Source of the DNA: Candidatus Saccharimonadota bacterium
Lineage (GTDB): Bacteria > Patescibacteriota > Saccharimonadia > Saccharimonadales > Saccharimonadaceae
Assembly: GCA_017406905.1 (NCBI GenBank)
Contig: JAFQXN010000006.1
Location: forward strand, 248,001 to 312,000
DNA: 64,000 nt
Direction: 5' to 3'
Under the pieces are notes generated by a model, which ran no database searches, was not told the DNA's origin, and saw nothing but the letters and a program-made list of their open reading frames with translations. Positions 1-64,000 of the stretch are shown piece by piece (position 1 is the first letter of the stretch; the number at the start of each line of letters is the position of its first letter). Position numbers and translations under genes: made by a program.

Positions 1-1047
1 GCCGCCCGATAAATTTATCAATTCTTGCACTACGCCCTTGCCAAATGTCATCTCGCCCACCACCGTAGCTTTACCGTAATCTTGCAATGCACCCGTCACA
101 ATCTCCGAAGCTGAAGCCGTTGAACCATTCACTAGCACCACAGTTTTCATATTTTTTAGTAATGCCTTGCCCGAATATGACGAAATCTTTACGTCGTCAT
201 GATGCTTAGACTTCTGCACCACCACCGTATCGCTATCTATCCAAAGACTCAACAAATCTTGCGCCGCCGATATATAACCACCACCGTTGTTACGTAAATC
301 TAGAATCACTTTCTCTATGCCTCTACCCTCAAATTCTTTCGCAAAACCCTGTACCATCGTGCCTGTATCGGTATCAAATCTTGTCAAAGTCACAATCGCT
401 GTGCTGCCACTATATTCCACATACGCCGATACATTATTTAGAGTCTCCCGCTTCAATGTAAAAGATTTCTCCTCACCATCTCGCACCATCGATAAAGTCA
501 CCTCAGTACCAGCCTCACCGCGCAATTTACTTGCAATCTCTTCTGAAGATGAATTATATACCGCCTCACCATCTATCTTATAAAATATATCGCCCGCCAA
601 AATCCCAGCCCGCCTCGCAGGGTTGTCTGGCAAAGTCCTCAGTACTCTCACGTAGCCATCACGCAACCCCATTTCTATACCCACGCCAGCCCCAAGATTA
701 CCATGCAAGTCATCTTCAAAATCCTGCGCCGTTTCCGCATCCATATACGCAGTATATCTATCCCCCAAAGCACTCACTAAGCCCTTTTTAGCACCTTCTA
801 TAATCTCGTTTTTATCAATCTCGCCATCATAATTGGCTTCCAACTCATTATAAACTTCATTAAGCGACGACCAGTCCATATCTGAAGTCTGTTGAACCTC
901 ACCCAGCCCCAAATACGGCGCAAACTTGCCAAACCAATTATTCCAATTCGCCCCCAACACCACGCCCGCCACCGCAAAAATCGCCGAGACTACAATCGCG
1001 CTACCTAAACTAACCCTCTTTTCTTTCCACTCTTGTTTTTCACTCAT
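1..1047 (-). CDS. S41 family C-terminal processing peptidase (partial, C-terminus outside window)
   Basis: 349 codons are visible. Residues about 15-35 form an N-terminal membrane anchor. A PDZ-like domain follows (about 115-200, with GAGVGIEMGLRDGYV and NPARRAGILAGD). The S41 core contains DLRNNGGGYISAAQDLL, the presumed nucleophile serine in GSTASASE, and the lysine in TFGKGVVQE, so the Ser/Lys dyad is present. Such CtpA-type proteases cut proteins outside the membrane near their C-termini, often envelope hydrolases or their regulators. ATG at 1047 lies 7 nt after a TATAAT (1060-1055), implying a leaderless mRNA. It follows ftsE, ftsX and a CHAP hydrolase on the same strand, so control of cell-wall cleavage is a reasonable inference. 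Family call firm; substrate unknown. Confidence 0.93.
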   Translation of the reverse strand, partial: MSEKQEWKEKRVSLGSAIVVSAIFAVAGVVLGANWNNWFGKFAPYLGLGEVQQTSDMDWSSLNEVYNELEANYDGEIDKNEIIEGAKKGLVSALGDRYTAYMDAETAQDFEDDLHGNLGAGVGIEMGLRDGYVRVLRTLPDNPARRAGILAGDIFYKIDGEAVYNSSSEEIASKLRGEAGTEVTLSMVRDGEEKSFTLKRETLNNVSAYVEYSGSTAIVTLTRFDTDTGTMVQGFAKEFEGRGIEKVILDLRNNGGGYISAAQDLLSLWIDSDTVVVQKSKHHDDVKISSYSGKALLKNMKTVVLVNGSTASASEIVTGALQDYGKATVVGEMTFGKGVVQELINLSGG

Positions 1048-1077
1048 GCTTTTGATTATATCACGAATCTAGAAAAC

Positions 1078-2259
1078 CTAGAAATGTATATAATTATATC
1101 TGCCGACTTCTCCCGCCGGAATCGTCCGTGAACCGAAATCTCCATAATGTGAATTACCAGAATATAAGTATGTCGCGTAGGCATTATTATACTCAGTAAC
1201 GTTAATTGAACCGTCACCATTTACGCTTTCCACCCAGAATACGTGCCCATAAGGACCGCCACCCACCTGGCCAATCGTACCAGCTGCCGGTGTGTGATTG
1301 ACCTCATACCCAGCCCGGCGTGCACCATCCGCCCAGGAATACGCATTACCCCAAGCCGCTACCACACCATAAGCCTCATACGCTTTCCAGCCGGCATAGC
1401 TCACACATTCACAAACATATCCACCGATTTTGCGCCAACCATTCGGAGTCTCCACGTAAGTCAGATAATCATCTTGCCTACTCGGGCAATCCCCCTGCCA
1501 CGGATAAGTATTAGCACCCGTATAAGCACTACCCTGATAGTATTCCTTATGTGTCTCTTGATATTCACGCTCCGCCGCTCGCTGCGCTGCCTGCGCCGCT
1601 TTAGCTTCTTCACTATAAGCTTCTGCATCATTTGCATATTTTGCCACTAAAGCCTGCTGCTCGTTACGCTTCGCCAACATCGACTCTTTCGCCGCCTGTT
1701 GTTGCGAAAGCAATTCTTCCACTTGCGCCTTATCCGCTTCAAGCTGCATCTTGGCTTCTTTTACTTTTGTAGCCGAGATGCTAATCTGCTCCTTTACCAC
1801 TTCCTCACGCGCCGCCTTTTCTGCTAAATCAGAAATCGAGCTCGCCCCTGCCAAAATCTTAATCGGCTCCGCGTCCGCCTCAAAGTGCATATTAATCAAA
1901 AGCTCCGCCAAAGCATCTTGCTCCTCGCTCAATCTCTCTTCCGTAGCGATAATCTCAGCTTTGAGAGCCTTTATCTTCGCTTCAGTTTCCGCAATCTCTG
2001 CTTCTTTACTCGCAATCTCTGCCGAAAGTTCATTCACCTTTGCCTGATACATATTCGCTGAACTAGCCGCCGCCGCTGCATTTTTGTTTGCTTCCTTCTC
2101 TTTCTCGGCTGCTTCCACGCAAGCCGGACTCTTCAAACAAATCGCCGAAATACCCGAAACTTCATTCTGATTTAAAACTGCTTCCAATACCGGCACCATC
2201 AACAGAGCCGCTATCACCGCCAGAATCAATTTTCTATTTTTATTTTTAAGCATAACCAT
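1078..2259 (-). CDS. Secreted coiled-coil CHAP-domain peptidoglycan hydrolase (PcsB-like)
   Basis: 393 aa. A hydrophobic N-terminal segment (about 10-28) acts as signal or anchor. Residues about 45-245 are a long Ala/Glu/Lys coiled coil, and the C-terminus (about 260-393) is a CHAP domain. The likely catalytic Cys lies in YVCECVSYAGWKAYE and the His in YGHVFWVESV. This architecture is that of PcsB/CwlO-type hydrolases, whose coiled coil is held inactive until FtsEX changes shape. The gene follows ftsX by 41 nt, supporting that partnership. ATG 2259 sits 6 nt after TATAAT (2271-2266), suggesting its own leaderless transcript. A second ATG two codons later is possible. The hydrolase class is clear; amidase versus endopeptidase cannot be told from sequence alone. 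Confidence 0.88.
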   Translation of the reverse strand: MVMLKNKNRKLILAVIAALLMVPVLEAVLNQNEVSGISAICLKSPACVEAAEKEKEANKNAAAAASSANMYQAKVNELSAEIASKEAEIAETEAKIKALKAEIIATEERLSEEQDALAELLINMHFEADAEPIKILAGASSISDLAEKAAREEVVKEQISISATKVKEAKMQLEADKAQVEELLSQQQAAKESMLAKRNEQQALVAKYANDAEAYSEEAKAAQAAQRAAEREYQETHKEYYQGSAYTGANTYPWQGDCPSRQDDYLTYVETPNGWRKIGGYVCECVSYAGWKAYEAYGVVAAWGNAYSWADGARRAGYEVNHTPAAGTIGQVGGGPYGHVFWVESVNGDGSINVTEYNNAYATYLYSGNSHYGDFGSRTIPAGEVGRYNYIHF

Positions 2260-2300
2260 AATATTATTATAGCATACTTGTCAATATTTCAAATATCAAA

Positions 2301-3341
2301 TTAAGCTTTATTCAAATATTTCGACACCGCAAGTCGCGCAGAAACTCTACCAATAATAATCCCCATCGCAACAAACACTAGGAACACCAATATCAACTGA
2401 TTCGACTCTAGCACTCCATTAATCGAATCTACATTGATACCGTAGCTAGCCAGCTTCGGCGACAAGAACTTAAACCCGAAGTACGAAACAGTTGCCGCTA
2501 CAAACCCTGCAATTATTCCACATATCTCCGCTTCCACCAAAAACGGCCCACGGATGAATCCTTTATCTGCACCTACCAACTTCATCATGTATATTTCTTC
2601 TCGCCGCGAGAAAATCGCCATCCTGATTGTACTAAATATAATAAGCACCGAAATCACTAAAAACACTGCCGCCAAAATAATACCACCAGTCCGCGCAATC
2701 CTCGCCCAAGACGTAATCGTTGCAATCTCCGCTCTATTTACATCATAAGTTGGCGCTTTGTCTTTATCTACATATTTTACAAACAACTCATTTTCTTCTA
2801 CTATCTTCTTGATACTATCAAGATTGTCTACATCATATACCTTTACCCGCATTGTCGACTGCATTTTGTTTATCATTAACTGCTTCATTTCGTCATCCAG
2901 AATATTTATCACTTCGTCACTCTCTGCATTTTCCTTCAAAAACTTCTCATACTCTTCACTCGACGTCGAAGTATCAATACTTTTAGTGTTCGGATCTTTC
3001 TCAATGATTTCGCTAAGCTCCGCCAAAGTCTCCTCAGATGTATTCGGCTTCAAGTAAATCGTAATGTCAATCTTATCTTTCATCATGTCAGCAGTATTCG
3101 TCAAAATCACACTTGCCACTACTGTCACAAAAAGAATAATCAACGTAATCGACATCACCACCGTCGCCGCCGTAGAAAGCCAAATGTTCCTACCAAAACC
3201 CTTCGTACCGTATTTTACAATACGAGCCTTCTCACGCATCGGATGATGCTTACGAGTTTTCTGCATAGTCCGCAAATTCTTCTTCGAAACATTTTTCAAC
3301 TTGCGACCTTTTTCTGTATGCAACTTTTTCTCCTCCTGCAT
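2301..3341 (-). CDS. ftsX: Cell division protein FtsX
   Basis: 346 aa, FtsX topology: a Lys/Arg-rich cytoplasmic N-terminus (1-55), TM1 (about 57-82), an extracellular domain (about 83-215) and three further TM segments (about 222-245, 268-292, 315-337). FtsX is the membrane half of the FtsEX transporter-like complex, which transmits ATP hydrolysis to periplasmic or extracellular wall hydrolases rather than moving a substrate. The start codon overlaps the ftsE stop by one base (TAATG), so the two are translationally coupled. The CHAP protein next door is the obvious client. The basic N-terminal extension is longer than usual. Confidence 0.93.
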   Translation of the reverse strand: MQEEKKLHTEKGRKLKNVSKKNLRTMQKTRKHHPMREKARIVKYGTKGFGRNIWLSTAATVVMSITLIILFVTVVASVILTNTADMMKDKIDITIYLKPNTSEETLAELSEIIEKDPNTKSIDTSTSSEEYEKFLKENAESDEVINILDDEMKQLMINKMQSTMRVKVYDVDNLDSIKKIVEENELFVKYVDKDKAPTYDVNRAEIATITSWARIARTGGIILAAVFLVISVLIIFSTIRMAIFSRREEIYMMKLVGADKGFIRGPFLVEAEICGIIAGFVAATVSYFGFKFLSPKLASYGINVDSINGVLESNQLILVFLVFVAMGIIIGRVSARLAVSKYLNKA

Positions 3342-4099
3342 TAAATCACCCTCCTTCTCTGCCGCAACGCGTGCCCCGGAGTCTGCATCACCCGCGCCGG
3401 TGCTGGCTTCTCGTCTAGCTTATAAATACCGTTATTTTTCTGGTCATTTATAATCTTACCATCTTTCAAAGTAATCACCCGCTTCTGTAAATTATTTACG
3501 ATATTTTCATTATGCGTTGTCACTAATATAGTTGTGCCAAAATCATTAATCTTCTTCAACAAACCGATAATTTCTTCAGTGGTCAATTTATCCAAATTCG
3601 CCGTCGGCTCATCTGCAATCAAAATCTTCGGCTGCCGCGCCACGCTCCTAGCAATTGACACCCGCTGCTGCTGACCGCCAGATAATTGATCCGGGAATTT
3701 CTTTGCCTGGTCACCCAAATCTACCAAATCTAGCACCTTCGGTACTGTTTTACGAATATCCTTCCCGCTCATGCCAGCAATTTCCAAAGCAAACGCCACA
3801 TTTTCATATACGGTTCTACGCGGTAAAAGCTTAAAATCCTGAAACACCACGCCTAATCGCCGCCTATACCCAGGAATGTGTCGCTTCTTTACATAATCAA
3901 GATCAATCCCGCCGATAATAATCTTACCAGAATCCGGCACTTCTTCCTTAGTAATCATTTTCATCAGCGTAGATTTACCTGCGCCAGATTTACCCACTAA
4001 AAACACAAATTCATTTGGCTCAATATGCAAAGAAACCGAATCAAGCGCCGGCGAAGAATCACCAGAATACTGCTTTGATACACTATCTAGTAAAATCAT
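3341..4099 (-). CDS. ftsE: Cell division ATP-binding protein FtsE
   Basis: 252 aa ABC-type ATPase. Walker A is GKSGAGKST (about 37-45), Q-loop VVFQDFKLLP, signature LSGGQQQR, Walker B ILIADEPT, and H-loop TTHN. The early sequence (MILLDSVSKQYSG) and the direct overlap with ftsX identify FtsE rather than a generic transporter ATPase. It powers the FtsEX switch for cell separation. Family members are usually about 225 aa; here a tail of some 25 residues rich in Pro, Ala and Arg is added. ATG 4099 lies 6 nt after TAAAAT (4111-4106), so ftsE probably heads the ftsEX transcript without a leader. Confidence 0.95.
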   Translation of the reverse strand: MILLDSVSKQYSGDSSPALDSVSLHIEPNEFVFLVGKSGAGKSTLMKMITKEEVPDSGKIIIGGIDLDYVKKRHIPGYRRRLGVVFQDFKLLPRRTVYENVAFALEIAGMSGKDIRKTVPKVLDLVDLGDQAKKFPDQLSGGQQQRVSIARSVARQPKILIADEPTANLDKLTTEEIIGLLKKINDFGTTILVTTHNENIVNNLQKRVITLKDGKIINDQKNNGIYKLDEKPAPARVMQTPGHALRQRRRVI

Positions 4100-4128
4100 A
4101 CTCTGATTTTAGCATAAACATTTAAATT

Positions 4129-6495
4129 TTACAAATTTTCCAATTTCTCCATTATCTCATCATTGAAATTTTCAAATTCTAAATGCACTGAGATATTTTT
4201 TTCTTCCTTACCTTCTGCCTGATAAATCCCCAGCGGCGTAATCTCCGCCGCTAACCCACTTTCATCCAAAACTTTCTTTATCTTATCTACAACTTTTACA
4301 TAATTATCATTCGTCGTCACCGTCAAATCTCGTTTTTCTTTCTTACCCACAAAAATCGTTTTCTTATTACTGCCCTTTTCTAATGCCAAATCAAGATCTA
4401 ATTCAAACCCTGCCAAATACTCCGCCAATTTAAACTCATTTCGCACAGAATTTTTAAATTCACCTACTACACCATAATACTCACCATCTTTGCCTACTAT
4501 CTCTGCCGCTCGCTTTGGCTCAAACATCACTGATTCTGCCGTCTTGGTTTTTAGCGGCACAAAATCCACCACAAGATTTTTCTCAGCCAATAACTTTGCT
4601 ACGTACTTTTTCGCCTTATAATATGCAGTACCTGTGTTTTTTCTTTCCGCAATCACCATTCCCATCTGCATTCTCTCCACCGGTACCTTTTCTTCATTCA
4701 TACCCCAAGATTTCCGATAGACTTTATTCATTTCATAAATCGCAAACTTATCTACCGGCAATTTTTGATTCATATATGCTTTTTCTAATAAATTCGGCAC
4801 CAAGCTTTGTCGCACATATTGTAATTCTGGAGAAATCGAATTGACAATTTTATAAGAATCTTTTATATCCTGACCTACCTTCGTCAATAATTTCTCACTC
4901 ACAAAACTATAAGTCAAAACTTCATTTGCACCGAACTTCGCCATCATGTCGCGGATTTCATGCTTCAATTCAAACATTCTATTCTTCTCGGCCGTCGCGT
5001 GTAACGGAGCGGCTGGCACAATATTATCATATCCCAGCAGTCTCCCCACCTCCTCAATAATATCTTCCTTAATGTGAATATCCGTACGCCACTTCGGTAC
5101 CAAGATTTCAAACATCTCGTTTCCAGCTCCCCCTGCCTTCACATTCACTTCAAAACCCACATTTTCTAGCGTCCGCACTATCAAATCTTTTTCATAATCA
5201 GTACCAAGCAAACCATTTATCTCATTTCGCGTCACATTTACTATAATCTCCGGCGCTGGCTTCGGATACTCGTCTGCCACTCCCACCACCTCAAATCCAT
5301 CTGCCAACATTTCCGCACAACTTTCTGCCACCGCCAAAGTCTGATATGCCGGCTGACCTTTAGTAAATCTTGTAATCGCTTCCGAAAAAATCCCGTGCGA
5401 CATTTGTGTCTTTCGCAAATTATACAAACTAAATGTCGCCGATTCCAAAATTACGTTTCTGGTATTCTCGTCAATCTCGGTTGATTTCCCACCCATCGCC
5501 CCGGCTAATGCCACCGGCACTTCGCCACTGCAAATCACAATATCATTCGTAGTCAACTCAATCTCTCTATCATCAAGTAATACTAACTTCTCACCGGCTT
5601 TTGCCAAACGTACTTTAATTTCTGGAGTTTCCTTACCGCCCACCGCGACAAATTTATCGTAATCAAACGCGTGCAAAGGCTGCCCAGTCAATAACATCAG
5701 ATAATTGGTCGCATCCACCACCGGACTAATCGGCTTCATACCTGACTTCGCCAAAATAGTATCTACCCAAGTCAAATATTTTCGCTTCATCTCTCCATGT
5801 TTCATAAGCACCACTGCCGAATACCGCTCACAAATAGACGGAGCTTCAAGAGAAATTGCAAGTAAATTCCGTGAGCATTGAGCAAGCCCGAAAGAATTCT
5901 GAGAAGTCTCCCGAGATTTCTCGCCAAGCACTCCGGCTACCTCACGTGCAAGCCCAATCACCCCAAACGTATCCGGCCGATGCGTCAAAGATTTATTTTC
6001 AATCTCAAGAATCAAATCCTTAAGCTCAAATACATCCGCTAGCAAATCACCCGGCCGTGCCATTTCTGGATCAATCTCCACAATACCACTATGGTCGTCA
6101 CCAAAATCCAACTCATCTGCCCCAGCCAGCATCCCGCAAGACTCATAACCCTGCATCTTTCGCTTACCAATCACAAATGGCGCGTCTTCATGCACCGAAG
6201 CCGGCACTATCGCACCCGGCGCAATCCACACCGCCAACATCCCCTCGTGCACATTCGGCGCACCACATACCACTTGCACTGGCGCAGAACCCGCATTAAT
6301 GCTACACAACGTCAAATGCGTCTCCGGAATCCGCTCGGCACTCTCCACCCGCACTATATATATATTATCGTATTTATGCGTCTCATCTATTACCCCCTCT
6401 ACTTCCACCAATCTCGAACCAATCAATCTAATCAAATCTTCGTCCGACACTCGCACATCTACATATTTTTTTAGCCAATTCAACGATATTTTCAT
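4129..6495 (-). CDS. pheT: Phenylalanine-tRNA ligase beta subunit
   Basis: 788 aa from ATG 6495. An in-frame TTG three bases upstream is less likely. The pheS TGA and this ATG overlap by one base (TGATG). Domains in order: N-terminal B1, OB-fold tRNA-binding region (about 40-155), B3/B4 with the editing region (about 205-400), B5 with the motif around EVGRLLGYDNIVP, a catalytic-like fold, and a C-terminal anticodon-binding FDX domain (about 700-788). It joins PheS in the alpha2-beta2 enzyme that charges tRNA-Phe and edits Tyr-tRNA-Phe. Length is typical of bacterial PheT. Confidence 0.96.
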   Translation of the reverse strand: MKISLNWLKKYVDVRVSDEDLIRLIGSRLVEVEGVIDETHKYDNIYIVRVESAERIPETHLTLCSINAGSAPVQVVCGAPNVHEGMLAVWIAPGAIVPASVHEDAPFVIGKRKMQGYESCGMLAGADELDFGDDHSGIVEIDPEMARPGDLLADVFELKDLILEIENKSLTHRPDTFGVIGLAREVAGVLGEKSRETSQNSFGLAQCSRNLLAISLEAPSICERYSAVVLMKHGEMKRKYLTWVDTILAKSGMKPISPVVDATNYLMLLTGQPLHAFDYDKFVAVGGKETPEIKVRLAKAGEKLVLLDDREIELTTNDIVICSGEVPVALAGAMGGKSTEIDENTRNVILESATFSLYNLRKTQMSHGIFSEAITRFTKGQPAYQTLAVAESCAEMLADGFEVVGVADEYPKPAPEIIVNVTRNEINGLLGTDYEKDLIVRTLENVGFEVNVKAGGAGNEMFEILVPKWRTDIHIKEDIIEEVGRLLGYDNIVPAAPLHATAEKNRMFELKHEIRDMMAKFGANEVLTYSFVSEKLLTKVGQDIKDSYKIVNSISPELQYVRQSLVPNLLEKAYMNQKLPVDKFAIYEMNKVYRKSWGMNEEKVPVERMQMGMVIAERKNTGTAYYKAKKYVAKLLAEKNLVVDFVPLKTKTAESVMFEPKRAAEIVGKDGEYYGVVGEFKNSVRNEFKLAEYLAGFELDLDLALEKGSNKKTIFVGKKEKRDLTVTTNDNYVKVVDKIKKVLDESGLAAEITPLGIYQAEGKEEKNISVHLEFENFNDEIMEKLENL

Positions 6496-7454
6496 CAATT
6501 AAACTCCCTTAAGAAATTAAGATTACCCGATTCAAAATATCTCACGTCAGACAACCCATATTTCAACATTACCAAGCGGTCAATTCCGCCGCCCCACGCA
6601 AAACCATGATACTCATCAGGATTAATCCCCGCCATCTTTAGTACGTTTGGATGAATCATCCCACACCCTAGCATCTCTAAGAAATCACCTTTCTTACCGC
6701 CTAAAGCCTTTGGCTTCTCAATCATAAACTCCAAACTCGGCTCCGTAAACGGAAAATACCCCGGCTGCGTCCGGATATTTAACTTCTGTTCATAATACTT
6801 CTCAAAAAACTCTTGCAAAATCCCCAACATCTGCCCCATATTGCAGTCTCGCGACACGTATACTCCTTCACACTGATAAAAAGTATGCTCGTGCGTCGCA
6901 TCCACATCTTCATTTCTGAATACTCGCCCCGGCACCACCACAGCAATCGCTTCACCATCATCTAGTCTGTGTCGATATTCCTTCAGCACCCGATGCTGCA
7001 TCGTAGAAGTATGCGCCGGCGGTATCAACCCCTCTTCCGTCCGAAATGTATCATACCCATCTCGCGCCGGATGTTCCTTCGCAAAATTCAAAGAATCAAA
7101 CATAAAATACTCATTATCTAGCTGCCGTGATTCCTTCACATCAAAACCCATCAGCTGATAAATCTCCACCACCCGATCAAGTTCCGACATCAACGGATGC
7201 CTCGCACCCATCTCCACACCATAAAAATCCGGCAAAGCCTCATTTACTTCGCACCACGCCGTCACGTCTATCGGCTGTACATCTACATCAAGCGCTGCCT
7301 TCTCTGCTTCCGTAATCTGCGCAAGTATCGCTTGCCTTTTAGCATTAATCTCGCGCCCAAAATCCCCACGCTTCTCCGCCGGCAAATCCCTTATCCCTGC
7401 CGCCTCAGCATTTATCTTTTTTAATTCATTTTTTAACCGTTCTAACTCTTGCAT
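6495..7454 (-). CDS. pheS: Phenylalanine-tRNA ligase alpha subunit
   Basis: 319 aa class II synthetase subunit holding the active site. Motif 2 is FRNEDVDATHEHTFYQCEG and motif 3 is GGGIDRLVMLKYG. The N-terminal coiled coil is short (about 1-50), which makes the protein somewhat shorter than the usual 330-350 aa. It forms an operon with pheT, overlapping by one base. Upstream on the minus strand is a TTGGCA (7494-7489), 17-bp spacer, TATAAT (7471-7466) promoter that places the start only a few bases from the ATG. UGA serves as its stop codon, which argues against UGA recoding in this genome. Confidence 0.96.
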   Translation of the reverse strand: MQELERLKNELKKINAEAAGIRDLPAEKRGDFGREINAKRQAILAQITEAEKAALDVDVQPIDVTAWCEVNEALPDFYGVEMGARHPLMSELDRVVEIYQLMGFDVKESRQLDNEYFMFDSLNFAKEHPARDGYDTFRTEEGLIPPAHTSTMQHRVLKEYRHRLDDGEAIAVVVPGRVFRNEDVDATHEHTFYQCEGVYVSRDCNMGQMLGILQEFFEKYYEQKLNIRTQPGYFPFTEPSLEFMIEKPKALGGKKGDFLEMLGCGMIHPNVLKMAGINPDEYHGFAWGGGIDRLVMLKYGLSDVRYFESGNLNFLREFN

Positions 7455-7465
7455 ATATAATATAT

Positions 7466-7507
7466 ATTATACCCCTTATTGACTTTTTTGCCAAAGTGTG
7501 CTATAAT
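7466..7507. promoter_or_regulatory. Back-to-back sigma70-type promoters upstream of pheS
   Basis: Minus strand: TTGGCA 7494-7489, 17-bp spacer, TATAAT 7471-7466, feeding pheS. Plus strand: TTGACT 7479-7484, 17-bp spacer, TATAAT 7502-7507, pointing into the 3' end of the 1021-aa gene on the opposite strand. The two elements interlock. The plus-strand one is nearly consensus but leads to no convincing gene. Confidence 0.75.
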
Positions 7508-7547
7508 TAAATCATGGCGAGCATTTTGCATGCTCAATTCTCTTATA

Positions 7548-10500
7548 TTATACCGCAAAACTCCGATTTCGTACATCAGCATAAGCTATTCTTTCAAGAA
7601 GTACCACATCTCCTGCTAAGACATTTTCATTATCAAATTCTACCTCATCTTCTACGCCCTCTACTTCTTGTTCCTCACCAAAAGCATATCTCTCACTTGG
7701 ATCATATTGCGCCAAATAACTACCATATTCAATCACATCAAGCAAAGCAACCACATCGTCTTTTTCGAGACCCGAATACCTCGCCAACATTCCCTCGTAA
7801 GATTCATCTAGCGGATTTTTTTCGTAATAATCTTCCACAGCCACTGTCACCGCCGACTTCTCAATCACCCCCATCGACTCCGCCAATGATTGGTCTTCAA
7901 TAAATCTCTGGTAATATTTCGCCTTATCCCAATTTGGCGATTCCGAAGCATCTACCGTATTCCCTGCCACACACGATTCGCCACTAATATATCCAATATT
8001 CGCTAATTGTTTTTCATTATCAAATATATCTACAATATCCCCCACTATTGGCACTGCACCAATCGCCGAATTCGTCGCATTACTTAAAGAGCCAGTCGGA
8101 CTCACCGCATTAGCGATATTTTGGTCTGCAATTCCAAACGCCGATTCTCTCTGGTTGCAAAGCATAATATATTTAAACAAATCCGAATTTTGGTCAATCG
8201 TTACGTTTGTGTCTTCATCGCCCGCGTCCGTAAAGCTCCCCTCTTCCGCCAACACATCTATCACGTCATATTGCGGGTCCAAATCCATCGTTGACATATC
8301 CGTCACCACATACGGATTACAAAAATCATCTCCTACCGCATCAATCGAAGCTAAATACGGACAAATCTCCTCATATTCTTCCGCCGTTGGCAAAGTTTCT
8401 GCAATATTATACGCCGAAGCCGTCGGACCAAGCGCCACTAATGAAGATGACACCACATTGCCGCTCGAAGTCACCGCGCTCATTACCGAATTTACCGCCG
8501 CAAAGCTCATCAACTTCGTCGCTAAAGCCCCCATAAAGGTATATTTAGAGGTAATATCAAATGGACTCAAATTCTCTCGCTCTTGCCTGGCGTTCTCTGC
8601 TATTACTGTCTGCTGCTCCATCGCATATTGTGTGTATTTCTCACGCGTAGATAACGAGCCGCCATTCGCCCGATGCGTACCGCCAAGATACATATTCGCC
8701 CCCGAAGTCAGCGCGTTTCCTAAATCTTCCCCACCAATATCCATAATCAAATTCCTCGTCAGCAAATTCGCCACTACTGGCGTCACCGTAGCCACAATAC
8801 CCGCAATCAGCACCCCCGCTGCCACCGATACTCCTATGCCTATCCCAAAACTCGCTATCAAAGGCCCACACGCCGTCGCCGACGCACCCAAAGTAAACGC
8901 CGCCCCCGCAATACCAGCGATACATCCTGCTATTTTTAGCCCACTGCCTATCGCCCCCGCACCTGCCGCCGCAATTCTCGCTACCGCACAGGCCTCAAAA
9001 GCCTTCATACTCGTACCTAAGCCACCAAATATACTTTTAATATTACTCGTAAAATTAAAACTCTTCACGCTCGGGTCGTTTGCATTCACCGCGCCGCCAC
9101 CATATAAAGCCGCAATCCCGCTCGCCTCCATCGCTGTCTTTTCGGTGTAAGTCGTCTCCGCCTTCAAAGCGCTAATCCCATTATCAGTCACTTCTTTGCT
9201 GCCCATAGCACCCTCATTCGGCACTAAAGTCACGTGTTCGTTCTTCTTTGTTTCGTTCAAAGCACCCATTAACTCATTAATTGGCGCATCATCTCCATAT
9301 CCTGCCTTCACCTTATCAAATACTTCAAAATACCCCGTCGTCAATTTAATAATCTGCATCGCCTCTGCCGCTTGCACCAATAGACTAATCCCGCCCATCA
9401 CGCTCACTCCTAAACAAGCATAATTCGCCACCTTGCTAGCCGTGCCCGACATCTGATTATTACTATATTTCTGCGCTATACTCGTCAATCTGCTTTTGAC
9501 ATCGCCAATCTCCGACCGATTAAACTTATCAAACGTTTCATCCTGTCCGCTATAATTAAAATCACTACCGCCACGAATACCAAATATAGATTTAATTATT
9601 CCAAGCAACCCGCCAGACCGCATCGTCTCCCTGTCTTCACCCGAACCTCGCTCGTACACCCTCTCGCCATTTTCTATCTCATCCGTCTCACTCCAACTAC
9701 TCTCCACATCATTCCTACGTACTCCACCCCCACCAATTTCCTCAGTGCCTTTATTCATCATTTCAAGCGCCGCAGTCAAGCGCGTCCCGCCTGACTCCAC
9801 CGCCTCATTCGCTTTATTTTTATAATCCGCAAACAAATTCCTCGTTAATTTATTATTTTTCAAAAATGTCGATGTCCGCGTACCAAACCAGTTTGCAATC
9901 TGCCCACGCCAAGTCAGCGAACCCTTATTATATGCCGAGAAAAATTTCGCATCATTCGCATAAAATTTCTTAAACTCTACCGCTTCTGGCTTGTATTTTA
10001 CTTCTGCCTCACCCATATTTGCTATGGATTTGTTTACTTTCTCAATATCACTATTATTCGCCACTACCACCCGAATCTCACCCGTGTCATCCTTATATTT
10101 CAATACTTTTACGCCACTTCCCTCAAAATCCTCCTCAAACTCAATCCCCTGTTTATTTAGCTCGCTCGCCTGCTTTTTAGAAATTGAAAACTTCGTACCA
10201 AAAATACTCTTCTTAATCGGATTTTTCACTCGCTTACTATCCATCTGCGCCCGAAAAAATCTCTCCGACCGCGCATCCGCCGACACCTGCATCGAATTAA
10301 AAGTCTCCTGAAATTGCGCCAACAAACTAAACGGCTGGAAAAACTGCACACCGGCCAAAATCCCCCCCGCGCCAAACACCGCCACAATCACCCCAACTAT
10401 TGGGCCGCGTTTCATGAATTTTCCACGAAACCCTTGTTTCTTTTTGCTGACACTCGGCTTACCACTACCAGAATAGAACCCTTCAGCACGCTCCTCTTTT

Positions 10501-10613
10501 TCGCGTACGCTAATCACGCCGTCACTTGCTTCAGAAAGCCCCGACTTCTCTGCCGAACTCTCCGCCTCTCGCAGATCGCGCCCATCCAAATTTTTCTCCG
10601 AACTGCTGTCCAT
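7548..10613 (-). CDS. Large multi-pass membrane protein of unknown function
   Basis: 1021 aa; I do not recognise the family. The first 70 residues are charged and Ser-rich, then a TM segment lies at about 72-95. A long polar region (about 100-385) follows, including an Arg/Glu/Gly-rich stretch. Another hydrophobic segment is near 400-425. A cluster of very Ala/Gly-rich hydrophobic segments spans about 560-660 and one more lies near 725-760. The last 260 residues are acidic and probably extracytoplasmic, with several Cys. ATG 10613 lies 6 nt after TATAAT (10625-10620), so the start is well supported. The Gly/Ala-rich membrane block might be pore-like or part of a secretion apparatus, but nothing in the neighbourhood proves this. 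Confidence 0.8.
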   Translation of the reverse strand: MDSSSEKNLDGRDLREAESSAEKSGLSEASDGVISVREKEERAEGFYSGSGKPSVSKKKQGFRGKFMKRGPIVGVIVAVFGAGGILAGVQFFQPFSLLAQFQETFNSMQVSADARSERFFRAQMDSKRVKNPIKKSIFGTKFSISKKQASELNKQGIEFEEDFEGSGVKVLKYKDDTGEIRVVVANNSDIEKVNKSIANMGEAEVKYKPEAVEFKKFYANDAKFFSAYNKGSLTWRGQIANWFGTRTSTFLKNNKLTRNLFADYKNKANEAVESGGTRLTAALEMMNKGTEEIGGGGVRRNDVESSWSETDEIENGERVYERGSGEDRETMRSGGLLGIIKSIFGIRGGSDFNYSGQDETFDKFNRSEIGDVKSRLTSIAQKYSNNQMSGTASKVANYACLGVSVMGGISLLVQAAEAMQIIKLTTGYFEVFDKVKAGYGDDAPINELMGALNETKKNEHVTLVPNEGAMGSKEVTDNGISALKAETTYTEKTAMEASGIAALYGGGAVNANDPSVKSFNFTSNIKSIFGGLGTSMKAFEACAVARIAAAGAGAIGSGLKIAGCIAGIAGAAFTLGASATACGPLIASFGIGIGVSVAAGVLIAGIVATVTPVVANLLTRNLIMDIGGEDLGNALTSGANMYLGGTHRANGGSLSTREKYTQYAMEQQTVIAENARQERENLSPFDITSKYTFMGALATKLMSFAAVNSVMSAVTSSGNVVSSSLVALGPTASAYNIAETLPTAEEYEEICPYLASIDAVGDDFCNPYVVTDMSTMDLDPQYDVIDVLAEEGSFTDAGDEDTNVTIDQNSDLFKYIMLCNQRESAFGIADQNIANAVSPTGSLSNATNSAIGAVPIVGDIVDIFDNEKQLANIGYISGESCVAGNTVDASESPNWDKAKYYQRFIEDQSLAESMGVIEKSAVTVAVEDYYEKNPLDESYEGMLARYSGLEKDDVVALLDVIEYGSYLAQYDPSERYAFGEEQEVEGVEDEVEFDNENVLAGDVVLLERIAYADVRNRSFAV

Positions 10614-10628
10614 ATATATATTATAGCA

Positions 10629-10868
10629 CTAAATAAAAATCATCGACAACACCGACAATATTGCCAATACTATCAAAACAATCCAAATCCAACCAAACTT
10701 ACTGGTTTTCTTCAAATCCTTCATATACTCCGCATCATCCGCCAAATCCGGGCTCGCACCATTTGCACGCACGTCCATTCCGCTCTGTGCCCTCGCTCGC
10801 AAATCCGCACTAATCCTTCTCGAAAGTTCATCGTTTTTGTTATTTTCTTTGTTTACTATTATTCCCAT
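10629..10868 (-). CDS. Small single-pass membrane protein, unknown
   Basis: 79 aa starting MGIIVNKENNKND. I chose ATG 10868 because AGGAAAG stands just upstream, and because a TATAAT beginning near 10904 overlaps an upstream in-frame ATG, which places that ATG before the transcript. The first 55 residues are polar and charged. The C-terminal about 20 residues (WIWIVLIVLAILSVLSMIFI) form one membrane helix with almost nothing beyond it, as in tail-anchored proteins. It lies 15 nt upstream of the 1021-aa membrane protein and may be co-transcribed. No family recognised. Confidence 0.72.
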   Translation of the reverse strand: MGIIVNKENNKNDELSRRISADLRARAQSGMDVRANGASPDLADDAEYMKDLKKTSKFGWIWIVLIVLAILSVLSMIFI

Positions 10869-10956
10869 TTTCTTTCCTAAATAAATTATTAACTTTTTCA
10901 TTATAACACACAAAAAATGTGGTATAATAATATAAATATTATTTAAGGAGGTTCAA

Positions 10957-11901
10957 ATGGCGACCAAAAAGTCGAAATCGTCGAACAAAGCTGACAAAGC
11001 CAAATCGACCAAACCAAAAACTGCGGAAAAATCCTTCAAGGAAGCAGAGCTCGTAACAGAGACCACTATAGTAGAAGAAACCGAGACCAAAGAAGTCTCC
11101 AAATCGGTTTCCTCCGGCAAGAAATCATTCCTTAGCGGATTCTTTGCACGCAAATACGAAGAAAAAGAGAGCATTCTCACCGTTTTCAAGAATCATAAAT
11201 TCTACGGTTCTTTACTCGGCGAAATCATTGGCACTATGCTCATCACGCTTTTGCTACTTTCACTTTCACTTCTAGGCATTGCAAATATCGCTACCTACTC
11301 CGTAGCCGTAATTGCCATCCTAATTGCAGTTTATGCATTCTCTGGCGCTTGCCTTAACCCCATCATCGTTGTTGGCATGATGGCTTCTCGCCGTATGTCC
11401 GTTATCCGCGGCGTTATGTATATCATCGCTGAGATTATCGGTGCCTGGCTCGGCTGGATTATCTTCAACGCTTTCCACTTGGCCGGCGGTGAAGCAGCTT
11501 ACGAAATGCCAATGATGTCTGCAGTCGCAGAGGGTAATTTCTGGATTACTGCGATGGTTGAGCTATTTGGCGCAGCCGTAATCGCATTCTTCTTCGCTCG
11601 CGCCCTTCAATACAAGCGCAGCGTGTTCACCTTTGCTGTTGTCGTAGCAGGCGGCATGGTCACCGCTATTCTCGTAGGCTATGTTGCATCTGCAGCCTTC
11701 CTTAGCCTCAGTGGCAACTTCATCTTCAACCCAGCTGCGGCATTGATGATGCAAATTTTCCCAGCAGCCGGTGAGAACTTTGGCGAAATTCTCGGTGGCA
11801 TTTGCCAAGCCCTATCTATTTACGCCATTATCCCAATGATCGGTGGCGTCATAGGTTTCTGCCTCTCCGACTTCAGCTCCAGGCTTTCCGGAGAAAACTA
11901 A
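10957..11901 (+). CDS. MIP/aquaporin-family channel
   Basis: 314 aa. The first about 75 residues are a Lys/Glu/Ser/Thr-rich cytoplasmic extension not normally found in the family. The rest has six hydrophobic segments with the two half-helix motifs of aquaporins: SGACLNP in the first half (an NPI variant of NPA) and FNPAAAL in the second. Members conduct water or small neutral solutes such as glycerol. The altered first motif makes selectivity uncertain. A good AAGGAGG ribosome site lies 6 nt before the ATG and a TATAAT is at 10923-10928. A rho-independent terminator follows directly. Monocistronic, divergent from the gene at 10868. Confidence 0.88.
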   Translation: MATKKSKSSNKADKAKSTKPKTAEKSFKEAELVTETTIVEETETKEVSKSVSSGKKSFLSGFFARKYEEKESILTVFKNHKFYGSLLGEIIGTMLITLLLLSLSLLGIANIATYSVAVIAILIAVYAFSGACLNPIIVVGMMASRRMSVIRGVMYIIAEIIGAWLGWIIFNAFHLAGGEAAYEMPMMSAVAEGNFWITAMVELFGAAVIAFFFARALQYKRSVFTFAVVVAGGMVTAILVGYVASAAFLSLSGNFIFNPAAALMMQIFPAAGENFGEILGGICQALSIYAIIPMIGGVIGFCLSDFSSRLSGEN

Positions 11902-11910
11902 CATCCATTA

Positions 11911-11936
11911 AATAACCCCGCAAGGGGTTATTTTTT
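11911..11936 (+). terminator. Rho-independent terminator after the aquaporin-family gene
   Basis: A 9-bp stem AATAACCCC / GGGGTTATT with a GCAA loop is followed by a run of T on the plus strand. Its A-rich left flank lets it also serve metG, which converges from the right. Confidence 0.9.
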
Positions 11937-13359
11937 ACGCTACAAAATCTTTAGGGAATAGCGGCACTTCCGGTGGCGTGATTTCTCCACTAAATATTTC
12001 AAATATCTTTTCAGTTGCCCCTGGTATAAACGGACTTAATGCGTAATTTGCTCTTAATAAATCGCGTATCAATCCGCTTAGGCATTCATTCAATTTCTCC
12101 GTCTCGCCATTCTTAGCTAAGCTCCAAGGCTTTTCTTCATCAATTCGCCGATTTAATTCTTGTATCTTATTCCACGCATAATCAAAAGCTTTTGCAAATT
12201 CATATTTTGTCATCAAATCATTATATTCATTATCAAATTCAAAATCTAATTTTTCTTCAAATTTAAAATTATTCTTCGCTGCTAATGTCGCTAAACGTTG
12301 CACTAAATTCCCTAAATCATTCGCTAATTCGTTATTATACGCATCTTCGAATTTTTCCCAGGTAAAATCCGAATCCGCAAAAGTATCTACATGTCGCAAG
12401 AAATAATAACGAAAAGCATCTAGCCCGTGCCTATCCAATACGTCCACTGGATTTACCACATTACCAATTGATTTGGACATTTTTTGCCCATCGGCTAAGA
12501 CCATCCCATGCGATACCATAGTCTTTGGTAGCGGTAATCCTAAGACTATCAACATAGCTGGCCAAATAATCGCATGAAATCTCAGAATGTCTTTTCCTAC
12601 AAACTGCGCCACTGGTGGCCACCAATCTGTAATGTCCTCTTCTGGATAACCCAGCGCTGTCAAATAATTAGACAGCGCATCAATCCACACATACATCACC
12701 TGCGAATCATCATCCGGCACTTTTACTCCCCACACTAATTGTGAAGTTGGCCGTGAAATTGACACATCCGGCGTATCTTCCAAAAGCCGCAAGATTTCTT
12801 TCTTACGAAATTCTGGCAAAATTAACATCTCACCAGACTCAATCGCCATTCGAATCCTATCCTTAAAATCAGAAATCTTAAAATAATAATTTTCTTCTTG
12901 TAATTTCTCGTAAGGCTTTTGGTGGTCTGGACATACGCCATGATTCTCTTCGTATTCTTTTTCGGTTACAAATCTTTCACAACCAGTACAATACCAACCT
13001 TCATACTCCGCTTTATATATATAGTCCGATAGTATCCGCCAAATCTCTTGACATCTTCGTTCGTGATTCGAATCCGTGGTACGCACAAAATCAGTATATG
13101 ATATATCAAGCTTCGCAATAAAATCTCTAAACTTCTTTACATTATCATCTACATATTGCTCTACGCTTATGCCTAGCTCCTCAGCCTTTTTCCAAATCTT
13201 CCCGCCATGTTCATCTGTGCCAGCTTGTAATTTTACTTCATCACCAAGCAAGCGATGGTACCTGGCGCAAACGTCTGCCAACAAGTAATCCATCGCATGC
13301 CCGATATGCGGCTCACCATTTACGTACGGTATCGCCGTAGTCAAATATACTTTATTCAT
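11935..13359 (-). CDS. metG: Methionine-tRNA ligase
   Basis: 474 aa class I synthetase. HIGH motif appears as PHIGHAMDY, KMSKS as GQKMSKSIGN, and the zinc-binding insertion contains CTGCERFVTEKEY...CPDH. The Rossmann core is followed by an anticodon-binding helical domain (about 350-474). The C-terminal EMAP/Trbp tRNA-binding domain seen in many bacteria is missing, giving a compact form. ATG 13359 is 6 nt after TAAAAT (13371-13366), again leaderless in layout. It charges initiator and elongator tRNA-Met. Confidence 0.96.
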   Translation of the reverse strand: MNKVYLTTAIPYVNGEPHIGHAMDYLLADVCARYHRLLGDEVKLQAGTDEHGGKIWKKAEELGISVEQYVDDNVKKFRDFIAKLDISYTDFVRTTDSNHERRCQEIWRILSDYIYKAEYEGWYCTGCERFVTEKEYEENHGVCPDHQKPYEKLQEENYYFKISDFKDRIRMAIESGEMLILPEFRKKEILRLLEDTPDVSISRPTSQLVWGVKVPDDDSQVMYVWIDALSNYLTALGYPEEDITDWWPPVAQFVGKDILRFHAIIWPAMLIVLGLPLPKTMVSHGMVLADGQKMSKSIGNVVNPVDVLDRHGLDAFRYYFLRHVDTFADSDFTWEKFEDAYNNELANDLGNLVQRLATLAAKNNFKFEEKLDFEFDNEYNDLMTKYEFAKAFDYAWNKIQELNRRIDEEKPWSLAKNGETEKLNECLSGLIRDLLRANYALSPFIPGATEKIFEIFSGEITPPEVPLFPKDFVA

Positions 13360-13368
13360 GCATATATT

Positions 13369-14502
13369 TTACAATACATTGCAGGTATAAGCAAGATTCT
13401 CGTAATTTGCTTGGATGCTATCTAAATCAGCTACTATCTTACCAGTCTCGCTCAAAGGTAAATCAAAGCTCGCTACGCTAGTTTCTGTTAAATCTTCCGC
13501 TGCTGCTTCCACTTCTGCGATTATCTCTTCTTCGCCGTTTTCGTATGACACGGTCTCTACCATCGAAATCGTAGACATAATGCCACTAGAAAATACTGCG
13601 GTCATTTCTATATTTCCAGTTAAGGCATTGGTATATCCAGCAGTAATTAATTCTTCGGCAGTCAATACGCGGTCGCAAGATAGAGTCGTCTGCCCAGCTA
13701 CTGTAGTACCGCCAGAAGTCCCACCACCATTCACACTAGAACCGTTGCCGTTTGTACTATCACTGATGTCGCCCGTATCCTCATCTTCATCATCTACAAT
13801 GACCGTCTCATTCGAAACGGTATTGTTAGTATTACTATTGCCACTCATTAACTGCATTATGAGTACCACCGCAAGCGCTATTACGATTACGAGTACTACT
13901 GCAATTAAAGCAATTAGAGTAGTCTTATTAGTTTTCTTTTTCATTGGTGCTGCACCTTGCGCGCCAGGCTGTTTGTTATCATCTTGAGTGGCCGGGTCAT
14001 TAAATGCTACGCTCGGAGTGTTTGCCTTAGGCGTAATATTAAATGGATTTTCTGCCGGCATCACTGGCTCATTTGCTGCAGCATTATCTGCTGGCATTGA
14101 CACTGCTGAGCCAATTGAACCTGGTACTGGGTCAGCCGCTTTCATTGGCGCTTTAAGCTCCTCCTCGACTGGGTCTGGCTCTGGCGCTGGTTCTGGCATC
14201 ATAATCGGATCAGTCGCCGCTACCCTTACGCCGTTTGGATGAAGCACTGGATTAACTGGCACTGGATTGGCTGGTGTTGCACCAGCTGGCGCACCAGCTT
14301 CAGTCGGTGTAGTTGGATTCGTAGGGTTTACCACCGGATTCACCGGAGTAGGTACCTCACCTACTTGTTGCGCTGCAGAGCTAGTCATTGACGAAAAATC
14401 TCCACCCGCCCCAGGATTTGCTGGACTCGGCGCCGCCACTGGCTTAGGCGCTGGACTCGGCGCAGGATTAGGTGTTGGTGTCGGATTATTTGTTGGATCC
14501 AT
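13369..14502 (-). CDS. Pro-rich single-pass membrane protein with extracellular Cys pair
   Basis: 377 aa, unknown family. Residues 1-185 are low-complexity Pro/Ala/Asn/Thr and cytoplasmic by charge. KKKTNKTT precedes a TM helix (about 193-217). An acidic Ser/Gly/Asn linker follows (about 220-275), then a small C-terminal domain (about 276-377) bounded by two Cys (LSCDRVL and TCNVL) that could form a disulfide. This layout (Pro-rich cytoplasmic arm, one helix, small outside domain) is shared by the proteins starting at 58127 and 62023. AAGGAAA precedes the ATG. Role unknown; perhaps envelope sensing or anchoring. Confidence 0.8.
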   Translation of the reverse strand: MDPTNNPTPTPNPAPSPAPKPVAAPSPANPGAGGDFSSMTSSAAQQVGEVPTPVNPVVNPTNPTTPTEAGAPAGATPANPVPVNPVLHPNGVRVAATDPIMMPEPAPEPDPVEEELKAPMKAADPVPGSIGSAVSMPADNAAANEPVMPAENPFNITPKANTPSVAFNDPATQDDNKQPGAQGAAPMKKKTNKTTLIALIAVVLVIVIALAVVLIMQLMSGNSNTNNTVSNETVIVDDEDEDTGDISDSTNGNGSSVNGGGTSGGTTVAGQTTLSCDRVLTAEELITAGYTNALTGNIEMTAVFSSGIMSTISMVETVSYENGEEEIIAEVEAAAEDLTETSVASFDLPLSETGKIVADLDSIQANYENLAYTCNVL

Positions 14503-14601
14503 TTTATTTTCCTTATCTTACTTTTATAATACTATTGCTTACATTACTATTATTATAGCATAATCTCATTATTTTAAATAAAGTTTATTGCTTAAAAAGC
14601 G

Positions 14602-16485
14602 CTATCTCCCGTGGCCTCCGCCCCCACCGCCGCCTCCGCCGGAGAATCCGCCCCCTCCTCCACCAGAAAATCCAGAAGATGAACCACCACCACTTGTGCT
14701 CATCACCGTAGAATTTGTCGCATACCTACTCATCGTCCGTGTCATTCTAGAAATCTCCGAAGCCGTAATCCCCGCCCTTAGATAATCTGGCTCCGCTACT
14801 TCTTCCACTTTACAATATTCCGCCATTTCATTCATCCAGCTTTCCTCTAGCCCAAACACTGCTGCATAGGGCAATAATTTTTCATATAATTTTACGATTC
14901 CTTCCGGTGAGACATCTGCACCATTGACACTTTGTAGCATCTTCATTCTCTCCGCTTCTGCCATTTCAATATACATCCTTAAGCCGTCCATATATCGCGA
15001 AGCCATTAGGCCTTTTTCGGTATGATATTCCACCATTTCACGTTGCACTTTCAAAATTGTATTTATTGTAATTGTTATAAATATTACTACACCTACTGCT
15101 ATCATCATCTCATGTAAATATATTATCTCTTTCACTCCTACTTCATCTGATATTGCCACATATATACCTAAAGCGAATATCGCTATCACTGCAAATTCCA
15201 CGATAATTGCTACTATGACCGATAGCGCATCGCCCAAAGTTCCATTTCTTTTATTTCCACCTCGCGCGCCAATCCGATACTTGCTCTCTACTAAACCATC
15301 ACGTTTCAAATCTTCTAGTAGCGCCGTTTCCATATTTTTATTTACTTTTACTAAAAGCGTACTTGCCGTTCGTGGCCTTACCTCAAATCTCTCGCCAGTA
15401 TCTACTGACACACCACCACGCAATATTGCTAACAAATCTCTTTCTTCCTCACTTACGCCTTCCAAATCATTTACTACAATTTCCCAATCATTCTTCTTTT
15501 CACTTTTCTTTACTAAACTAATCTTTCGTCGCACTACCAAATCTAATAACATCCCCACTTTCATATCTTTTTTCTTGCCGATGTATATCTCTGCCATTTC
15601 CGCCAAGCTATATTTGCTATCGGGTTGATATTCTGGCTTCACGAAAATCCCTTTATAATATGCTATCTTTCCTCGCACCTTCAAATATCGCCGTATTGCC
15701 ATACATAACCATACTACGCACGCAATAATTATCACTGCACCATAAATTACTGCTACATAACTTTTCTCCGGCTCTGGCACTACAAAACTTCCTGGCTTTA
15801 TTCTTATCGCAAATGTTAAATTCTCAAATTTCGTCAAATTTTTCGCTTGGAATTTAAAACCATCACTTATTTCCGTCACTATACATCTATCTAAACCTTT
15901 ATCACCATATTTACCTACGTAACAAGATATGTCATTATCATAATCTTCTGCCACCTCACCTACAAAATGCACCCTCGCTGTCACTGCATCAAATCTTTGC
16001 GTCCAACCATTTCCATTTGTATCCCAATATAATTCCTGAAAATTTTCAAAATCTGTCACCACTTTTTCAAATTCATATTCAAAAGTATATACTTGCTCGC
16101 CTAATACATAATTATCATCACCCGTACAAACTTCAAAATAATCACTATATTTATCTATGCTATAAATTGGCTCTTCTGATCCATTCCGAAGTACTGCAAT
16201 ATTAGATTTACTTAAATTTGGCAAAGTTACGTTTACTCCGCCCTGATTTGTAAATGCTATGTCACGACAAATTCCTTTATTTTGATTATAATCCGGAAAT
16301 ACTGTAGTAAAATTCTCTACCACTTTTAAATGTGACACGCCTTGCGCATCACGCGACAAATAATAATCTGCTGTAAAATCACTAAAATAGAAATTTTCTG
16401 TGTCTGCCGCATTTGCCGGCAACTCCAACCACCCGCCTAACATTATAAATGATATAAAAGTTATAAAAGTCGCAAGTTTTCTCAT
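14602..16485 (-). CDS. DUF2207-type membrane protein with poly-glycine tail
   Basis: 627 aa starting MRKLATF. ATG 16485 is 6 nt after TATAAT (16497-16492), which rules out the longer reading. A signal peptide (about 1-27) ends near the sequence NAAD. The extracellular N-terminal domain (about 28-225) resembles DUF2207. A TM helix lies at about 245-265, a cytoplasmic region at about 270-410, and two more TM helices near 425-450 and 463-485. The protein ends in a cytoplasmic helical part and an almost pure Gly/Ser tail with a final HGR. Such proteins are common in small-genome bacteria; the function is not known. Confidence 0.82.
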   Translation of the reverse strand: MRKLATFITFISFIMLGGWLELPANAADTENFYFSDFTADYYLSRDAQGVSHLKVVENFTTVFPDYNQNKGICRDIAFTNQGGVNVTLPNLSKSNIAVLRNGSEEPIYSIDKYSDYFEVCTGDDNYVLGEQVYTFEYEFEKVVTDFENFQELYWDTNGNGWTQRFDAVTARVHFVGEVAEDYDNDISCYVGKYGDKGLDRCIVTEISDGFKFQAKNLTKFENLTFAIRIKPGSFVVPEPEKSYVAVIYGAVIIIACVVWLCMAIRRYLKVRGKIAYYKGIFVKPEYQPDSKYSLAEMAEIYIGKKKDMKVGMLLDLVVRRKISLVKKSEKKNDWEIVVNDLEGVSEEERDLLAILRGGVSVDTGERFEVRPRTASTLLVKVNKNMETALLEDLKRDGLVESKYRIGARGGNKRNGTLGDALSVIVAIIVEFAVIAIFALGIYVAISDEVGVKEIIYLHEMMIAVGVVIFITITINTILKVQREMVEYHTEKGLMASRYMDGLRMYIEMAEAERMKMLQSVNGADVSPEGIVKLYEKLLPYAAVFGLEESWMNEMAEYCKVEEVAEPDYLRAGITASEISRMTRTMSRYATNSTVMSTSGGGSSSGFSGGGGGGFSGGGGGGGGGHGR

Positions 16486-16530
16486 GATTCCATTATACCA
16501 AATCATAATACTTATGCTATAATTTACAAT

Positions 16531-17445
16531 ATGGATAATAATAAAATCATGATTGTCGGCACTGGTAATGTAGGTGCAAGTATTGCTTTTGCCCTACTTA
16601 ACCAACGCACCGCCGTCAACGAAATCATCTTAACTGACATCATCGCTAAAGACGCCGAAGGCGAAGCTATGGACTTACGCGATGCACTCGCCGTAGCCCC
16701 AAGTTACGTCAAAATTAAAAACGGCACTTATGCCGACGCTAAAGATTGCGACATTGTAGTCATCACGGCTGGCGCCGCTCAAAAGCCTGGCGAATCTCGC
16801 CTAGACCTCCTCAAGAAGAACATCAACATCTTAAAAGGCATGGTTGAACAAATCATGGCTAGCGGTTTTGATGGTATTTTTCTCGTAGTCACTAATCCTA
16901 TGGACGTACTCACTTATTACACCATGAAATTTTCCGGTCTCCCCGCCGAACGCGTCATCGGCTCCGGTACTGTACTAGATTCTGCCCGTCTTCGTGAGCG
17001 CATTGCCAACTATCTTCATGTTAATCCAAAGTCCGTCCACGCTTATCAAATCGGCGAACATGGCGATACCGAGCTTACTGTATGGTCGCTAGCGGACATC
17101 GGCGGCCAGAAAGTCACCGAACTACTTCCTAAAGACATCCGTACTGGCATTTCTGATTTCGTTAAAAACGAAGCTTACGACATTATCGATAAAAAAGGTG
17201 CTACTTATTATGGTATTGCGACATGTGTCGCACAAATTCTCAACTGTATCCTTAATGACGAGATGCGCGTTCTTGCCGTATCGTCGTATGATCATTTTTC
17301 CGATACGTCATTTGGCTTTCCATCCGTAGTTGGGCGCCAAGGCGTCATTCGTCGCTTAGATATTAAACTTTCCGAACATGAAGGCATTGAACTTCAAAAA
17401 TCCATCAACGCCCTCAAAAAAGCCATCTCTTCCGTTAAACTGTAA
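16531..17445 (+). CDS. ldh: L-lactate dehydrogenase
   Basis: 304 aa. The NAD-binding Rossmann motif is IVGTGNVGASIAFALL. The substrate loop GAAQKPGESRLDLL carries Gln where malate dehydrogenases have Arg, supporting lactate dehydrogenase. The catalytic His is in YQIGEHGDTE, and VVTNPMDVL is the family motif. It reduces pyruvate to L-lactate and regenerates NAD+, consistent with a fermentative life. ATG 16531 lies 7 nt after TATAAT (16518-16523). Monocistronic, converging on sbcB. Confidence 0.95.
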   Translation: MDNNKIMIVGTGNVGASIAFALLNQRTAVNEIILTDIIAKDAEGEAMDLRDALAVAPSYVKIKNGTYADAKDCDIVVITAGAAQKPGESRLDLLKKNINILKGMVEQIMASGFDGIFLVVTNPMDVLTYYTMKFSGLPAERVIGSGTVLDSARLRERIANYLHVNPKSVHAYQIGEHGDTELTVWSLADIGGQKVTELLPKDIRTGISDFVKNEAYDIIDKKGATYYGIATCVAQILNCILNDEMRVLAVSSYDHFSDTSFGFPSVVGRQGVIRRLDIKLSEHEGIELQKSINALKKAISSVKL

Positions 17446-17485
17446 AACCTAGTTTTTGTCGACTGCCGCCGCTTCGCTTAGGTTT
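17445..17485. repeat. Imperfect palindrome at the ldh/sbcB convergent junction
   Basis: AAACCTAG at 17445-17452 pairs with CTTAGGTTT at 17477-17485 (one bulge), overlapping the ldh stop. The loop on the minus strand reads TAAGCGAAGCGGCGGCAG (17480-17463), matching 17 of 18 bases of 43829-43846. No T-run follows, so it is not a classic terminator, but its place between convergent genes suggests transcription end or a dispersed repeat. Confidence 0.55.
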
Positions 17486-17492
17486 AAGATTT

Positions 17493-18821
17493 TCACGACA
17501 AAGATTGTAAATAAAGCAAAAGTTCTTCTTTGATAAAATCGTCCGTCACCCTTTCAAGCTCCGCCAAAAACTTCGGCACTTGCTTCTCCAAACGATTCTT
17601 TCGATACTCTTCCCACTTTATCATCTCGCTCTCGCTCAAACTCCGCGGAAAATTCCTACCTTTATAGTGTAGTAGCAGCTCCGGCAATCTCGGATCATGA
17701 AAATCTGGATGAAAATCCGCCAGCTTATTTTCGTCTGCATTTCTCACCGCTGCAATTTTCACACGATCCACATCATCTACAAAACCTTCATACAATGCGC
17801 CCTCTGGTTCTGCCGCCGGCGGAAATTCCGGCCGCTCTTCTGCCTTACTTCGCATCATTTCTGCAAACTCCGGATGCTTTAATAATTCTTGCAGATTATC
17901 TTCCACCTGCTGCTTCGTCAAGCCAATCTTCTCCCAGCCATTATCTTTGTCGAGCACACCTAGTGGCGCCACCGCCGGGCACTTATTGTAGCATAATTCC
18001 TTCACAATCGGGAACGCAGAATCGATAAGCACCGTTTCTAACCCATGCCTCAAGTCATACACCAACACATTCCCATTCCTCCCGCTCGTCAAAGGAAATG
18101 CGACAGTTGTCTTATTATATTCTGAAGCATATCTCCCCGAAGCATAAACAAAAGGCTTCTTATCGTCTAAATTCACCAGCCGCTTCACTTCTTTCTTATC
18201 GCGCATCTTATATAAATATTCAAACAAATCCGGCTGCTTCTCGCGTATCAATTTCGCTACCGCAATCGTCGCATATACATCAGAAAGCGCATCGTGCGCG
18301 TGCTCGTGCGACACTCCGTTTAACTTAGTGATTAATTCTAAGCGATTCGTCGGCGTGCCATCTTCCCGAAATGGCCACTCAATTCCCTCCGGCCTGAGAG
18401 CCCGCGTTAACCTTACTACATCTAATATATCCCACCGGCTCCGCCCGTCTTTCCATTCCCACTCATAAGAGTCGTAAAAATTCCGCCACAACATCGCCCG
18501 CATAAACTCATCATCAAACCTCACCGTATTATACCCCACCGCCACCGTCTCCGGCACAAATACTGTCTCCATCACATGCTTGCAAAACTCCACCTCACTC
18601 ATCCCGTCCGCCAAGGTAGCCTGCGGCGTAATTCCCGTTACGCTAATTGCCTGTGGACTCGGCAACGTATCATCAGTCATTTTTACCAGTATATTCACCG
18701 GCTCGCCAATCGGCTCTAATTCTAGCGAAGTCCGCTGCCCTGCAAACTGCATAATCCTATCCGCCCGCGCATTTAACCCGCTCGTCTCTAAATCATAAAA
18801 GAAAAAAGTCTTACCACTCAT
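17493..18821 (-). CDS. sbcB: Exodeoxyribonuclease I (SbcB-like)
   Basis: 442 aa DEDDh exonuclease. ExoI motif is FFFYDLETSGLNARADRIMQF, with GYNTVRFDDEFMR (ExoII) and HEHAHDALSDVYATIA (ExoIII with the H and D). A C-terminal ExoI extension follows. SbcB digests single-stranded DNA 3' to 5' and trims 3' ends in recombination and repair. Slightly shorter than the E. coli enzyme (475 aa). Two Met-preceding TATAT elements are near, none as clear as at other genes. It converges with ldh. Confidence 0.92.
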   Translation of the reverse strand: MSGKTFFFYDLETSGLNARADRIMQFAGQRTSLELEPIGEPVNILVKMTDDTLPSPQAISVTGITPQATLADGMSEVEFCKHVMETVFVPETVAVGYNTVRFDDEFMRAMLWRNFYDSYEWEWKDGRSRWDILDVVRLTRALRPEGIEWPFREDGTPTNRLELITKLNGVSHEHAHDALSDVYATIAVAKLIREKQPDLFEYLYKMRDKKEVKRLVNLDDKKPFVYASGRYASEYNKTTVAFPLTSGRNGNVLVYDLRHGLETVLIDSAFPIVKELCYNKCPAVAPLGVLDKDNGWEKIGLTKQQVEDNLQELLKHPEFAEMMRSKAEERPEFPPAAEPEGALYEGFVDDVDRVKIAAVRNADENKLADFHPDFHDPRLPELLLHYKGRNFPRSLSESEMIKWEEYRKNRLEKQVPKFLAELERVTDDFIKEELLLYLQSLS

Positions 18822-19201
18822 GACTACCTATATATCATAGCAAAATATTTATTTCAACCCCTCACAGCATATAATATATATTATAAAATAAAGGTAGGGT
18901 GCCGCGGCGAATCGTTTTTTCGTAAGTTGCCGTACTGACCGTACCGAAATAGCTTATCGCTTCGCCCAGACGACACCCTTTCGGGAGACTGGACGGATTC
19001 ACCACTGATTCTCATACGAGAAAGGGTCAACAAGGTGGTGTTTGTCTATCTGATGGGAAAATCGCAAAGTCAGAGGTGCCGACCGCGACTAGCAAGATAT
19101 CCCGATAGAAGCCAAAGACCACCCAAAAACCTCCGACGCCTACGGACGTCGTAGGGAGCTAGCAATCCGACAAACCGAGTAGGAGAGCTATTTTTCCGGG
19201 C

Positions 19202-19436
19202 ACTTTGTTCGCGGAGGCAACACGAACTCTAATAATCTTTACAACGCAGGTTACAACGGCAACTACTGGTCTAGTACGGTCAACAGTAGCCAGAACGCGT
19301 ACAACCTGAACTTCAGGAGTGACAACATCAATCCCACGAACAACAACAATCGGAACAACGGAAGGTCCGTGCGCTGCCTCGTCCGCCAGCCTTAGTGCTC
19401 CAGTATAGTTTTCCTTTCCGGCTTTTTCCCGCAGTC
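19202..19436 (+). repeat. DGR template repeat (TR)
   Basis: 235 nt that align without gaps to 21882-21648 (minus strand). In the first about 165 nt there are 17 mismatches, all where this copy has A (11 to T, 4 to G, 2 to C); the remaining about 70 nt, including the stop codon and beyond, are identical. Read in the target frame it holds 12 AAC codons and one AAT at the variable positions. It lies on the strand opposite to the reverse transcriptase gene. Confidence 0.95.
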
Positions 19437-19448
19437 CCCCAACCCATT

Positions 19449-19491
19449 ACAAGACAAATGTCGCATAACTATAATGCGACATTTGTCTTGT
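19449..19491. terminator. Perfect 18-bp hairpin between TR and RT gene
   Basis: ACAAGACAAATGTCGCAT (19449-19466) and its exact complement (19474-19491) enclose a 7-nt loop. It begins 13 nt after the TR and ends 6 nt before the RT stop, at the point where the predicted template RNA and the RT mRNA converge. There is no T-run, so it could be a processing or 3'-end structure of the template RNA, or a bidirectional block to transcription. Confidence 0.65.
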
Positions 19492-19496
19492 AGCTA

Positions 19497-20660
19497 TTAT
19501 TTCAAATCCCAACCCAATCTTTGCGACAATTGTCGCATAAATTTATTCGCGTCGTAATGTTTCAAAAGCCCTAGATACGACGTAATGCTATCCAAATCTT
19601 TATACCCACAACAAAATTCTTCCGCCGCCCGATTAAATTTCGCCTGCAACCTATCCGACAAATAAATTTGATGCGGATAAATCCTTGCTCCCAAAAAATG
19701 CATCCCTCGCGACACCGGCTGCAAATAACGCTTTGTCGGATGCACCGTTAAGAGTAGCTCTTCTTTTAAGTATCGCTCAATTCGCACAATATCTCGCTTC
19801 GCCCGCTCATACTCTTCCTCTGGCACCATAATAAAGAAATCATCTACATAACGCCCATAATACTTATACTCTAGCTCATTTTTCACAAATCTGTCTAATT
19901 TATCAAGATATATATTAGATGATAGCTGCGAAGTAAAATTCCCAATCACCAGCCCTTGCCCCGGCGGCTGCGCAAACAAAGACTTCCTTAGCGGTAATAC
20001 ATCTGGATTCCAATTTTCTCTCAATCCTCGCTTCCAAGCCTTTTTCACCGGATCATCAAAAATCACTTTCTGCCACAAAAAATCACAAGTCCGATACAGC
20101 CGATATGCCGCCGTATCGTCCTTGTATTTCTCAAATTGCTTATCCAGCCCCCATCGCACTCGCTCATATAATTTATTCCTCGGCAACGACATAAAATACC
20201 CACTAATATCTAACTGTATCACATACGCTTTTCTCTCACCGTTTCGCGACACTTGTCTCATCATGGTCTGCGCCCGTTTTATCCCAAACAGCGTGCCCTT
20301 TCCCTTCCGACAACTATAGGAATCATAAATCAATCGCCTATCCCACCAACCCGCTTGCATTTCTGAAAGAAAATGATGCACCACTCTATCGATAAATGGC
20401 GCCGCAAAAATCTCTCGCACCATCGGCTCAAAAATCACAAAAGCCACCGAAGCCCCTGGCTCATAATATCCCTCCACAATCGACCGCTCCAGACGCAACA
20501 AATTTTCCGCCCATTTCAACTCAAACTTATGCTCATCATAAGTCTTCAACTTTCCTTTTCGCGCTTCCTTAAAAGCCTTCACCAGCTTCAATATCAGCCA
20601 CGGCTCAAACCCCACCCGTTTGATTATCCGCACCTCTTCATCAATATCAACTGGCGTCAC
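19497..20660 (-). CDS. DGR reverse transcriptase
   Basis: 387 aa. The catalytic box is YVDD in YGRYVDDFFIMV. The preceding motif PPGQGLVIGNFTSQ has IGxxxSQ, the form typical of DGR enzymes where group II intron RTs have QGxxxSP. Other RT blocks include IQLDISGYFMSL (first Asp) and FLGARIYPHQ (motif after the palm). There is no maturase or endonuclease domain. It would copy the template RNA into adenine-mutagenised cDNA. Start is GTG 20660, 14 nt after the accessory gene stop, with AGGAAAG upstream. It is the last gene of the target-accessory-RT minus-strand series. Confidence 0.95.
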   Translation of the reverse strand: MTPVDIDEEVRIIKRVGFEPWLILKLVKAFKEARKGKLKTYDEHKFELKWAENLLRLERSIVEGYYEPGASVAFVIFEPMVREIFAAPFIDRVVHHFLSEMQAGWWDRRLIYDSYSCRKGKGTLFGIKRAQTMMRQVSRNGERKAYVIQLDISGYFMSLPRNKLYERVRWGLDKQFEKYKDDTAAYRLYRTCDFLWQKVIFDDPVKKAWKRGLRENWNPDVLPLRKSLFAQPPGQGLVIGNFTSQLSSNIYLDKLDRFVKNELEYKYYGRYVDDFFIMVPEEEYERAKRDIVRIERYLKEELLLTVHPTKRYLQPVSRGMHFLGARIYPHQIYLSDRLQAKFNRAAEEFCCGYKDLDSITSYLGLLKHYDANKFMRQLSQRLGWDLK

Positions 20661-20674
20661 TTTTGGTCTCTTTC

Positions 20675-21523
20675 CTAATCCTCAAATTCCTCTTCGTCAA
20701 ACCTATCAAGCCCTTTAGCCCCCATCCGCTTCATTTTTTCTTCCTCGCGCTTCTCTGCCACTTTTATCGCATTCTCAAACTTCTTCTTCATCCTGAGCAA
20801 AGTCTTTACTATCCCCACGCAAGTTTCGTAGCTCCACAGCTTCACCTCACTCAGAAGCTCTATTTCATACAATAGTTCATTTGTCTCATCCAGGAATAAT
20901 TGCCACGTCACATCATCAAACGTAGACTCCTTCCCGTCACACATACGATAATACCTTAGTATCATCCCATCAATCATTTCCACAATCCTAAAACCATTGG
21001 TCTGCCCAGAAATCCTATCCAGATTAGACGAGCACAACTTATGTAACCTTGCTGACACTTCCACCATATCGTGATGCAAAGTCGGATCGCCATAGTTTAT
21101 CTTTACCAACCCCAAATTCTCTTCTCGCCGGCTGAATTCTTTCGCTTTCAGCCAAGCCAAATCTTCTTTCTTTAGCTTTACATCCAACGTGAAAATATGA
21201 CAATAATTCTTTATCGCATGTCCCTTGAGATACCCTGCATTTTGAATACGTTTTTTTACGGCCTCCGGGCTCCTGACCCGGATTCGCCCTATTTCATAGG
21301 GCGAATAGAAACTATCTGTATCCGGCCCAAAATTCACCTTCAACTTCAACGTTTCACACACGCGATAGTAGTAGATGAGCGCAGAATTTTCTGCAATTTC
21401 GTACCATCCATTGTTGCCTCCACAGGGTATCATTATTATTTTATCACAATTTTCTTCTTCAAGCACCTTTAATTTTTTCTTGAATACTTTATATTTTTCT
21501 TTGGAGATATCAGGATACTCCAT
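20675..21523 (-). CDS. DGR accessory protein, possible MutS-I-like plus Avd-like fusion
   Basis: 282 aa. The N-terminal about 130 residues (core KIIMIPCGGNNGWYEIAE ... SPEAVKKRIQNAGYLKGHA) vaguely recall the mismatch-binding domain I of MutS. The region about 150-265 is all-helical with basic and acidic faces, as in Avd, the four-helix accessory protein that binds DGR RTs and template RNA. The last about 30 residues are charged. Both resemblances are by eye only. Position between target and RT, with an AAAGGA ribosome site before ATG 21523, makes an accessory role likely whatever the fold. I recall MutS-like accessory proteins from DGR surveys but cannot check this here. Confidence 0.6.
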   Translation of the reverse strand: MEYPDISKEKYKVFKKKLKVLEEENCDKIIMIPCGGNNGWYEIAENSALIYYYRVCETLKLKVNFGPDTDSFYSPYEIGRIRVRSPEAVKKRIQNAGYLKGHAIKNYCHIFTLDVKLKKEDLAWLKAKEFSRREENLGLVKINYGDPTLHHDMVEVSARLHKLCSSNLDRISGQTNGFRIVEMIDGMILRYYRMCDGKESTFDDVTWQLFLDETNELLYEIELLSEVKLWSYETCVGIVKTLLRMKKKFENAIKVAEKREEEKMKRMGAKGLDRFDEEEFED

Positions 21524-21647
21524 ATTTGTCCTTTCTGCCCAACCCTTTTTTCTATTTCACGTGTTCTGTCAGTTTCAAGCGAGGGTATTATATTTTTCTA
21601 TCTTCTGGCTCCAGCTTACCTTTTCAACTCAGTACTACGTTTCGGGA

Positions 21648-21882
21648 GACTGCGGGAAAAAGCCGGAAAGGAAAACTATACTGGAGCACTAAGGCTGGCG
21701 GACGAGGCAGCGCACGGACCTTCCGAGGTTCCGATTGACGTAGTTCGTGGGATAGATGCCGTCACTCCTGAAGTACAGGTAGTACGCGTCCTGGCTACTG
21801 TAGACCGTACTAGACCAGTAGAGGCCGTAGTAACCTGCGTAGTAAAGATTATTAGAGTACGTGTTGCCTCCGCGAACAAAGT
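21648..21882 (-). repeat. DGR variable repeat (VR) at the 3' end of the target gene
   Basis: Aligns to the TR with 17 A-specific differences affecting 13 codons. The current residues at these positions are Tyr (8), Leu (2), Asp, Gly and Val, versus Asn in the template. The identity continues 41 nt past the target TAG stop (21691-21689) to GCAGTC, then diverges. The constant 3' part is the likely equivalent of the IMH (initiation of mutagenic homing) sequence. Confidence 0.95.
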
Positions 21883-23353
21883 AAAGCGGCGCAGCCATTA
21901 ACTTCTTATCACGCTCAGAGCCAGATGTCACATAAGCACTGTACGCGGTCATTAGATTATAGAAATCGTTCTTGCCGGTATTAGTCGCGGCAATCGTCGG
22001 GAGTTTCCAATTCGCCGGGCAAATAGAGTTCTGCGGGCTCGCCGAAGTATCTGCATAAGTAGAATCTACATATGAGCTAGCATCGTTAATCGCCACCGAA
22101 GCCGGCCAAGCGTAGTAATTCCCCACGTGACCATGCGCGCCATTCCCTGCATACTGTGTTTGCGAGAAGTAATTTGCGTAGTTGTGTGTCCTTGCCATGT
22201 AATTACATAAGTGACCATCTGCCTCCGTGTAGCAGTTAGACGAGTAGAACCAATTCGGCGTCTCGTACCAATAGCCCGGATCCATGGAGTATGGCTGATT
22301 ATAAGCATTGGTGTTATTCCACCCGCTAATCGTACCACTGGTAGCATTGATAGTAGAGCGTGACGGTGTCCACTGAATCTCTTCCCCACTTGCCGTACAG
22401 TTCGTAGTGGTATCCGGATTAGAACAAGCATAACCCTTAGTAGTGAGATACCCGCCCGCGTTGAACTGCACCAAGTCTGTGTCGGCCGAAGTGTATGTCA
22501 CACCACTATCAATATTTAGGTCTAAGTTCTGTGTCATCCAGCAATTACCATCTGCCAGCTTCGCTATCCAATATACCTTGTTATCACGCGAATCTATCAC
22601 CTGCAGCTCAGATGGCACCAACGTCACCGCATTACAGATGCTAGCGGTCATATCTTGCATCCGGAAGTAGCCATTTACCTGCACTGCCCCTGCAGAAAGG
22701 TAAGCATCATATAGCGAAACCGGTGTAGGATTCGTCACCACCTCGAAATTAATCACATTACTGTAAGTACCAGAAGCCTGTGAATTATCTGCCTTTGCCG
22801 CAATCTTAAACTGTACCGGATCGGCATTTGAATCACTAGTAGTAGCAATCTGCCGCGCTGTCTCGGTATATTTCGGGAGGCCAGAATATGTAGACCACGC
22901 CGCCGAAGACGACGTACGTGAAGCATAACCCCAAGTGTTAGTACTAGCACTCACCATAGTATCTAACGAATCTGTCGTAGCTAGGCTGGTGAATTTATTA
23001 GTCATATTAGTATGCACTAAATCATTCGCCTCATAATTAGCCGAGCCAGGATAGCTAGTGCTATTACCTACCGAAGCAAACACCGTATAACCATAAGTAC
23101 TATTCGTATCTACATTTATATTTACGATATTACTATCCGCGTACATACCAGCAGAAAGGTCTGGAATAATTAAATCTGCCGAGGAGATATTTACCGAAAG
23201 CGTAGAACCAAAGGTGAAGTTCATCCCTACGTCACTCTGATAAGCTAAGGCGCCAGCCTTCTCGCTATGCAAAAAACCCGCAGCGCCCACTACGGCACCT
23301 GCGGACAAAGTTAACAATAATAAACCTGTAGAAATTTTCGTACGCCTTTTCAT
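21689..23353 (-). CDS. Secreted DGR target protein with FISUMP/C-type-lectin-like C-terminus
   Basis: 554 aa from MKRRTKIST. ATG 23353 lies 6 nt after TATAAT (23365-23360), so the longer reading frame upstream is not used. A signal peptide or anchor covers about 1-35. Residues about 40-215 are a Ser/Thr-rich beta domain (QSDVGMNFTFGSTLSVNIS). The C-terminal half (about 250-554) matches the FISUMP pattern (VYWIAKLADGNCWMTQNLDL, later YWSSTV, SVRCLVRQ), a C-type-lectin-like fold used by DGR targets to display variable residues. The VR makes up the last about 64 codons. Likely a surface receptor or adhesin whose binding face is diversified; for a host-attached bacterium this suggests host or phage interaction, but the ligand is unknown. 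Confidence 0.9.
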   Translation of the reverse strand: MKRRTKISTGLLLLTLSAGAVVGAAGFLHSEKAGALAYQSDVGMNFTFGSTLSVNISSADLIIPDLSAGMYADSNIVNINVDTNSTYGYTVFASVGNSTSYPGSANYEANDLVHTNMTNKFTSLATTDSLDTMVSASTNTWGYASRTSSSAAWSTYSGLPKYTETARQIATTSDSNADPVQFKIAAKADNSQASGTYSNVINFEVVTNPTPVSLYDAYLSAGAVQVNGYFRMQDMTASICNAVTLVPSELQVIDSRDNKVYWIAKLADGNCWMTQNLDLNIDSGVTYTSADTDLVQFNAGGYLTTKGYACSNPDTTTNCTASGEEIQWTPSRSTINATSGTISGWNNTNAYNQPYSMDPGYWYETPNWFYSSNCYTEADGHLCNYMARTHNYANYFSQTQYAGNGAHGHVGNYYAWPASVAINDASSYVDSTYADTSASPQNSICPANWKLPTIAATNTGKNDFYNLMTAYSAYVTSGSERDKKLMAAPLYFVRGGNTYSNNLYYAGYYGLYWSSTVYSSQDAYYLYFRSDGIYPTNYVNRNLGRSVRCLVRQP

Positions 23354-23399
23354 ACCATCATTATAGCATAACCCCCATCCAAACCGCAAGCGTTTTTTT

Positions 23400-23433
23400 A
23401 TATAAAAATCCCCGAGCTTCCGCCCGGGGATTT
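23400..23433 (-). terminator. Rho-independent terminator after the 190-aa membrane protein
   Basis: Stem AAATCCCCG / CGGGGATTT followed on the minus strand by TTTTTATAT. It separates the 23439-24011 gene from the DGR target promoter. Confidence 0.88.
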
Positions 23434-23438
23434 AAATG

Positions 23439-24011
23439 TTAACGCCGATGCATGCCTTTCTCGGCGCTAACCCGTGATTTCGGTACTCTCGGCTCGCCTT
23501 TCGGCAACTGCCGGCGTGGCCGCCGCCTTGCCGCGTACGCGGAGTAAGGCTTAAACCTAGGCTGCTTCTGCTGCCGTTTCTTCTTGGCTTCAGCTTCCCG
23601 GGCGAGCTGCCTGTTCAGCTTGTCGCGCTGATGTGCGCTCACAGCCACGCCGACTACCGTCAACATCGTGCCGTAAGCCACGCCGAGTAGCAATGCGACA
23701 AATGTCGCAAAGACTACCGACACGACCGGCTCATCACCGGCCCGCATCAGATTGTCCAACAGCTGGATGATTCCAGCATAGGACTCTACAAACAGCATCA
23801 CTGCCAGCAGGATGCCGCCACAGAACCCAATCGCGAGATACGGCTCATCGCCATATCCCTCAGCGACTCTTTTCTCGCCCTTCGGCGAAGTCTTAATCTT
23901 GAACTGATTGCGTGCAATAATGACGGTCAGCGCGAGCAGTGCGATGGCGACCAGCGGCCACCAATTGCCGGACAGCATATCCAGCAAACTTTGCTTGTAG
24001 TAGTACCTCAT
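23439..24011 (-). CDS. Multi-pass membrane protein with basic C-terminal tail, unknown
   Basis: 190 aa. Hydrophobic segments at about 17-34, 58-82 and 97-122; the last 65 residues are very basic (Arg/Lys/Gln/Pro) and probably cytoplasmic, where they could bind nucleic acid or lipid head groups. No family recognised. A strong promoter (TTGACT 24112-24107, 17 bp, TATAAT 24089-24084) leaves a leader of about 66 nt before the ATG. The leader has a short ATG...TGA reading frame and two TTGAGAG copies. GGGGGTC precedes the ATG by 8 nt. Confidence 0.75.
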   Translation of the reverse strand: MRYYYKQSLLDMLSGNWWPLVAIALLALTVIIARNQFKIKTSPKGEKRVAEGYGDEPYLAIGFCGGILLAVMLFVESYAGIIQLLDNLMRAGDEPVVSVVFATFVALLLGVAYGTMLTVVGVAVSAHQRDKLNRQLAREAEAKKKRQQKQPRFKPYSAYAARRRPRRQLPKGEPRVPKSRVSAEKGMHRR

Positions 24012-24083
24012 TTCAGAGACCCCCTATTCTCTCAAATACTCTCAATGTGCTCTATCCATAGGCTTTGTCAACCTATTACCCCC

Positions 24084-24112
24084 ATTATACCACAAGCACG
24101 ATAAAAAGTCAA
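24084..24112 (-). promoter_or_regulatory. Promoter of the 190-aa membrane protein gene
   Basis: TTGACT and TATAAT separated by exactly 17 bp on the minus strand. Unlike most first genes in this window, the mRNA would have a leader of about 66 nt. Confidence 0.8.
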
Positions 24113-24155
24113 GTACTTTCTTCGATGTCACCTCTGTACCACCCCTGTATCACCT

Positions 24156-24884
24156 CTATTGCGACATCATCGCGTCATAATCTATGCCATAATTGGCATA
24201 TTGCACTCTCATATAGGCAGCATCTAGTTCGCTTGCCATTGTTTTAAGTGGGTCCTCCTTCGCGACCGCCATCACCATAAATTTTAGTGGCTTATTGTAG
24301 CCGCCGCAAATCTCCATTGAATCACCGTAGGCTAACTCACTTGGCACGGTGATAATCCTGATGCCCCCTAATTTCATGCCCTCTACACCGGTGCGCCACC
24401 CCTCAATCATTCCCAATGAGGCATCTAGCACCTTATCAAACGCCGTAGGATTAGTATTGCTATTGAAAGAAGAATCGAATATCGTCTCATCTGCACACCA
24501 CCCCACATAATATGCCAGATACTCCGAATCGCCATTCTCCAGCGTCTTACCAGAGCCAGTCTTCAAATCTTCTACTAGCACACCACCTTCATTGGCCGTA
24601 GTCTCATTATAAGCGGCGATTTTCGACTTGTATTTGATAAATTTATCATAGTCGCTCTTCGTGGCCGCCTCAAATTCTGCTACTTTCTTGCTGTAAGCTT
24701 CCTCATACTCGGCTTTCTTCTCCTCGCTAATTTTCGCACTATCCACTGTGCTAGTCGCGCTTGACGCACCACCAGCCAGCACTATCGCTGCATAGCTCGC
24801 TATAATCGAACCCACCATAATCACCGCAATCAAAATGATAAACACCCTCTGCTTTGGGCTAGTTTTTAGCTCTTTCTCGTTCAT
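24156..24884 (-). CDS. Membrane-anchored FKBP-type peptidyl-prolyl isomerase
   Basis: 242 aa from MNEKELK. ATG 24884 is preceded by GGAGGTG; an upstream TTG in frame is not needed. One TM helix lies at about 15-40. A charged helical stalk (about 50-105) follows, then an FKBP domain (about 105-230) with GVLVEDLKTGSGKTLENGD, a WRTGVEGMKLGGIRIITVPS core and the AYGD motif. It probably speeds proline isomerisation in exported proteins outside the membrane. It lies 30 nt downstream of rplO and so could be co-transcribed with ribosomal genes, where secY would be expected in other bacteria. Short GGTGRTACAGRG repeats follow the stop. Confidence 0.88.
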   Translation of the reverse strand: MNEKELKTSPKQRVFIILIAVIMVGSIIASYAAIVLAGGASSATSTVDSAKISEEKKAEYEEAYSKKVAEFEAATKSDYDKFIKYKSKIAAYNETTANEGGVLVEDLKTGSGKTLENGDSEYLAYYVGWCADETIFDSSFNSNTNPTAFDKVLDASLGMIEGWRTGVEGMKLGGIRIITVPSELAYGDSMEICGGYNKPLKFMVMAVAKEDPLKTMASELDAAYMRVQYANYGIDYDAMMSQ

Positions 24885-24914
24885 GTTCACCTCCAATCAT
24901 GCCATTCAAGGCGC

Positions 24915-25379
24915 TTAAGCTTCTTTGCTAGCCGGCTTCTTCAGGATAGCAACTTTCTTAAACGAACCGCCAGCCTTTTTGATGGCTTCTACCGCCGAAG
25001 CTGAAGCAAATTGCGTCTCAAGGTCAATCTTCGCAGTCAATTCGCCACGCGTAATTACCTTTACTTTCACAAACGGACTAGAAATCAAACCCGCCTCCGC
25101 CAAAGCGTAATTATCCACCGAACCTTTAAGCTCATTCAAGCGATCAGTATATACTACCTCTGCCTTCGGGTGGAAAGATTTAAAACCTTTGAGCTTTGGC
25201 ACAGCCTGCATAATCGCCCGCTGACCACCCATAAACCCTGCCGGCATCTTGCGATGACCAGTACGAGCTTTCTGACCTTTTGTACCACGACCAGCAGTCT
25301 TACCCTGCCCAGCCGAGATACCACGCCCCTTACGGGCAGGACGCGTGTTTTTCTCAACTACTAAATCATTATATTTCAT
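24915..25379 (-). CDS. rplO: 50S ribosomal protein L15
   Basis: 154 aa. The Gly/Arg-rich N-terminus (GRGISAGQGKTAGRGTKGQ) and HRKMPAGFMGGQ are diagnostic of uL15. It follows rpsE with one-base overlap of stop and start; the gene for L30, which normally lies between them, is absent. It is the last ribosomal gene of the spc-like block; an FKBP gene follows instead of secY. Confidence 0.96.
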   Translation of the reverse strand: MKYNDLVVEKNTRPARKGRGISAGQGKTAGRGTKGQKARTGHRKMPAGFMGGQRAIMQAVPKLKGFKSFHPKAEVVYTDRLNELKGSVDNYALAEAGLISSPFVKVKVITRGELTAKIDLETQFASASAVEAIKKAGGSFKKVAILKKPASKEA

Positions 25380-26125
25380 TACTTAGTCTCCTTTTTGGCC
25401 GACTTTGGTGCAGCTTTCTGTGTGGTCTTCGGCATAGCCTTTTTCGCGACCTTTGCCTCAGATTTCACCTCAGGCTTTGCTTCAGATTTCTCTGCCTTTT
25501 TCTCTGTCTTCTTTGTTTCTATGGTAGTAGTCCATTCCTTGCGAGGCACCTGACCTTTCAGCCCTTCAATCACCGCATAAGCGATGTTGACCTTGTTGGT
25601 CGAACCTAGTGATTTAGAAATCAAATTCTTCACACCGGTCAAACCCATAATCGCCCGCACCGTACCACCAGCGATAATACCAGTACCTGGCGCCGCTGGC
25701 TTCATCAATACATCTGCACCTGTGACCTTATTGCGAGTCTCATGGCAAATCGTCTCGCCGTCCATGTTAAAGGTAATCATGGACTTCTTAGCCTTAGAGG
25801 TAGCCTTTGCCACCGCCGCCGTCACATCATTACCCTTAGCTACACCTATACCTACCTTGTTCTTATGATTACCAATCGCCACGAGCGCCTTAAACCGCAT
25901 CCTGCGACCACCCGCCACCGTACGTGACACGCGATCTACCGCGATGGTAATTTCATCGTATTCCTTTGGCGCTACATCAGCCTTCACGCGATCACGCCTG
26001 TTGCGGCGCTCCATCCTCTTGCCAGAGATGTCGCGTGTTTGCTTCGTCGCCGCCACCTGGTCATCCATTTTAAGAGTACCAGATTTGTTCACCACTCTGG
26101 GGGCTTTCTTTTCAATTCCTGGCAT
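25379..26125 (-). CDS. rpsE: 30S ribosomal protein S5
   Basis: 248 aa. The double-stranded-RNA-binding N-domain and the C-domain (GRRMRFKALVAIGN, VGIGVAKG, APGTGIIAGGTVRAI) are typical uS5. The family is normally about 165 aa. About 60 extra residues at the C-terminus form a Lys/Ala/Glu-rich tail, like the tails on L22, S17, L23 and L24 in this cluster. S5 takes part in decoding accuracy. Directly upstream of rplO. Confidence 0.96.
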   Translation of the reverse strand: MPGIEKKAPRVVNKSGTLKMDDQVAATKQTRDISGKRMERRNRRDRVKADVAPKEYDEITIAVDRVSRTVAGGRRMRFKALVAIGNHKNKVGIGVAKGNDVTAAVAKATSKAKKSMITFNMDGETICHETRNKVTGADVLMKPAAPGTGIIAGGTVRAIMGLTGVKNLISKSLGSTNKVNIAYAVIEGLKGQVPRKEWTTTIETKKTEKKAEKSEAKPEVKSEAKVAKKAMPKTTQKAAPKSAKKETK

Positions 26126-26127
26126 AA

Positions 26128-26457
26128 TTAAAACTCCAATCCTTCCTTGCGAGCCGCGTCAGCAAGTGCCGACATCCTTCCCGCATACAATTTAGCGCCA
26201 CGGTCAAACACGACTTTGGAAACCTTCGCCGTCTTAGCCTTTTTGGCGATTTCCGCGCCAATCTTCGCGGCCTGCTCAGTCTTCGTGCCAGTCATCTTTG
26301 CCCCGACAGTAGTTGCATAAGCAAGCGTCACACCCTTATCGTCATCAACAAGCTGCGCCACGATATGTTGATTAGAAAAATGAACTGAAAGCCTCGGCCT
26401 CTCTGCTGTGCCATGAATCTTTGCGCGAGTTCTTTTCGCTCTAAATACCTTATTCAT
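26128..26457 (-). CDS. rplR: 50S ribosomal protein L18
   Basis: 109 aa, uL18, the 5S rRNA-binding protein. RTRAKIHGTAERPRLSVHFS and the C-terminal FDRGAKLYAGRMSALADAAR fit the family. It overlaps rplF by one base and precedes rpsE by 2 nt, so the block rplF-rplR-rpsE-rplO is one operon. Confidence 0.95.
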   Translation of the reverse strand: MNKVFRAKRTRAKIHGTAERPRLSVHFSNQHIVAQLVDDDKGVTLAYATTVGAKMTGTKTEQAAKIGAEIAKKAKTAKVSKVVFDRGAKLYAGRMSALADAARKEGLEF

Positions 26458-26993
26458 TATTTCTTACCTGCCTTTCCGGCCTTGCGGATAATCACTTCAT
26501 CCACATATTTAATACCTTTACCCTTGTAAGGCTCAGGCTTCTTTAAGCTGCGAATTTCCGCCGCTACCTGACCGACCTTCTGCTTGTCAATGCCAGATAC
26601 GGTGATTTCCATCTTATTAGTAGTGAGCTGTACCCCCTCTGGAGCCTTGTACTTCACTGGGTGCGAAAAACCGAGTGCCATCTCGATTTCCTGTCCACCA
26701 CCAGATAGACGAAAGCCTACGCCGTTTATTTCTAGTTTCTTCTCAAAGCCCTTAGTTACGCCTTCGACAGCATTATTAAGTAATGCCCTCTGGAGACCAT
26801 GCCAAGCCCGAGATTTTGGCTCGTCATCCTCACGGGTGACGGTCGCCACTGCGCCCTCAACTGTTGTCTTAGTCTTAGGCTGCACCGGTACAATGAGTGT
26901 GCCCTTCGGCCCTGCAACAGTAATCTCGCTGTCGCCGACCGTGATTGTCACTCCCGCCGGAATATCGATGGGTTGTTTTCCGATACGACTCAT
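26457..26993 (-). CDS. rplF: 50S ribosomal protein L6
   Basis: 178 aa from MSRIGKQPIDIPAG; the extended frame upstream is not L6-like. AAGGAAAG precedes ATG 26993. The C-terminal signature PEPYKGKGIKY is present. L6 sits near the sarcin-ricin loop and factor-binding site. In most bacteria rplF follows rpsH directly; here 6.2 kb with two surface-protein genes intervene and rplF has its own promoter. Confidence 0.96.
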   Translation of the reverse strand: MSRIGKQPIDIPAGVTITVGDSEITVAGPKGTLIVPVQPKTKTTVEGAVATVTREDDEPKSRAWHGLQRALLNNAVEGVTKGFEKKLEINGVGFRLSGGGQEIEMALGFSHPVKYKAPEGVQLTTNKMEITVSGIDKQKVGQVAAEIRSLKKPEPYKGKGIKYVDEVIIRKAGKAGKK

Positions 26994-27020
26994 ATCTTTC
27001 CTTATATTATTATCCCCCCA

Positions 27021-27049
27021 ATTATACCACACTTCCTCTCTGTATGCAA
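27021..27049 (-). promoter_or_regulatory. Promoter of the rplF-rplR-rpsE-rplO block
   Basis: TTGCAT 27049-27044, 17-bp spacer, TATAAT 27026-27021, then a leader of about 25 nt with AAGGAAAG. It shows that the split ribosomal block can be transcribed on its own. Confidence 0.78.
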
Positions 27050-27073
27050 GCAAAATCACCGCTCTATCCCACA

Positions 27074-27101
27074 CAAAAACGAACCGGATTTCTCCGGTTC
27101 G
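27074..27101 (-). terminator. Terminator after the 572-aa surface protein gene
   Basis: Stem CGAACCGGA / TCCGGTTCG with a 4-nt loop, followed on the minus strand by TTTTTGTG. It sits directly before the rplF promoter and insulates it. Confidence 0.88.
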
Positions 27102-27164
27102 CTAGATTATCGTACTATCCCCCCATTATAGCACACATTTTTATTTTTGTCAAGTTTACCTCTG

Positions 27165-28883
27165 TTATTGCTTCTGGCGGCGCATCAAGTAGGCGAAGCT
27201 CACAATCGAAGTTAGTAACCCGACCGTCACAGAAGTCAACAATGTTGCGCTCATCGCTGATGCCCCCGCCGCCGTCACCGTACCAGTCTCTGGTGTCGCC
27301 GCACTGCCTTTTTCCTCTTCCTGTGTCTCATTTACGCCTACCACACCGTAAGTAGAGAGGTGAGTGGTAGTGAAGGAAAACCAATACCCCTCTGCCTCTG
27401 GATCACTTAGATATACTTCATGTCGCTCAACTTCTACACCATTCTCAAAGTAAACTACATATAGTTTATCGTATGCAGCAAGCATTGCGTGCGTATCTTC
27501 GTCGATGTCAAAGTAAATCGTCAATTCGTTGTTCTTTACTTCAATTCTACCACCGTCACGGTCTAGCATATCAATCTCAACCGCACCAATTAACTCGCCA
27601 CCCTTAGTCTCGCTCAAAGTCAAACCATCTTTATCGACTTCTACCGCCGAAAGTGTAGCTTTCCTATCCGCAATCAATTCTTTACCAAACTCAACCGCAG
27701 TCGATACATGGCCTTCTCCTTCGCCGCCGTCTTCAATGAAGTATGCACCCTGTGGACCCCAGTCAACTTTCTTTGGTGCGATATATGGCACTTCTTCGCC
27801 GGTCTCTCTATCGGTATAGGTGTCTACCTCTTCCGCCGGATCGTCCATATTCTCAGGATCAACTACTTTATAGCCACCCTCAGCCTCTGCCGCCACGTAT
27901 CCATTTGCAATATACTCTGCGCCAGGCTTCTTATTATAGGTACCGCCCGTAACTTCCACCGACTTCACTGCCCCCTCAGCTGGACCATACTCATAAATAG
28001 TATCTTCATTGTACTGAGAAACAAAACTACCAGCGGTAATATTTAGCTCAATATCACCTGGATACCCAGTGTTTTTCTCAATTTGAACTGCTGCGCCAGA
28101 AGGGCGGATACCATTATTATAAAGCTCAGGTGGCAACTCTACTGGATTACCAGTGCCAGTAACTGTAGCACCGTCGATATTAACAATCCCGCCTTTAATA
28201 CCAACGCCAGAGCCCACACCAGTAATCGTAGCCTCACCGATATTCCACTCAGCGTAACCCATAGCCGCTACTGCTAGACCACCAGCATCTTCTGCATCTA
28301 CAATAGCCGCATCGGCTGTCACCACAGCACCCTTATAAATATTTACCGTAGGATAGTTGGTCTTATCTTTTACTGTACCAATCAACCAAATACCAGAATT
28401 GTGACCATTGAGCTTCCCGTAGACATCAACTTTTGTATTGTATGCCGTAATGCCATTATTATATATTACAATCGGATTCTGCCCGCTCATCGTCACACCA
28501 GCACCAACCGTCACATTGGTCTCGCTCGCCGACGTAGCGTCGTCAACACCAAATACCTGAATCATACCGGTATTCATAGTGTTTGTGGTCGAAATTGTAC
28601 CCTCGCCCTCGACCGTCAATGTATGCCCCTTAACCTTGAAAAACTTCCCAGTCTCGGTAGCTGTGATGTTATGACCGTTCAAATCAACCGTCAAATCACT
28701 CGTGAGCTCTAGTACACCAGTCATCACGACGTCTGAAGTCAAAGTACAAGTCTTTGCCTCAGTGCCAGCTGCACAGGCAACCAAATCATACGGTTCGCCA
28801 TCCGCCCAAACCGCCGGCGCCAAAACCCCAGCACTACCCATAGCCGCAACAAACGCAGCATAATATAGCTTATGTTTGACCAT
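27165..28883 (-). CDS. Cell-surface protein with beta-helix-like repeats and sortase-type C-terminus
   Basis: 572 aa starting MVKHKLYYAAF. GGAGG stands 6 nt before ATG 28883. A signal peptide covers about 1-28. Residues about 35-310 contain many short beta-strand repeats (VDLNGHNITA, VNIYKGAVVTADAA, VNIDGATVTGTGN) typical of pectate-lyase-like parallel beta-helices. An acidic region follows. The end is a sorting-signal-like tail: TPETGT, a hydrophobic helix, then RRQKQ. Likely anchored to the cell wall as adhesin or shield. It has its own promoter (TTGACT, 16 bp, TATAAT) and terminator, although it lies between ribosomal protein genes. The function is inferred from architecture only. Confidence 0.84.
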   Translation of the reverse strand: MVKHKLYYAAFVAAMGSAGVLAPAVWADGEPYDLVACAAGTEAKTCTLTSDVVMTGVLELTSDLTVDLNGHNITATETGKFFKVKGHTLTVEGEGTISTTNTMNTGMIQVFGVDDATSASETNVTVGAGVTMSGQNPIVIYNNGITAYNTKVDVYGKLNGHNSGIWLIGTVKDKTNYPTVNIYKGAVVTADAAIVDAEDAGGLAVAAMGYAEWNIGEATITGVGSGVGIKGGIVNIDGATVTGTGNPVELPPELYNNGIRPSGAAVQIEKNTGYPGDIELNITAGSFVSQYNEDTIYEYGPAEGAVKSVEVTGGTYNKKPGAEYIANGYVAAEAEGGYKVVDPENMDDPAEEVDTYTDRETGEEVPYIAPKKVDWGPQGAYFIEDGGEGEGHVSTAVEFGKELIADRKATLSAVEVDKDGLTLSETKGGELIGAVEIDMLDRDGGRIEVKNNELTIYFDIDEDTHAMLAAYDKLYVVYFENGVEVERHEVYLSDPEAEGYWFSFTTTHLSTYGVVGVNETQEEEKGSAATPETGTVTAAGASAMSATLLTSVTVGLLTSIVSFAYLMRRQKQ

Positions 28884-28909
28884 TTTTTCCTCCACTTTAC
28901 TACTTATGA

Positions 28910-28937
28910 TTATACCCCACTAAAAACCTGAAGTCAA
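28910..28937 (-). promoter_or_regulatory. Promoter of the 572-aa surface protein gene
   Basis: TTGACT 28937-28932, 16-bp spacer, TATAAT 28915-28910, followed by a leader of about 20 nt with GTGGAGG. Confidence 0.75.
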
Positions 28938-28960
28938 CATAAAAAACCAAAATATTCCAC

Positions 28961-28984
28961 CAAAAATCCCCTCTTTCGAGGGGA
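28961..28984 (-). terminator. Terminator after the 1325-aa surface protein gene
   Basis: Stem TCCCCTC / GAGGGGA with a GAAA loop on the minus strand, followed by TTTTTGG. Confidence 0.88.
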
Positions 28985-29036
28985 CCTTGGAGCTAGATAC
29001 TTTCCGTTGTATCAAGCCTAGAATACATTGCCAGTT

Positions 29037-32000
29037 TTACTGACGTTTCGATGCCTTTATCGCACCAGCCAACGCGATGGCAGACATCAATGACACTGCA
29101 GTCACTATAACGCTCAGTGAACTCTGAGCCATATTGTCCTCAGTTGCAGTGTTCGCACCGGTTTCTGGCGCACTTACCGTGTAAGTCACCGGAATCAGTG
29201 TATCTTCGTAGGCAACCGCATAAGTAGAAAACTTATCCGAAATCACGTATAGCCATCCATCCTGAATGTAGAAATCTACACCTTCAGTCAAGACTTGAAC
29301 TTCTGGAGTCTCGCCCTCGTGATGGCGCACTACGATATAGCTACGAGCATAGCCATCCGCTGGGTTCGTCACCTCGCAAAGCGCTACCGTGATTTTGTTG
29401 TTTAATTCATGTAGTTTACCTACGCTATTTCCATCCACCGTTACGATTACCGACGCATCATAGAATACTACATTCTTTGCGCCCAATGACTCTAACACTG
29501 CCAACAAACCTTCATCAATCTCAGCATCCTCGTCCAGAAGATTTACCTGCACAAAGGTCTCAATCGGCAATTGATTGTTAATTGCATTCTGTAAGCCAGC
29601 CAATACGCTGTATCCATCTTCGCCAAACAAAGCTTGCTCGCCATCTCTAGCCGCCAATCTTCGCAAACGATAACCAGTACGGCTATTTAGCAAATCGCCA
29701 ATCTTACCTTCAGCTACTAAGCTCTCAAGATAAGCTTGAATTGTATCTGCCGTCACGCCTGCTGGCTCCGATTTATCATCAGATTCCAAACTATACACAA
29801 TCACCGTGGCTTTCTTAATGTCCAAACGTGCTGCCGGACGACCAGAATCCTCTGGCTCAAACTCTGTAAAGTCATGTGCTACCCACACTGTATGCTCACC
29901 CAGTGTAGCATTTGTCGCATCAAACAAGATTACCATTTCACCGTCGCTATTCTCTTGCGCCACATAATCCACGCCACTCTCATCATCCACCGCTACACTT
30001 GGCGCCCAGGCACCATTACCAGTAATTTCAATCGTCTGCCCCTTGCGTACTAGCAAAGTTTCCTCTACTACGTCAATCACTACCACGAGCATATCACATT
30101 CATCTACTACAGTACCATCTGGCATATAGTCAACGTAATGCACTCTATATACGCCTGGCGCACTTGCCACCAATCTCGTATAGTCAGTTGTCGCCGACCA
30201 ACCCCAACCACTCGTCGCAAATCTCAAACCATTCGCTTCACCATCTATTACTGTGATTTCTCCGCCAAGATGTGCACGATCATTCAAGTCACCCACTCCT
30301 ACATAAACCGTATCACCAGTCTCCGCATATTGGATTGGCTCTGCTTTAATCATCTCGTAAGTGTGCAATCTCACGCTCTTTGTAGCCGTAGTGCCATTTG
30401 CATAAGCTTTGAAGGTAATCGTATAATTACCTGGCGCTAAAGCATCGTCCCACTCAAAATTCCAGCTTCTACCCTGAATTGAAGTCGGAGTCGCAGTAAA
30501 GCCTGCCGTCACCTCCTCACCAGTTTCGTCATTTACCATAACGAAATCCGTATTATAACGACCTTCCGCAGCATTAATTTCCTGCCAGTAGTTATTAATC
30601 GTTTCAATCAAAATCCTACCTTCATCTTGGCGTACGTGATAGCTGTCCTGACCAAAGGTAAAGTTAATCACATACACCTTAATTGAAGCCGATGCTACAC
30701 CATCATCAAAGATTACCTCGTATGCACCAGCCGCTTCACCAGTCACTCGCCAATTACCACCATGACGATATTCAGGATTCACGCCACTTAGTCCAGTAGC
30801 TACATTCGCCCGGATGCTACTCCTTGCAGTAAATCCATTAGCTTCCGTCACATTTACTTCAATTCTATTCTGGCTCTGATTCCGAGGATCACGCGTCAAC
30901 ACAATGTAGTTCTCGCTATCACCAACAATATTGATGCTATGCACCTGCACAGTGATTTCTTTCCTCGCTACCTCTTGGTCTAACACAGTATCCACAAATT
31001 CCACCGTATATGCACCAGGAGCAGCACCATCCACGATAGAAAGTGAATACTCACCATTCCCCAAATCATTTACCACTACTTCATCAGTCGGTGCGCCACT
31101 TGCATCTTTCACCGCATAGGTCACTGCACCGCCTTCGTCATAAATCGTGAAAGAATCAGATGTGGATACCATATTACCTAAATCGTAAGTGTTATCCTCT
31201 TCAATACCCTCAGTCACAAAATCCCACACGTGCAAATTAAACGCCGGAGATGCCTTTTTGCCATCTACGCTCAATTTATAGGTAACTTTTGTCTCGCCAG
31301 CTTTCTTGCCAGTGATTGCGTTGCCTTCGTTTTCTGCAATCGTCGCATCCGCGAACTTCACAAACGAAAGCGTCACATCATCTGAACCTTTTTTGATGAT
31401 GTCGTTGATATCGCTTTCTTCCAAAGTTACGTCCTTCTGCAAAAGCACATCCTTTTGTACATCATACACATACACCTTAAAAGCTTTGCTCAAAGGAGTC
31501 GTCAATCTACCATCAAGGTCAGTAGAGAATGTCAAGTTCACTTTCCCAGCGTCAATGCCTTTCAAGGTGTATTTACCAGCTGTACCGCTTGTCACTTGCA
31601 ATTTCTCTTCCTGCAAATCATCAGACTCAGGAGTAATCGACCAGCTTGAATCCGTATCTACGGTCTTTTTATTGCCCTTCTTCAAAATCAACGTATCGCT
31701 GCCTTCCTCAAAATCATACACCGATACCTCAAAAGTCCGCTGAGTATGCACCGTATCATCAAATTCTACCGTAATAGTAGAAGTACCAGACGCCAAACCA
31801 TTCACGGTTTTCTCATCAGCCGCAATCTCGGCGACACTCTCATCAGACGAGCTAATCAATCTCCAACCCACATTCCACTTGTCTGAAGCAATATTCATCG
31901 TCACAGAATCGTTCTTCGCGATTACCTGATCCTCTACGCCAGAAATCTGATAAATCTGCACTCGAGAATGCCCAGTCTTGCCGCTGTTGTTATTTACATC

Positions 32001-33014
32001 AATCTCTTTACGCCCACCATTTACGCCCTTTACATATCCTACAATCTCACCATTCTCTACATTAGTAGTAATAGTCACATCTCCAGGATATTCTGTCGCA
32101 CCGCTGCTACGCTTTACCACATATTCTAGCCTGTTCATCTCTGCCGGCGACACCCGGAAAAACTCTACCGGCTCGCTTGCGTCAAGCGGCATCAAAACAT
32201 TATTTGTACTAATCGTAGTAGGAGCCCCTACTTTCCAATAATCTGCCGTATCTGAATAGCTATAAACTTCAAGCCCATTTGCTTCATAACCACTCGGATC
32301 TATGCCAAACACGCCATCGTTAATAGTTGTATAATTCATCAAACTGTTGCTTTTTGTAATCGCACTCGTAATGCCACGAAAATCACCATCGTTAATGGTT
32401 AGTGCGTCATTTGGGCTGTTCTCAGCGTAAGCCCTATTTGCAATCGAAGCGCCAGCAAAAGCACCATCGTTAATCGTGATAGTTTCCGTCACGGTAGTAC
32501 CGCTTTGTCGCCCCAACCCAAAAATCGGACCACTTGCTTCAAAAGTACCGCCATCTACTACCAAACTACCGCCCACCACGTTAATCAAACCCGCATAATC
32601 ACCAGATTCTAAAACCAATCGCCCATTTACGGTCGCCAAAGCTCCGCTAGCGCCACTGTTAGAATAAAGTCCACCATTTCCTACAGAATCCAGCACCGTC
32701 ACACTAGCGCTACTGCCAATTATCAAAGCCTTGGTACTGCCACCCGCTGCCGTCAAAGTGTGGCCATTCAAATCAAGCGTCGTGTTCACCGCACTATTTA
32801 CATTCACACCGCCGTCAACGATGTCCGCACAAAGCGTCACGTTGCCACCAGCATTAAGCGCCGTCTTGAGCTCCAAATTCGTAGTCGGCCCCGCACAAGT
32901 ATCATCTGCCCAAGCGCTGCCATTCGGAATCACCGGCACCGCTGCAAGCGCCAACACCAAAGCCGAACCAGTGTAGCCTGCTCGTTTTAAATTTGATATT
33001 GCTTTCATACCCAT
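29037..33014 (-). CDS. Giant cell-surface protein with Ig-like modules and sortase-type C-terminus
   Basis: 1325 aa. AAGGAGG precedes ATG 33014. A signal peptide ends near SAWADD (about 36). Residues about 45-240 share the LNGH-type beta-helix repeats with the neighbour at 27165. From about 290 to 1060 there are repeated all-beta segments of some 80-100 residues with recurring VYV.N or VHVWDF-like ends, suggesting bacterial Ig-like (BIG-type) modules. An alpha/beta region follows (about 1110-1270). The tail is APETGA, a hydrophobic helix and KASKRQ, a sorting-signal-like end. Probably a wall-anchored adhesin projecting from the cell. No enzymatic motif seen. One of two surface genes that separate rpsH from rplF. 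Confidence 0.84.
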   Translation of the reverse strand: MGMKAISNLKRAGYTGSALVLALAAVPVIPNGSAWADDTCAGPTTNLELKTALNAGGNVTLCADIVDGGVNVNSAVNTTLDLNGHTLTAAGGSTKALIIGSSASVTVLDSVGNGGLYSNSGASGALATVNGRLVLESGDYAGLINVVGGSLVVDGGTFEASGPIFGLGRQSGTTVTETITINDGAFAGASIANRAYAENSPNDALTINDGDFRGITSAITKSNSLMNYTTINDGVFGIDPSGYEANGLEVYSYSDTADYWKVGAPTTISTNNVLMPLDASEPVEFFRVSPAEMNRLEYVVKRSSGATEYPGDVTITTNVENGEIVGYVKGVNGGRKEIDVNNNSGKTGHSRVQIYQISGVEDQVIAKNDSVTMNIASDKWNVGWRLISSSDESVAEIAADEKTVNGLASGTSTITVEFDDTVHTQRTFEVSVYDFEEGSDTLILKKGNKKTVDTDSSWSITPESDDLQEEKLQVTSGTAGKYTLKGIDAGKVNLTFSTDLDGRLTTPLSKAFKVYVYDVQKDVLLQKDVTLEESDINDIIKKGSDDVTLSFVKFADATIAENEGNAITGKKAGETKVTYKLSVDGKKASPAFNLHVWDFVTEGIEEDNTYDLGNMVSTSDSFTIYDEGGAVTYAVKDASGAPTDEVVVNDLGNGEYSLSIVDGAAPGAYTVEFVDTVLDQEVARKEITVQVHSINIVGDSENYIVLTRDPRNQSQNRIEVNVTEANGFTARSSIRANVATGLSGVNPEYRHGGNWRVTGEAAGAYEVIFDDGVASASIKVYVINFTFGQDSYHVRQDEGRILIETINNYWQEINAAEGRYNTDFVMVNDETGEEVTAGFTATPTSIQGRSWNFEWDDALAPGNYTITFKAYANGTTATKSVRLHTYEMIKAEPIQYAETGDTVYVGVGDLNDRAHLGGEITVIDGEANGLRFATSGWGWSATTDYTRLVASAPGVYRVHYVDYMPDGTVVDECDMLVVVIDVVEETLLVRKGQTIEITGNGAWAPSVAVDDESGVDYVAQENSDGEMVILFDATNATLGEHTVWVAHDFTEFEPEDSGRPAARLDIKKATVIVYSLESDDKSEPAGVTADTIQAYLESLVAEGKIGDLLNSRTGYRLRRLAARDGEQALFGEDGYSVLAGLQNAINNQLPIETFVQVNLLDEDAEIDEGLLAVLESLGAKNVVFYDASVIVTVDGNSVGKLHELNNKITVALCEVTNPADGYARSYIVVRHHEGETPEVQVLTEGVDFYIQDGWLYVISDKFSTYAVAYEDTLIPVTYTVSAPETGANTATEDNMAQSSLSVIVTAVSLMSAIALAGAIKASKRQ

Positions 33015-33122
33015 TATTGTCCTCCTTTTGGTTATGATTTAATCTTGCCGACGCTCCAGCCGCACAAGAACAAAACGAGCCCAGGCCCCACCCGAACTCT
33101 TATCCTTGCTCTATTTTTCCCC

Positions 33123-33151
33123 ATTTTATCGCACGATTCACCAAATTGCAA
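33123..33151 (-). promoter_or_regulatory. Likely promoter of the 1325-aa surface protein gene
   Basis: TTGCAA 33151-33146, 17-bp spacer, TAAAAT 33128-33123 on the minus strand. The leader of about 100 nt is GC-rich and ends in AAGGAGG, unlike the leaderless arrangement elsewhere. Confidence 0.65.
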
Positions 33152-33164
33152 CAATAAGCTCAAT

Positions 33165-33195
33165 AAAAAGAAGGCTAATTTCTTAGCCTTCTTTT
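33165..33195 (-). terminator. Terminator after rpsH
   Basis: Stem AAGAAGGCTAA / TTAGCCTTCTT, loop of 4 nt, T-runs on both sides. It ends the rplC-to-rpsH operon before the two surface protein genes. Confidence 0.9.
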
Positions 33196-33204
33196 ACTCT
33201 TCTC

Positions 33205-33606
33205 TTACCAGACCTTCACAAGAATTTCACCGCCAAGACGATTTTTCTTCGCTTCACGACCAGTCATCAAACCTTTAGAGGTCGATACAATTATCATACC
33301 TCGGCCAGACTTCACCACTGGTAAATCTTCCGCTGACGAATATACACGACGTCCAGGCTTCGAAACTTTTGTGATTTCGTTAATCTTGGCATTTGCACCA
33401 GGCTCGTTAATCTTCACCTTCAAAATACCGCGAGGGCTCTCGTCGATGATTTCAAAACCCGCCACATAGCCATTCTTCGCCAAAACTTCAATCACTTGCA
33501 CTTTAAGTTTAGAAGTAGGAACAAGTATCTCGCTTTTTCCAACCATTACTGCGTTACGAATACGCGTAATCAAGTCGGCAATTTGATCAGTAGATTGTAA
33601 TGACAT
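33205..33606 (-). CDS. rpsH: 30S ribosomal protein S8
   Basis: 133 aa, uS8. DQIADLITRIRNAVMVGK at the start and the C-terminal STSKGLMTGREAKKNRLGGEIL are diagnostic. S8 binds the central domain of 16S rRNA and is a classic translational repressor of the spc operon. It is followed by a terminator rather than by rplF. Confidence 0.96.
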   Translation of the reverse strand: MSLQSTDQIADLITRIRNAVMVGKSEILVPTSKLKVQVIEVLAKNGYVAGFEIIDESPRGILKVKINEPGANAKINEITKVSKPGRRVYSSAEDLPVVKSGRGMIIVSTSKGLMTGREAKKNRLGGEILVKVW

Positions 33607-33622
33607 ATCCTTCTCCTTTCTC

Positions 33623-33892
33623 CTACCAGCTACTCTTAGTTACACCAGGAATCTCGCCTTTGGAGGCCTTCTCCCGGAAGTTAATACGTGACAAGCCAAA
33701 CCTACGCATATATCCTCTCGGACGCCCATCGAGCATATCGCGATTCTTAAGGCGCGTCGGCGATGCATTTCGCGGAAGCTTTTGCAAACCTTCCAAATCA
33801 CCTGCTGCCTTCAGTTCAGCACGTTTAGCTTTATATTTTTCGTACATTTTACGCCGCTTTTCATCGCGGAGAACTGCAGATTTCTTCGCCAT
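33623..33892 (-). CDS. rpsN: 30S ribosomal protein S14
   Basis: 89 aa from [14 protein letters not shown], the length of the long, zinc-free S14 type; no CxxC pairs are present. [20 protein letters not shown] and [10 protein letters not shown] are family motifs. ATG 33892 lies 5 nt after GGAGAAAAG and overlaps the rplE stop region by none (rplE ends at 33894). Confidence 0.95.
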
Positions 33893-33893
33893 C

Positions 33894-34490
33894 TTACTTT
33901 TCTCCTTTCTCAAACGGCATACCAAAGAGTTCTAGCAATTTAGTGCTTCCTTCCTTTGAACCATTTTTAATTATAAACGTCACTTCGAGGCCGTGCAAAG
34001 CCGCTGCATCTTCAAAAGTAATCTCTGGAAATACAGTTTGCTCTTTGAGCCCTAAGTTATAATTGCCTTGCGCATCGAATGCCGTACGCGATACACCATG
34101 GAAATCCCGCACGTGTGGCAACGCAATGTTTATCAATCTGTCAACAAATTCGTACATCTTATCATTACGAAGTGTTGTCAAATATCCTACCGGCGCGCCC
34201 ATGCCTTTACGAATTTTAAAGGTCGCAATCGACTTCTTCGCAAGTCGCGAAGTCGGCGCCTGACCGGTAATCTTCTCAAGCGTCAACGCTACCGTTTCGG
34301 TAAATTTCTTATCTTCACGCTTCTTACCTACACCCGAAGATACAATTACCTTCTTTAGTTCTGGTACTTGATTAATATTCTTCAAGCCCAATTCTTTCTG
34401 CAACTTCGCCTTCAACTCTTTATTATAGAGCTCTTTGAGGCGTGGTTGTGCTTTGACCGCAGTCTTAGCAGCCGTTTTCTTTTCCGCCAT
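33894..34490 (-). CDS. rplE: 50S ribosomal protein L5
   Basis: 198 aa, uL5, contacting 5S rRNA and the P-site t[25 protein letters not shown] and the FPEITF motif fit. The first 15 residues are a Lys/Ala extension not usual in the family. It overlaps the rplX stop by one base. Confidence 0.95.
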
Positions 34491-34795
34491 TATTTAGCTC
34501 CTTTCTCTGATTTTTTGCCTTTTCGGCTCTTTGAATTGTCAACTTTTTTCACAGAGGACTTCACGTACTTTGAAGCCTCCACCAGCTTAAGATTTGACAA
34601 ATCAACTCCCACATGAATTGTCTTTTTACCTCCCGCAGGATTCAAATAAGACTTCCTCATGTGACGCTCCACCATTCCGATACCCTCAAGACAGGCCTTG
34701 CCAGCCTTGCGATCAATTTTCACGATTTTAGCCTCTTTGCCCTTATTGTTGCCAGAGATTACTAAAACTTTGTCATTTACTTTCAAGTTTGCCAT
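34490..34795 (-). CDS. rplX: 50S ribosomal protein L24
   Basis: 101 aa from MANLKVNDKVLVISG; upstream in-frame sequence overlaps rplN and is not L24. The KOW motif VISGNNKGKEAKIVKID is clear. uL24 starts assembly of the large subunit. The C-terminal 20 residues are Lys/Ser-rich. Confidence 0.95.
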   Translation of the reverse strand: MANLKVNDKVLVISGNNKGKEAKIVKIDRKAGKACLEGIGMVERHMRKSYLNPAGGKKTIHVGVDLSNLKLVEASKYVKSSVKKVDNSKSRKGKKSEKGAK

Positions 34796-34796
34796 A

Positions 34797-35165
34797 TTAT
34801 AGTACCTCCGGAGCCAAGCTGATAATCTTTGAAAACCCGAGGTCACGAAGTTCCCTAGGAATTGGCCCAAACACACGCGTACCCTTAGGAGTTTTATCGT
34901 CGTTTACAAGCACTGCCGCATTTTCGTCAAACCGAATAGTCGAACCATCCGGCCGGCGAATCGGCGCCACCGTTCGCACAATCACTGCACGGACTACGGC
35001 CTTCTTCTTTACGTTACCGTTTGGTGAAGCCTCCTTTACTGAGCAGGTCACAATATCACCAACCCGAGCATACCTTGCGCGAGTTCCGCCCAGCACCCGA
35101 ATCACTCCCAACTCTTTCGCGCCGGAGTTATCCGCTACCTTTAATCTAGTTTCTTGCTGTATCAT
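34797..35165 (-). CDS. rplN: 50S ribosomal protein L14
   Basis: 122 aa, normal length for uL14. [20 protein letters not shown] at the start and [19 protein letters not shown] at the end are almost textbook. It sits one base from rplX and overlaps rpsQ by one base. Confidence 0.97.
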
Positions 35166-35518
35166 TATGCTTCCCCCTCTTCATCCGCTTCGGCTGCTTT
35201 TGCCTTTGCGATTTTATCTGCACCAACCTTCTCTGGCAGGTCAACTTTATTTACATCATCCTTTAACTCTACTGTGCCACGTGATTTTTCAATCACCTTC
35301 ACGAGAGTATAGGCTTTTGTCCTTGACAATGGTCGCGACATCGCGATTTCCACTCTGTCACCCACCTTCGCTTCGTTTTTCTCGTCGTGCGCAGTATATT
35401 TACGAGTTTTCGTGTACTGCTTACGATAAAGCGGATGAGTTTCACGCGAAACGATGGAGACGGTAATGGTCTTATCACGCTTATCAGAGGTCACTGTCCC
35501 TACTAATGTGTGTGCCAT
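35165..35518 (-). CDS. rpsQ: 30S ribosomal protein S17
   Basis: 117 aa, uS17. [26 protein letters not shown] and [16 protein letters not shown] are the OB-fold signature. The family is about 85 aa; the rest is an acidic/Lys C-terminal tail. It follows rplP by one base, leaving no space for rpmC (L29), which normally lies here. Confidence 0.96.
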
Positions 35519-35519
35519 A

Positions 35520-35939
35520 TTAGAACTCCTCTTTCTTTATAATTTTACATTTCACCGGCAATTTGTGTGAAGCGAGTCGGAGGGCTTCACGCGCCTGCTC
35601 TTCAGTCACGTCGGCAATTTCAAACATTACCGTACCAGCTTTTACCTTAGCCACATAAAACTGCGGTTCGCCTTTACCGGAACCCATTTTTACATCCAAA
35701 GGCTTCTTAGTAACTGGCGTATGTGGGAAAATCCGAATCCAAATCTTACCACCACGCTTAATATAACGTGTAATCGCCTGACGGGCTGCCTCAATTTGTC
35801 GTGAGTTAATTCGCTCATTGTCAAGCGACATCAACCCAAAATCGCCAAATGCTACAGTATTGCAACGTGTCGCCACGCCTTCATTTTTGCCTTTACGTAC
35901 CTTGCGGTGCGCTAGTTTTCTTGGAATCAAAATAGCCAT
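35520..35939 (-). CDS. rplP: 50S ribosomal protein L16
   Basis: 139 aa from [20 protein letters not shown] 35939 is supported by the family start and lies one base from the rpsC stop. [20 protein letters not shown] and [16 protein letters not shown] are uL16 motifs. Located at the A-site side of the peptidyl transferase centre. Confidence 0.96.
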
Positions 35940-35940
35940 T

Positions 35941-36567
35941 TTATTTCTCCCCCTTATAGATCCAAACTTTAACACCTACGATACCGGCAATAGTCGGCGC
36001 ATGATGACAATAAAAGTCAATATCCGCACGCAAAGTATGTAGCGGCACTGAACCCTCGATGAATTTCTCGCGGCGTGACATTTCCGCGCCATTCAAACGT
36101 CCAGACACCTCAATACGTACACCTTTAGCGCCTGCATTCATAGTAGACTGCAAAGCCATTTTTACCGCTCTGCGGAAATTCATACGCTTACCCAACTGGA
36201 ATCCGATATTCTCGGCCACCAATTTCGCATTAAGCTCTGGCTTCTTTACTTCTTCTACATTTACCCGTACTGGGCCACTCACGATTTTTTCAAGCTCTTT
36301 CTTGAGCTCATTAATACCAGCGCCCTGCTTACCGATTACTGCGCCAGCTTTCGCCGTCAAAATTGTAATCGTCGTAAGATTTGCGGAGCGTTCAATATTG
36401 ATTCGCGCAATCGTCGGCCGTGATTTAAACCGATCTTCGATCATCTTGCGAATCTTGACGTCTTCCACTAGCCAATGACGAAAATCACTTTTCCGTGTAA
36501 ACCACTTCGAGGACCAGTCTTTGCTAAGCTGGAGACGGTAAGAGATGGGATTAACCTTCTGACCCAT
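35941..36567 (-). CDS. rpsC: 30S ribosomal protein S3
   Basis: 208 aa, uS3. MGQKVNPISYRLQLSKDWSS start, a KH domain with GAVIGKQGAGINELKK, and the C-terminal GRLNGAEMSRREKFIEGSVP. Shorter than average S3 (about 215-230) because it lacks a long C-terminal tail. Helps form the mRNA entry channel. Confidence 0.96.
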   Translation of the reverse strand: MGQKVNPISYRLQLSKDWSSKWFTRKSDFRHWLVEDVKIRKMIEDRFKSRPTIARINIERSANLTTITILTAKAGAVIGKQGAGINELKKELEKIVSGPVRVNVEEVKKPELNAKLVAENIGFQLGKRMNFRRAVKMALQSTMNAGAKGVRIEVSGRLNGAEMSRREKFIEGSVPLHTLRADIDFYCHHAPTIAGIVGVKVWIYKGEK

Positions 36568-36568
36568 A

Positions 36569-37006
36569 TTACTTTTTCTCCTTCTTCGCTGCAGCCTTAG
36601 TTGCAGGCTTTTTATCAGCCTTCACTTCAGCCTCTTTTGCGACTTTTTTAACTTTTTCTTCGCCGGCGACCTCGACGAATATATTACTACTAATCTTTTC
36701 GTAAGGCAATGCACGCCCACGCGATGCCGGTACATACCGACGCATTCGTGCGCCACTCGTTACAAAAATTCTCGCAATTCGTACAGTTTTTGGATCAATC
36801 GACACCTTAGAATTATTCAATAAATTCGCATTTGCCGATTCCACCGCCTTAAGTACCGCGCGTGCAGCACGGCGAGGCGTGTGCTCCAAAATCACCACCG
36901 CATCCGCCACGTAGCGATCGCGCACTAGCGCTGCTACGATATTCGTTTTGCGTGGCTGGCTATCAATACCTTTTTCGTATGCATGTGCAAAATATGTTTC
37001 CGCCAT
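36569..37006 (-). CDS. rplV: 50S ribosomal protein L22
   Basis: 145 aa, uL22, which lines the exit tunnel. PRKTNIVAALVRDRYVADAV and RARGRALPYEK-like tunnel loop (SRGRALPYEKISSNI) are present. A Lys/Ala-rich C-terminal tail of about 30 residues is added, as in several neighbours. Confidence 0.95.
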   Translation of the reverse strand: MAETYFAHAYEKGIDSQPRKTNIVAALVRDRYVADAVVILEHTPRRAARAVLKAVESANANLLNNSKVSIDPKTVRIARIFVTSGARMRRYVPASRGRALPYEKISSNIFVEVAGEEKVKKVAKEAEVKADKKPATKAAAKKEKK

Positions 37007-37008
37007 AA

Positions 37009-37299
37009 TTACTTTCCTTTCGCCGCCGCTGCCTCAGCTGCTTTCTTGCCGCCGTGGCGCTTAAATTTACGAGTTGGCGCAAATTCACCAAGCTTATGAC
37101 CGACCATATTTTCCGAAATGAACACTGGCACGTGAACTTTACCGTTATGCACAGCAATCGTCCGCCCTACCATCTCCGGCGAAATCGTCGAATAGCGTGC
37201 CCAAGTTTTAATTACGGTGCGGTCTTCGCTAGAGAGAGCGGCAACTTTCTTCGCGAGTTTGTAGTCTACAAACAGACCTTTCTTAAGACTCCGAGACAT
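37009..37299 (-). CDS. rpsS: 30S ribosomal protein S19
   Basis: 96 aa, uS19. [40 protein letters not shown] and [18 protein letters not shown] are conserved. Located in the head of the small subunit. One-base overlap with rplB. Confidence 0.97.
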
Positions 37300-38135
37300 T
37301 ATTTCCTCTTTCCTTCGTGGCGACTGCGCACGATCATTTTATTAGTTTTCTTATTGTGACGAGTGCGATACCCAAGCGTGAGCTGGCCCCACGGAGTTCT
37401 AGGTGCTTTACCGGAACCATGACGACCACCATCACCACCACCGTGTGGGTGATCCGTAGCGTTCATTACGACACCACGCACTGTTGGGCGAATACCCTTA
37501 CGACGACGACGCCCTGCCGCACCAATTTTAATATTCTGATGCTGCAAATTCGACACCGTACCAATCGAAGCTTCACAAGTTGTTAAAACTTTGCGCACTT
37601 CACCAGATGGCATCTTAAGCGTAGCATAGCCATTTTCTTTTGCCATCAACTGTGCGCTAGCACCTGCTGCACGCACCATTTGTGCGCCCTTGCCAGGCTG
37701 TAACTCAATCGCATACACAAACGTACCTACCGGAATATTCTCAAGTGGCAAACGATTACTATTCTCTACTTCCACTTCTGCGCCAGTCTTAAATGTAACG
37801 CCTTTAGTCATTTTAGTATCAGCGAGCACATAATAATACGTACCGTTCTGGTCTTTTACCCGCGCAATCCGTGCGCTACGGTTTGGATCATATTCAATTT
37901 CCTCTACCGTCAAAACCAAATCCTTCGGCAAATTGTAAGTCATAATACGATAGTGTCGCTTCACACCACCGCCACGATGCCTTACCGTAATCCGGCCTTG
38001 GTTATTCTTGCCCGCCTGTTGTTTTTTCGCCTTGGTGAGCGATTTCATCGGCTTATTCGTCGTAATCTGATCAAAATCTTGAGTCGTCTTCTGACGCTGC
38101 GCCGGTGTAATCGGGCGATATGCTTTAATTGCCAT
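37299..38135 (-). CDS. rplB: 50S ribosomal protein L2
   Basis: 278 aa, full length uL2. [17 protein letters not shown] near the N-terminus and [19 protein letters not shown] near the C-terminus include the conserved His near the peptidyl transferase centre. Overlaps rplW and rpsS by one base each. Confidence 0.97.
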
Positions 38136-38536
38136 TACTTCTTCTCCTTACCTGCATTCTTGTCCGCCTTAGCCTTCTTTTCTGCTTTAGCTTCCTTTGC
38201 GCTGGTTTTATTATTTTCTTCTGGCTCATCGAAAACCTTAATCGAATCGCCCTTCTTCAATTTCACGTATGCAAACTTCTTATCCTGGCGATGTGTAATG
38301 CCCGGATAGGCGTGCTTGCCTTTACTATATTTCGTCTTTTTACCGTTACGAATCAATGTTCTAACATCTGTTACGGTCACATTAAATTCTTTCTCGACCA
38401 ATTTCGCAATTTCTTGCTTTCCCATCGATTTTTTCACCGGAAAAACATAAATCCGATTAGTCTGCTCAAGATAGCTTTTCTCTGTAGCTCTCGGCTCTAA
38501 GAGATGAAGCTTAATACCAGTATCTTTATCCGCCAT
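38135..38536 (-). CDS. rplW: 50S ribosomal protein L23
   Basis: 133 aa from MADKDTGIKLHLLEPRATEK. uL23 sits at the tunnel exit and docks trigger factor and SRP. KSYLEQTNRIYVFPVKKSMGK and VTDVRTLIRNGKKTKYSKG fit the family. The last about 35 residues are a Lys/Ala tail. ATG 38536 lies one base after the rplD stop. Confidence 0.94.
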   Translation of the reverse strand: MADKDTGIKLHLLEPRATEKSYLEQTNRIYVFPVKKSMGKQEIAKLVEKEFNVTVTDVRTLIRNGKKTKYSKGKHAYPGITHRQDKKFAYVKLKKGDSIKVFDEPEENNKTSAKEAKAEKKAKADKNAGKEKK

Positions 38537-38537
38537 T

Positions 38538-39137
38538 CTACTTCTCCTCTCCAATTAGCCACTTTTCGGTAGCCTTAACTGCAGCTTCTGAGAACACAAT
38601 CGCATCTGCATTCATGATGTCAAACACATTAAGGTAAGTTGCACGTACCAATTTTACATTTGGCAAATTATTTGTCGAACGCAAAACCTCTGGCGTCTTC
38701 TCTGCTACTACCATGAGTATATTCTTATCGGCCAGCTTCATATCTTTCAAAACTTTCACCGCCGACTTCGTCTTGCCGTCTAACTTTGCTTCCTTATCAA
38801 GTACCAATACAGCTTTTTCTGCATTTTTTATTGACAAAGCTTGACGTACCGCCAACAATTTAGACGAACGCGCAATCTTCTTGGTAAAGTTTTCTTCACC
38901 AGTACGGCCAAACGCCACGCCACCATGTCGCCAAATCGGGTTTCTCGTCGAACCAAAACGCGCTCTACCAGTACCCTTCTGCTTCCACGGCTTCTTGCCG
39001 CCACCACGTACTTCTCCGCGCTTCAAAGTTTTAGCATGCGAGCTACGTGAATTAGCCAAATATGCATCATAAGCGAGTTTAATCAATTCGTGATTTTCTA
39101 CGGTAAGACCAAAAACGTCTTTATTCAAAGTCGCCAT
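38538..39137 (-). CDS. rplD: 50S ribosomal protein L4
   Basis: 199 aa, uL4. RGEVRGGGKKPWKQKGTGRAR is the tunnel loop motif, followed by NPIWRHGGVAFG. In well-studied bacteria L4 represses its own operon through the S10 leader; whether this holds here is unknown. One base after rplC. Confidence 0.96.
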   Translation of the reverse strand: MATLNKDVFGLTVENHELIKLAYDAYLANSRSSHAKTLKRGEVRGGGKKPWKQKGTGRARFGSTRNPIWRHGGVAFGRTGEENFTKKIARSSKLLAVRQALSIKNAEKAVLVLDKEAKLDGKTKSAVKVLKDMKLADKNILMVVAEKTPEVLRSTNNLPNVKLVRATYLNVFDIMNADAIVFSEAAVKATEKWLIGEEK

Positions 39138-39138
39138 A

Positions 39139-39759
39139 TTACTCCTTTCCCTCCACGCTTACGATTCCTTTACGTGGGCCAGGCACTGCGCCCTTCAACC
39201 CAATCAAATTGTTCTCTGTATCAATATAAGCAACTACCAAATTCTTTACCGTCACTTGATCGTGGCCCATTCGGCCTGGCATCTTCTTACCCTTCCAAAC
39301 TTTCTGTGGATACATCGAACCGATCGAACCAACTTTACGAATATCACCCTTAAAACCATGTGTATTGCGTGATTCGTTAAAGTTGTATCGCTTTACTGTA
39401 CCAGCGAAACCTTTACCTTTGCTAGTACCAGTTACTGCTACCTTATCTCCAAGCTTAAAGCTTTCTACGGTGAGCACATCGCCAAGCTTCATGCCCTCTG
39501 GAATCTCATCTACACGAAATTCCTTCAAGATTTTAGGATTGATATTTTCACCAGCCTTTTTAACGTGGCCAGTAACCGACTTGCTCAGATTCTTACTCTG
39601 ACCATAACCCACCTGCACAGCGTTATAACCATCTTTTTCGACGGTTTTAATCTGAGTCACTGTGATTGGGCCGGCTTGAAGAATCGTAACTGGAGTCACG
39701 ACGCCATCTTCACCGATGATCTGAGTCATACCAATTTTGGTGCCGAGAATGACTTGCAT
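39139..39759 (-). CDS. rplC: 50S ribosomal protein L3
   Basis: 206 aa from MQVILGTKIGMTQ; the frame extends upstream into the mRNA leader but is not protein-coding there. GTSKGKGFAGTVKRYNF and MPGRMGHDQVTVKNL are uL3 motifs. It is the first gene of the cluster; rpsJ (S10), the usual first gene, is not upstream in this window. Confidence 0.97.
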   Translation of the reverse strand: MQVILGTKIGMTQIIGEDGVVTPVTILQAGPITVTQIKTVEKDGYNAVQVGYGQSKNLSKSVTGHVKKAGENINPKILKEFRVDEIPEGMKLGDVLTVESFKLGDKVAVTGTSKGKGFAGTVKRYNFNESRNTHGFKGDIRKVGSIGSMYPQKVWKGKKMPGRMGHDQVTVKNLVVAYIDTENNLIGLKGAVPGPRKGIVSVEGKE

Positions 39760-39920
39760 CCTATTCCTTTCCTTTATTTTGTTTGATAAATAACTCCTAC
39801 CCTCTAGGCAGGTGCCCTCGCGAGCTGAGTTCTGCCTCTGTACATCAGGCAAAACTGCACTATTAAAACTAGACTTTTAGGCCGGTTTCTTTATCAGACC
39901 TTGCCTTATGCCTAGATAAC
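39760..39920 (-). promoter_or_regulatory. Long 5' leader of the rplC operon
   Basis: About 160 nt between the promoter and rplC, with short stems such as GCCTG/CAGAGGC near 39833-39852 and a GC-rich segment around CTCGCGAG (39815-39822). A leader of this size upstream of an S10-type operon is a candidate for autoregulation by a ribosomal protein. No known motif was recognised. Confidence 0.45.
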
Positions 39921-39926
39921 ATACTA

Positions 39927-39955
39927 ATTTTATCACACTTCCCCTCTCTTGACAA
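39927..39955 (-). promoter_or_regulatory. Promoter of the rplC-rpsH ribosomal operon
   Basis: TTGTCA 39955-39950, 17-bp spacer, TAAAAT 39932-39927 on the minus strand. Confidence 0.8.
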
Positions 39956-40005
39956 CCCCTATTTCTAATTTTCGCACAAAAATCCCCACCCATCCCCTAA
40001 TTATA

Positions 40006-41076
40006 TCACATATCTAAATATTTGTCAATAAAGCCGCCGATTTCTCCATCCAACACCTTATCTGGCTCAGTTGATTCAAATCCAGTACGAGTGTCTTTTA
40101 CTAACTTGTAAGGCTGCAGTACGTAATTCCGAATCTGTTGCCCCCAGCCAGCCGACTCGCCCGCACGTAGTTCACCGATCGTCGCCGCATGCTGTTCTAA
40201 TTGCATTTGCGCCAATTTACCCCGTAAAATCTCCATCGCCTTTTCCTTATTTTGCAACTGTGAACGCTCATTCTGAATAGCCACCACGGTATTAGTCGGC
40301 AGATGCGTGATCCGCACTGCCGAATTAGTCGTGTTGACCGACTGCCCACCGTGCCCGCCAGAATGATAGACATCAATCCTCAAATCTTTATCATCAATCA
40401 CCACCTCGGTATCTGCCTTAATCACCGGCAATATCTCCACCAACGCAAACGACGTCTGTCGCAGATTATTCGCATTAAACGGCGAAAGTCGCACCAATCT
40501 ATGCACTCCATGCTCTGACTTTAGCGTACCATACGCATTGGCGCCGGTCACCTCATACACAGCCGTCTTAATACCAGCCTCCTCACCCGCTGCTCGCTCT
40601 AGGCACGTCACTTTAAAACCTCTCTTCTCACAAAATCTCAGATACATCCGCTCCAGCATCCCCGCCCAATCCATCGCCTCCGTGCCACCCGCACCTGAAG
40701 TAATCCTCAGCACCGCATCTTTTGCGTCATACGGCCCCGTAAATCTCAACGCCTTTTTCATCTCCGCAAATTCTTTCTCCATCGCCGTCACCTGCTCACT
40801 AAATTCATCCTTCATATCATCATCCGAAATCGCCAACAATTCCCCCAAATCTTCAATTTGCACCCTCAAAAACCGCCACGGTTGCACTTCGTCTTGTAAT
40901 CGCTTTAACTCCTGATTTTTTTCTGTCGCCACTTTCACATCTCGCCAAATTTCTGGCTCCGCCACCTCTTGCTCCAACTTCTCCAATTTTTCAATCTTCT
41001 GTTCAATTTCCAGCTTCTCATAAGTCTTCAAAAACTCACTATCCAGCTCTTCCAATCTCTTTTGCAACTCGTTCAT
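40006..41076 (-). CDS. prfB: Peptide chain release factor 2
   Basis: 356 aa. The GGQ catalytic motif lies in HSGGHGGQSVNTTNSAVR and the stop-codon-recognising tripeptide is SPF (RLSPFNANNLRQTSF), specific for RF2 (UAA/UGA). This supports a standard code with UGA as stop. The ORF is continuous from ATG 41076, so there is no programmed frameshift as in many prfB genes. The ATG lies 6 nt after TATAAT (41088-41083). Confidence 0.96.
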   Translation of the reverse strand: MNELQKRLEELDSEFLKTYEKLEIEQKIEKLEKLEQEVAEPEIWRDVKVATEKNQELKRLQDEVQPWRFLRVQIEDLGELLAISDDDMKDEFSEQVTAMEKEFAEMKKALRFTGPYDAKDAVLRITSGAGGTEAMDWAGMLERMYLRFCEKRGFKVTCLERAAGEEAGIKTAVYEVTGANAYGTLKSEHGVHRLVRLSPFNANNLRQTSFALVEILPVIKADTEVVIDDKDLRIDVYHSGGHGGQSVNTTNSAVRITHLPTNTVVAIQNERSQLQNKEKAMEILRGKLAQMQLEQHAATIGELRAGESAGWGQQIRNYVLQPYKLVKDTRTGFESTEPDKVLDGEIGGFIDKYLDM

Positions 41077-41100
41077 ATCATCATTATATCACAGGGAATC

Positions 41101-41123
41101 AAAAAAGCCTTTGCAGGCTTTTT
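41101..41123 (-). terminator. Terminator after the 83-aa gene
   Basis: Stem AAAAAGCCT / AGGCTTTTT with loop of 4 nt, T-rich on the minus strand. Supports the small gene upstream as real. Confidence 0.88.
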
Positions 41124-41132
41124 GACCGTCCC

Positions 41133-41384
41133 CTATTGTGTGAGGTGCCAGGAAAGGTCGCGCGAATTAAACTCGAGCGTCATTTTTTCCCGACCAACCA
41201 GAATGTCGAAGATGTGAAGTACTGCTTCGCCCGCGAACCTAATATGCGTCTGCAAAAGTTCAGTTACTTCAGTCTCGTTTTCACCACGCCGCCGGAACGT
41301 GAGCGGTTGGCAAGGCGTCATTTCGTAACCGAAAAGCGCCATTACTTCGACTTGTTCTGTTTTATTTTTGTTAAAGTTTTTCAT
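41133..41384 (-). CDS. Small conserved-looking protein, unknown
   Basis: 83 aa. Real gene signals surround it: AAGGAG 6 nt before ATG 41384, a terminator 10 nt after the stop, and a leader of about 140 nt. The sequence starts with a Lys/Asn-rich segment and then alternates beta-like strands (MTPCQPLTFRRRGENETEV, HIFDILVGREKMTLEF, DLSWHL). The pattern of basic residues, a Gly-Arg turn and a final Trp-x-Leu recalls small single-domain beta proteins such as the DUF6504 type, but this is a weak impression. Function unknown. Confidence 0.75.
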   Translation of the reverse strand: MKNFNKNKTEQVEVMALFGYEMTPCQPLTFRRRGENETEVTELLQTHIRFAGEAVLHIFDILVGREKMTLEFNSRDLSWHLTQ

Positions 41385-41533
41385 AAAAGACTCCTTTAAA
41401 TTAAATTTATTAGAGTCATTTATGCGAGCCTGATTTATTGGCTCCTAGTCACGACTACAAATGACCAATAATCGCGACCTTTAACTTTTCTCATCGCCAG
41501 TGACCGAAGTATAGCATGAGCAATTTAATTATA
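41385..41533 (-). promoter_or_regulatory. 5' leader of the 83-aa gene
   Basis: TATAAT 41533-41528 on the minus strand would give a leader of about 135 nt. It includes GAGCC/GGCTC (near 41432-41450) forming a stem with a 9-nt loop. No known riboswitch recognised. Confidence 0.4.
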
Positions 41534-41575
41534 CCACACACCACTAACATTTAGCTTATATGTTATAATATAAAA

Positions 41576-42514
41576 ATGAATATTTGGGAAGAACTACCAA
41601 AACCATTCCTTGTCCTCGCCCCTATGGAAGGCGTCACGGATATTATTTTCCGGCAAGTCATCGCTCAGGCTGGCCGCCCAGATTTATTTTTTACTGAATT
41701 TACCAATGTTTCATCTTACGCTTCTGAAAAAGGTCGCGCTAATGCCCTAGAACGCCTTGAAGTCGCACCCTCCGACCACCCCATCATCGCTCAAATTTGG
41801 GGTAAAAACCCCGCACATTTTTCAGCCACCTGCCAAGTTCTCGCTTCGCTGGGATTTTCCGGCGTAGATTTGAACTTTGGCTGCCCAGACAAGCATGTCA
41901 ACAAAGCCGGTGGTGGCGCTGCCATGATTCAAACCCCCAATCTCGCCATTGAGTGCCTTCAAAACGCCCAAAAATCCACCAATCTCCCAGTATCTGTTAA
42001 GACTCGCCTCGGCTGGAGTCAGCCCAGCGAATATCGCGAGTGGCTTTCCGTCCTCCTCGCCGAACACCCCGCCGCACTCACCATCCATCTCCGCACCAAA
42101 AAAGAAATGTCCAAAGTTCCCGCTCATTACGAATTAATTCCCAACATCATCGCCTTACGCAACCAAATCAGCCCTACCACCAAACTCGTCCTCAATGGCG
42201 ACATCAAAGACCGCACCCAGGCCCTCAAACTGCACCAAGCCCACCCGGAAGCCGATGGTTTTATGATTGGCCGCGGCGTCTTTGCCAATCCTTATTGTTT
42301 CACTAATCACACCCCCACCCGCGAGGAATTAATGGCACTCTTAGAACTACATTTAGATCTATATGAAGAGCGCGCATCCCATATTCCTTATGAACCTTTA
42401 AAACACTTCTTTAAAATCTACATCAACAATTTCCCTGGCGCCAAAGAACTACGTACCCAGCTCATGGAAACTCATAACATCAAAGAAGCCCGCAAAATTA
42501 TTTCTATGCTATAA
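41576..42514 (+). CDS. dus: tRNA-dihydrouridine synthase
   Basis: 312 aa flavin TIM-barrel enzyme that reduces uridines in the tRNA D-loop. LAPMEGVTDIIFRQ at the start, the catalytic Cys in FGCPDKHVNKAGGGAAM, PVSVKTRLGW, and IGRGVFANPYCF in the FMN phosphate-binding region. ATG 41576 is 6 nt after TATAAT (41564-41569). The stop codon is part of the -10 element of murD, 8 nt away. Which Dus subgroup it belongs to cannot be decided. Confidence 0.93.
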   Translation: MNIWEELPKPFLVLAPMEGVTDIIFRQVIAQAGRPDLFFTEFTNVSSYASEKGRANALERLEVAPSDHPIIAQIWGKNPAHFSATCQVLASLGFSGVDLNFGCPDKHVNKAGGGAAMIQTPNLAIECLQNAQKSTNLPVSVKTRLGWSQPSEYREWLSVLLAEHPAALTIHLRTKKEMSKVPAHYELIPNIIALRNQISPTTKLVLNGDIKDRTQALKLHQAHPEADGFMIGRGVFANPYCFTNHTPTREELMALLELHLDLYEERASHIPYEPLKHFFKIYINNFPGAKELRTQLMETHNIKEARKIISML

Positions 42515-42522
42515 TCTATAGT

Positions 42523-43755
42523 ATGAAAATTGCACTATTAGGCTACGGCAAAGAAGGTCAAGCCGCCGAAAAATATTTTAAAACCAAAAATGCCGCTATC
42601 GACATTTTTCAGGATTTCACTCGCGAAGAAATTCAACAGAAAGATTATTCATCCTATGATATTATTTTCCGCAGCCCCAGCGTCCCACCTCTCGGCCTTT
42701 CTAACGAATCCAGCCTTACCAAATACTTTTTCGACCACTGCCCTTGCCCAATTATCGGCGTCACCGCTACCAAAGGCAAAGGCACCACCTGTTCCTTCAT
42801 CAAATCCCTCCTGGATTCTCACGGCGAAGACGCTTACCTAGTCGGCAACATCGGCACTCCTTCCATCGAAATCCTAGATCAGCTCACCCCTGATTCTGTC
42901 GTCGTTTATGAAATGTCTAGCTTCCAGCTCTGGGATTTACACAAATCCCCCCATATCGCCGTAGTCGGCACTATCGAACCAGACCACCTCAACGTCCACA
43001 AAGATTACGATGAGTACACTTCCGCCAAAGCCAACATCGGCCGTTTCCAGTCCAACGCCGACTATATGATTTATTACTCGCTCAATCCTGAATCCGTCAA
43101 AATCGCCAATGTCTCTCCCGCCACTAAAATCTCTTATCCTTTCCCCATCTCCAACAACATCAAAGAAGCTATCACTATCCCCGGCGAGCATAATCAAAAC
43201 AATGCCATCGCCGCCATTGCCGCCGTCGCTAGCTACAAAAATATATCACCAGATGAATATTTAAGAGAATATAAATCCGAAATCATCTCCGGTCTCCGAC
43301 ATTTCAAAGGTCTTCCTCATCGCTTAGAATTTATTCGTGAACTAAATCATGTCAAATATTACGACGACAATTTCTCCACCAATCCATCCTCTACCCGTGT
43401 CGCCATTGATGCTTTCCCGGATAACCAAATCGTCACCATCATAGGTGGCCGCGATAAAACCAACAACGAAGATTTACCAGAAATCTACGACATTTTACAA
43501 GCCCCAAATATTTCTAAAATTATTCTTCTTGGCGAATCTGGCCATGCCCTGGCCCAAAAATACCAAGATTCACGCTTCATTCTAACCGAATCCCTCAAAG
43601 AAGCCGTAGCTTCCGCCCGCACTGCCGCCGAACAGCTCGCTTCACCCGCCTCACCCGCCATTGTATTAATGTCGCCCTCCGCCGCTTCTTTTGATATGTT
43701 CAAAAACGTCTACGACCGCGGCGATCAATACCAAGCAATCGTAAGAAGCCTATAG
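42523..43755 (+). CDS. murD: UDP-N-acetylmuramoylalanine-D-glutamate ligase
   Basis: 410 aa Mur ligase adding D-Glu to the muropeptide precursor in the cytoplasm. The P-loop is GVTATKGKGTT, with YEMSSFQLWDL, IEPDHLNVHKDYDEY and HRLEFIRELNHVKYYDDNFSTNP as further Mur motifs, the last characteristic of MurD. Slightly shorter than E. coli MurD (438). ATG 42523 is 7 nt after TATAAT (42510-42515), whose TAA is also the dus stop, so it may be transcribed both alone and from dus. It shows the cell makes its own peptidoglycan. Confidence 0.94.
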   Translation: MKIALLGYGKEGQAAEKYFKTKNAAIDIFQDFTREEIQQKDYSSYDIIFRSPSVPPLGLSNESSLTKYFFDHCPCPIIGVTATKGKGTTCSFIKSLLDSHGEDAYLVGNIGTPSIEILDQLTPDSVVVYEMSSFQLWDLHKSPHIAVVGTIEPDHLNVHKDYDEYTSAKANIGRFQSNADYMIYYSLNPESVKIANVSPATKISYPFPISNNIKEAITIPGEHNQNNAIAAIAAVASYKNISPDEYLREYKSEIISGLRHFKGLPHRLEFIRELNHVKYYDDNFSTNPSSTRVAIDAFPDNQIVTIIGGRDKTNNEDLPEIYDILQAPNISKIILLGESGHALAQKYQDSRFILTESLKEAVASARTAAEQLASPASPAIVLMSPSAASFDMFKNVYDRGDQYQAIVRSL

Positions 43756-43767
43756 TGTCTCGAGCAA

Positions 43768-43872
43768 CGACAGCCGAGAAATGCGACTTTGCGTCGATGG
43801 CGAAATATGAGTTGTATTTCGAGGACTATAAGCGAAGCGGCGACAGCCGAGAAATACAACTCATATTTCGCC
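43768..43872. repeat. Palindromic repeat element between murD and the M16 gene
   Basis: A perfect 22-bp inverted repeat (43799-43820 with 43851-43872, outermost GGCGAAATATG) encloses 30 nt. CGACAGCCGAGAAAT occurs twice exactly (43768-43782 and 43841-43855). The loop sequence TAAGCGAAGCGGCGACAG (43829-43846) recurs with one change in the ldh/sbcB junction. It lies between convergent genes. Confidence 0.8.
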
Positions 43873-43878
43873 TACCTA

Positions 43879-45150
43879 TCAAAAATTCAATCTGTTCTCG
43901 AGTCTCGAAATCGCCGCTTTCTCTACGTTCGACACGGCAGCAAACCCCTTCACTCCTGACCCCGCAAACTCTCTCGCCAACTCTATCATCTCAAACTTAT
44001 CAATAGATTTTATCATATTCGGCATATTATCATACCTCTCCACCGTCTCATTGGTAAAATAATTATCCGCATAGTAATCCGCAACTTGCCCCACCGTCTG
44101 CGCCCCCATCTGGAATCTCCCCAGAGCATAAGACTTCGCCGCCAAAAAATCCATATCTAATATCTCACCATTCAGCGCTTTCATCAATTCCGTCTGAATC
44201 AATTCAAACAACGCCTCCGCATTTTCAATATTCACCTCGCCGTCAAAATCCCAATACGAATTATGCGCGTTACTCGCCACCGAACTACCCATACCATATA
44301 CTAATCCACGTTTCCGCGCCGTCCCAAAAATCCTCGAACTCGTTGTCCCATTCAAGATATGATTTAGGCAATTCATCGCAAACACCTCATCTGGCTCTAA
44401 GTGCCTCGGCGTCACTAAAGAAAACCCAAAAGTAATATTCGAAGCATCTTTGCGCCGAATCGACACCGCCTCCCCACTATGCAAATCCGCCAAAGGTATC
44501 TCAAACTTCCTACCCTCCTTTAGCTCCCAATCTTCAAGCATCTTCATTATCTTATGCTTACGTCCACGTATCTTCCCGGCAATAATAAACAGCATATTTT
44601 TCGCCGTGTGCGTGCGCCGATAATGCTCCCGAATATCTTTTAACTCGATATTCGAGATCGTCTTAATTCGCTCCGGCAAATCCAAAATATCTTCCCCCAC
44701 CGCCTGCTGCACCCGTGGCCACAACAGCCTATAATAATCATTCATGTAGCCAGTCAGCTCTGATTTAACATTTGCCTTCTCGCTTTTTAATTCTTCCTCA
44801 TTAAACTTCGGCTCACAAATCGACAGCCGCTGCAACTCCATTATCCTCTCCCACTCAAAATCCGCACATTCCGTCTCATAACACACCGAAATATCACTCG
44901 TCCAAGCATTATGATATGCTCCATTTTTCGTAAATTCTGCCTCAAAAGCCTGCTCATCTTTATATTTCGCATTCGCCCCAAAAGCCAAATGCTCCACCAG
45001 ATGTGGAATCTCATACACATCCTTGTTTTTCGCATACATCATCCCCGCCCGAAACTGTATCCTTGTGGACATTACGCTCGCCCCAGGTATATCAATCAAA
45101 AGCCCCTTCGCCCCGTTTTTCAACGTAATTTCCTCAACTGAATGTTTCAT
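43879..45150 (-). CDS. M16 family zinc metallopeptidase
   Basis: 423 aa. The inverted zinc motif HxxEH is HLVEH (about 51-55) and the third ligand Glu is in the region SEKANVKSEL about 75 residues later, so the active site is complete. The second half (about 200-423) contains the related inactive M16_C domain, with RKRGLVYGMGSS as the Arg/Tyr motif. Bacterial members of this size act as dimers that degrade peptides inside or outside the cell. AGAGAGG stands 5 nt before ATG 45150. Substrate unknown. Confidence 0.9.
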   Translation of the reverse strand: MKHSVEEITLKNGAKGLLIDIPGASVMSTRIQFRAGMMYAKNKDVYEIPHLVEHLAFGANAKYKDEQAFEAEFTKNGAYHNAWTSDISVCYETECADFEWERIMELQRLSICEPKFNEEELKSEKANVKSELTGYMNDYYRLLWPRVQQAVGEDILDLPERIKTISNIELKDIREHYRRTHTAKNMLFIIAGKIRGRKHKIMKMLEDWELKEGRKFEIPLADLHSGEAVSIRRKDASNITFGFSLVTPRHLEPDEVFAMNCLNHILNGTTSSRIFGTARKRGLVYGMGSSVASNAHNSYWDFDGEVNIENAEALFELIQTELMKALNGEILDMDFLAAKSYALGRFQMGAQTVGQVADYYADNYFTNETVERYDNMPNMIKSIDKFEMIELAREFAGSGVKGFAAVSNVEKAAISRLENRLNF

Positions 45151-45189
45151 TTTACCTCTCTTAGAATCCCCCAGTTTTCACCCTATCTA

Positions 45190-45218
45190 TTGACAAATAA
45201 TAATACTTATGCTATAAT
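45190..45218 (+). promoter_or_regulatory. Consensus promoter pointing antisense into secA
   Basis: TTGACA 45190-45195, 17-bp spacer, TATAAT 45213-45218, a full consensus on the plus strand. The next sequence is the 3' end of secA on the other strand; no sensible plus-strand gene follows. It could make an antisense RNA or be an orphan. Confidence 0.7.
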
Positions 45219-45230
45219 GGAAGTATCGGA

Positions 45231-48026
45231 TTATTTCCGCTTCGATTTTGATTTCTTCTTCGAACCGGATTTCTTCTTTGAACCCACTCGCTTCGGCACT
45301 GGTTTTGCGCCCGATTTCTTCTTAAATTCAGAGTCAAGATTCCTCTCACCGGACGAAATTTCATTCACACCCTTCTCTGTCTGCGCTTCCGCCATCTTGG
45401 TAAGTTCAGACTCGTATTCCTCACCGTCCGTCACATTCTCCGCACGCGCCTCAGCCGGCGTAATTGAAAGCAAAATCTTCAGCACTTCTTCTCGCAAATT
45501 GCGCTGCAACCCATCAAACAATTTCTGCGACTCTGACCGATACTCTACCAACGGATCCCTCTGGCCAACGCTCCGCCAATGAATCCCCTCGCGTAAATGC
45601 TGCATATTTTCAAGATGCTGCATCCACAAAGTATCCAACACCTTGAGATATACCTCACGCTCTACTTTCCGCATCGTCTCCGCGCCAAACTCCTCTTCCT
45701 TCTTATGATATGCCTCTTCCACTGCCTCAAGCGCTATTTTTTCACGCTCTTTTTCTTTTCGCGTCAAACCAATCTTCCGAATCAAATCATCGTCAAAATC
45801 AAATACCGCTTTAAATTCTTCATTAAAGTTCTTATTAACGCGAGAAGAAAACTCCGTTAACATCTTGACTTCATCACGCATCAGACGCTTAATCTCTGGG
45901 TAAATATCATCGCCCTCCAAAATCTTCCGCCGCATCATGTACACCACCTTACGATGCCGATTAATCACGTTATCATACTGTACCACGTTCTTTCGCGAAT
46001 CAAAGTTAAAACCCTCAATCCGCTTCTGCGCCGCTTCCAAAGTCCGCGAAATCGCCCTAGTCTGAATCGGCGTATCTTCATCTACACCTAACCGCGTCAT
46101 TAAAACTTTTACCCTATCCCCCTGGAAAATTCTCATCAAATCGTCTTCGCAACTCACGAAAAACTGCGTCGTGCCAGGATCACCCTGACGGCCGCCACGC
46201 CCACGTAGCTGATTGTCCACGCGTCGAGAATCATGCCTCTCCGAACCAATCACCACTAAGCCACCTAGCTCACGCACACCTTCGCCCAATTTAATATCGG
46301 TACCACGCCCTGCCATATTCGTAGCTAGGGTAATTGCGCCCTTCTCACCTGCCTTTGCAATAATCGCCGCTTCACGCTCATTATTTTTTGCGTTCAAAAT
46401 CTCATATGGCAACCCGAACTGGTCCAAATACCGCGCAATTTCCTCGTTATTTGCAATCGAACCAGAACCCACTAGTACCGGCTGACCCCTGTCATGGTAT
46501 TTCTTAATCTCATTTGCAATCGCCTTCAGCTTCCCAGCCTTGGTCTTATAAATCAAATCGTCTTTATCCACCCGTTGTATTGGTCTATTCGGCGGAATTT
46601 GTATCACATCTAATGCATAAATCTGCTGGAACTCTTCCGCCTCCGTAAATGCCGTACCAGTCATACCAGATAATTTCTTATATAATCGGAAGAAATTCTG
46701 GAAAGAAATCGTCGCCAGTGTCATAGACTCTTGTTTTACTGCCACCCCCTCTTTCGCTTCAATCGCCTGATGCAAGCCCTCATTGTATCTTCGCCCTTGC
46801 ATCAAACGCCCAGTATGCTCATCCACAATAATCACCTCACCGGAGTTTGTCACCACGTAATCTTTATCACGCTTAAATACAATTTCTGCTCGAATCGCCT
46901 GCTCCAAATGATAAACCAATCGTGTGTTCTTAGTAGAATACAAATTCTCTACACCCAAAATCTCTTGCACTTTCTCAATACCCTTATCAGTCAAAGTCAC
47001 CGAACGACGCTTCTCATCAAAGATATAATCCTCCGGCGTCAATCTTGCTGCTACCTTTGCGAACTGATAATAAGATTCGGGATTATCACCTGCCGGCGCC
47101 GAAATAATCAAAGGTGTCCTCGCCTCATCAATTAAAATCGAATCCACCTCATCCACAATCGCAAAATTCAGTTCTCTTTGGCGCAAATATTGTACTTCCG
47201 AGGTCATATTATCGCGCAAATAATCAAAGCCAAACTCATTATTTGTGCCGTAAGTAATATCAGCATTATAAGCCTCTTTTCTCGTCGCCGGCTTCAAGTG
47301 CCGAAATCTCTCGTCGTCATGTTCGTCATTTTCATATTCTGCATCATAAACAAATGAAGCGTTATTGATAATTACGCCAACGCTCATGCCCAAAAAATCA
47401 TACACCGGCCCATTCCAACCGGCATCACGCTGCGCCAAATAATCATTTACAGTCACCACGTGCACACCACGGCCAGTCAAGCCGTTCAAATACGCCGGCA
47501 ACATTGCTACCAAAGTCTTACCCTCACCGGTCTTCATTTCTGCCACCGCACCTTCATTCAACACCATGCCACCAATCAACTGCACATCATACGGACGCAT
47601 CCCCAGCACCCGCTTCGATGCTTCACGCGCCACTGCAAACGCCTCTGGCAAAATCTCATTCAAAATCTTCGTATCGTCTATCACCTTTTTCCGCTTAGCG
47701 CTCTTCTTGGACTTTTTCTCGCCATCCCCCTCCACCTTTGCGACCTTCAAAGCTTTATTAATTCTCTCTTTAAAAATCTCCGTCTGCCCAGCCAGCTCTT
47801 CGTCGCTCATCTTTTCGTATTTCGGCTCCAGCTTACTAATTTCTTGCGCCCGCTTCCATAATCGCTTCAAAATTTTCTTCTGTGCATCACCAAAAACCCC
47901 CTGCAAAAACTTCGTCAACGCAGTCTTGTCTGCTAATTTATCAGTAGGCTTCTTCTCTTTTTTAACTTTAGGTTTGTCAACTTTTTTCACAGCACCCTTC
48001 ACGGCCGCTTCGGTATTTTTCGTCAT
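45231..48026 (-). CDS. secA: Preprotein translocase ATPase SecA
   Basis: 931 aa from MTKNTEAAVKG. ATG 48026 has TGGAGTG upstream and a TACAAT near 48047. DEAD-type motor: Walker A MKTGEGKTLVAMLPAYLNG, Walker B VDEVDSILIDEARTPL, later GRGTDIKLGEGVRELGGL and RRVDNQLRGRGGRQGDPG. It pushes unfolded preproteins through SecYEG. Oddities: a Lys-rich N-terminal extension of about 30 residues, a Lys-rich insertion (about 85-105) and a C-terminus of Lys/Ser/Arg instead of the zinc-binding SEC-C motif. Confidence 0.96.
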   Translation of the reverse strand: MTKNTEAAVKGAVKKVDKPKVKKEKKPTDKLADKTALTKFLQGVFGDAQKKILKRLWKRAQEISKLEPKYEKMSDEELAGQTEIFKERINKALKVAKVEGDGEKKSKKSAKRKKVIDDTKILNEILPEAFAVAREASKRVLGMRPYDVQLIGGMVLNEGAVAEMKTGEGKTLVAMLPAYLNGLTGRGVHVVTVNDYLAQRDAGWNGPVYDFLGMSVGVIINNASFVYDAEYENDEHDDERFRHLKPATRKEAYNADITYGTNNEFGFDYLRDNMTSEVQYLRQRELNFAIVDEVDSILIDEARTPLIISAPAGDNPESYYQFAKVAARLTPEDYIFDEKRRSVTLTDKGIEKVQEILGVENLYSTKNTRLVYHLEQAIRAEIVFKRDKDYVVTNSGEVIIVDEHTGRLMQGRRYNEGLHQAIEAKEGVAVKQESMTLATISFQNFFRLYKKLSGMTGTAFTEAEEFQQIYALDVIQIPPNRPIQRVDKDDLIYKTKAGKLKAIANEIKKYHDRGQPVLVGSGSIANNEEIARYLDQFGLPYEILNAKNNEREAAIIAKAGEKGAITLATNMAGRGTDIKLGEGVRELGGLVVIGSERHDSRRVDNQLRGRGGRQGDPGTTQFFVSCEDDLMRIFQGDRVKVLMTRLGVDEDTPIQTRAISRTLEAAQKRIEGFNFDSRKNVVQYDNVINRHRKVVYMMRRKILEGDDIYPEIKRLMRDEVKMLTEFSSRVNKNFNEEFKAVFDFDDDLIRKIGLTRKEKEREKIALEAVEEAYHKKEEEFGAETMRKVEREVYLKVLDTLWMQHLENMQHLREGIHWRSVGQRDPLVEYRSESQKLFDGLQRNLREEVLKILLSITPAEARAENVTDGEEYESELTKMAEAQTEKGVNEISSGERNLDSEFKKKSGAKPVPKRVGSKKKSGSKKKSKSKRK

Positions 48027-48058
48027 AACACTCCAATCTTTCCCCCTATTGTACCACA

Positions 48059-48421
48059 TTATTTCTTGCGGATAAAGAGATTTCTCCAACTTCTCCTCTG
48101 TCGATGCGGCTGCGCTTCTAGCTTATAACGCCGAATTTGCCCCGCCAACTTAGCTTCCACTAAATCTACCCCAGCAAACACATTGGAACACTCATCTCGT
48201 GCTGCAATCACCTTACCACCCGGAATCTCCATCGCCACCGAAATCTCATATTTATCGCTCTTGCCTTTACCGATTTCCGCCACCACCACCTTCGCAACTA
48301 TATCTTTTTTTGAACCACGTGGCAAGTACTTGTCCAACTTACCTAATCTCTTCTCCGCATACTTCTTAAAAGACTCTTCTACTTTATATCCATTTCCACT
48401 TATATCAATCTTCTCAATCAT
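48059..48421 (-). CDS. hpf: Ribosome hibernation promoting factor / RaiA family
   Basis: 120 aa, short HPF type. KIDISGNGYKVEESFKKYAEKR and a basic middle around RLGKLDKYLP match the beta-alpha-beta-beta-beta-alpha fold, which binds the decoding region and stores ribosomes inactive. There is no C-terminal dimerisation domain as in long HPF; instead a short basic tail. AAGGAGG precedes ATG 48421 and a TATAAT lies about 15 nt further up. Confidence 0.88.
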   Translation of the reverse strand: MIEKIDISGNGYKVEESFKKYAEKRLGKLDKYLPRGSKKDIVAKVVVAEIGKGKSDKYEISVAMEIPGGKVIAARDECSNVFAGVDLVEAKLAGQIRRYKLEAQPHRQRRSWRNLFIRKK

Positions 48422-48439
48422 TTTCCTCCTTTTTTATAA

Positions 48440-49684
48440 TTATATCTCGTCCTTACCCCCCAAGTAAGGTCTCAATACCTCAGGAACTTTCATCTTACCA
48501 CCCTCTACAGCATAATTCTCTAGTAGCACCACCAAAGCTCGCGCCAGAGGAATCGCCGTGCCATTTAAAGTATGCACAAATTCAACCGTACCATCTTTTC
48601 TTCGCACTCGACAATTCACGCTTCTAGCCTGAAAATCCGTGCAGTTCGAACACGAAGTAATCTCCTGGTACTTCTGATTCACAGGTGACCAATATTCCAT
48701 ATCATACTTCTTCGCCGCCGGCGCCCCCAAATCCCCTGCCGCAATATTGATTACGTGATACGGTATACCTAAACCCTGCCAGATCTCTTCTTCTATCGCT
48801 AAAATCTTCTCGTGCATCTCCTTAGACTGCTCTGGCAAACAAAACACATACATTTCCAACTTGTTAAACTGATGCACTCTAAACAGCCCTCGCGTATATT
48901 TGCCATAAGTCCCAGCCTCTTTCCTAAAGCACGCAGAATACCCAGCATACAAAAGCGGCAACTTATCTTCATCAATAATCTCGTCCATGTGATAACCGGT
49001 CAGCGGCATCTCCGCCGTAGCAATCATCGCCAAATCCTCTCCCTCAATATAATACTCATCACTCTGTTCGGAACTGCGCGGATTAAAACCACATCCCTCT
49101 AGCACTCTACTAGATACCATATCTGGTACCGTCATAAACGTAAATCCATGCTCTAAAACTTTTGACAGCCCATACTGCAAAAGCGCATTCTCCAAAAGAG
49201 CCATCTCACCTTTTAGATAATAAAATTTCGCTCCTGCCACCTTTGCTCCCCGCTCAAAATCTACCCAATCACGACTCGTCGCATAATCCAGATGGTCCAC
49301 CCCAGTTTCGTGATTCTTTCCCCATTTTTTCACCTCTACTGAACATTCTTCGCCACCAAGCGGCACATCCTCAAAAATCACATTCGGCACTGTCTTCAGC
49401 AAAGCTTCTACTGCCGCCTCTGCCTCTACCAATCGTGTTTCCACTCCAGCAAGTTCTTCTTTTACTGCTTTCCCTTCAAGAATCAGCTCCTCAGAAGGTT
49501 TACCGCCCTTCATCTTACCGGCAATCTCATTGCGCCTCTGCCTCAAAACCTCTGCCTCTGCCAACACCGCCTTACGCTCGTCGTCAAGCTCCAGCAATTT
49601 CCGAATATTTATCTTATAACCTTTTTCTTTTGTTGACTTCTCAACAAGCCCCACATTATCTCGAATAAACTTCACATCTAACAT
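48440..49684 (-). CDS. serS: Serine-tRNA ligase
   Basis: 414 aa from MLDVKFIRDN. ATG 49684 lies 6 nt after TATAAT (49696-49691). The N-terminal coiled-coil arm (about 25-105) binds the long variable arm of tRNA-Ser. Class II motif 2 includes FRKEAGTYGKYTRGLFRVHQF and motif 3 is LNGTAIPLARALVVLLEN. The family length is about 420-430. Confidence 0.96.
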   Translation of the reverse strand: MLDVKFIRDNVGLVEKSTKEKGYKINIRKLLELDDERKAVLAEAEVLRQRRNEIAGKMKGGKPSEELILEGKAVKEELAGVETRLVEAEAAVEALLKTVPNVIFEDVPLGGEECSVEVKKWGKNHETGVDHLDYATSRDWVDFERGAKVAGAKFYYLKGEMALLENALLQYGLSKVLEHGFTFMTVPDMVSSRVLEGCGFNPRSSEQSDEYYIEGEDLAMIATAEMPLTGYHMDEIIDEDKLPLLYAGYSACFRKEAGTYGKYTRGLFRVHQFNKLEMYVFCLPEQSKEMHEKILAIEEEIWQGLGIPYHVINIAAGDLGAPAAKKYDMEYWSPVNQKYQEITSCSNCTDFQARSVNCRVRRKDGTVEFVHTLNGTAIPLARALVVLLENYAVEGGKMKVPEVLRPYLGGKDEI

Positions 49685-49691
49685 ATATACA

Positions 49692-50507
49692 TTATACCAC
49701 CAAATACAGCCTTGCCCAGTCATTTAGTGTCAAGTCGCCAGGCCGCGCACTCAAATCTATATCTAATTTCTCAAATATTTCCTTAAGCTCCGCCAATGGT
49801 TTTTTAATAGCTAGATTATTTATCACCTTTTTCCTTGGAGAACTAAAACCAATCTTCGCCAATTTCAAAACTTCGTCACTTACATCCGGTTTAGCTTTTG
49901 GCTCAAAAATTATCACCCTACTATCCACCTTAGGCGGAGGAGTAAATTCCTCCCGATTAATAATCGGCCCTACCCATACTTTAGCCCGATTTTTCACAAA
50001 CAAAGATAATATCGTCTCTTTTCTTGCCACAATCCGATCCGCCACTTCCTGCTGTATCAACAAGACCACTCTTTTAGGCTTGTTTTCTACCGTCAGTACT
50101 TTCTCAATAATCGGACTTGTCACGTAATAAGGGATATTCCCAGCCACCACATAATCACCCTTTATTCCAGAAAAATCAAATGCCAATATGTCCTCATGGA
50201 ATACCTCAAGATTTTTTCCTGGGAAGGAGCTTGGCAGGTTATTCGCCAACCGCTTATCATACTCCACCGCTATTACTTTTTTAAATTCTCTTAATAAACT
50301 GCTAGTCAAAGTGCCTAATCCCGGCCCAATCTCTAAACAAGTTTCTATACCCTCACCTTCTTTGTTTAATGACGGAATCGCGTAACAAAGATCCACGTCA
50401 CTTCTCTTAAATTCTTCGTCCACCCCTCTTTTTGCATAAATAGCAATTTCATTTAATATTACTCTGCTATCTAGCCAATGTTGTCCTAAACTTTTATCGT
50501 TTTTCAT
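49692..50507 (-). CDS. rsmA: 16S rRNA dimethyladenosine transferase
   Basis: 271 aa from MKNDKSLGQHWLDS; the start lies 2 nt after the stop of the preceding gene. The SAM-binding motif is CLEIGPGLGTLTSSLL and the target motif NIPYYVTSPI. It dimethylates two adjacent adenines in the 3' hairpin of 16S rRNA (KsgA). The serS -10 element overlaps its 3' end. Coupled to the upstream transglycosylase-like gene. Confidence 0.94.
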   Translation of the reverse strand: MKNDKSLGQHWLDSRVILNEIAIYAKRGVDEEFKRSDVDLCYAIPSLNKEGEGIETCLEIGPGLGTLTSSLLREFKKVIAVEYDKRLANNLPSSFPGKNLEVFHEDILAFDFSGIKGDYVVAGNIPYYVTSPIIEKVLTVENKPKRVVLLIQQEVADRIVARKETILSLFVKNRAKVWVGPIINREEFTPPPKVDSRVIIFEPKAKPDVSDEVLKLAKIGFSSPRKKVINNLAIKKPLAELKEIFEKLDIDLSARPGDLTLNDWARLYLVV

Positions 50508-50509
50508 AA

Positions 50510-51541
50510 TTAATACCAGCCATGTGAATACCAATAATTTAATGCTTGATTCCACCCGCCGTATCGACCGTTTACGTAATTTATCATCCACCTAATTTGT
50601 GTCACCGGATTAGTTTCCCAATCCGCACCAGCAGATGCCATTTTATTGCCAGGAAGCGCCTGTGGTATCCCATACGCCCCCGAAGCATTCCTCGCATCTA
50701 CCCTACAACCGCTCTCATGATAAATCAAATCAAGCGCTGCAGCAATATCTACCTCTGACACCCCAGCTTGCCTAGCCCAGTCAGCACAAGTCCCAGATTC
50801 AGGAGGTAACGATTTTTTCACGCCCACCGCAGTAACACGCGACACCGGTTGCCGAATCACCTCTTCGGAAATCACCTCTCGCGACACTTCTTTATTATCT
50901 ACATAATATACGTTATAATAAACTCTCTTGGCACCTACCTCACCCAGCTGGCGTACTTCGGACTTGCCATTCTCGAGACTAGCATCCCTCACCGTCTCTT
51001 CAGCAAATGGGATTTCTTCCTCTTCAGTTATTACATGACCGCCATTTCTCACGATGCTATATACATTTGCTACGCCCACCTCAAGAAAATCCGTATTCGG
51101 CACCAAGCTAATCTCATCTCCATCATAAACAGTAATCCCCGCCTCACGCGCAATCGTCTTCATGTCGTAGCTTGCTGTCATTAAATACTTATCAGTTGTC
51201 CCGTCCTTCACCACCACTGGCCTCGCCCTATATATATTTACGAAAAAATTATCCGCATTTATTTCTGTCTCTACTACTGGGTCTACAATATCACCACTAT
51301 TCAAAGTAATACCTGCACGGCTTATCGCATCACCTACCGTCTTCGCCTCAGTTTTCACAATCAATTTTTCGCCACCATCATAGAAGGTCACAAATTTAGC
51401 ATCAGTTTCCACAAAAGCCTCATCTTCGCCTTCCGCATAAGTAAACAGGGAGTTAGCCTTTATTACGCAGCCAAAAACCAGTGCCAGACTAATCACCGCT
51501 AGACCAACAAGAACACGATCAAATCTTCTCGAGAGTCTCAT
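50510..51541 (-). CDS. Exported G5/DUF348 protein with lytic-transglycosylase-like domain
   Basis: 343 aa. A signal or anchor lies at about 10-35. Two ubiquitin-like DUF348 segments (about 45-100 and 105-160) and a G5-like region (about 165-245) follow, the architecture of Rpf/YabE-type wall proteins. The end (about 250-343) reads as a small transglycosylase-like domain: ALDLIYHESGCRVDARN with catalytic Glu, GAYGIPQALPG, and NPVTQIRWMINYVNGRYGG. It likely cleaves peptidoglycan glycan chains during growth or resuscitation. ATG 51541 is 6 nt after TATAAT (51553-51548). Confidence 0.88.
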   Translation of the reverse strand: MRLSRRFDRVLVGLAVISLALVFGCVIKANSLFTYAEGEDEAFVETDAKFVTFYDGGEKLIVKTEAKTVGDAISRAGITLNSGDIVDPVVETEINADNFFVNIYRARPVVVKDGTTDKYLMTASYDMKTIAREAGITVYDGDEISLVPNTDFLEVGVANVYSIVRNGGHVITEEEEIPFAEETVRDASLENGKSEVRQLGEVGAKRVYYNVYYVDNKEVSREVISEEVIRQPVSRVTAVGVKKSLPPESGTCADWARQAGVSEVDIAAALDLIYHESGCRVDARNASGAYGIPQALPGNKMASAGADWETNPVTQIRWMINYVNGRYGGWNQALNYWYSHGWY

Positions 51542-51604
51542 GCCCCCATTATATCACACTTTTCCACAAAAGTCCATACCTATCTTTATCTAAGACACTC
51601 TAAC

Positions 51605-51634
51605 AATAAAAGCCCACTGCAAGGTGGGGCCTTT
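51605..51634 (-). terminator. Terminator of the candidate small RNA
   Basis: Minus strand AATAAAGGCCCCAC, loop, GTGGGCTTTTATT: an imperfect stem ending in a T-rich stretch. Confidence 0.8.
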
Positions 51635-51772
51635 ATTCTAACTCATTTCTAGGTGGTAGCAAAACAATCTTAGCCAAAACAACACTACACTCCCACCCAC
51701 CAATCTCAGAGACAAGCTCCAAACATGGTTTGCGGTTTAGGCTGCTCTCAACGTCAGATCCAGTCCAAACCT
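51605..51772 (-). ncRNA. Candidate structured small RNA, about 170 nt
   Basis: The 428-bp gap 51542-51969 has no good ORF. On the minus strand a strong promoter and a terminator delimit about 168 nt. Visible stems: GGTTTGGACTG (51768-51758) with CAGCCTAAACC about 16 nt later, one mismatch; CAAAC/GTTTG with a 3-nt loop just after; GGTGG with CCACC closing a larger loop. No match to SRP RNA, RNase P RNA or tmRNA signatures could be found. A 6S-like RNA is possible from size but the central bubble was not established. Confidence 0.6.
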
Positions 51773-51778
51773 AATTCT

Positions 51779-51806
51779 ATTTTAGCATAGCCGGAATCAA
51801 TGTCAA
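51779..51806 (-). promoter_or_regulatory. Promoter of the candidate small RNA
   Basis: TTGACA 51806-51801, 16-bp spacer, TAAAAT 51784-51779 on the minus strand. Confidence 0.78.
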
Positions 51807-51969
51807 CATTGTTTTTTAAGATTTTTGATGTCATAATATTTTTTCCACCAAACAGAGGTCGAAAGCCAAAAACCGAACAAATTTCGCTTGACAAAATTTA
51901 CTATTATATTACTATATAAACACTAAAATTTTCCGCTCCTACCAATCCAAATATGCTATAATAAGCTAC

Positions 51970-52593
51970 ATGAATTGGAGGAAATGGCTCGACGGTTTTT
52001 CTTTAGCCGGCAAAGGCATCTTGCTCGCCACCAAAGAAAAGCGCTTTTGGTACGGATTTATTCCCAGCTTTTTCATTTTTAGCTTACTTATGGAATTATT
52101 GGCCGGCGGCTTCTCTAAATTCGAACTCATGTCCGCTATAGGCTTTCCAGACAACCTCAAAATCATCGGCAGCAGTTTTCTCGCTATCTTCGGAGTTAAT
52201 CAACCATTCCTGGACTGGTTACCAATTTTCGCAATCTCTATTCTGCAAAGCGTCCTCATTGGCCTTATCGTTCTCCTTTGGAACAAAAAACGCGAACAAA
52301 ACTCCGCTAATCTCGAAAAGGCCGGCATCATCACTGGCCTCATCGCTCTCGGCGCTGGCTGCCCTACTTGCGGCACCACTCTACTTACTCCACTCCTCGG
52401 CGCACTTTTCTCCACCGGCGGGCTCGCCATCGCCGGCACTATTTCCATTATTATCACCTGGCTCGCCATCATCATCGCCGTCTTATCGCTCAAACGCCTC
52501 GGCGAAGAAATCTATGTTATAATAATAAACGAAAAATATCTGCAAAAGAAAGTCAAAAAGGAGAACCGTGAGAAAAGCCCTCAGAATCATTAG
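51970..52593 (+). CDS. Multi-pass membrane protein with a GCPTCG motif
   Basis: 207 aa. Hydrophobic segments near 27-45, 65-78, 82-103, 118-145 and 150-172; a basic C-terminus. The segment GAGCPTCGTTLLTPLLG (about 126-142) holds a CxxC pair in or next to a membrane helix. The gene overlaps the next one, a CPYC thioredoxin-fold protein, by 26 bp, so a shared redox job (passing electrons to or from the DsbA-like partner) is plausible. It does not look like DsbB, VKOR or CcdA. ATG 51970 is 7 nt after TATAAT (51957-51962). Confidence 0.8.
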   Translation: MNWRKWLDGFSLAGKGILLATKEKRFWYGFIPSFFIFSLLMELLAGGFSKFELMSAIGFPDNLKIIGSSFLAIFGVNQPFLDWLPIFAISILQSVLIGLIVLLWNKKREQNSANLEKAGIITGLIALGAGCPTCGTTLLTPLLGALFSTGGLAIAGTISIIITWLAIIIAVLSLKRLGEEIYVIIINEKYLQKKVKKENREKSPQNH

Positions 52594-53266
52594 CATCGTT
52601 GGCGTAGTCGCCATCATCATCGCCGCCATCGTCGCCAGTATGAATGCTAAACCATCTAACGCCGAAAGGGTCTGGGATCAAGAAATGACCGTCGGTAACC
52701 TCGACGCCCAGAATTACTTCATTATCTATTCTGATTTAGTTTGCCCATACTGCATCGCTTTCGAAAACGCTATTGTCGAACACGAAGAAGACTTTCAAAA
52801 ATACATCGAATCAAACGACATCCTTGTAGAAGTTCGCCTCTCAGACTTTCTCTATGAATACGGTGAATCTCGCCCTATCAATTCTCGCTACTCTGCCGTT
52901 GCCACATACTGTGCCAAAAATGAAGGCAAATTCTGGGATTATTATAATCTAGCTGTCTCTACAGTTTGGAATGATTTTTTCAAAGATTTAGGTAAAGCCG
53001 CCTTTACTAAAATGGGCAGTCTAGACAAATCTTATTGGGTTGAACTCGGTACCAAAATTGGCCTCGGCGATAGCTTCAAATCGTGCGTAGAAAACGACGA
53101 TCCAATCGAGGAAATCCAAAAAAATGCCGAAAAAACCGCCAAACTCGCCGACGGCATGCCATATTTTAAATTTAATAATTACACCAGCTCCGGCTTTGAT
53201 TTATCTTGGGGCTGGGAATATGTACTCATGTACTTCCAGGCCGGCCTAGACGGCCGAAAAGCCTAG
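52568..53266 (+). CDS. DsbA-like exported thiol-disulfide oxidoreductase
   Basis: 232 aa. N-terminal membrane anchor (about 7-25). Thioredoxin fold with active site CPYC in YSDLVCPYCIAFENA and an inserted helical domain; two further Cys (YCAKN, KSCVE). The cis-Pro loop is DGMPYFKFNN. Likely makes or isomerises disulfides in exported proteins; several surface proteins in this window carry Cys pairs. Start is GTG 52568 with AAGGAG 5 nt upstream, inside the preceding gene. Bacillus BdbD is the nearest named type by eye. Confidence 0.88.
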   Translation: MRKALRIISIVGVVAIIIAAIVASMNAKPSNAERVWDQEMTVGNLDAQNYFIIYSDLVCPYCIAFENAIVEHEEDFQKYIESNDILVEVRLSDFLYEYGESRPINSRYSAVATYCAKNEGKFWDYYNLAVSTVWNDFFKDLGKAAFTKMGSLDKSYWVELGTKIGLGDSFKSCVENDDPIEEIQKNAEKTAKLADGMPYFKFNNYTSSGFDLSWGWEYVLMYFQAGLDGRKA

Positions 53267-53336
53267 CGTACTCTGCGGGACGTAAAGGCTTAACCAGAGC
53301 GGCTAGGGGGCTGAACCCAAAAGGTACGCCTAGGCT
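53260..53336. repeat. Palindrome spanning the DsbA-like/rarA convergent stop codons
   Basis: AGCCTAGCGTAC (53260-53271) and GTACGCCTAGGCT (53324-53336) pair with one bulge. The arms contain the stop codons of both convergent genes. The 52-nt interior has no T-run. Same position type as the other convergent palindromes. Confidence 0.55.
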
Positions 53337-54604
53337 CTCAACTTCCCTTTGACGCTTTCTGGCAAATATGATTTATCTAAATGAAATCCAGCCTCCCATT
53401 TTTGTCCCTTACCATACCCTAAATCTTTCATCAATTTAGTCGGTGCATTCCGAAGCCACACCGGTACCGGCGCATTCGGAGTCTTCTGCGCCAAGTCAAG
53501 CGCCTCGTACCACGCATCTGTAGTCGCTCGCGATTTCTTAGATTTAGCAAGCGCCACCGCAGTATGCGCCAAAATCAGTCCAGATTCCGGCATCCCCACC
53601 CTTTCCACCGCCTGAAAACACGCCGCCGCTAAAGATAATGCCCCGTTTCCCGCCAAGCCAATATCCTCAGAAGCAAATATCACCATTCTCCGCGCAATAA
53701 ACTTTGGATCCTCACCAGCCTCCACCATCCGCGCCAACCAATACAGCGTAGCTTCCACATCCGAACCTCGCATTGATTTTATAAATGCCGAGATCGTATC
53801 ATAATGTTTATCGCCTTTCTTGTCATATCCTGGCATCTTCCGCCCTGCCGCCTCTAACACTATTTCATCATCTACCTTTTCAGCCAACGACAACGCCAAT
53901 TCCAAATCCCCCAACGCACTTCTTGCATCTCCCCCCGACAGTTCCGCAATCAAATCCAACGCAGCTTTTGTAATGAAGGGATTATTGTTGGACTCAAGGG
54001 AATCCGGAGTCTGGCAAGACAAGGCACCAGCCACCGTCTGTCCGTGGCGACGAGCCGGACGGACGGCAACCCGAGAGCCAATAATAATCCCTTCTCTTTT
54101 ACAAGCACGCTTTAGCACTTTGATTATATCCGCTTTCGACAACGCCGATACCACCACAACCCGCGAGCGCGACAGTAGTGGCGAGATGATTTCAAAAGAC
54201 GGGTTTTCCGTTGTCGCCCCAATCAAAGTAATCAAACCAGATTCCACATGCGGCAAAAATGCATCCTGTTGTGCCTTATTAAACCTATGAATTTCATCTA
54301 CAAATAGCACCGTCCGAGTTTTAAGATTCCAATTCACTTTCGCTCGCGCTACCACCTCTTCCACGTCACGTTTACCTGCCGTAACTGCCGAAATCTCCAC
54401 AAAATCCGCCTCAAATTCATGCGCTAAAATTCGCGCCAAAGTCGTCTTGCCAGTACCTGGCGGCCCCCAAAAAATTAAATTCACCGGCTCCCCTTTCCGC
54501 ACAATCTCAGTCAAAATCTTCCCCTCACCAATAATTTCATCCTGCCCCAACACCTCAGACAACTTTTTCGGCCGCATACGCTCCGCCAACGGTACTCTAT
54601 TCAT
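53330..54604 (-). CDS. rarA: Replication-associated recombination ATPase RarA (MgsA)
   Basis: 424 aa AAA+ clamp-loader relative. Walker A GPPGTGKTTLARI, Walker B LFVDEIHRFNKAQQDAFLP, sensor 1 IGATTENPSFEI, arginine finger region LLSRSRVV, then the C-terminal tetramer domain (about 260-424). It acts at stalled replication forks. Between VLKRACKREGIIIG and the NNNPFITKAALDL segment there is an unusual Arg/Ser-rich insert of about 30 residues, encoded by a palindromic DNA element. ATG 54604 is 6 nt after TATAAT (54616-54611). Confidence 0.94.
   Translation of the reverse strand: MNRVPLAERMRPKKLSEVLGQDEIIGEGKILTEIVRKGEPVNLIFWGPPGTGKTTLARILAHEFEADFVEISAVTAGKRDVEEVVARAKVNWNLKTRTVLFVDEIHRFNKAQQDAFLPHVESGLITLIGATTENPSFEIISPLLSRSRVVVVSALSKADIIKVLKRACKREGIIIGSRVAVRPARRHGQTVAGALSCQTPDSLESNNNPFITKAALDLIAELSGGDARSALGDLELALSLAEKVDDEIVLEAAGRKMPGYDKKGDKHYDTISAFIKSMRGSDVEATLYWLARMVEAGEDPKFIARRMVIFASEDIGLAGNGALSLAAACFQAVERVGMPESGLILAHTAVALAKSKKSRATTDAWYEALDLAQKTPNAPVPVWLRNAPTKLMKDLGYGKGQKWEAGFHLDKSYLPESVKGKLRA
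53976..54093. repeat. Palindromic element inserted in frame within rarA
   Basis: Outer arms AAGGGATTATTGTTGG (53976-53991) and its complement with one mismatch (54078-54093). Inner arms CCGTCTGTCCG (54034-54044) and CGGACGGACGG (54056-54066), again one mismatch. The 118-bp element keeps the reading frame and adds residues absent from the usual RarA spacing between the AAA+ lid and the NGDAR-type motif (here SGGDARSAL). Confidence 0.7.
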
Positions 54605-54685
54605 ACATATATTATATATAATTATTGTACAAAATCATATTTTTTATGTTAGAATTAAGGTAACATTAACAAAAGGAGTTATCAA

Positions 54686-54793
54686 ATGTTACAATCTTTA
54701 GCTACCTATAGCACCCAGAGCGTCTACTCGGTGCCAAATTATACTTACAGTAGCGATACCATGTCCGTCATGGAAGGTGCCGTATCTGGATGA
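54686..54793 (+). CDS. 35-aa ORF coupled to the next membrane gene
   Basis: Starts MLQSLATYSTQSVYSV, 35 codons, with AAAAGGAG 8 nt upstream. Its TGA overlaps the ATG of the next gene (ATGA). Ser/Tyr/Thr-rich, ending SDTMSVMEGAVSG. It may be a leader peptide, a separate small protein, or the N-terminus of the next protein separated by a frameshift. Confidence 0.55.
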   Translation: MLQSLATYSTQSVYSVPNYTYSSDTMSVMEGAVSG

Positions 54794-55140
54794 TTATCGC
54801 AGCAATCCTCGCCATCATTGGTGGCATCTTACTCTACTTCCTATTCGTCAAGAAAAAGGAAGATCCTAAAGGCAAATTCGCTAAGTGGCTCAAGGATTTT
54901 CTATCATTCAAAATTATGTGGATTGAAGGCATCCTTAAGGTTGTCTACTACATGGCGACTATCTTCATCATTCTATTCTCCTTCTCATTCCTATCACTCG
55001 GCGGGACGGGCGTACTCACCTTCTTCATGTGTTTGATTCTTGGCCCAATCTTTATTCGTCTTGCCTACGAAATGACCATGATGTTCATCATGATTTGGCA
55101 TAACACTAGGGATATCGCCGACAACACTAAGAAGAAATAA
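54790..55140 (+). CDS. Small membrane protein, unknown
   Basis: 116 aa. TM helices at about 1-20, 52-72 and 78-103; the loop 21-50 is Lys-rich (KKKEDPKGKFAKWLKDFLSF). It ends in a polar stretch after IMIWHNTRDIADN. No ribosome site of its own; its ATG overlaps the stop of the 35-aa ORF, so translation is probably coupled. A terminator follows. Family not identified, though the general look is common among small-genome bacteria. Confidence 0.75.
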   Translation: MIIAAILAIIGGILLYFLFVKKKEDPKGKFAKWLKDFLSFKIMWIEGILKVVYYMATIFIILFSFSFLSLGGTGVLTFFMCLILGPIFIRLAYEMTMMFIMIWHNTRDIADNTKKK

Positions 55141-55150
55141 TCTTCCTACA

Positions 55151-55181
55151 AAATCTCCCGCCAACAGCGGGAGATTTTTTT
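55151..55181. terminator. Bidirectional terminator between the membrane gene and the tRNA cluster
   Basis: Stem AAATCTCCCGC / GCGGGAGATTT with a 5-nt loop and T-runs in both directions. Confidence 0.9.
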
Positions 55182-55185
55182 AAAA

Positions 55186-55302
55186 CAATCTGTGGTGAGT
55201 CGGGAGGGGCTCGAACCCTCGATTCAAAGAACGAGGGTTCCAAGCTCGATTCACAACACTGGAACCAATCCGTGGTGAGTCGGGAGGGGCTCGAACCCTC
55301 GA
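55186..55302 (-). repeat. Duplicated tRNA-Lys 3' half (37-bp direct repeat)
   Basis: 55186-55222 and 55266-55302 are identical but for one base. The second copy is the T-arm and acceptor end of tRNA-Lys. The first gives 80 nt a tRNA-like end (T-arm, acceptor, CCA) without a D-arm or proper anticodon stem. GAACCCTCG/CGAGGGTTC nearby forms a 9-bp hairpin. Confidence 0.75.
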
Positions 55303-55349
55303 CACCGGGCTTAAAAGGCCCGTGCTCTAACCAGCTGAGCTACCGACCC
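55273..55349 (-). tRNA. tRNA-Lys (TTT)
   Basis: Cloverleaf complete with encoded CCA. Acceptor GGGTCGG/CCGACTC, D-arm with AGCTCAGCTGG, anticodon loop CTTTTAA (anticodon TTT), T-arm GAGGG TTCGAGC CCCTC. Third gene of the Phe-Val-Lys cluster. Confidence 0.95.
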
Positions 55350-55361
55350 AAATTTTTAACT

Positions 55362-55438
55362 TGGTGGGCAATACAGGAGTCGAACCTGTGACCTCGTCTA
55401 CGTCAAAGACGCGCTCTAGCCAACTGAGCTAACCGCCC
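55362..55438 (-). tRNA. tRNA-Val (GAC)
   Basis: Acceptor GGGCGGT/ATTGCCC, anticodon stem CGTCT/AGACG with loop TTGACGT (anticodon GAC), T-arm ACAGG/CCTGT, CCA encoded. Confidence 0.95.
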
Positions 55439-55446
55439 ATATCGTT

Positions 55447-55522
55447 TGGTGGTTCCGGCTGGACTTGAACCAGCGACACAAGGCTCTTCAGGCCTCTGCT
55501 CTACCAACTGAGCTACAGAACC
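55447..55522 (-). tRNA. tRNA-Phe (GAA)
   Basis: Acceptor GGTTCTG with GGAACC side, anticodon stem GAGGC/GCCTT with loop CTGAAGA (anticodon GAA), T-arm GCTGG/CCAGC, CCA encoded. First gene after the promoter. Confidence 0.95.
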
Positions 55523-55530
55523 GTACACCT

Positions 55531-55559
55531 ATTATACCGCAAAATCCTGAAAATGGCAA
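55531..55559 (-). promoter_or_regulatory. Promoter of the tRNA-Phe-Val-Lys cluster
   Basis: TTGCCA 55559-55554, 17-bp spacer, TATAAT 55536-55531. Confidence 0.85.
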
Positions 55560-55635
55560 TCAATTCGCCACGAAAACAAACCCCAAATCCCAAACCATCA
55601 CATCAAGAAACGTCGTTTTATGTTATAATCAAAAT

Positions 55636-56940
55636 ATGAAAAAGATTAATACTTCAAAAATTTCCGGTACACAAGAATTATTACCCAAAGAACAAATAAT
55701 TTTTGATAATCTCAAATCCAAAATCGCCAACACCTATAGAAGCCACGGCTTTTTCAACATTGAGACGCCTTCCATAGAACGCACCGAAACGCTTCTCGCC
55801 AAAGCTGGCGGAGATACCGAAAAACAAATCTATAAAGTCTTCAAAACCGCAGAAACGACAGACGAATCAGATCAGGCTCTTCGTTTTGACCACACCGTGC
55901 CACTCGCACGCTATGTCGTCGAACACGAATCCAATTTAACTTTCCCCTTTAAAGTCAGCCAAATCGGGCTTAACTTCCGTGGCGAACGCGCGCAAAAAGG
56001 TCGCTTTCGCGAATTTTACCAATGCGACATCGACATCATCGGGCGTAATTCACTCTCAATCGCTTATGATGCTGACATCATCTCCACTCTCCTCGAAGCC
56101 CTCAAATCATTCAACATCAACACCCCTATCCTCGCCAGAATCAACAACCGCAAAATCCTCACCGGCCTAATTCAAGCTTTTAATCTCGAAGACAAGTCGA
56201 AAGACATCTACAGCATCATCGACCATTCCGAAAAAGTCCCTTTCGAAAAAACCAGATCTAATTTTGAAGAAATCGGCTTATCACCAGAAAACGTTGATAT
56301 GTTTATCGATTTCATCAATCTCTCCGGCAATCGCAGTTTTATCATTGACAAACTCAAAAATCTCAACATTCACAACGAGACAATGTCAGCCGGTATCGAA
56401 GAGCTAGACAAAGTCATGTCTCTCCTAGAGTCCATGCATCTAGCCGACAATATCTCTGCCGACATGAAAATCGTTCGTGGCTTAGATTACTACACCGGCA
56501 CTGTTTTCGAATTTATCCTACCAGACCATAAAGAAATCGGCTCAATTTGTGGCGGTGGCCGCTACGACAATTTAACCAAATACTTTTCAGACCAATCATT
56601 CCCCGGCGTCGGTGGCTCCATCGGCCTTACCCGCTTATTCTACGTCCTAAACGAACATCACCTCCTCAACCAAAACATCCAATCTTCCGCTCTACTAGAT
56701 TACGCCATCATCCCAATCTCCGAACACGAATTTGAATATGCTTTCGAAATTGCCGACAAACTTCGCCACCAAGGCCACACTGCCACCGTCATACTTACCG
56801 ACAAAAAACTCGGCGACAAACTATCGCACGCCGCCACTCTCGCCCAGAGCGGCATCGTCATCGGTGAGTCCGAAGTCTCCAGCAAATCTCTTCAAGTCAA
56901 AAATTTCACCACCGGCACAACCACCAATCTCCAGGTCTAA
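55636..56940 (+). CDS. hisS: Histidine-tRNA ligase
   Basis: 434 aa from MKKINTSKISGTQ. The frame stays open upstream across the tRNAs but ATG 55636 lies 6 nt after TATAAT (55624-55629) and fits the family start. Class II motif 2 is NFRGERAQKGRFREFYQCD; the His motifs are LDYYTGTVFEF and GGGRYDNLTKYF; motif 3 is GGSIGLTRL. An anticodon-binding domain ends the protein (about 335-434). Confidence 0.96.
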   Translation: MKKINTSKISGTQELLPKEQIIFDNLKSKIANTYRSHGFFNIETPSIERTETLLAKAGGDTEKQIYKVFKTAETTDESDQALRFDHTVPLARYVVEHESNLTFPFKVSQIGLNFRGERAQKGRFREFYQCDIDIIGRNSLSIAYDADIISTLLEALKSFNINTPILARINNRKILTGLIQAFNLEDKSKDIYSIIDHSEKVPFEKTRSNFEEIGLSPENVDMFIDFINLSGNRSFIIDKLKNLNIHNETMSAGIEELDKVMSLLESMHLADNISADMKIVRGLDYYTGTVFEFILPDHKEIGSICGGGRYDNLTKYFSDQSFPGVGGSIGLTRLFYVLNEHHLLNQNIQSSALLDYAIIPISEHEFEYAFEIADKLRHQGHTATVILTDKKLGDKLSHAATLAQSGIVIGESEVSSKSLQVKNFTTGTTTNLQV

Positions 56941-56984
56941 ATCACTTAAATTATGATATAATCTAATACATAAAGGAGAATATT

Positions 56985-57527
56985 ATGGCAGACTTTAATA
57001 AAGTTTTAACTCCGGGGGATTACGAAAACGGCGAGCTCAACGTAGTCATCGAAATCCCTACCGGTTCTAACCACAAAATTGAATGGGATCGCGAGCACGC
57101 TTGTTTTATGCTTGATCGCGTCGAACCCATGGCTTTTGCCAAACCTTGCAATTACGGCTTCATTCCTCAGACTCTTGACGAAGATGGCGACGAATTAGAC
57201 GTACTAATGATCACCGACCAACCGCTCACTACCGGTATCTGGATGAAGGCCAAAATTCTCGGCGTCATGAAATTCGTAGATGGCGGGGAAGTAGATGATA
57301 AAATCATCTGCGTACCAGAAGACGACCGCAATAATGGCGATGCATACCAAAAGCCCGAAGATTTACCAGCGCAAACTCTCAAACAAATCGAATATCACTT
57401 CAATCATTACAAAGACCTCAAAAAACCTGGTAGCACAGAAGTTAAATCATTCGAGGATGCAGATTCCGCTAAGAAAGTTATCGCAGAAGCCATCACGCGC
57501 TACCACAAAACCTACCCAGAAAAATAG
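56985..57527 (+). CDS. ppa: Inorganic pyrophosphatase (family I)
   Basis: 180 aa. EIPTGSNHKIEWD, NYGFIPQTLDEDGDELDVL (the Asp triad that holds metal ions) and KVIAEAITRYHKTY at the end. Hydrolyses pyrophosphate from biosynthetic reactions such as tRNA charging, fitting the many synthetase genes around. AAAGGAG 8 nt before the ATG; TATAAT near 56957. A terminator follows. Confidence 0.96.
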   Translation: MADFNKVLTPGDYENGELNVVIEIPTGSNHKIEWDREHACFMLDRVEPMAFAKPCNYGFIPQTLDEDGDELDVLMITDQPLTTGIWMKAKILGVMKFVDGGEVDDKIICVPEDDRNNGDAYQKPEDLPAQTLKQIEYHFNHYKDLKKPGSTEVKSFEDADSAKKVIAEAITRYHKTYPEK

Positions 57528-57537
57528 CATAAACCCA

Positions 57538-57565
57538 AAGAACCCCTCACGGGGGTTCTTTTTTT
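57538..57565 (+). terminator. Terminator after ppa
   Basis: Stem AAGAACCCC / GGGGTTCTT, loop of about 5 nt, then T7. Confidence 0.92.
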
Positions 57566-57569
57566 ACAC

Positions 57570-57598
57570 AAAAATCCTCCGCTCGTACAGCGGAGGAT
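57570..57598 (-). terminator. Terminator after the 170-aa membrane protein
   Basis: Stem ATCCTCCGC / GCGGAGGAT, loop of 7 nt, TTTTT on the minus strand. Back to back with the ppa terminator. Confidence 0.9.
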
Positions 57599-57614
57599 CT
57601 TCTAAACATTAATG

Positions 57615-58127
57615 TTATTCTTCGTTCTCTTCTACCATATCAACAGTGTCTTCATCAGTATCCATATTCTTCAGCATTTCCATAAAATCAATTTGTTGCT
57701 TTACGTCCGACGCTGTCATACCTTCATAATCAGAAGGCTCTGCAGTCAAAATTATATACTTACCGTCAATCGAATAGCTTCCGCCATCTTCTTCTGCCGT
57801 GTATAACTCATAAGCTGCTTTAGCAGCTGCAGCATCTGCAAATTCATAATATGATTTCATTCCAGTCACATTGTCACCAGAATAGAAGTATACAATATGA
57901 GCCTTGAGCGGAGCGCCTTCCTCATCCGACGCATCATCCATATCCATTGTCAAAACATACTTAGTCCCATCCGAAACAAAGAATGAGTCATCCAACTTCT
58001 TATTGGTCGTCGCTAACACCACCGCAATTATCACGATAACGACCAGCACTACCGCAGCACAAATGCCAATTATTATATTTTTATCTTTGTTTTGAGTTTT
58101 TTTAGCTTTACTAGCCTTTTCAGCCAT
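57615..58127 (-). CDS. Membrane-anchored protein with small acidic outer domain, unknown
   Basis: 170 aa. Lys-rich cytoplasmic N-terminus (1-17), TM helix (about 18-41), outer domain (about 45-150) with beta strands such as KYVLTMDMDDA and SYSIDGKYIILTA, and an acidic tail ending in Glu. No enzyme motif. AAGGAG precedes ATG 58127, with TATAAT about 25 nt upstream. The architecture parallels the proteins at 62023 and 14502. Monocistronic. Confidence 0.78.
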   Translation of the reverse strand: MAEKASKAKKTQNKDKNIIIGICAAVVLVVIVIIAVVLATTNKKLDDSFFVSDGTKYVLTMDMDDASDEEGAPLKAHIVYFYSGDNVTGMKSYYEFADAAAAKAAYELYTAEEDGGSYSIDGKYIILTAEPSDYEGMTASDVKQQIDFMEMLKNMDTDEDTVDMVEENEE

Positions 58128-58195
58128 AATATTCTCCTTTTATGCTTATATTATAACATAAAAAATCACTATCTTTTACTTTATTTAAGAATATT

Positions 58196-59515
58196 TTACA
58201 AATCTTCAATTTTTACGCGCACTTGCGCCATAGTATCTCTATCTCGCACAGTTACAGTACCATTTTCCAAAGAATCAAAATCTATCACTACGCACTTTGG
58301 CGTACCAATTTCATCTTGCTTACGATAACGCTTGCCAATATTACCAGAATCATCCCACGTCACATTACCATATTTATCGCGCAACATATCATAAACTTCT
58401 CGCGCTTTTGCCACCAATTCTGGCTTATTTTTAAGTAACGGAGAAACGCAAAAACGATACGGTGCCAAATTCTCCGGCAATTTCAAAGCAATCCGCTTTT
58501 CCCCGTTCACCTCGTCCTCGCTATATGCAGACACCAACACTGCCATAATCAAACGTTCAACCCCAAAAGATGGCTCAATCACATGCGGAACAAAAGCCTC
58601 GTTCGTCATCTTGTCGCGATACTCCATAGATTTACCAGATTCGCGCGCAATATTCATAAGATCGAAATCCGTACGATAAGCCAACCCCATCAACTCTTCT
58701 CTACCAATCGGGTAATCGAATTCTATGTCCACCGTACGCTTGCTATAATGCGCCCTATCTTCTGGAGCCACTTCCAAATCGTGAATCATTTCAGCAGATA
58801 ACCCCATTTTATTTTCCAAAAAATCGTGACAATCCCTTAATAAACTTTCAAAATTCTTCTCCCACTCCGCCGGATTTACAAAATATTCAATCTCCATTTG
58901 TTCAAATTCGCGCGAACGAAACACAAAATCCCGCGGCGAGATTTCATTGCGAAAAGCTTTACCCTGTTGCGCCAAACCAAAAGGCAAATCCGGATAAATC
59001 GTATCAACCACATTTTTATAATTAGTAAATATACCCTGCGCGGTCTCTGGCCGTAAATACGCCACCGAACTATCGTCAGACACCGAACCCACATGTGTTA
59101 CGAACATCATGTTAAATTGTTTTACATCATCCCAATTTTCCTTCCCACAATTCGGACACTTTACGTGCGCAGCTCGAAACTCATCAGGTGAAACATTTTC
59201 CGAAACATCCGCAATCTTATCTGCCCGAAAGCGTTGGTGACATTCCTTACATTCTACCAACGGATCAGAAAAAGTCGCAGCATGCCCCGAAGCCACCCAC
59301 GTACGCGGATTCATAATCACCGCCGCATCCACACCATACATATCATCTCTATCTTCCACCCAATACCTCCACCACTGATCCATAATCTTCTTCTTCAGCA
59401 TTACTCCAAGCGGCCCATAGTCCCATGTACCAGACATCCCACCATATATATCACTGCCCGGGAAAATAAATCCCCGCCTTTTACATAAACTCACAATATC
59501 TTCTAACCTGCTCAT
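58196..59515 (-). CDS. glyS: Glycine-tRNA ligase, alpha2 type
   Basis: 439 aa from MSRLEDIVSLCKRRG. ATG 59515 is 7 nt after TATAAT (59528-59523). Class II dimeric GlyRS of the archaeal/eukaryal-like form, not the alpha2-beta2 bacterial enzyme. GGMSGTWDYGPLGVMLKK at the start, a zinc site CKECH...CPNCG, motif 2 AFRNEISPRDFVFRSREFEQ, motif 3 PSFGVERLIMAVL, C-terminal anticodon-binding domain. Overlaps no neighbour; recO lies upstream. Confidence 0.95.
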   Translation of the reverse strand: MSRLEDIVSLCKRRGFIFPGSDIYGGMSGTWDYGPLGVMLKKKIMDQWWRYWVEDRDDMYGVDAAVIMNPRTWVASGHAATFSDPLVECKECHQRFRADKIADVSENVSPDEFRAAHVKCPNCGKENWDDVKQFNMMFVTHVGSVSDDSSVAYLRPETAQGIFTNYKNVVDTIYPDLPFGLAQQGKAFRNEISPRDFVFRSREFEQMEIEYFVNPAEWEKNFESLLRDCHDFLENKMGLSAEMIHDLEVAPEDRAHYSKRTVDIEFDYPIGREELMGLAYRTDFDLMNIARESGKSMEYRDKMTNEAFVPHVIEPSFGVERLIMAVLVSAYSEDEVNGEKRIALKLPENLAPYRFCVSPLLKNKPELVAKAREVYDMLRDKYGNVTWDDSGNIGKRYRKQDEIGTPKCVVIDFDSLENGTVTVRDRDTMAQVRVKIEDL

Positions 59516-59537
59516 ACCACACATTATACCACGTCGA

Positions 59538-60236
59538 TTAGAATTTTTGTATGCCACTAGCAATCCGCGCTAAATCCAAAACATTCGTAATCACTAAGTC
59601 GTCAGTCTTCACCCTCTCAATCACATCTAATTTTACAGTCGTCGTAAGTCTCATCAATTTTATTTCGTCCGCACCATATCTGCCATTTTCATTCATCATA
59701 AATACTGCTTCTCTACCGTTCCAATCATATCTTTGCTCACTCAACAATCGCTCTCCATTCATATCCCTATACAAATTCACCTCTTCACCCATCACCTTTA
59801 CCAAATTAAGCAAATACCAAATCTCCACTTTTCTTAAATCAACATTCTTGTTTATACTTTTTAGGCTCTGATCTACTATCTCAAAAAACTCTGCACTATC
59901 CGAACTATCCGCCGCCATACTAACTTTCTTTAAAATCAACGAAGCTAGCTCAATTCGCGCCAAATCCTTCATAATTTCGCCATAATGTTGCACCATTTTT
60001 GCGCCAGTCAAAGTCCCAAAATCACCTTTTCCAAAATGCACATTATATTCCGAAAGTGTAAACATCTCCACGCCACCAGCAAGTTTAGATTTTTCTTTCC
60101 TCACACCTTTTGCCATTACGGATATTTTTCCCGCCGGTGTAATTAAATTCAAAATCCTATCCGCCTCACCATAATTAGTCCTCCTTAACACATAACCCAA
60201 AGTCCGAATATCTTTATTTTGCATATTTGCCAACAT
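59538..60236 (-). CDS. recO: DNA repair protein RecO
   Basis: 232 aa. N-terminal OB-fold (about 5-85: LGYVLRRTNYGEADRILNLIT, GVRKEKSKLAGGVEMF) and a helical C-terminal domain; the Cys zinc site of some RecO proteins is absent. RecO helps RecA load on gaps coated with SSB. The start at ATG 60236 (TAGAGG upstream) overlaps the response regulator by 23 bp; ATG 60224 is an alternative. Confidence 0.88.
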   Translation of the reverse strand: MLANMQNKDIRTLGYVLRRTNYGEADRILNLITPAGKISVMAKGVRKEKSKLAGGVEMFTLSEYNVHFGKGDFGTLTGAKMVQHYGEIMKDLARIELASLILKKVSMAADSSDSAEFFEIVDQSLKSINKNVDLRKVEIWYLLNLVKVMGEEVNLYRDMNGERLLSEQRYDWNGREAVFMMNENGRYGADEIKLMRLTTTVKLDVIERVKTDDLVITNVLDLARIASGIQKF

Positions 60237-60561
60237 AACCTCTAATATCCTTTGGTCTCATTTTTTCCTTATTTAATACTCCTACTACGCCATACCCAGA
60301 TAAATCTCTACCAGCAAAATCTAAAGACGATACTATCACTACCGGAATTTTAGCCGTATCCGTATAAGAAACCATCTCGTTCAAAAATGTAAATCCATCC
60401 GGCCCCACCAACAAAATATCCAAAAAAATCATCTCTGGCATTATGCCATCCGCAATTTCATTCATCGCCTCAATAGCATTCGTAAAAATTCTCACCTCAC
60501 AACCCGCCGCCTTGGCAACACATTCTGCCATAATTTCATCATCGTCAACTACAAAAATCAT
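60214..60561 (-). CDS. Single-domain response regulator (REC only)
   Basis: 115 aa, a receiver domain with nothing attached. The acidic pocket is VVDDDE, the phosphoacceptor Asp in MIFLDILLVGPDG, the Ser switch in VVIVSS and Lys in VLNKEKM. It shares a base with the kinase gene upstream (stop/start overlap at 60561). Without an output domain it may act through protein contacts or a phosphorelay. Confidence 0.9.
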   Translation of the reverse strand: MIFVVDDDEIMAECVAKAAGCEVRIFTNAIEAMNEIADGIMPEMIFLDILLVGPDGFTFLNEMVSYTDTAKIPVVIVSSLDFAGRDLSGYGVVGVLNKEKMRPKDIRGYVGKYAK

Positions 60562-61241
60562 TAGAACAAACTCGCTTGTCGCGAAATCGGTAATTCTACA
60601 TAAAAACTCGTACCGTTCCTATGCCGCACCGCACCAATTTGCGCATTCATATATTTTGAAAATCTCGACGCAATAAACAGTCCCAAGCCCGACGAACCCG
60701 GACGCATGGCAATCGAAGTCGGCTTTTCAATCCAACCCCGTCTCATCTCGCGCCATACATCTATCGGTAACTCTGGCCCATAATCTCTCACTTCTATTTT
60801 CACGGTGTCTTTCGCATCCCTCACTGTCAACTCTGCAATCGCATTCACATCCGAATAATGCATCGCATTTAATAAAAAATTATATATCACACTGTACAAC
60901 AAATCCCAATTCGCCGTTACTAACTTTGATTTATTCCTATAACTCTTTGATAATTCTTTTTTATTACACCCATATAAATAATTAAGCTCATGAGATACCG
61001 CATCACACACTGCTCGCACTGACACCGGCCCCATCTGGAACAGTCCATCCTCAAGCCGCCTTACCTTTGTCAAGTCATTCACTTGCCTTATCGCTCGCTC
61101 AGAAACACTCAACATCTCAGACCGAATATGCTCACCCCTATCATCCATTTCATCAAAAGCAAGCGCCAGTTGTCGCAACACCGCAAGCGGCGCTTTTAGC
61201 TCATGCGCCGCCACCAAAATACCATCAACCTCCTTCTCCAT
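60561..61241 (-). CDS. Cytoplasmic sensor-less histidine kinase
   Basis: 226 aa from MEKEVDGI. ATG 61241 is 6 nt after TATAAT (61253-61248). The H-box is AAHELKAPLAVLRQL, N-box YSVIYNFLLNAMHYSD, G2-like GSSGLGLFIASRFSKYM. No membrane helix or sensor domain, so the signal must come through another protein or the dimerisation helix. Operon with the single REC protein and recO. Confidence 0.9.
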   Translation of the reverse strand: MEKEVDGILVAAHELKAPLAVLRQLALAFDEMDDRGEHIRSEMLSVSERAIRQVNDLTKVRRLEDGLFQMGPVSVRAVCDAVSHELNYLYGCNKKELSKSYRNKSKLVTANWDLLYSVIYNFLLNAMHYSDVNAIAELTVRDAKDTVKIEVRDYGPELPIDVWREMRRGWIEKPTSIAMRPGSSGLGLFIASRFSKYMNAQIGAVRHRNGTSFYVELPISRQASLF

Positions 61242-61267
61242 ACCCCCATTATACACTATTTTACTTA

Positions 61268-62023
61268 TCAGGCGTTAAAAGTCACCGTCTGAAGCAATTT
61301 ATTAAAATCTTCCACGAAAGATTCTGAATCCGTCTGCATCACTGCAGTCTTGTCCCTTATCTTAAAAATCACAATCACGCCGTTCAAATCAGTATTTGGA
61401 ATCGTCCCACGATACCTATTCATCGTAATACCATTTATCTCAACCGATTCCACCGTCAAATTCGAACCATTTCTCTCCATTACCTTTTGATATTCAGCCG
61501 CCACTTCCTCAAAAGATTTATTACGAATCGTTAGCCTCAAAGCATTAATCGTATCCTTCGATACTGCATATACTTCGATGGGATTAAAGTACGCTTCATA
61601 ATTCCCACCATTCGCCGCATCAGCCGCCACATACACACTCCAAGTTTTCGGATACTTAAAAGAAAGTTGGCCGTAATCTGCCGGCCCCGCAAAATCACGA
61701 TAAGGCTCCTTCTCACGCTCCGCAAACTCCGCCTCCATCTCCATCGCTTTCTTATCTACCGCCTCACGAACCGCCACGTCAATCTGACCATCAACATCTT
61801 CCTTTACCTCACTATATTGCATAAACATCCAAATAAATAAGCCAACAAAAGCCACCGACACCAAAGAAAGCACAATAATCACAATGGTCTTTATCAAACT
61901 GCTGTTGCCCTTCGGCGGCTGCACTACAGATGTCGAATTCACAATAGATGTTCCCCCTGCATTCGTCTGATAACCCTGCGCCGGCTGAATCGGCTGCACT
62001 AAAGGCATTTGTCCACTATCCAT
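61268..62023 (-). CDS. Single-pass membrane protein with outer PsbP-like domain, unknown
   Basis: 251 aa. Gln/Pro-rich N-terminus (1-43), TM helix (about 44-68), charged helix (about 70-105), outer domain (about 110-251) containing FKYPKTWSVYV and ending in LLQTVTFNA, a pattern seen in PsbP-like lipoproteins and related small domains. ATG 62023 is 6 nt after TATAAT (62035-62030). Function unknown. Confidence 0.78.
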   Translation of the reverse strand: MDSGQMPLVQPIQPAQGYQTNAGGTSIVNSTSVVQPPKGNSSLIKTIVIIVLSLVSVAFVGLFIWMFMQYSEVKEDVDGQIDVAVREAVDKKAMEMEAEFAEREKEPYRDFAGPADYGQLSFKYPKTWSVYVAADAANGGNYEAYFNPIEVYAVSKDTINALRLTIRNKSFEEVAAEYQKVMERNGSNLTVESVEINGITMNRYRGTIPNTDLNGVIVIFKIRDKTAVMQTDSESFVEDFNKLLQTVTFNA

Positions 62024-62040
62024 AAGTATATTATATCACA

Positions 62041-62241
62041 CTATTTACTAAAATCTTCTGACAAAACCTCTATTTCATTTTTCAAATTCTTCAAATCTTT
62101 TTCAATATCTTTAGCTAGCTTAATTGCATCTTTATATTTTTCTACGGCATTCTCCAAAGCAAAGTCTTCAGAATAAAACCATTCAACTTTTTTATCTAAT
62201 TCCGCAATTTTCTGATTTAAATTTAATTTATTTTCGCTCAT
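62041..62241 (-). CDS. xseB: Exodeoxyribonuclease VII small subunit
   Basis: 66 aa helical hairpin. IAELDKKVEWFYSEDFALENAVEKYKDAIKL matches the family. AAGGAG stands 5 nt before ATG 62241. It overlaps the end of xseA by 14 bp, so the subunits are made together. Confidence 0.88.
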   Translation of the reverse strand: MSENKLNLNQKIAELDKKVEWFYSEDFALENAVEKYKDAIKLAKDIEKDLKNLKNEIEVLSEDFSK

Positions 62242-63391
62242 GTATCTCCTTTACTTCTGCACTTATATTTTGTTTATGGGTCGTAATCTCTATCATACTA
62301 CCTGGCGAAATCTTACCCGCCAATATTGCATAACCTTGACTTAGCACCATTTCAGGATTTAGCGCTTCCACCAATCTAATCTTCTGCGCTAAAGTACTTT
62401 GCATTTTATCATAATCATTCAATATCTTTTGTAAAGCCCGCTGCATTTTTTCTTCGTTAGCTTTTAGGCTCGGCTCAATATACTTCTGCAATAATCCCTT
62501 CGCAATCCTTTCCACTTTTTCCAGATTCTTCTGCTCTTCCACTTCTACCTTTTGCCTCAACGCCCAATTCAACTTATCAACCATGGACTCTATTCTATCC
62601 ATCTCTACTTTTCTATCTCCCGTCAACATCTCTGCCGCGTTCGATGGCGTAGAGGCCCGCACATCTGCCGCCAAATCTGCCAAAGATTCATCTACTTCAT
62701 GCCCCACACCAGTAATAATCGGAATCCTCGAACCCGCAATCGCTCGCACCAATTTCTCATCATTAAACGCCGACAAATCATCTGCCGAACCCCCACCACG
62801 CAAAATTGCAATCACCTGCACATCGCTTCGCTCATTAAAATAATTTATCGCTTTAATTATTTGATCGGGCGCCTCAATTCCTTGCACCTGCGTATGTGCT
62901 ACCTCTACTTTCATTCCACCCCACCGTGCATTCAAAATTTTAATAAAATCTGCGTAGCCTGCCGCCGCCGTACTAGAAATCACACCAATTTTATTAAGTT
63001 TATCAGGAATTTCTCGCTTTCGCGAATTATCAAAAAGCCCCTCAAACGCCAATTTCTTCTTCAGGAGTTCGTATGCTTTTTTCAGGCTTCCTTCACCCAC
63101 TGGCCGCACAGCTCGTACCGTAAACGAAAATTTTCCCCACTTCGTAATTTTTGGCGCACCTAGAACCTCTACTTTCATCCCGTCTTCAAGCGGCATTCTC
63201 AATTGATATAAAGACATAAAACATGAAACGCTAGAAACTTCATCTTTCACATCAAAAAATACCCACTTACCCTGATTCACTTTAAAACTCGCTACTTCCC
63301 CTTCAAGTACAACGTTGTCATACGCATAGTCCAAAGTCTGATTTACCACCGCAATAAATTCAGAAGGTGATAATTTTAAGACCTCATCCAT
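62228..63391 (-). CDS. xseA: Exodeoxyribonuclease VII large subunit
   Basis: 387 aa. N-terminal OB-fold (about 8-100), catalytic domain with IGVISSTAAAGYADFIKIL, AILRGGGSADDLSAFNDEKLVRAIAGS and GVGHEVDESLADLAADVRASTPSNAAE, then a coiled coil and a C-terminal segment. Degrades single-stranded DNA from both ends. Overlaps the upstream membrane gene by 8 bp. Confidence 0.95.
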   Translation of the reverse strand: MDEVLKLSPSEFIAVVNQTLDYAYDNVVLEGEVASFKVNQGKWVFFDVKDEVSSVSCFMSLYQLRMPLEDGMKVEVLGAPKITKWGKFSFTVRAVRPVGEGSLKKAYELLKKKLAFEGLFDNSRKREIPDKLNKIGVISSTAAAGYADFIKILNARWGGMKVEVAHTQVQGIEAPDQIIKAINYFNERSDVQVIAILRGGGSADDLSAFNDEKLVRAIAGSRIPIITGVGHEVDESLADLAADVRASTPSNAAEMLTGDRKVEMDRIESMVDKLNWALRQKVEVEEQKNLEKVERIAKGLLQKYIEPSLKANEEKMQRALQKILNDYDKMQSTLAQKIRLVEALNPEMVLSQGYAILAGKISPGSMIEITTHKQNISAEVKEIHERK

Positions 63392-64000
63392 TTCTTTTAC
63401 CCCTAATCGCCTGATAATACGGCACTGCTCCCGACACGATAGTAAATAACAACGTCATCACTCTCGTCATCACCGTCACAATCGTAGCCGTCGGAAAATC
63501 TACCCCCAGCGCAATCATCACGCCAGCCATGCCCAGTTCGTATAGTCCATATGGCACAATCCCATCAAACACCGAACCGATTGCTTCTCCCACCATAATA
63601 TATGGTAAAAGTTCCGGCCTACCCAAAGCCATCGCCACAATCCAATAGGTCGCCACCTCACAGAAACTATACATCAAGCCCCACAAAGCTGGCTTCTTTA
63701 AATATTTCTTATTCTCTTTTGCAACTTTTACGTTCTCATGAATATCACCAAAGTATTTGCTAATTTTTGCATAACGCATAAATTTTTTCTTACGACCAAA
63801 AGTCGCAATTTTCACCAACGTATTTAATATTCTCGACGCAAATTTAGAGAAAAATTCTATCCGCTTTTTACTGCCTGCCACATACACCACAAACCAAAGC
63901 AAGAAAAACACTGCCATATTCATCAGCAATGCCACCGGTATAATCCACATCGCTTCACCAGGCACTAGATTTAGCGCCAATAAAACCGCAATTGCAATCA
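63384..64000 (-). CDS. Lysylphosphatidylglycerol synthase TM / UPF0104-like membrane protein (partial)
   Basis: The frame is open to the window edge, so the N-terminus is missing; about 205 residues are seen. At least five hydrophobic segments, with the typical family motif FDGIVPYGLYELGMAGVMIALG and IVTVMTRVMTLLFTIVSGAV near the end. Relatives move or modify lipids or are of unknown role (AglD/LPG-synthase membrane domain). It overlaps xseA by 8 bp, though a functional link to DNA repair is unlikely. Confidence 0.82.
   Translation of the reverse strand, partial: IAIAVLLALNLVPGEAMWIIPVALLMNMAVFFLLWFVVYVAGSKKRIEFFSKFASRILNTLVKIATFGRKKKFMRYAKISKYFGDIHENVKVAKENKKYLKKPALWGLMYSFCEVATYWIVAMALGRPELLPYIMVGEAIGSVFDGIVPYGLYELGMAGVMIALGVDFPTATIVTVMTRVMTLLFTIVSGAVPYYQAIRGKRNG

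Follow-up and report, generated by a model that had tools for sequence, protein, structure and literature searches.

The 64,000-nt stretch of DNA analyzed here (the window) carries a complete diversity-generating retroelement (DGR) in the genome of a tiny gut bacterium of the Saccharibacteria, composed of a reverse transcriptase (RT), an accessory protein with a modelled Avd fold, and a FISUMP-type target protein. Our main reading, to which we assign a probability of roughly 0.78, is that this DGR uses a separate template RNA, made up of a leader, the template repeat (TR), and a terminator, and that a short guide in the leader would select the target by pairing with the variable repeat (VR), while mismatches in TR would spare the donor.

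Composition of the retroelement and its template RNA

Pairwise alignment in the window of TR (19202..19436, plus strand) with VR (21648..21882, minus strand) gave 235 ungapped nucleotides with 17 mismatches, all 17 at an A of the template (from TR to VR, 11 A to T, 4 A to G, and 2 A to C), and zero non-A drift; BLAST extended the repeat to 239 nt. TR consists for 27% of A, and the probability that 17 of 17 mismatches fall on A by chance is ~2.5e-10. Thirteen codons, all AAC or AAT (Asn) in TR, are changed into codons for Y, L, D, G, or V in VR, with 0 stops, and the 3' part of the repeats, stop codon included, is identical. An earlier note on this DNA had described the ungapped A-only pair, the 13 changed codons near the C-terminus of the variable protein, and the identical 3' part, all of which was reproduced exactly by our realignment and recount. 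An A-only TR/VR signature points to mutagenic homing, which leaves such a trace, and an A-biased signature is common to 70 related DGR loci, nearly all from one genus, which supports the note's further claim of a complete DGR with the hallmark of this process.

VR spans codon 491 to the stop of the variable protein gene (21689..23353, minus strand), an open reading frame coding for a secreted protein with a putative FISUMP-type C-terminal domain, a candidate for the C-type-lectin-like kind of variable protein typical of DGRs. The earlier description of a secreted FISUMP-type protein agrees with a match to TIGR02145 (FISUMP; E=1e-9, 39.2 bits) that stays slightly below the cut-off of 41.65. The RT (387 aa; 19497..20660, minus strand) contains the motifs VIGNFTSQ and YVDD, in agreement with the YVDD and IGxxxSQ reported before. 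Its sole strong match among solved structures is the RT of the BPP-1 DGR (8ub7, E=4e-30), and its PHROG hit is phrog_1423 (E=3e-73), a family also named for the RTs of other DGR-carrying phages; a search of viral contigs for the RT of the window found none. The accessory gene, which had been said to complete the set, is present at 20675..21523 (minus strand), and a structure model of its product predicts an N-terminal alpha/beta domain followed by a C-terminal four-helix bundle (142-262) with the Avd fold. Residues 147-261 of this model matched Avd (4dwl) with a Z of 13.1 and an rmsd of 1.9 over 109 residues, and the C-terminal half matched the BPP-1 RNP chains 8ub7/8ub8 with a Z of ~12.7; helical bundles easily reach high Z values, nevertheless the Avd/S23 family tops the structure list. 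Pfam readings of the accessory protein (Radical_SAM and others) were sub-threshold only, and were set aside for the modelled Avd fold. The top three structure matches of the modelled N-terminal half were all MutS, with a Z of only 5.0-4.7 and without a Pfam match, and the accessory protein possibly fuses a MutS domain I-like half to its Avd-like half, which would make it a MutS-like (MSL) accessory. The conserved aromatic-x-Glu of MutS was also considered and rejected, as the Glu is Lys in most relatives. Altogether, the locus holds a DGR-type RT, an A-specific TR/VR pair, an Avd-type accessory protein, and an IMH/IMH*-like element.

The earlier note had rightly pointed to the arrangement of the locus as worth attention, but the leader RNA and the target complementarity had gone unseen there. 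TR lies directly behind the RT gene on the opposite strand, and both converge on a terminator (19447..19493, plus strand), a 20-bp hairpin with a T-rich tail. Upstream of TR lies a non-coding leader of ~320 nt (18882..19201, plus strand), containing a structured domain and the guide, with a weak promoter-like match at 18861-18889. Folding z-scores were -4.0 for leader, TR, and terminator together and -2.45 for the leader alone, and an Rfam search of the leader gave zero matches. For comparison, ~80 related loci were fetched, nearly all from one genus, of which 70 have a TR/VR pair; those relatives that have a name belong to Candidatus Saccharibacteria and come from public MAGs, at least three of which are from sheep and goat gut. 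TR is antiparallel to the RT gene in 67 of these 70 loci, and the gap between RT and TR has a median of 72 nt. With TR antiparallel in the window and in most of its relatives, the template RNA is here probably a separate, non-coding transcript with a leader of ~320 nt. In two relatives (L049 and L113), TR is found elsewhere than directly behind the RT gene; there, TR and VR may have changed places or may be those of a neighbouring DGR. The DGR adjoins an Exodeoxyribonuclease I gene (17493-18821). ExoI inhibits homing of the BPP-1 DGR in E. coli (PMC12875486). The two are neighbours in only 2 of the 80 relatives, and we consider their proximity a coincidence.

Guide-target complementarity at the repeat border

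A complement search revealed a 13-nt guide in the leader, TTTCGGGAGACTG (18979..18991, plus strand), which is the exact reverse complement of the coding strand at the 3' border of VR. Its target, CAGTCTCCCGAAA (21640..21652, minus strand), is an IMH-like element outside the coding sequence, and differs from its IMH*-like counterpart in TR, CAGTCCCCCAACC (19432..19444, plus strand; from the VR/TR comparison), so that the pairing is perfect over 13 nt with the VR-border DNA and mismatched with TR. The target starts 5 nt before the end of the uninterrupted VR/TR identity and then enters VR-specific DNA. A second genomic match to the guide (C8:36908, one mismatch) has no VR and was taken as chance.

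Complements were scored at this fixed register in 69 loci, using 4346 swapped leader-target pairs as null. Complements of at least 8 nt were present in 41 of the 69 loci (2.9 expected), of at least 10 nt in 19 (0.25 expected), and of at least 13 nt in 7, compared to 0 in the 4346 swapped pairs. As far as sequences can tell, guide-target pairing is hereby shown statistically. Guide and target co-vary between related loci while the register remains constant, and three further Saccharibacteria loci from another collection have guides of 12, 13, and 12 nt. As a safeguard against circularity, guides were also picked with all VR/TR-differing positions masked; at those positions, these guides then agreed with VR in 38 cases, with TR in 1, and with neither in 5, versus 32, 25, and 44 for swapped leaders. 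In about one-third of the relatives, the same search gave no clear guide of at least 7-8 nt, and a motif built on the 3' context of the guide was too weak to locate guides alone. In one leader (L100), 16 nt at position -304, GGCGACCGCGGGGAGG, are complementary to DNA that lies 28 nt past the end of VR, a site out of the usual register.

The small source genome has three DGRs, including that of the window. The two others (L040 and L041; G000:C9:199775-200923 and G000:C7:1433-2494) both have an antiparallel TR and their own guides, of 12 and 10 nt. The guide of the window matches 13 nt of its own VR border, and 6 and 6 nt at the two co-resident DGRs. Over all genomes with several DGRs, the mean was 8.5 nt for own guide-target pairs versus 6.2 nt for cross pairs. 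Judged by these matches, the guides of co-resident DGRs are non-interchangeable.

When the loci were aligned on the target start and non-A differences between VR and TR were counted, 5 were found at 1462 positions in the 40 nt before the target versus 40 at 277 positions in its first 8 nt. Over 60 nt upstream, the count was 11 of 2096, and the peak, 26 of 50, was at target nucleotides 2-3; past these, VR and TR agree for a few bases and then diverge. This abrupt difference places the border of sequence transfer at the 3' end of the guide. The TR differences at nucleotides 2-3 look selected, because they disrupt guide pairing beside the presumed start of the cDNA. Comparison of the loci demonstrates that VR is told from TR, that the register at the transfer border is fixed, that co-resident DGRs are specific, and that BPP-1-like phages follow the same rule. 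A hairpin with a stem of at least 7 bp follows VR in 25 of 69 relatives, versus 1.8% in shuffles. Perfect strong hairpins directly 3' of the guide target occur in, among others, L056, L058, L059, L074, L079, L090, and L109; a hairpin or cruciform was also looked for behind VR in the window, and none was found.

In relatives, a helix (P1) abuts the 3' end of the guide and encloses further hairpins. Its covariation is based on one group, in which 6 of 7 pairs show double-sided changes and 56 of 63 cells are paired; RNAalifold, run on four leader groups, found clear covariation for P1 of one group only, the alignments of the other groups being poor. By analogy, we assign to P1 in the window the putative strands CGGATT (18994..18999, plus strand), beginning 3 nt after the guide, and AATCCG (19164..19169, plus strand), and to a P2 hairpin CACCAC (19000..19005) and its partner GTGGTG (19035-19040, plus strand), comparable to the CAC-type hairpins in relatives.

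Proposed mechanism and alternative readings

In the mechanism that we propose, the template RNA, convergent with the RT gene, would be transcribed separately as a single molecule, leader first, then TR, then terminator, after which RT and the Avd-like accessory protein would copy TR and make errors opposite its A residues. At the 3' border of VR, the 13-nt guide would pair with the coding strand directly 3' of the stretch that takes up the 5' end of the cDNA, and, since both are antisense to the VR coding strand and adjoin each other, guide and cDNA would lie end to end on the same strand. The guide of the ribonucleoprotein would bind the coding strand probably when this is single-stranded at replication, with the cDNA pairing upstream afterwards, and it may also donate the primer nucleotide, as in BPP-1. 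We assume that this pairing occurs on DNA and that homing requires it. As the guide pairs with VR and mismatches TR, RNA-DNA pairing would select VR; TR DNA and RNA would be spared because the mismatches stand at the start of the pairing, and the same mismatches would give the transfer its direction.

A broader proposal, which we hold to be slightly better than an even bet, is that a short, exchangeable RNA guide of 8-15 nt chooses the target of a DGR and serves as primer strand too, that this guide is continuous with the cDNA in a single antisense strand on the target, and that guide-target pairs diversify, thereby keeping the DGRs of one cell orthogonal. If true, a DGR should accept a new target once its guide and the matching DNA are altered in concert. 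Published work describes the mechanism of DGR homing as incompletely understood or undefined (PMC8144416, PMC12875486). With pairing to VR and mismatches to TR, a guide would account at the same time for the choice of target, the direction of transfer, and the protection of the donor, and suggests an answer to how DGRs find their target. The model also predicts the site of cDNA initiation.

Several other readings have to be weighed. That the DGR is a relic, no longer homing in the source strain, seems quite improbable: VR and TR could be frozen, yet RT, accessory protein, guide, target, and border are all intact, and 235 nt have remained without non-A drift. We give hardly any credence to the view that this is an ordinary CPR DGR whose gene order is odd and whose complementarity arose by chance or from an inverted copy that decayed. 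Any 400-nt leader does yield matches of 7-8 nt in 4-16% of swapped pairs, but both the swapped-pair null and the masked test speak against chance, as does the orthogonality of guides within genomes. The leader could also be an antisense regulator of the 3' end of the variable protein mRNA, without a role in homing. Antisense RNAs are generally known to pair with 3' ends, and the target in the window lies just downstream of the stop codon of the variable protein. Regulation of this kind is nevertheless very unlikely, considering that the register is fixed to the VR/TR homology border in many loci and families and VR is told from TR, and that BPP-1 has the same pairing in the coding end of mtd, tied to priming.

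A further reading is that the segment is only a priming strand that pairs with the 3' end of TR in the RNA, so that the complementarity to VR is written through a copied RNA-cDNA chimera instead of being read. TR keeps partial complementarity, and the corresponding BPP-1 segment ends at the priming adenine (A56), both in accordance with this idea. In that case, TR should fit the segment best, yet it is mismatched at target nucleotides 2-3. Moreover, work on Bordetella found that a 21-bp VR element differing from TR at five positions sets the direction of transfer (PMC3240598), by a mechanism not given; such an element is therefore read. We consider a purely priming role unlikely, and prefer a guide that selects VR.

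Comparison with BPP-1 and other known systems

The BPP-1 DGR (mtd, avd, TR, brt) resembles that of the window in its adenine mutagenesis, Avd fold (modelled for the window), related RT, and IMH/IMH*-like 3' border. It also has a 9-nt spacer segment, Sp48-56 AGGTGGTCA, that is perfectly complementary to TGACCACCT at the 3' end of VR and not to TR, which has TGCCCATCA, and that adjoins the priming site. The last base of this segment is number 56 of the spacer, the known priming adenine (A56), and the cDNA starts opposite TR G117, a single base ahead of the paired stretch. In BPP-1, priming within IMH* has been reported to start from an adenine inside the spacer, and homing to favour the lagging-strand template (PMC12875486). 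Among BPP-1-like viral loci, GTGGTCA is present in the spacer of 45 out of 50 and TGACCAC in the VR of 40, with TR differing in 40/40. Guide and target are invariant in this group, hence do not co-vary, whereas in the group of the window they change together between loci. In 18 other phage DGRs, we found no convincing guide match of at least 8 nt, and because these and about one-third of the relatives gave none, a guide is either not universal or not detectable everywhere.

In BPP-1, the spacer on the 3' side of TR holds the guide, and avd and brt run co-linear with TR; in the window, the order is permuted, with guide and scaffold on the 5' side of TR, which is antiparallel to the RT gene and has its own terminator. 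The hairpin/cruciform behind VR, which is important for homing in BPP-1 and not required of DGRs generally, is absent from the window. In the DGR literature searched, we found no mention of an antiparallel TR, an upstream guide, or guide-target co-variation, and some of it may already be described for BPP-1.

In group II intron retrohoming, the RNA of the retroelement chooses its site by EBS-IBS pairing with a target DNA strand. The window would be similar in that a segment of retroelement RNA pairs with a strand of the target DNA; unlike these introns, it involves neither intron nor splicing, and the guide merely abuts the copied repeat.

The DGRs of Patescibacteria (CPR), RT clade 2 of Roux et al. 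2021 (PMC8144416), are like that of the window with respect to host group, several DGRs per genome, and short upstream guides. In other families of this phylum, these putative guides have the form ACTNC|TTG, with 6-10 nt of pairing with VR, and are situated 100-160 nt before TR (L226, L228, L229, L237, L239, L243, L244, and L248). Unlike in the window, TR is co-linear with the RT gene in most of the loci fetched from these families, as it is in BPP-1.
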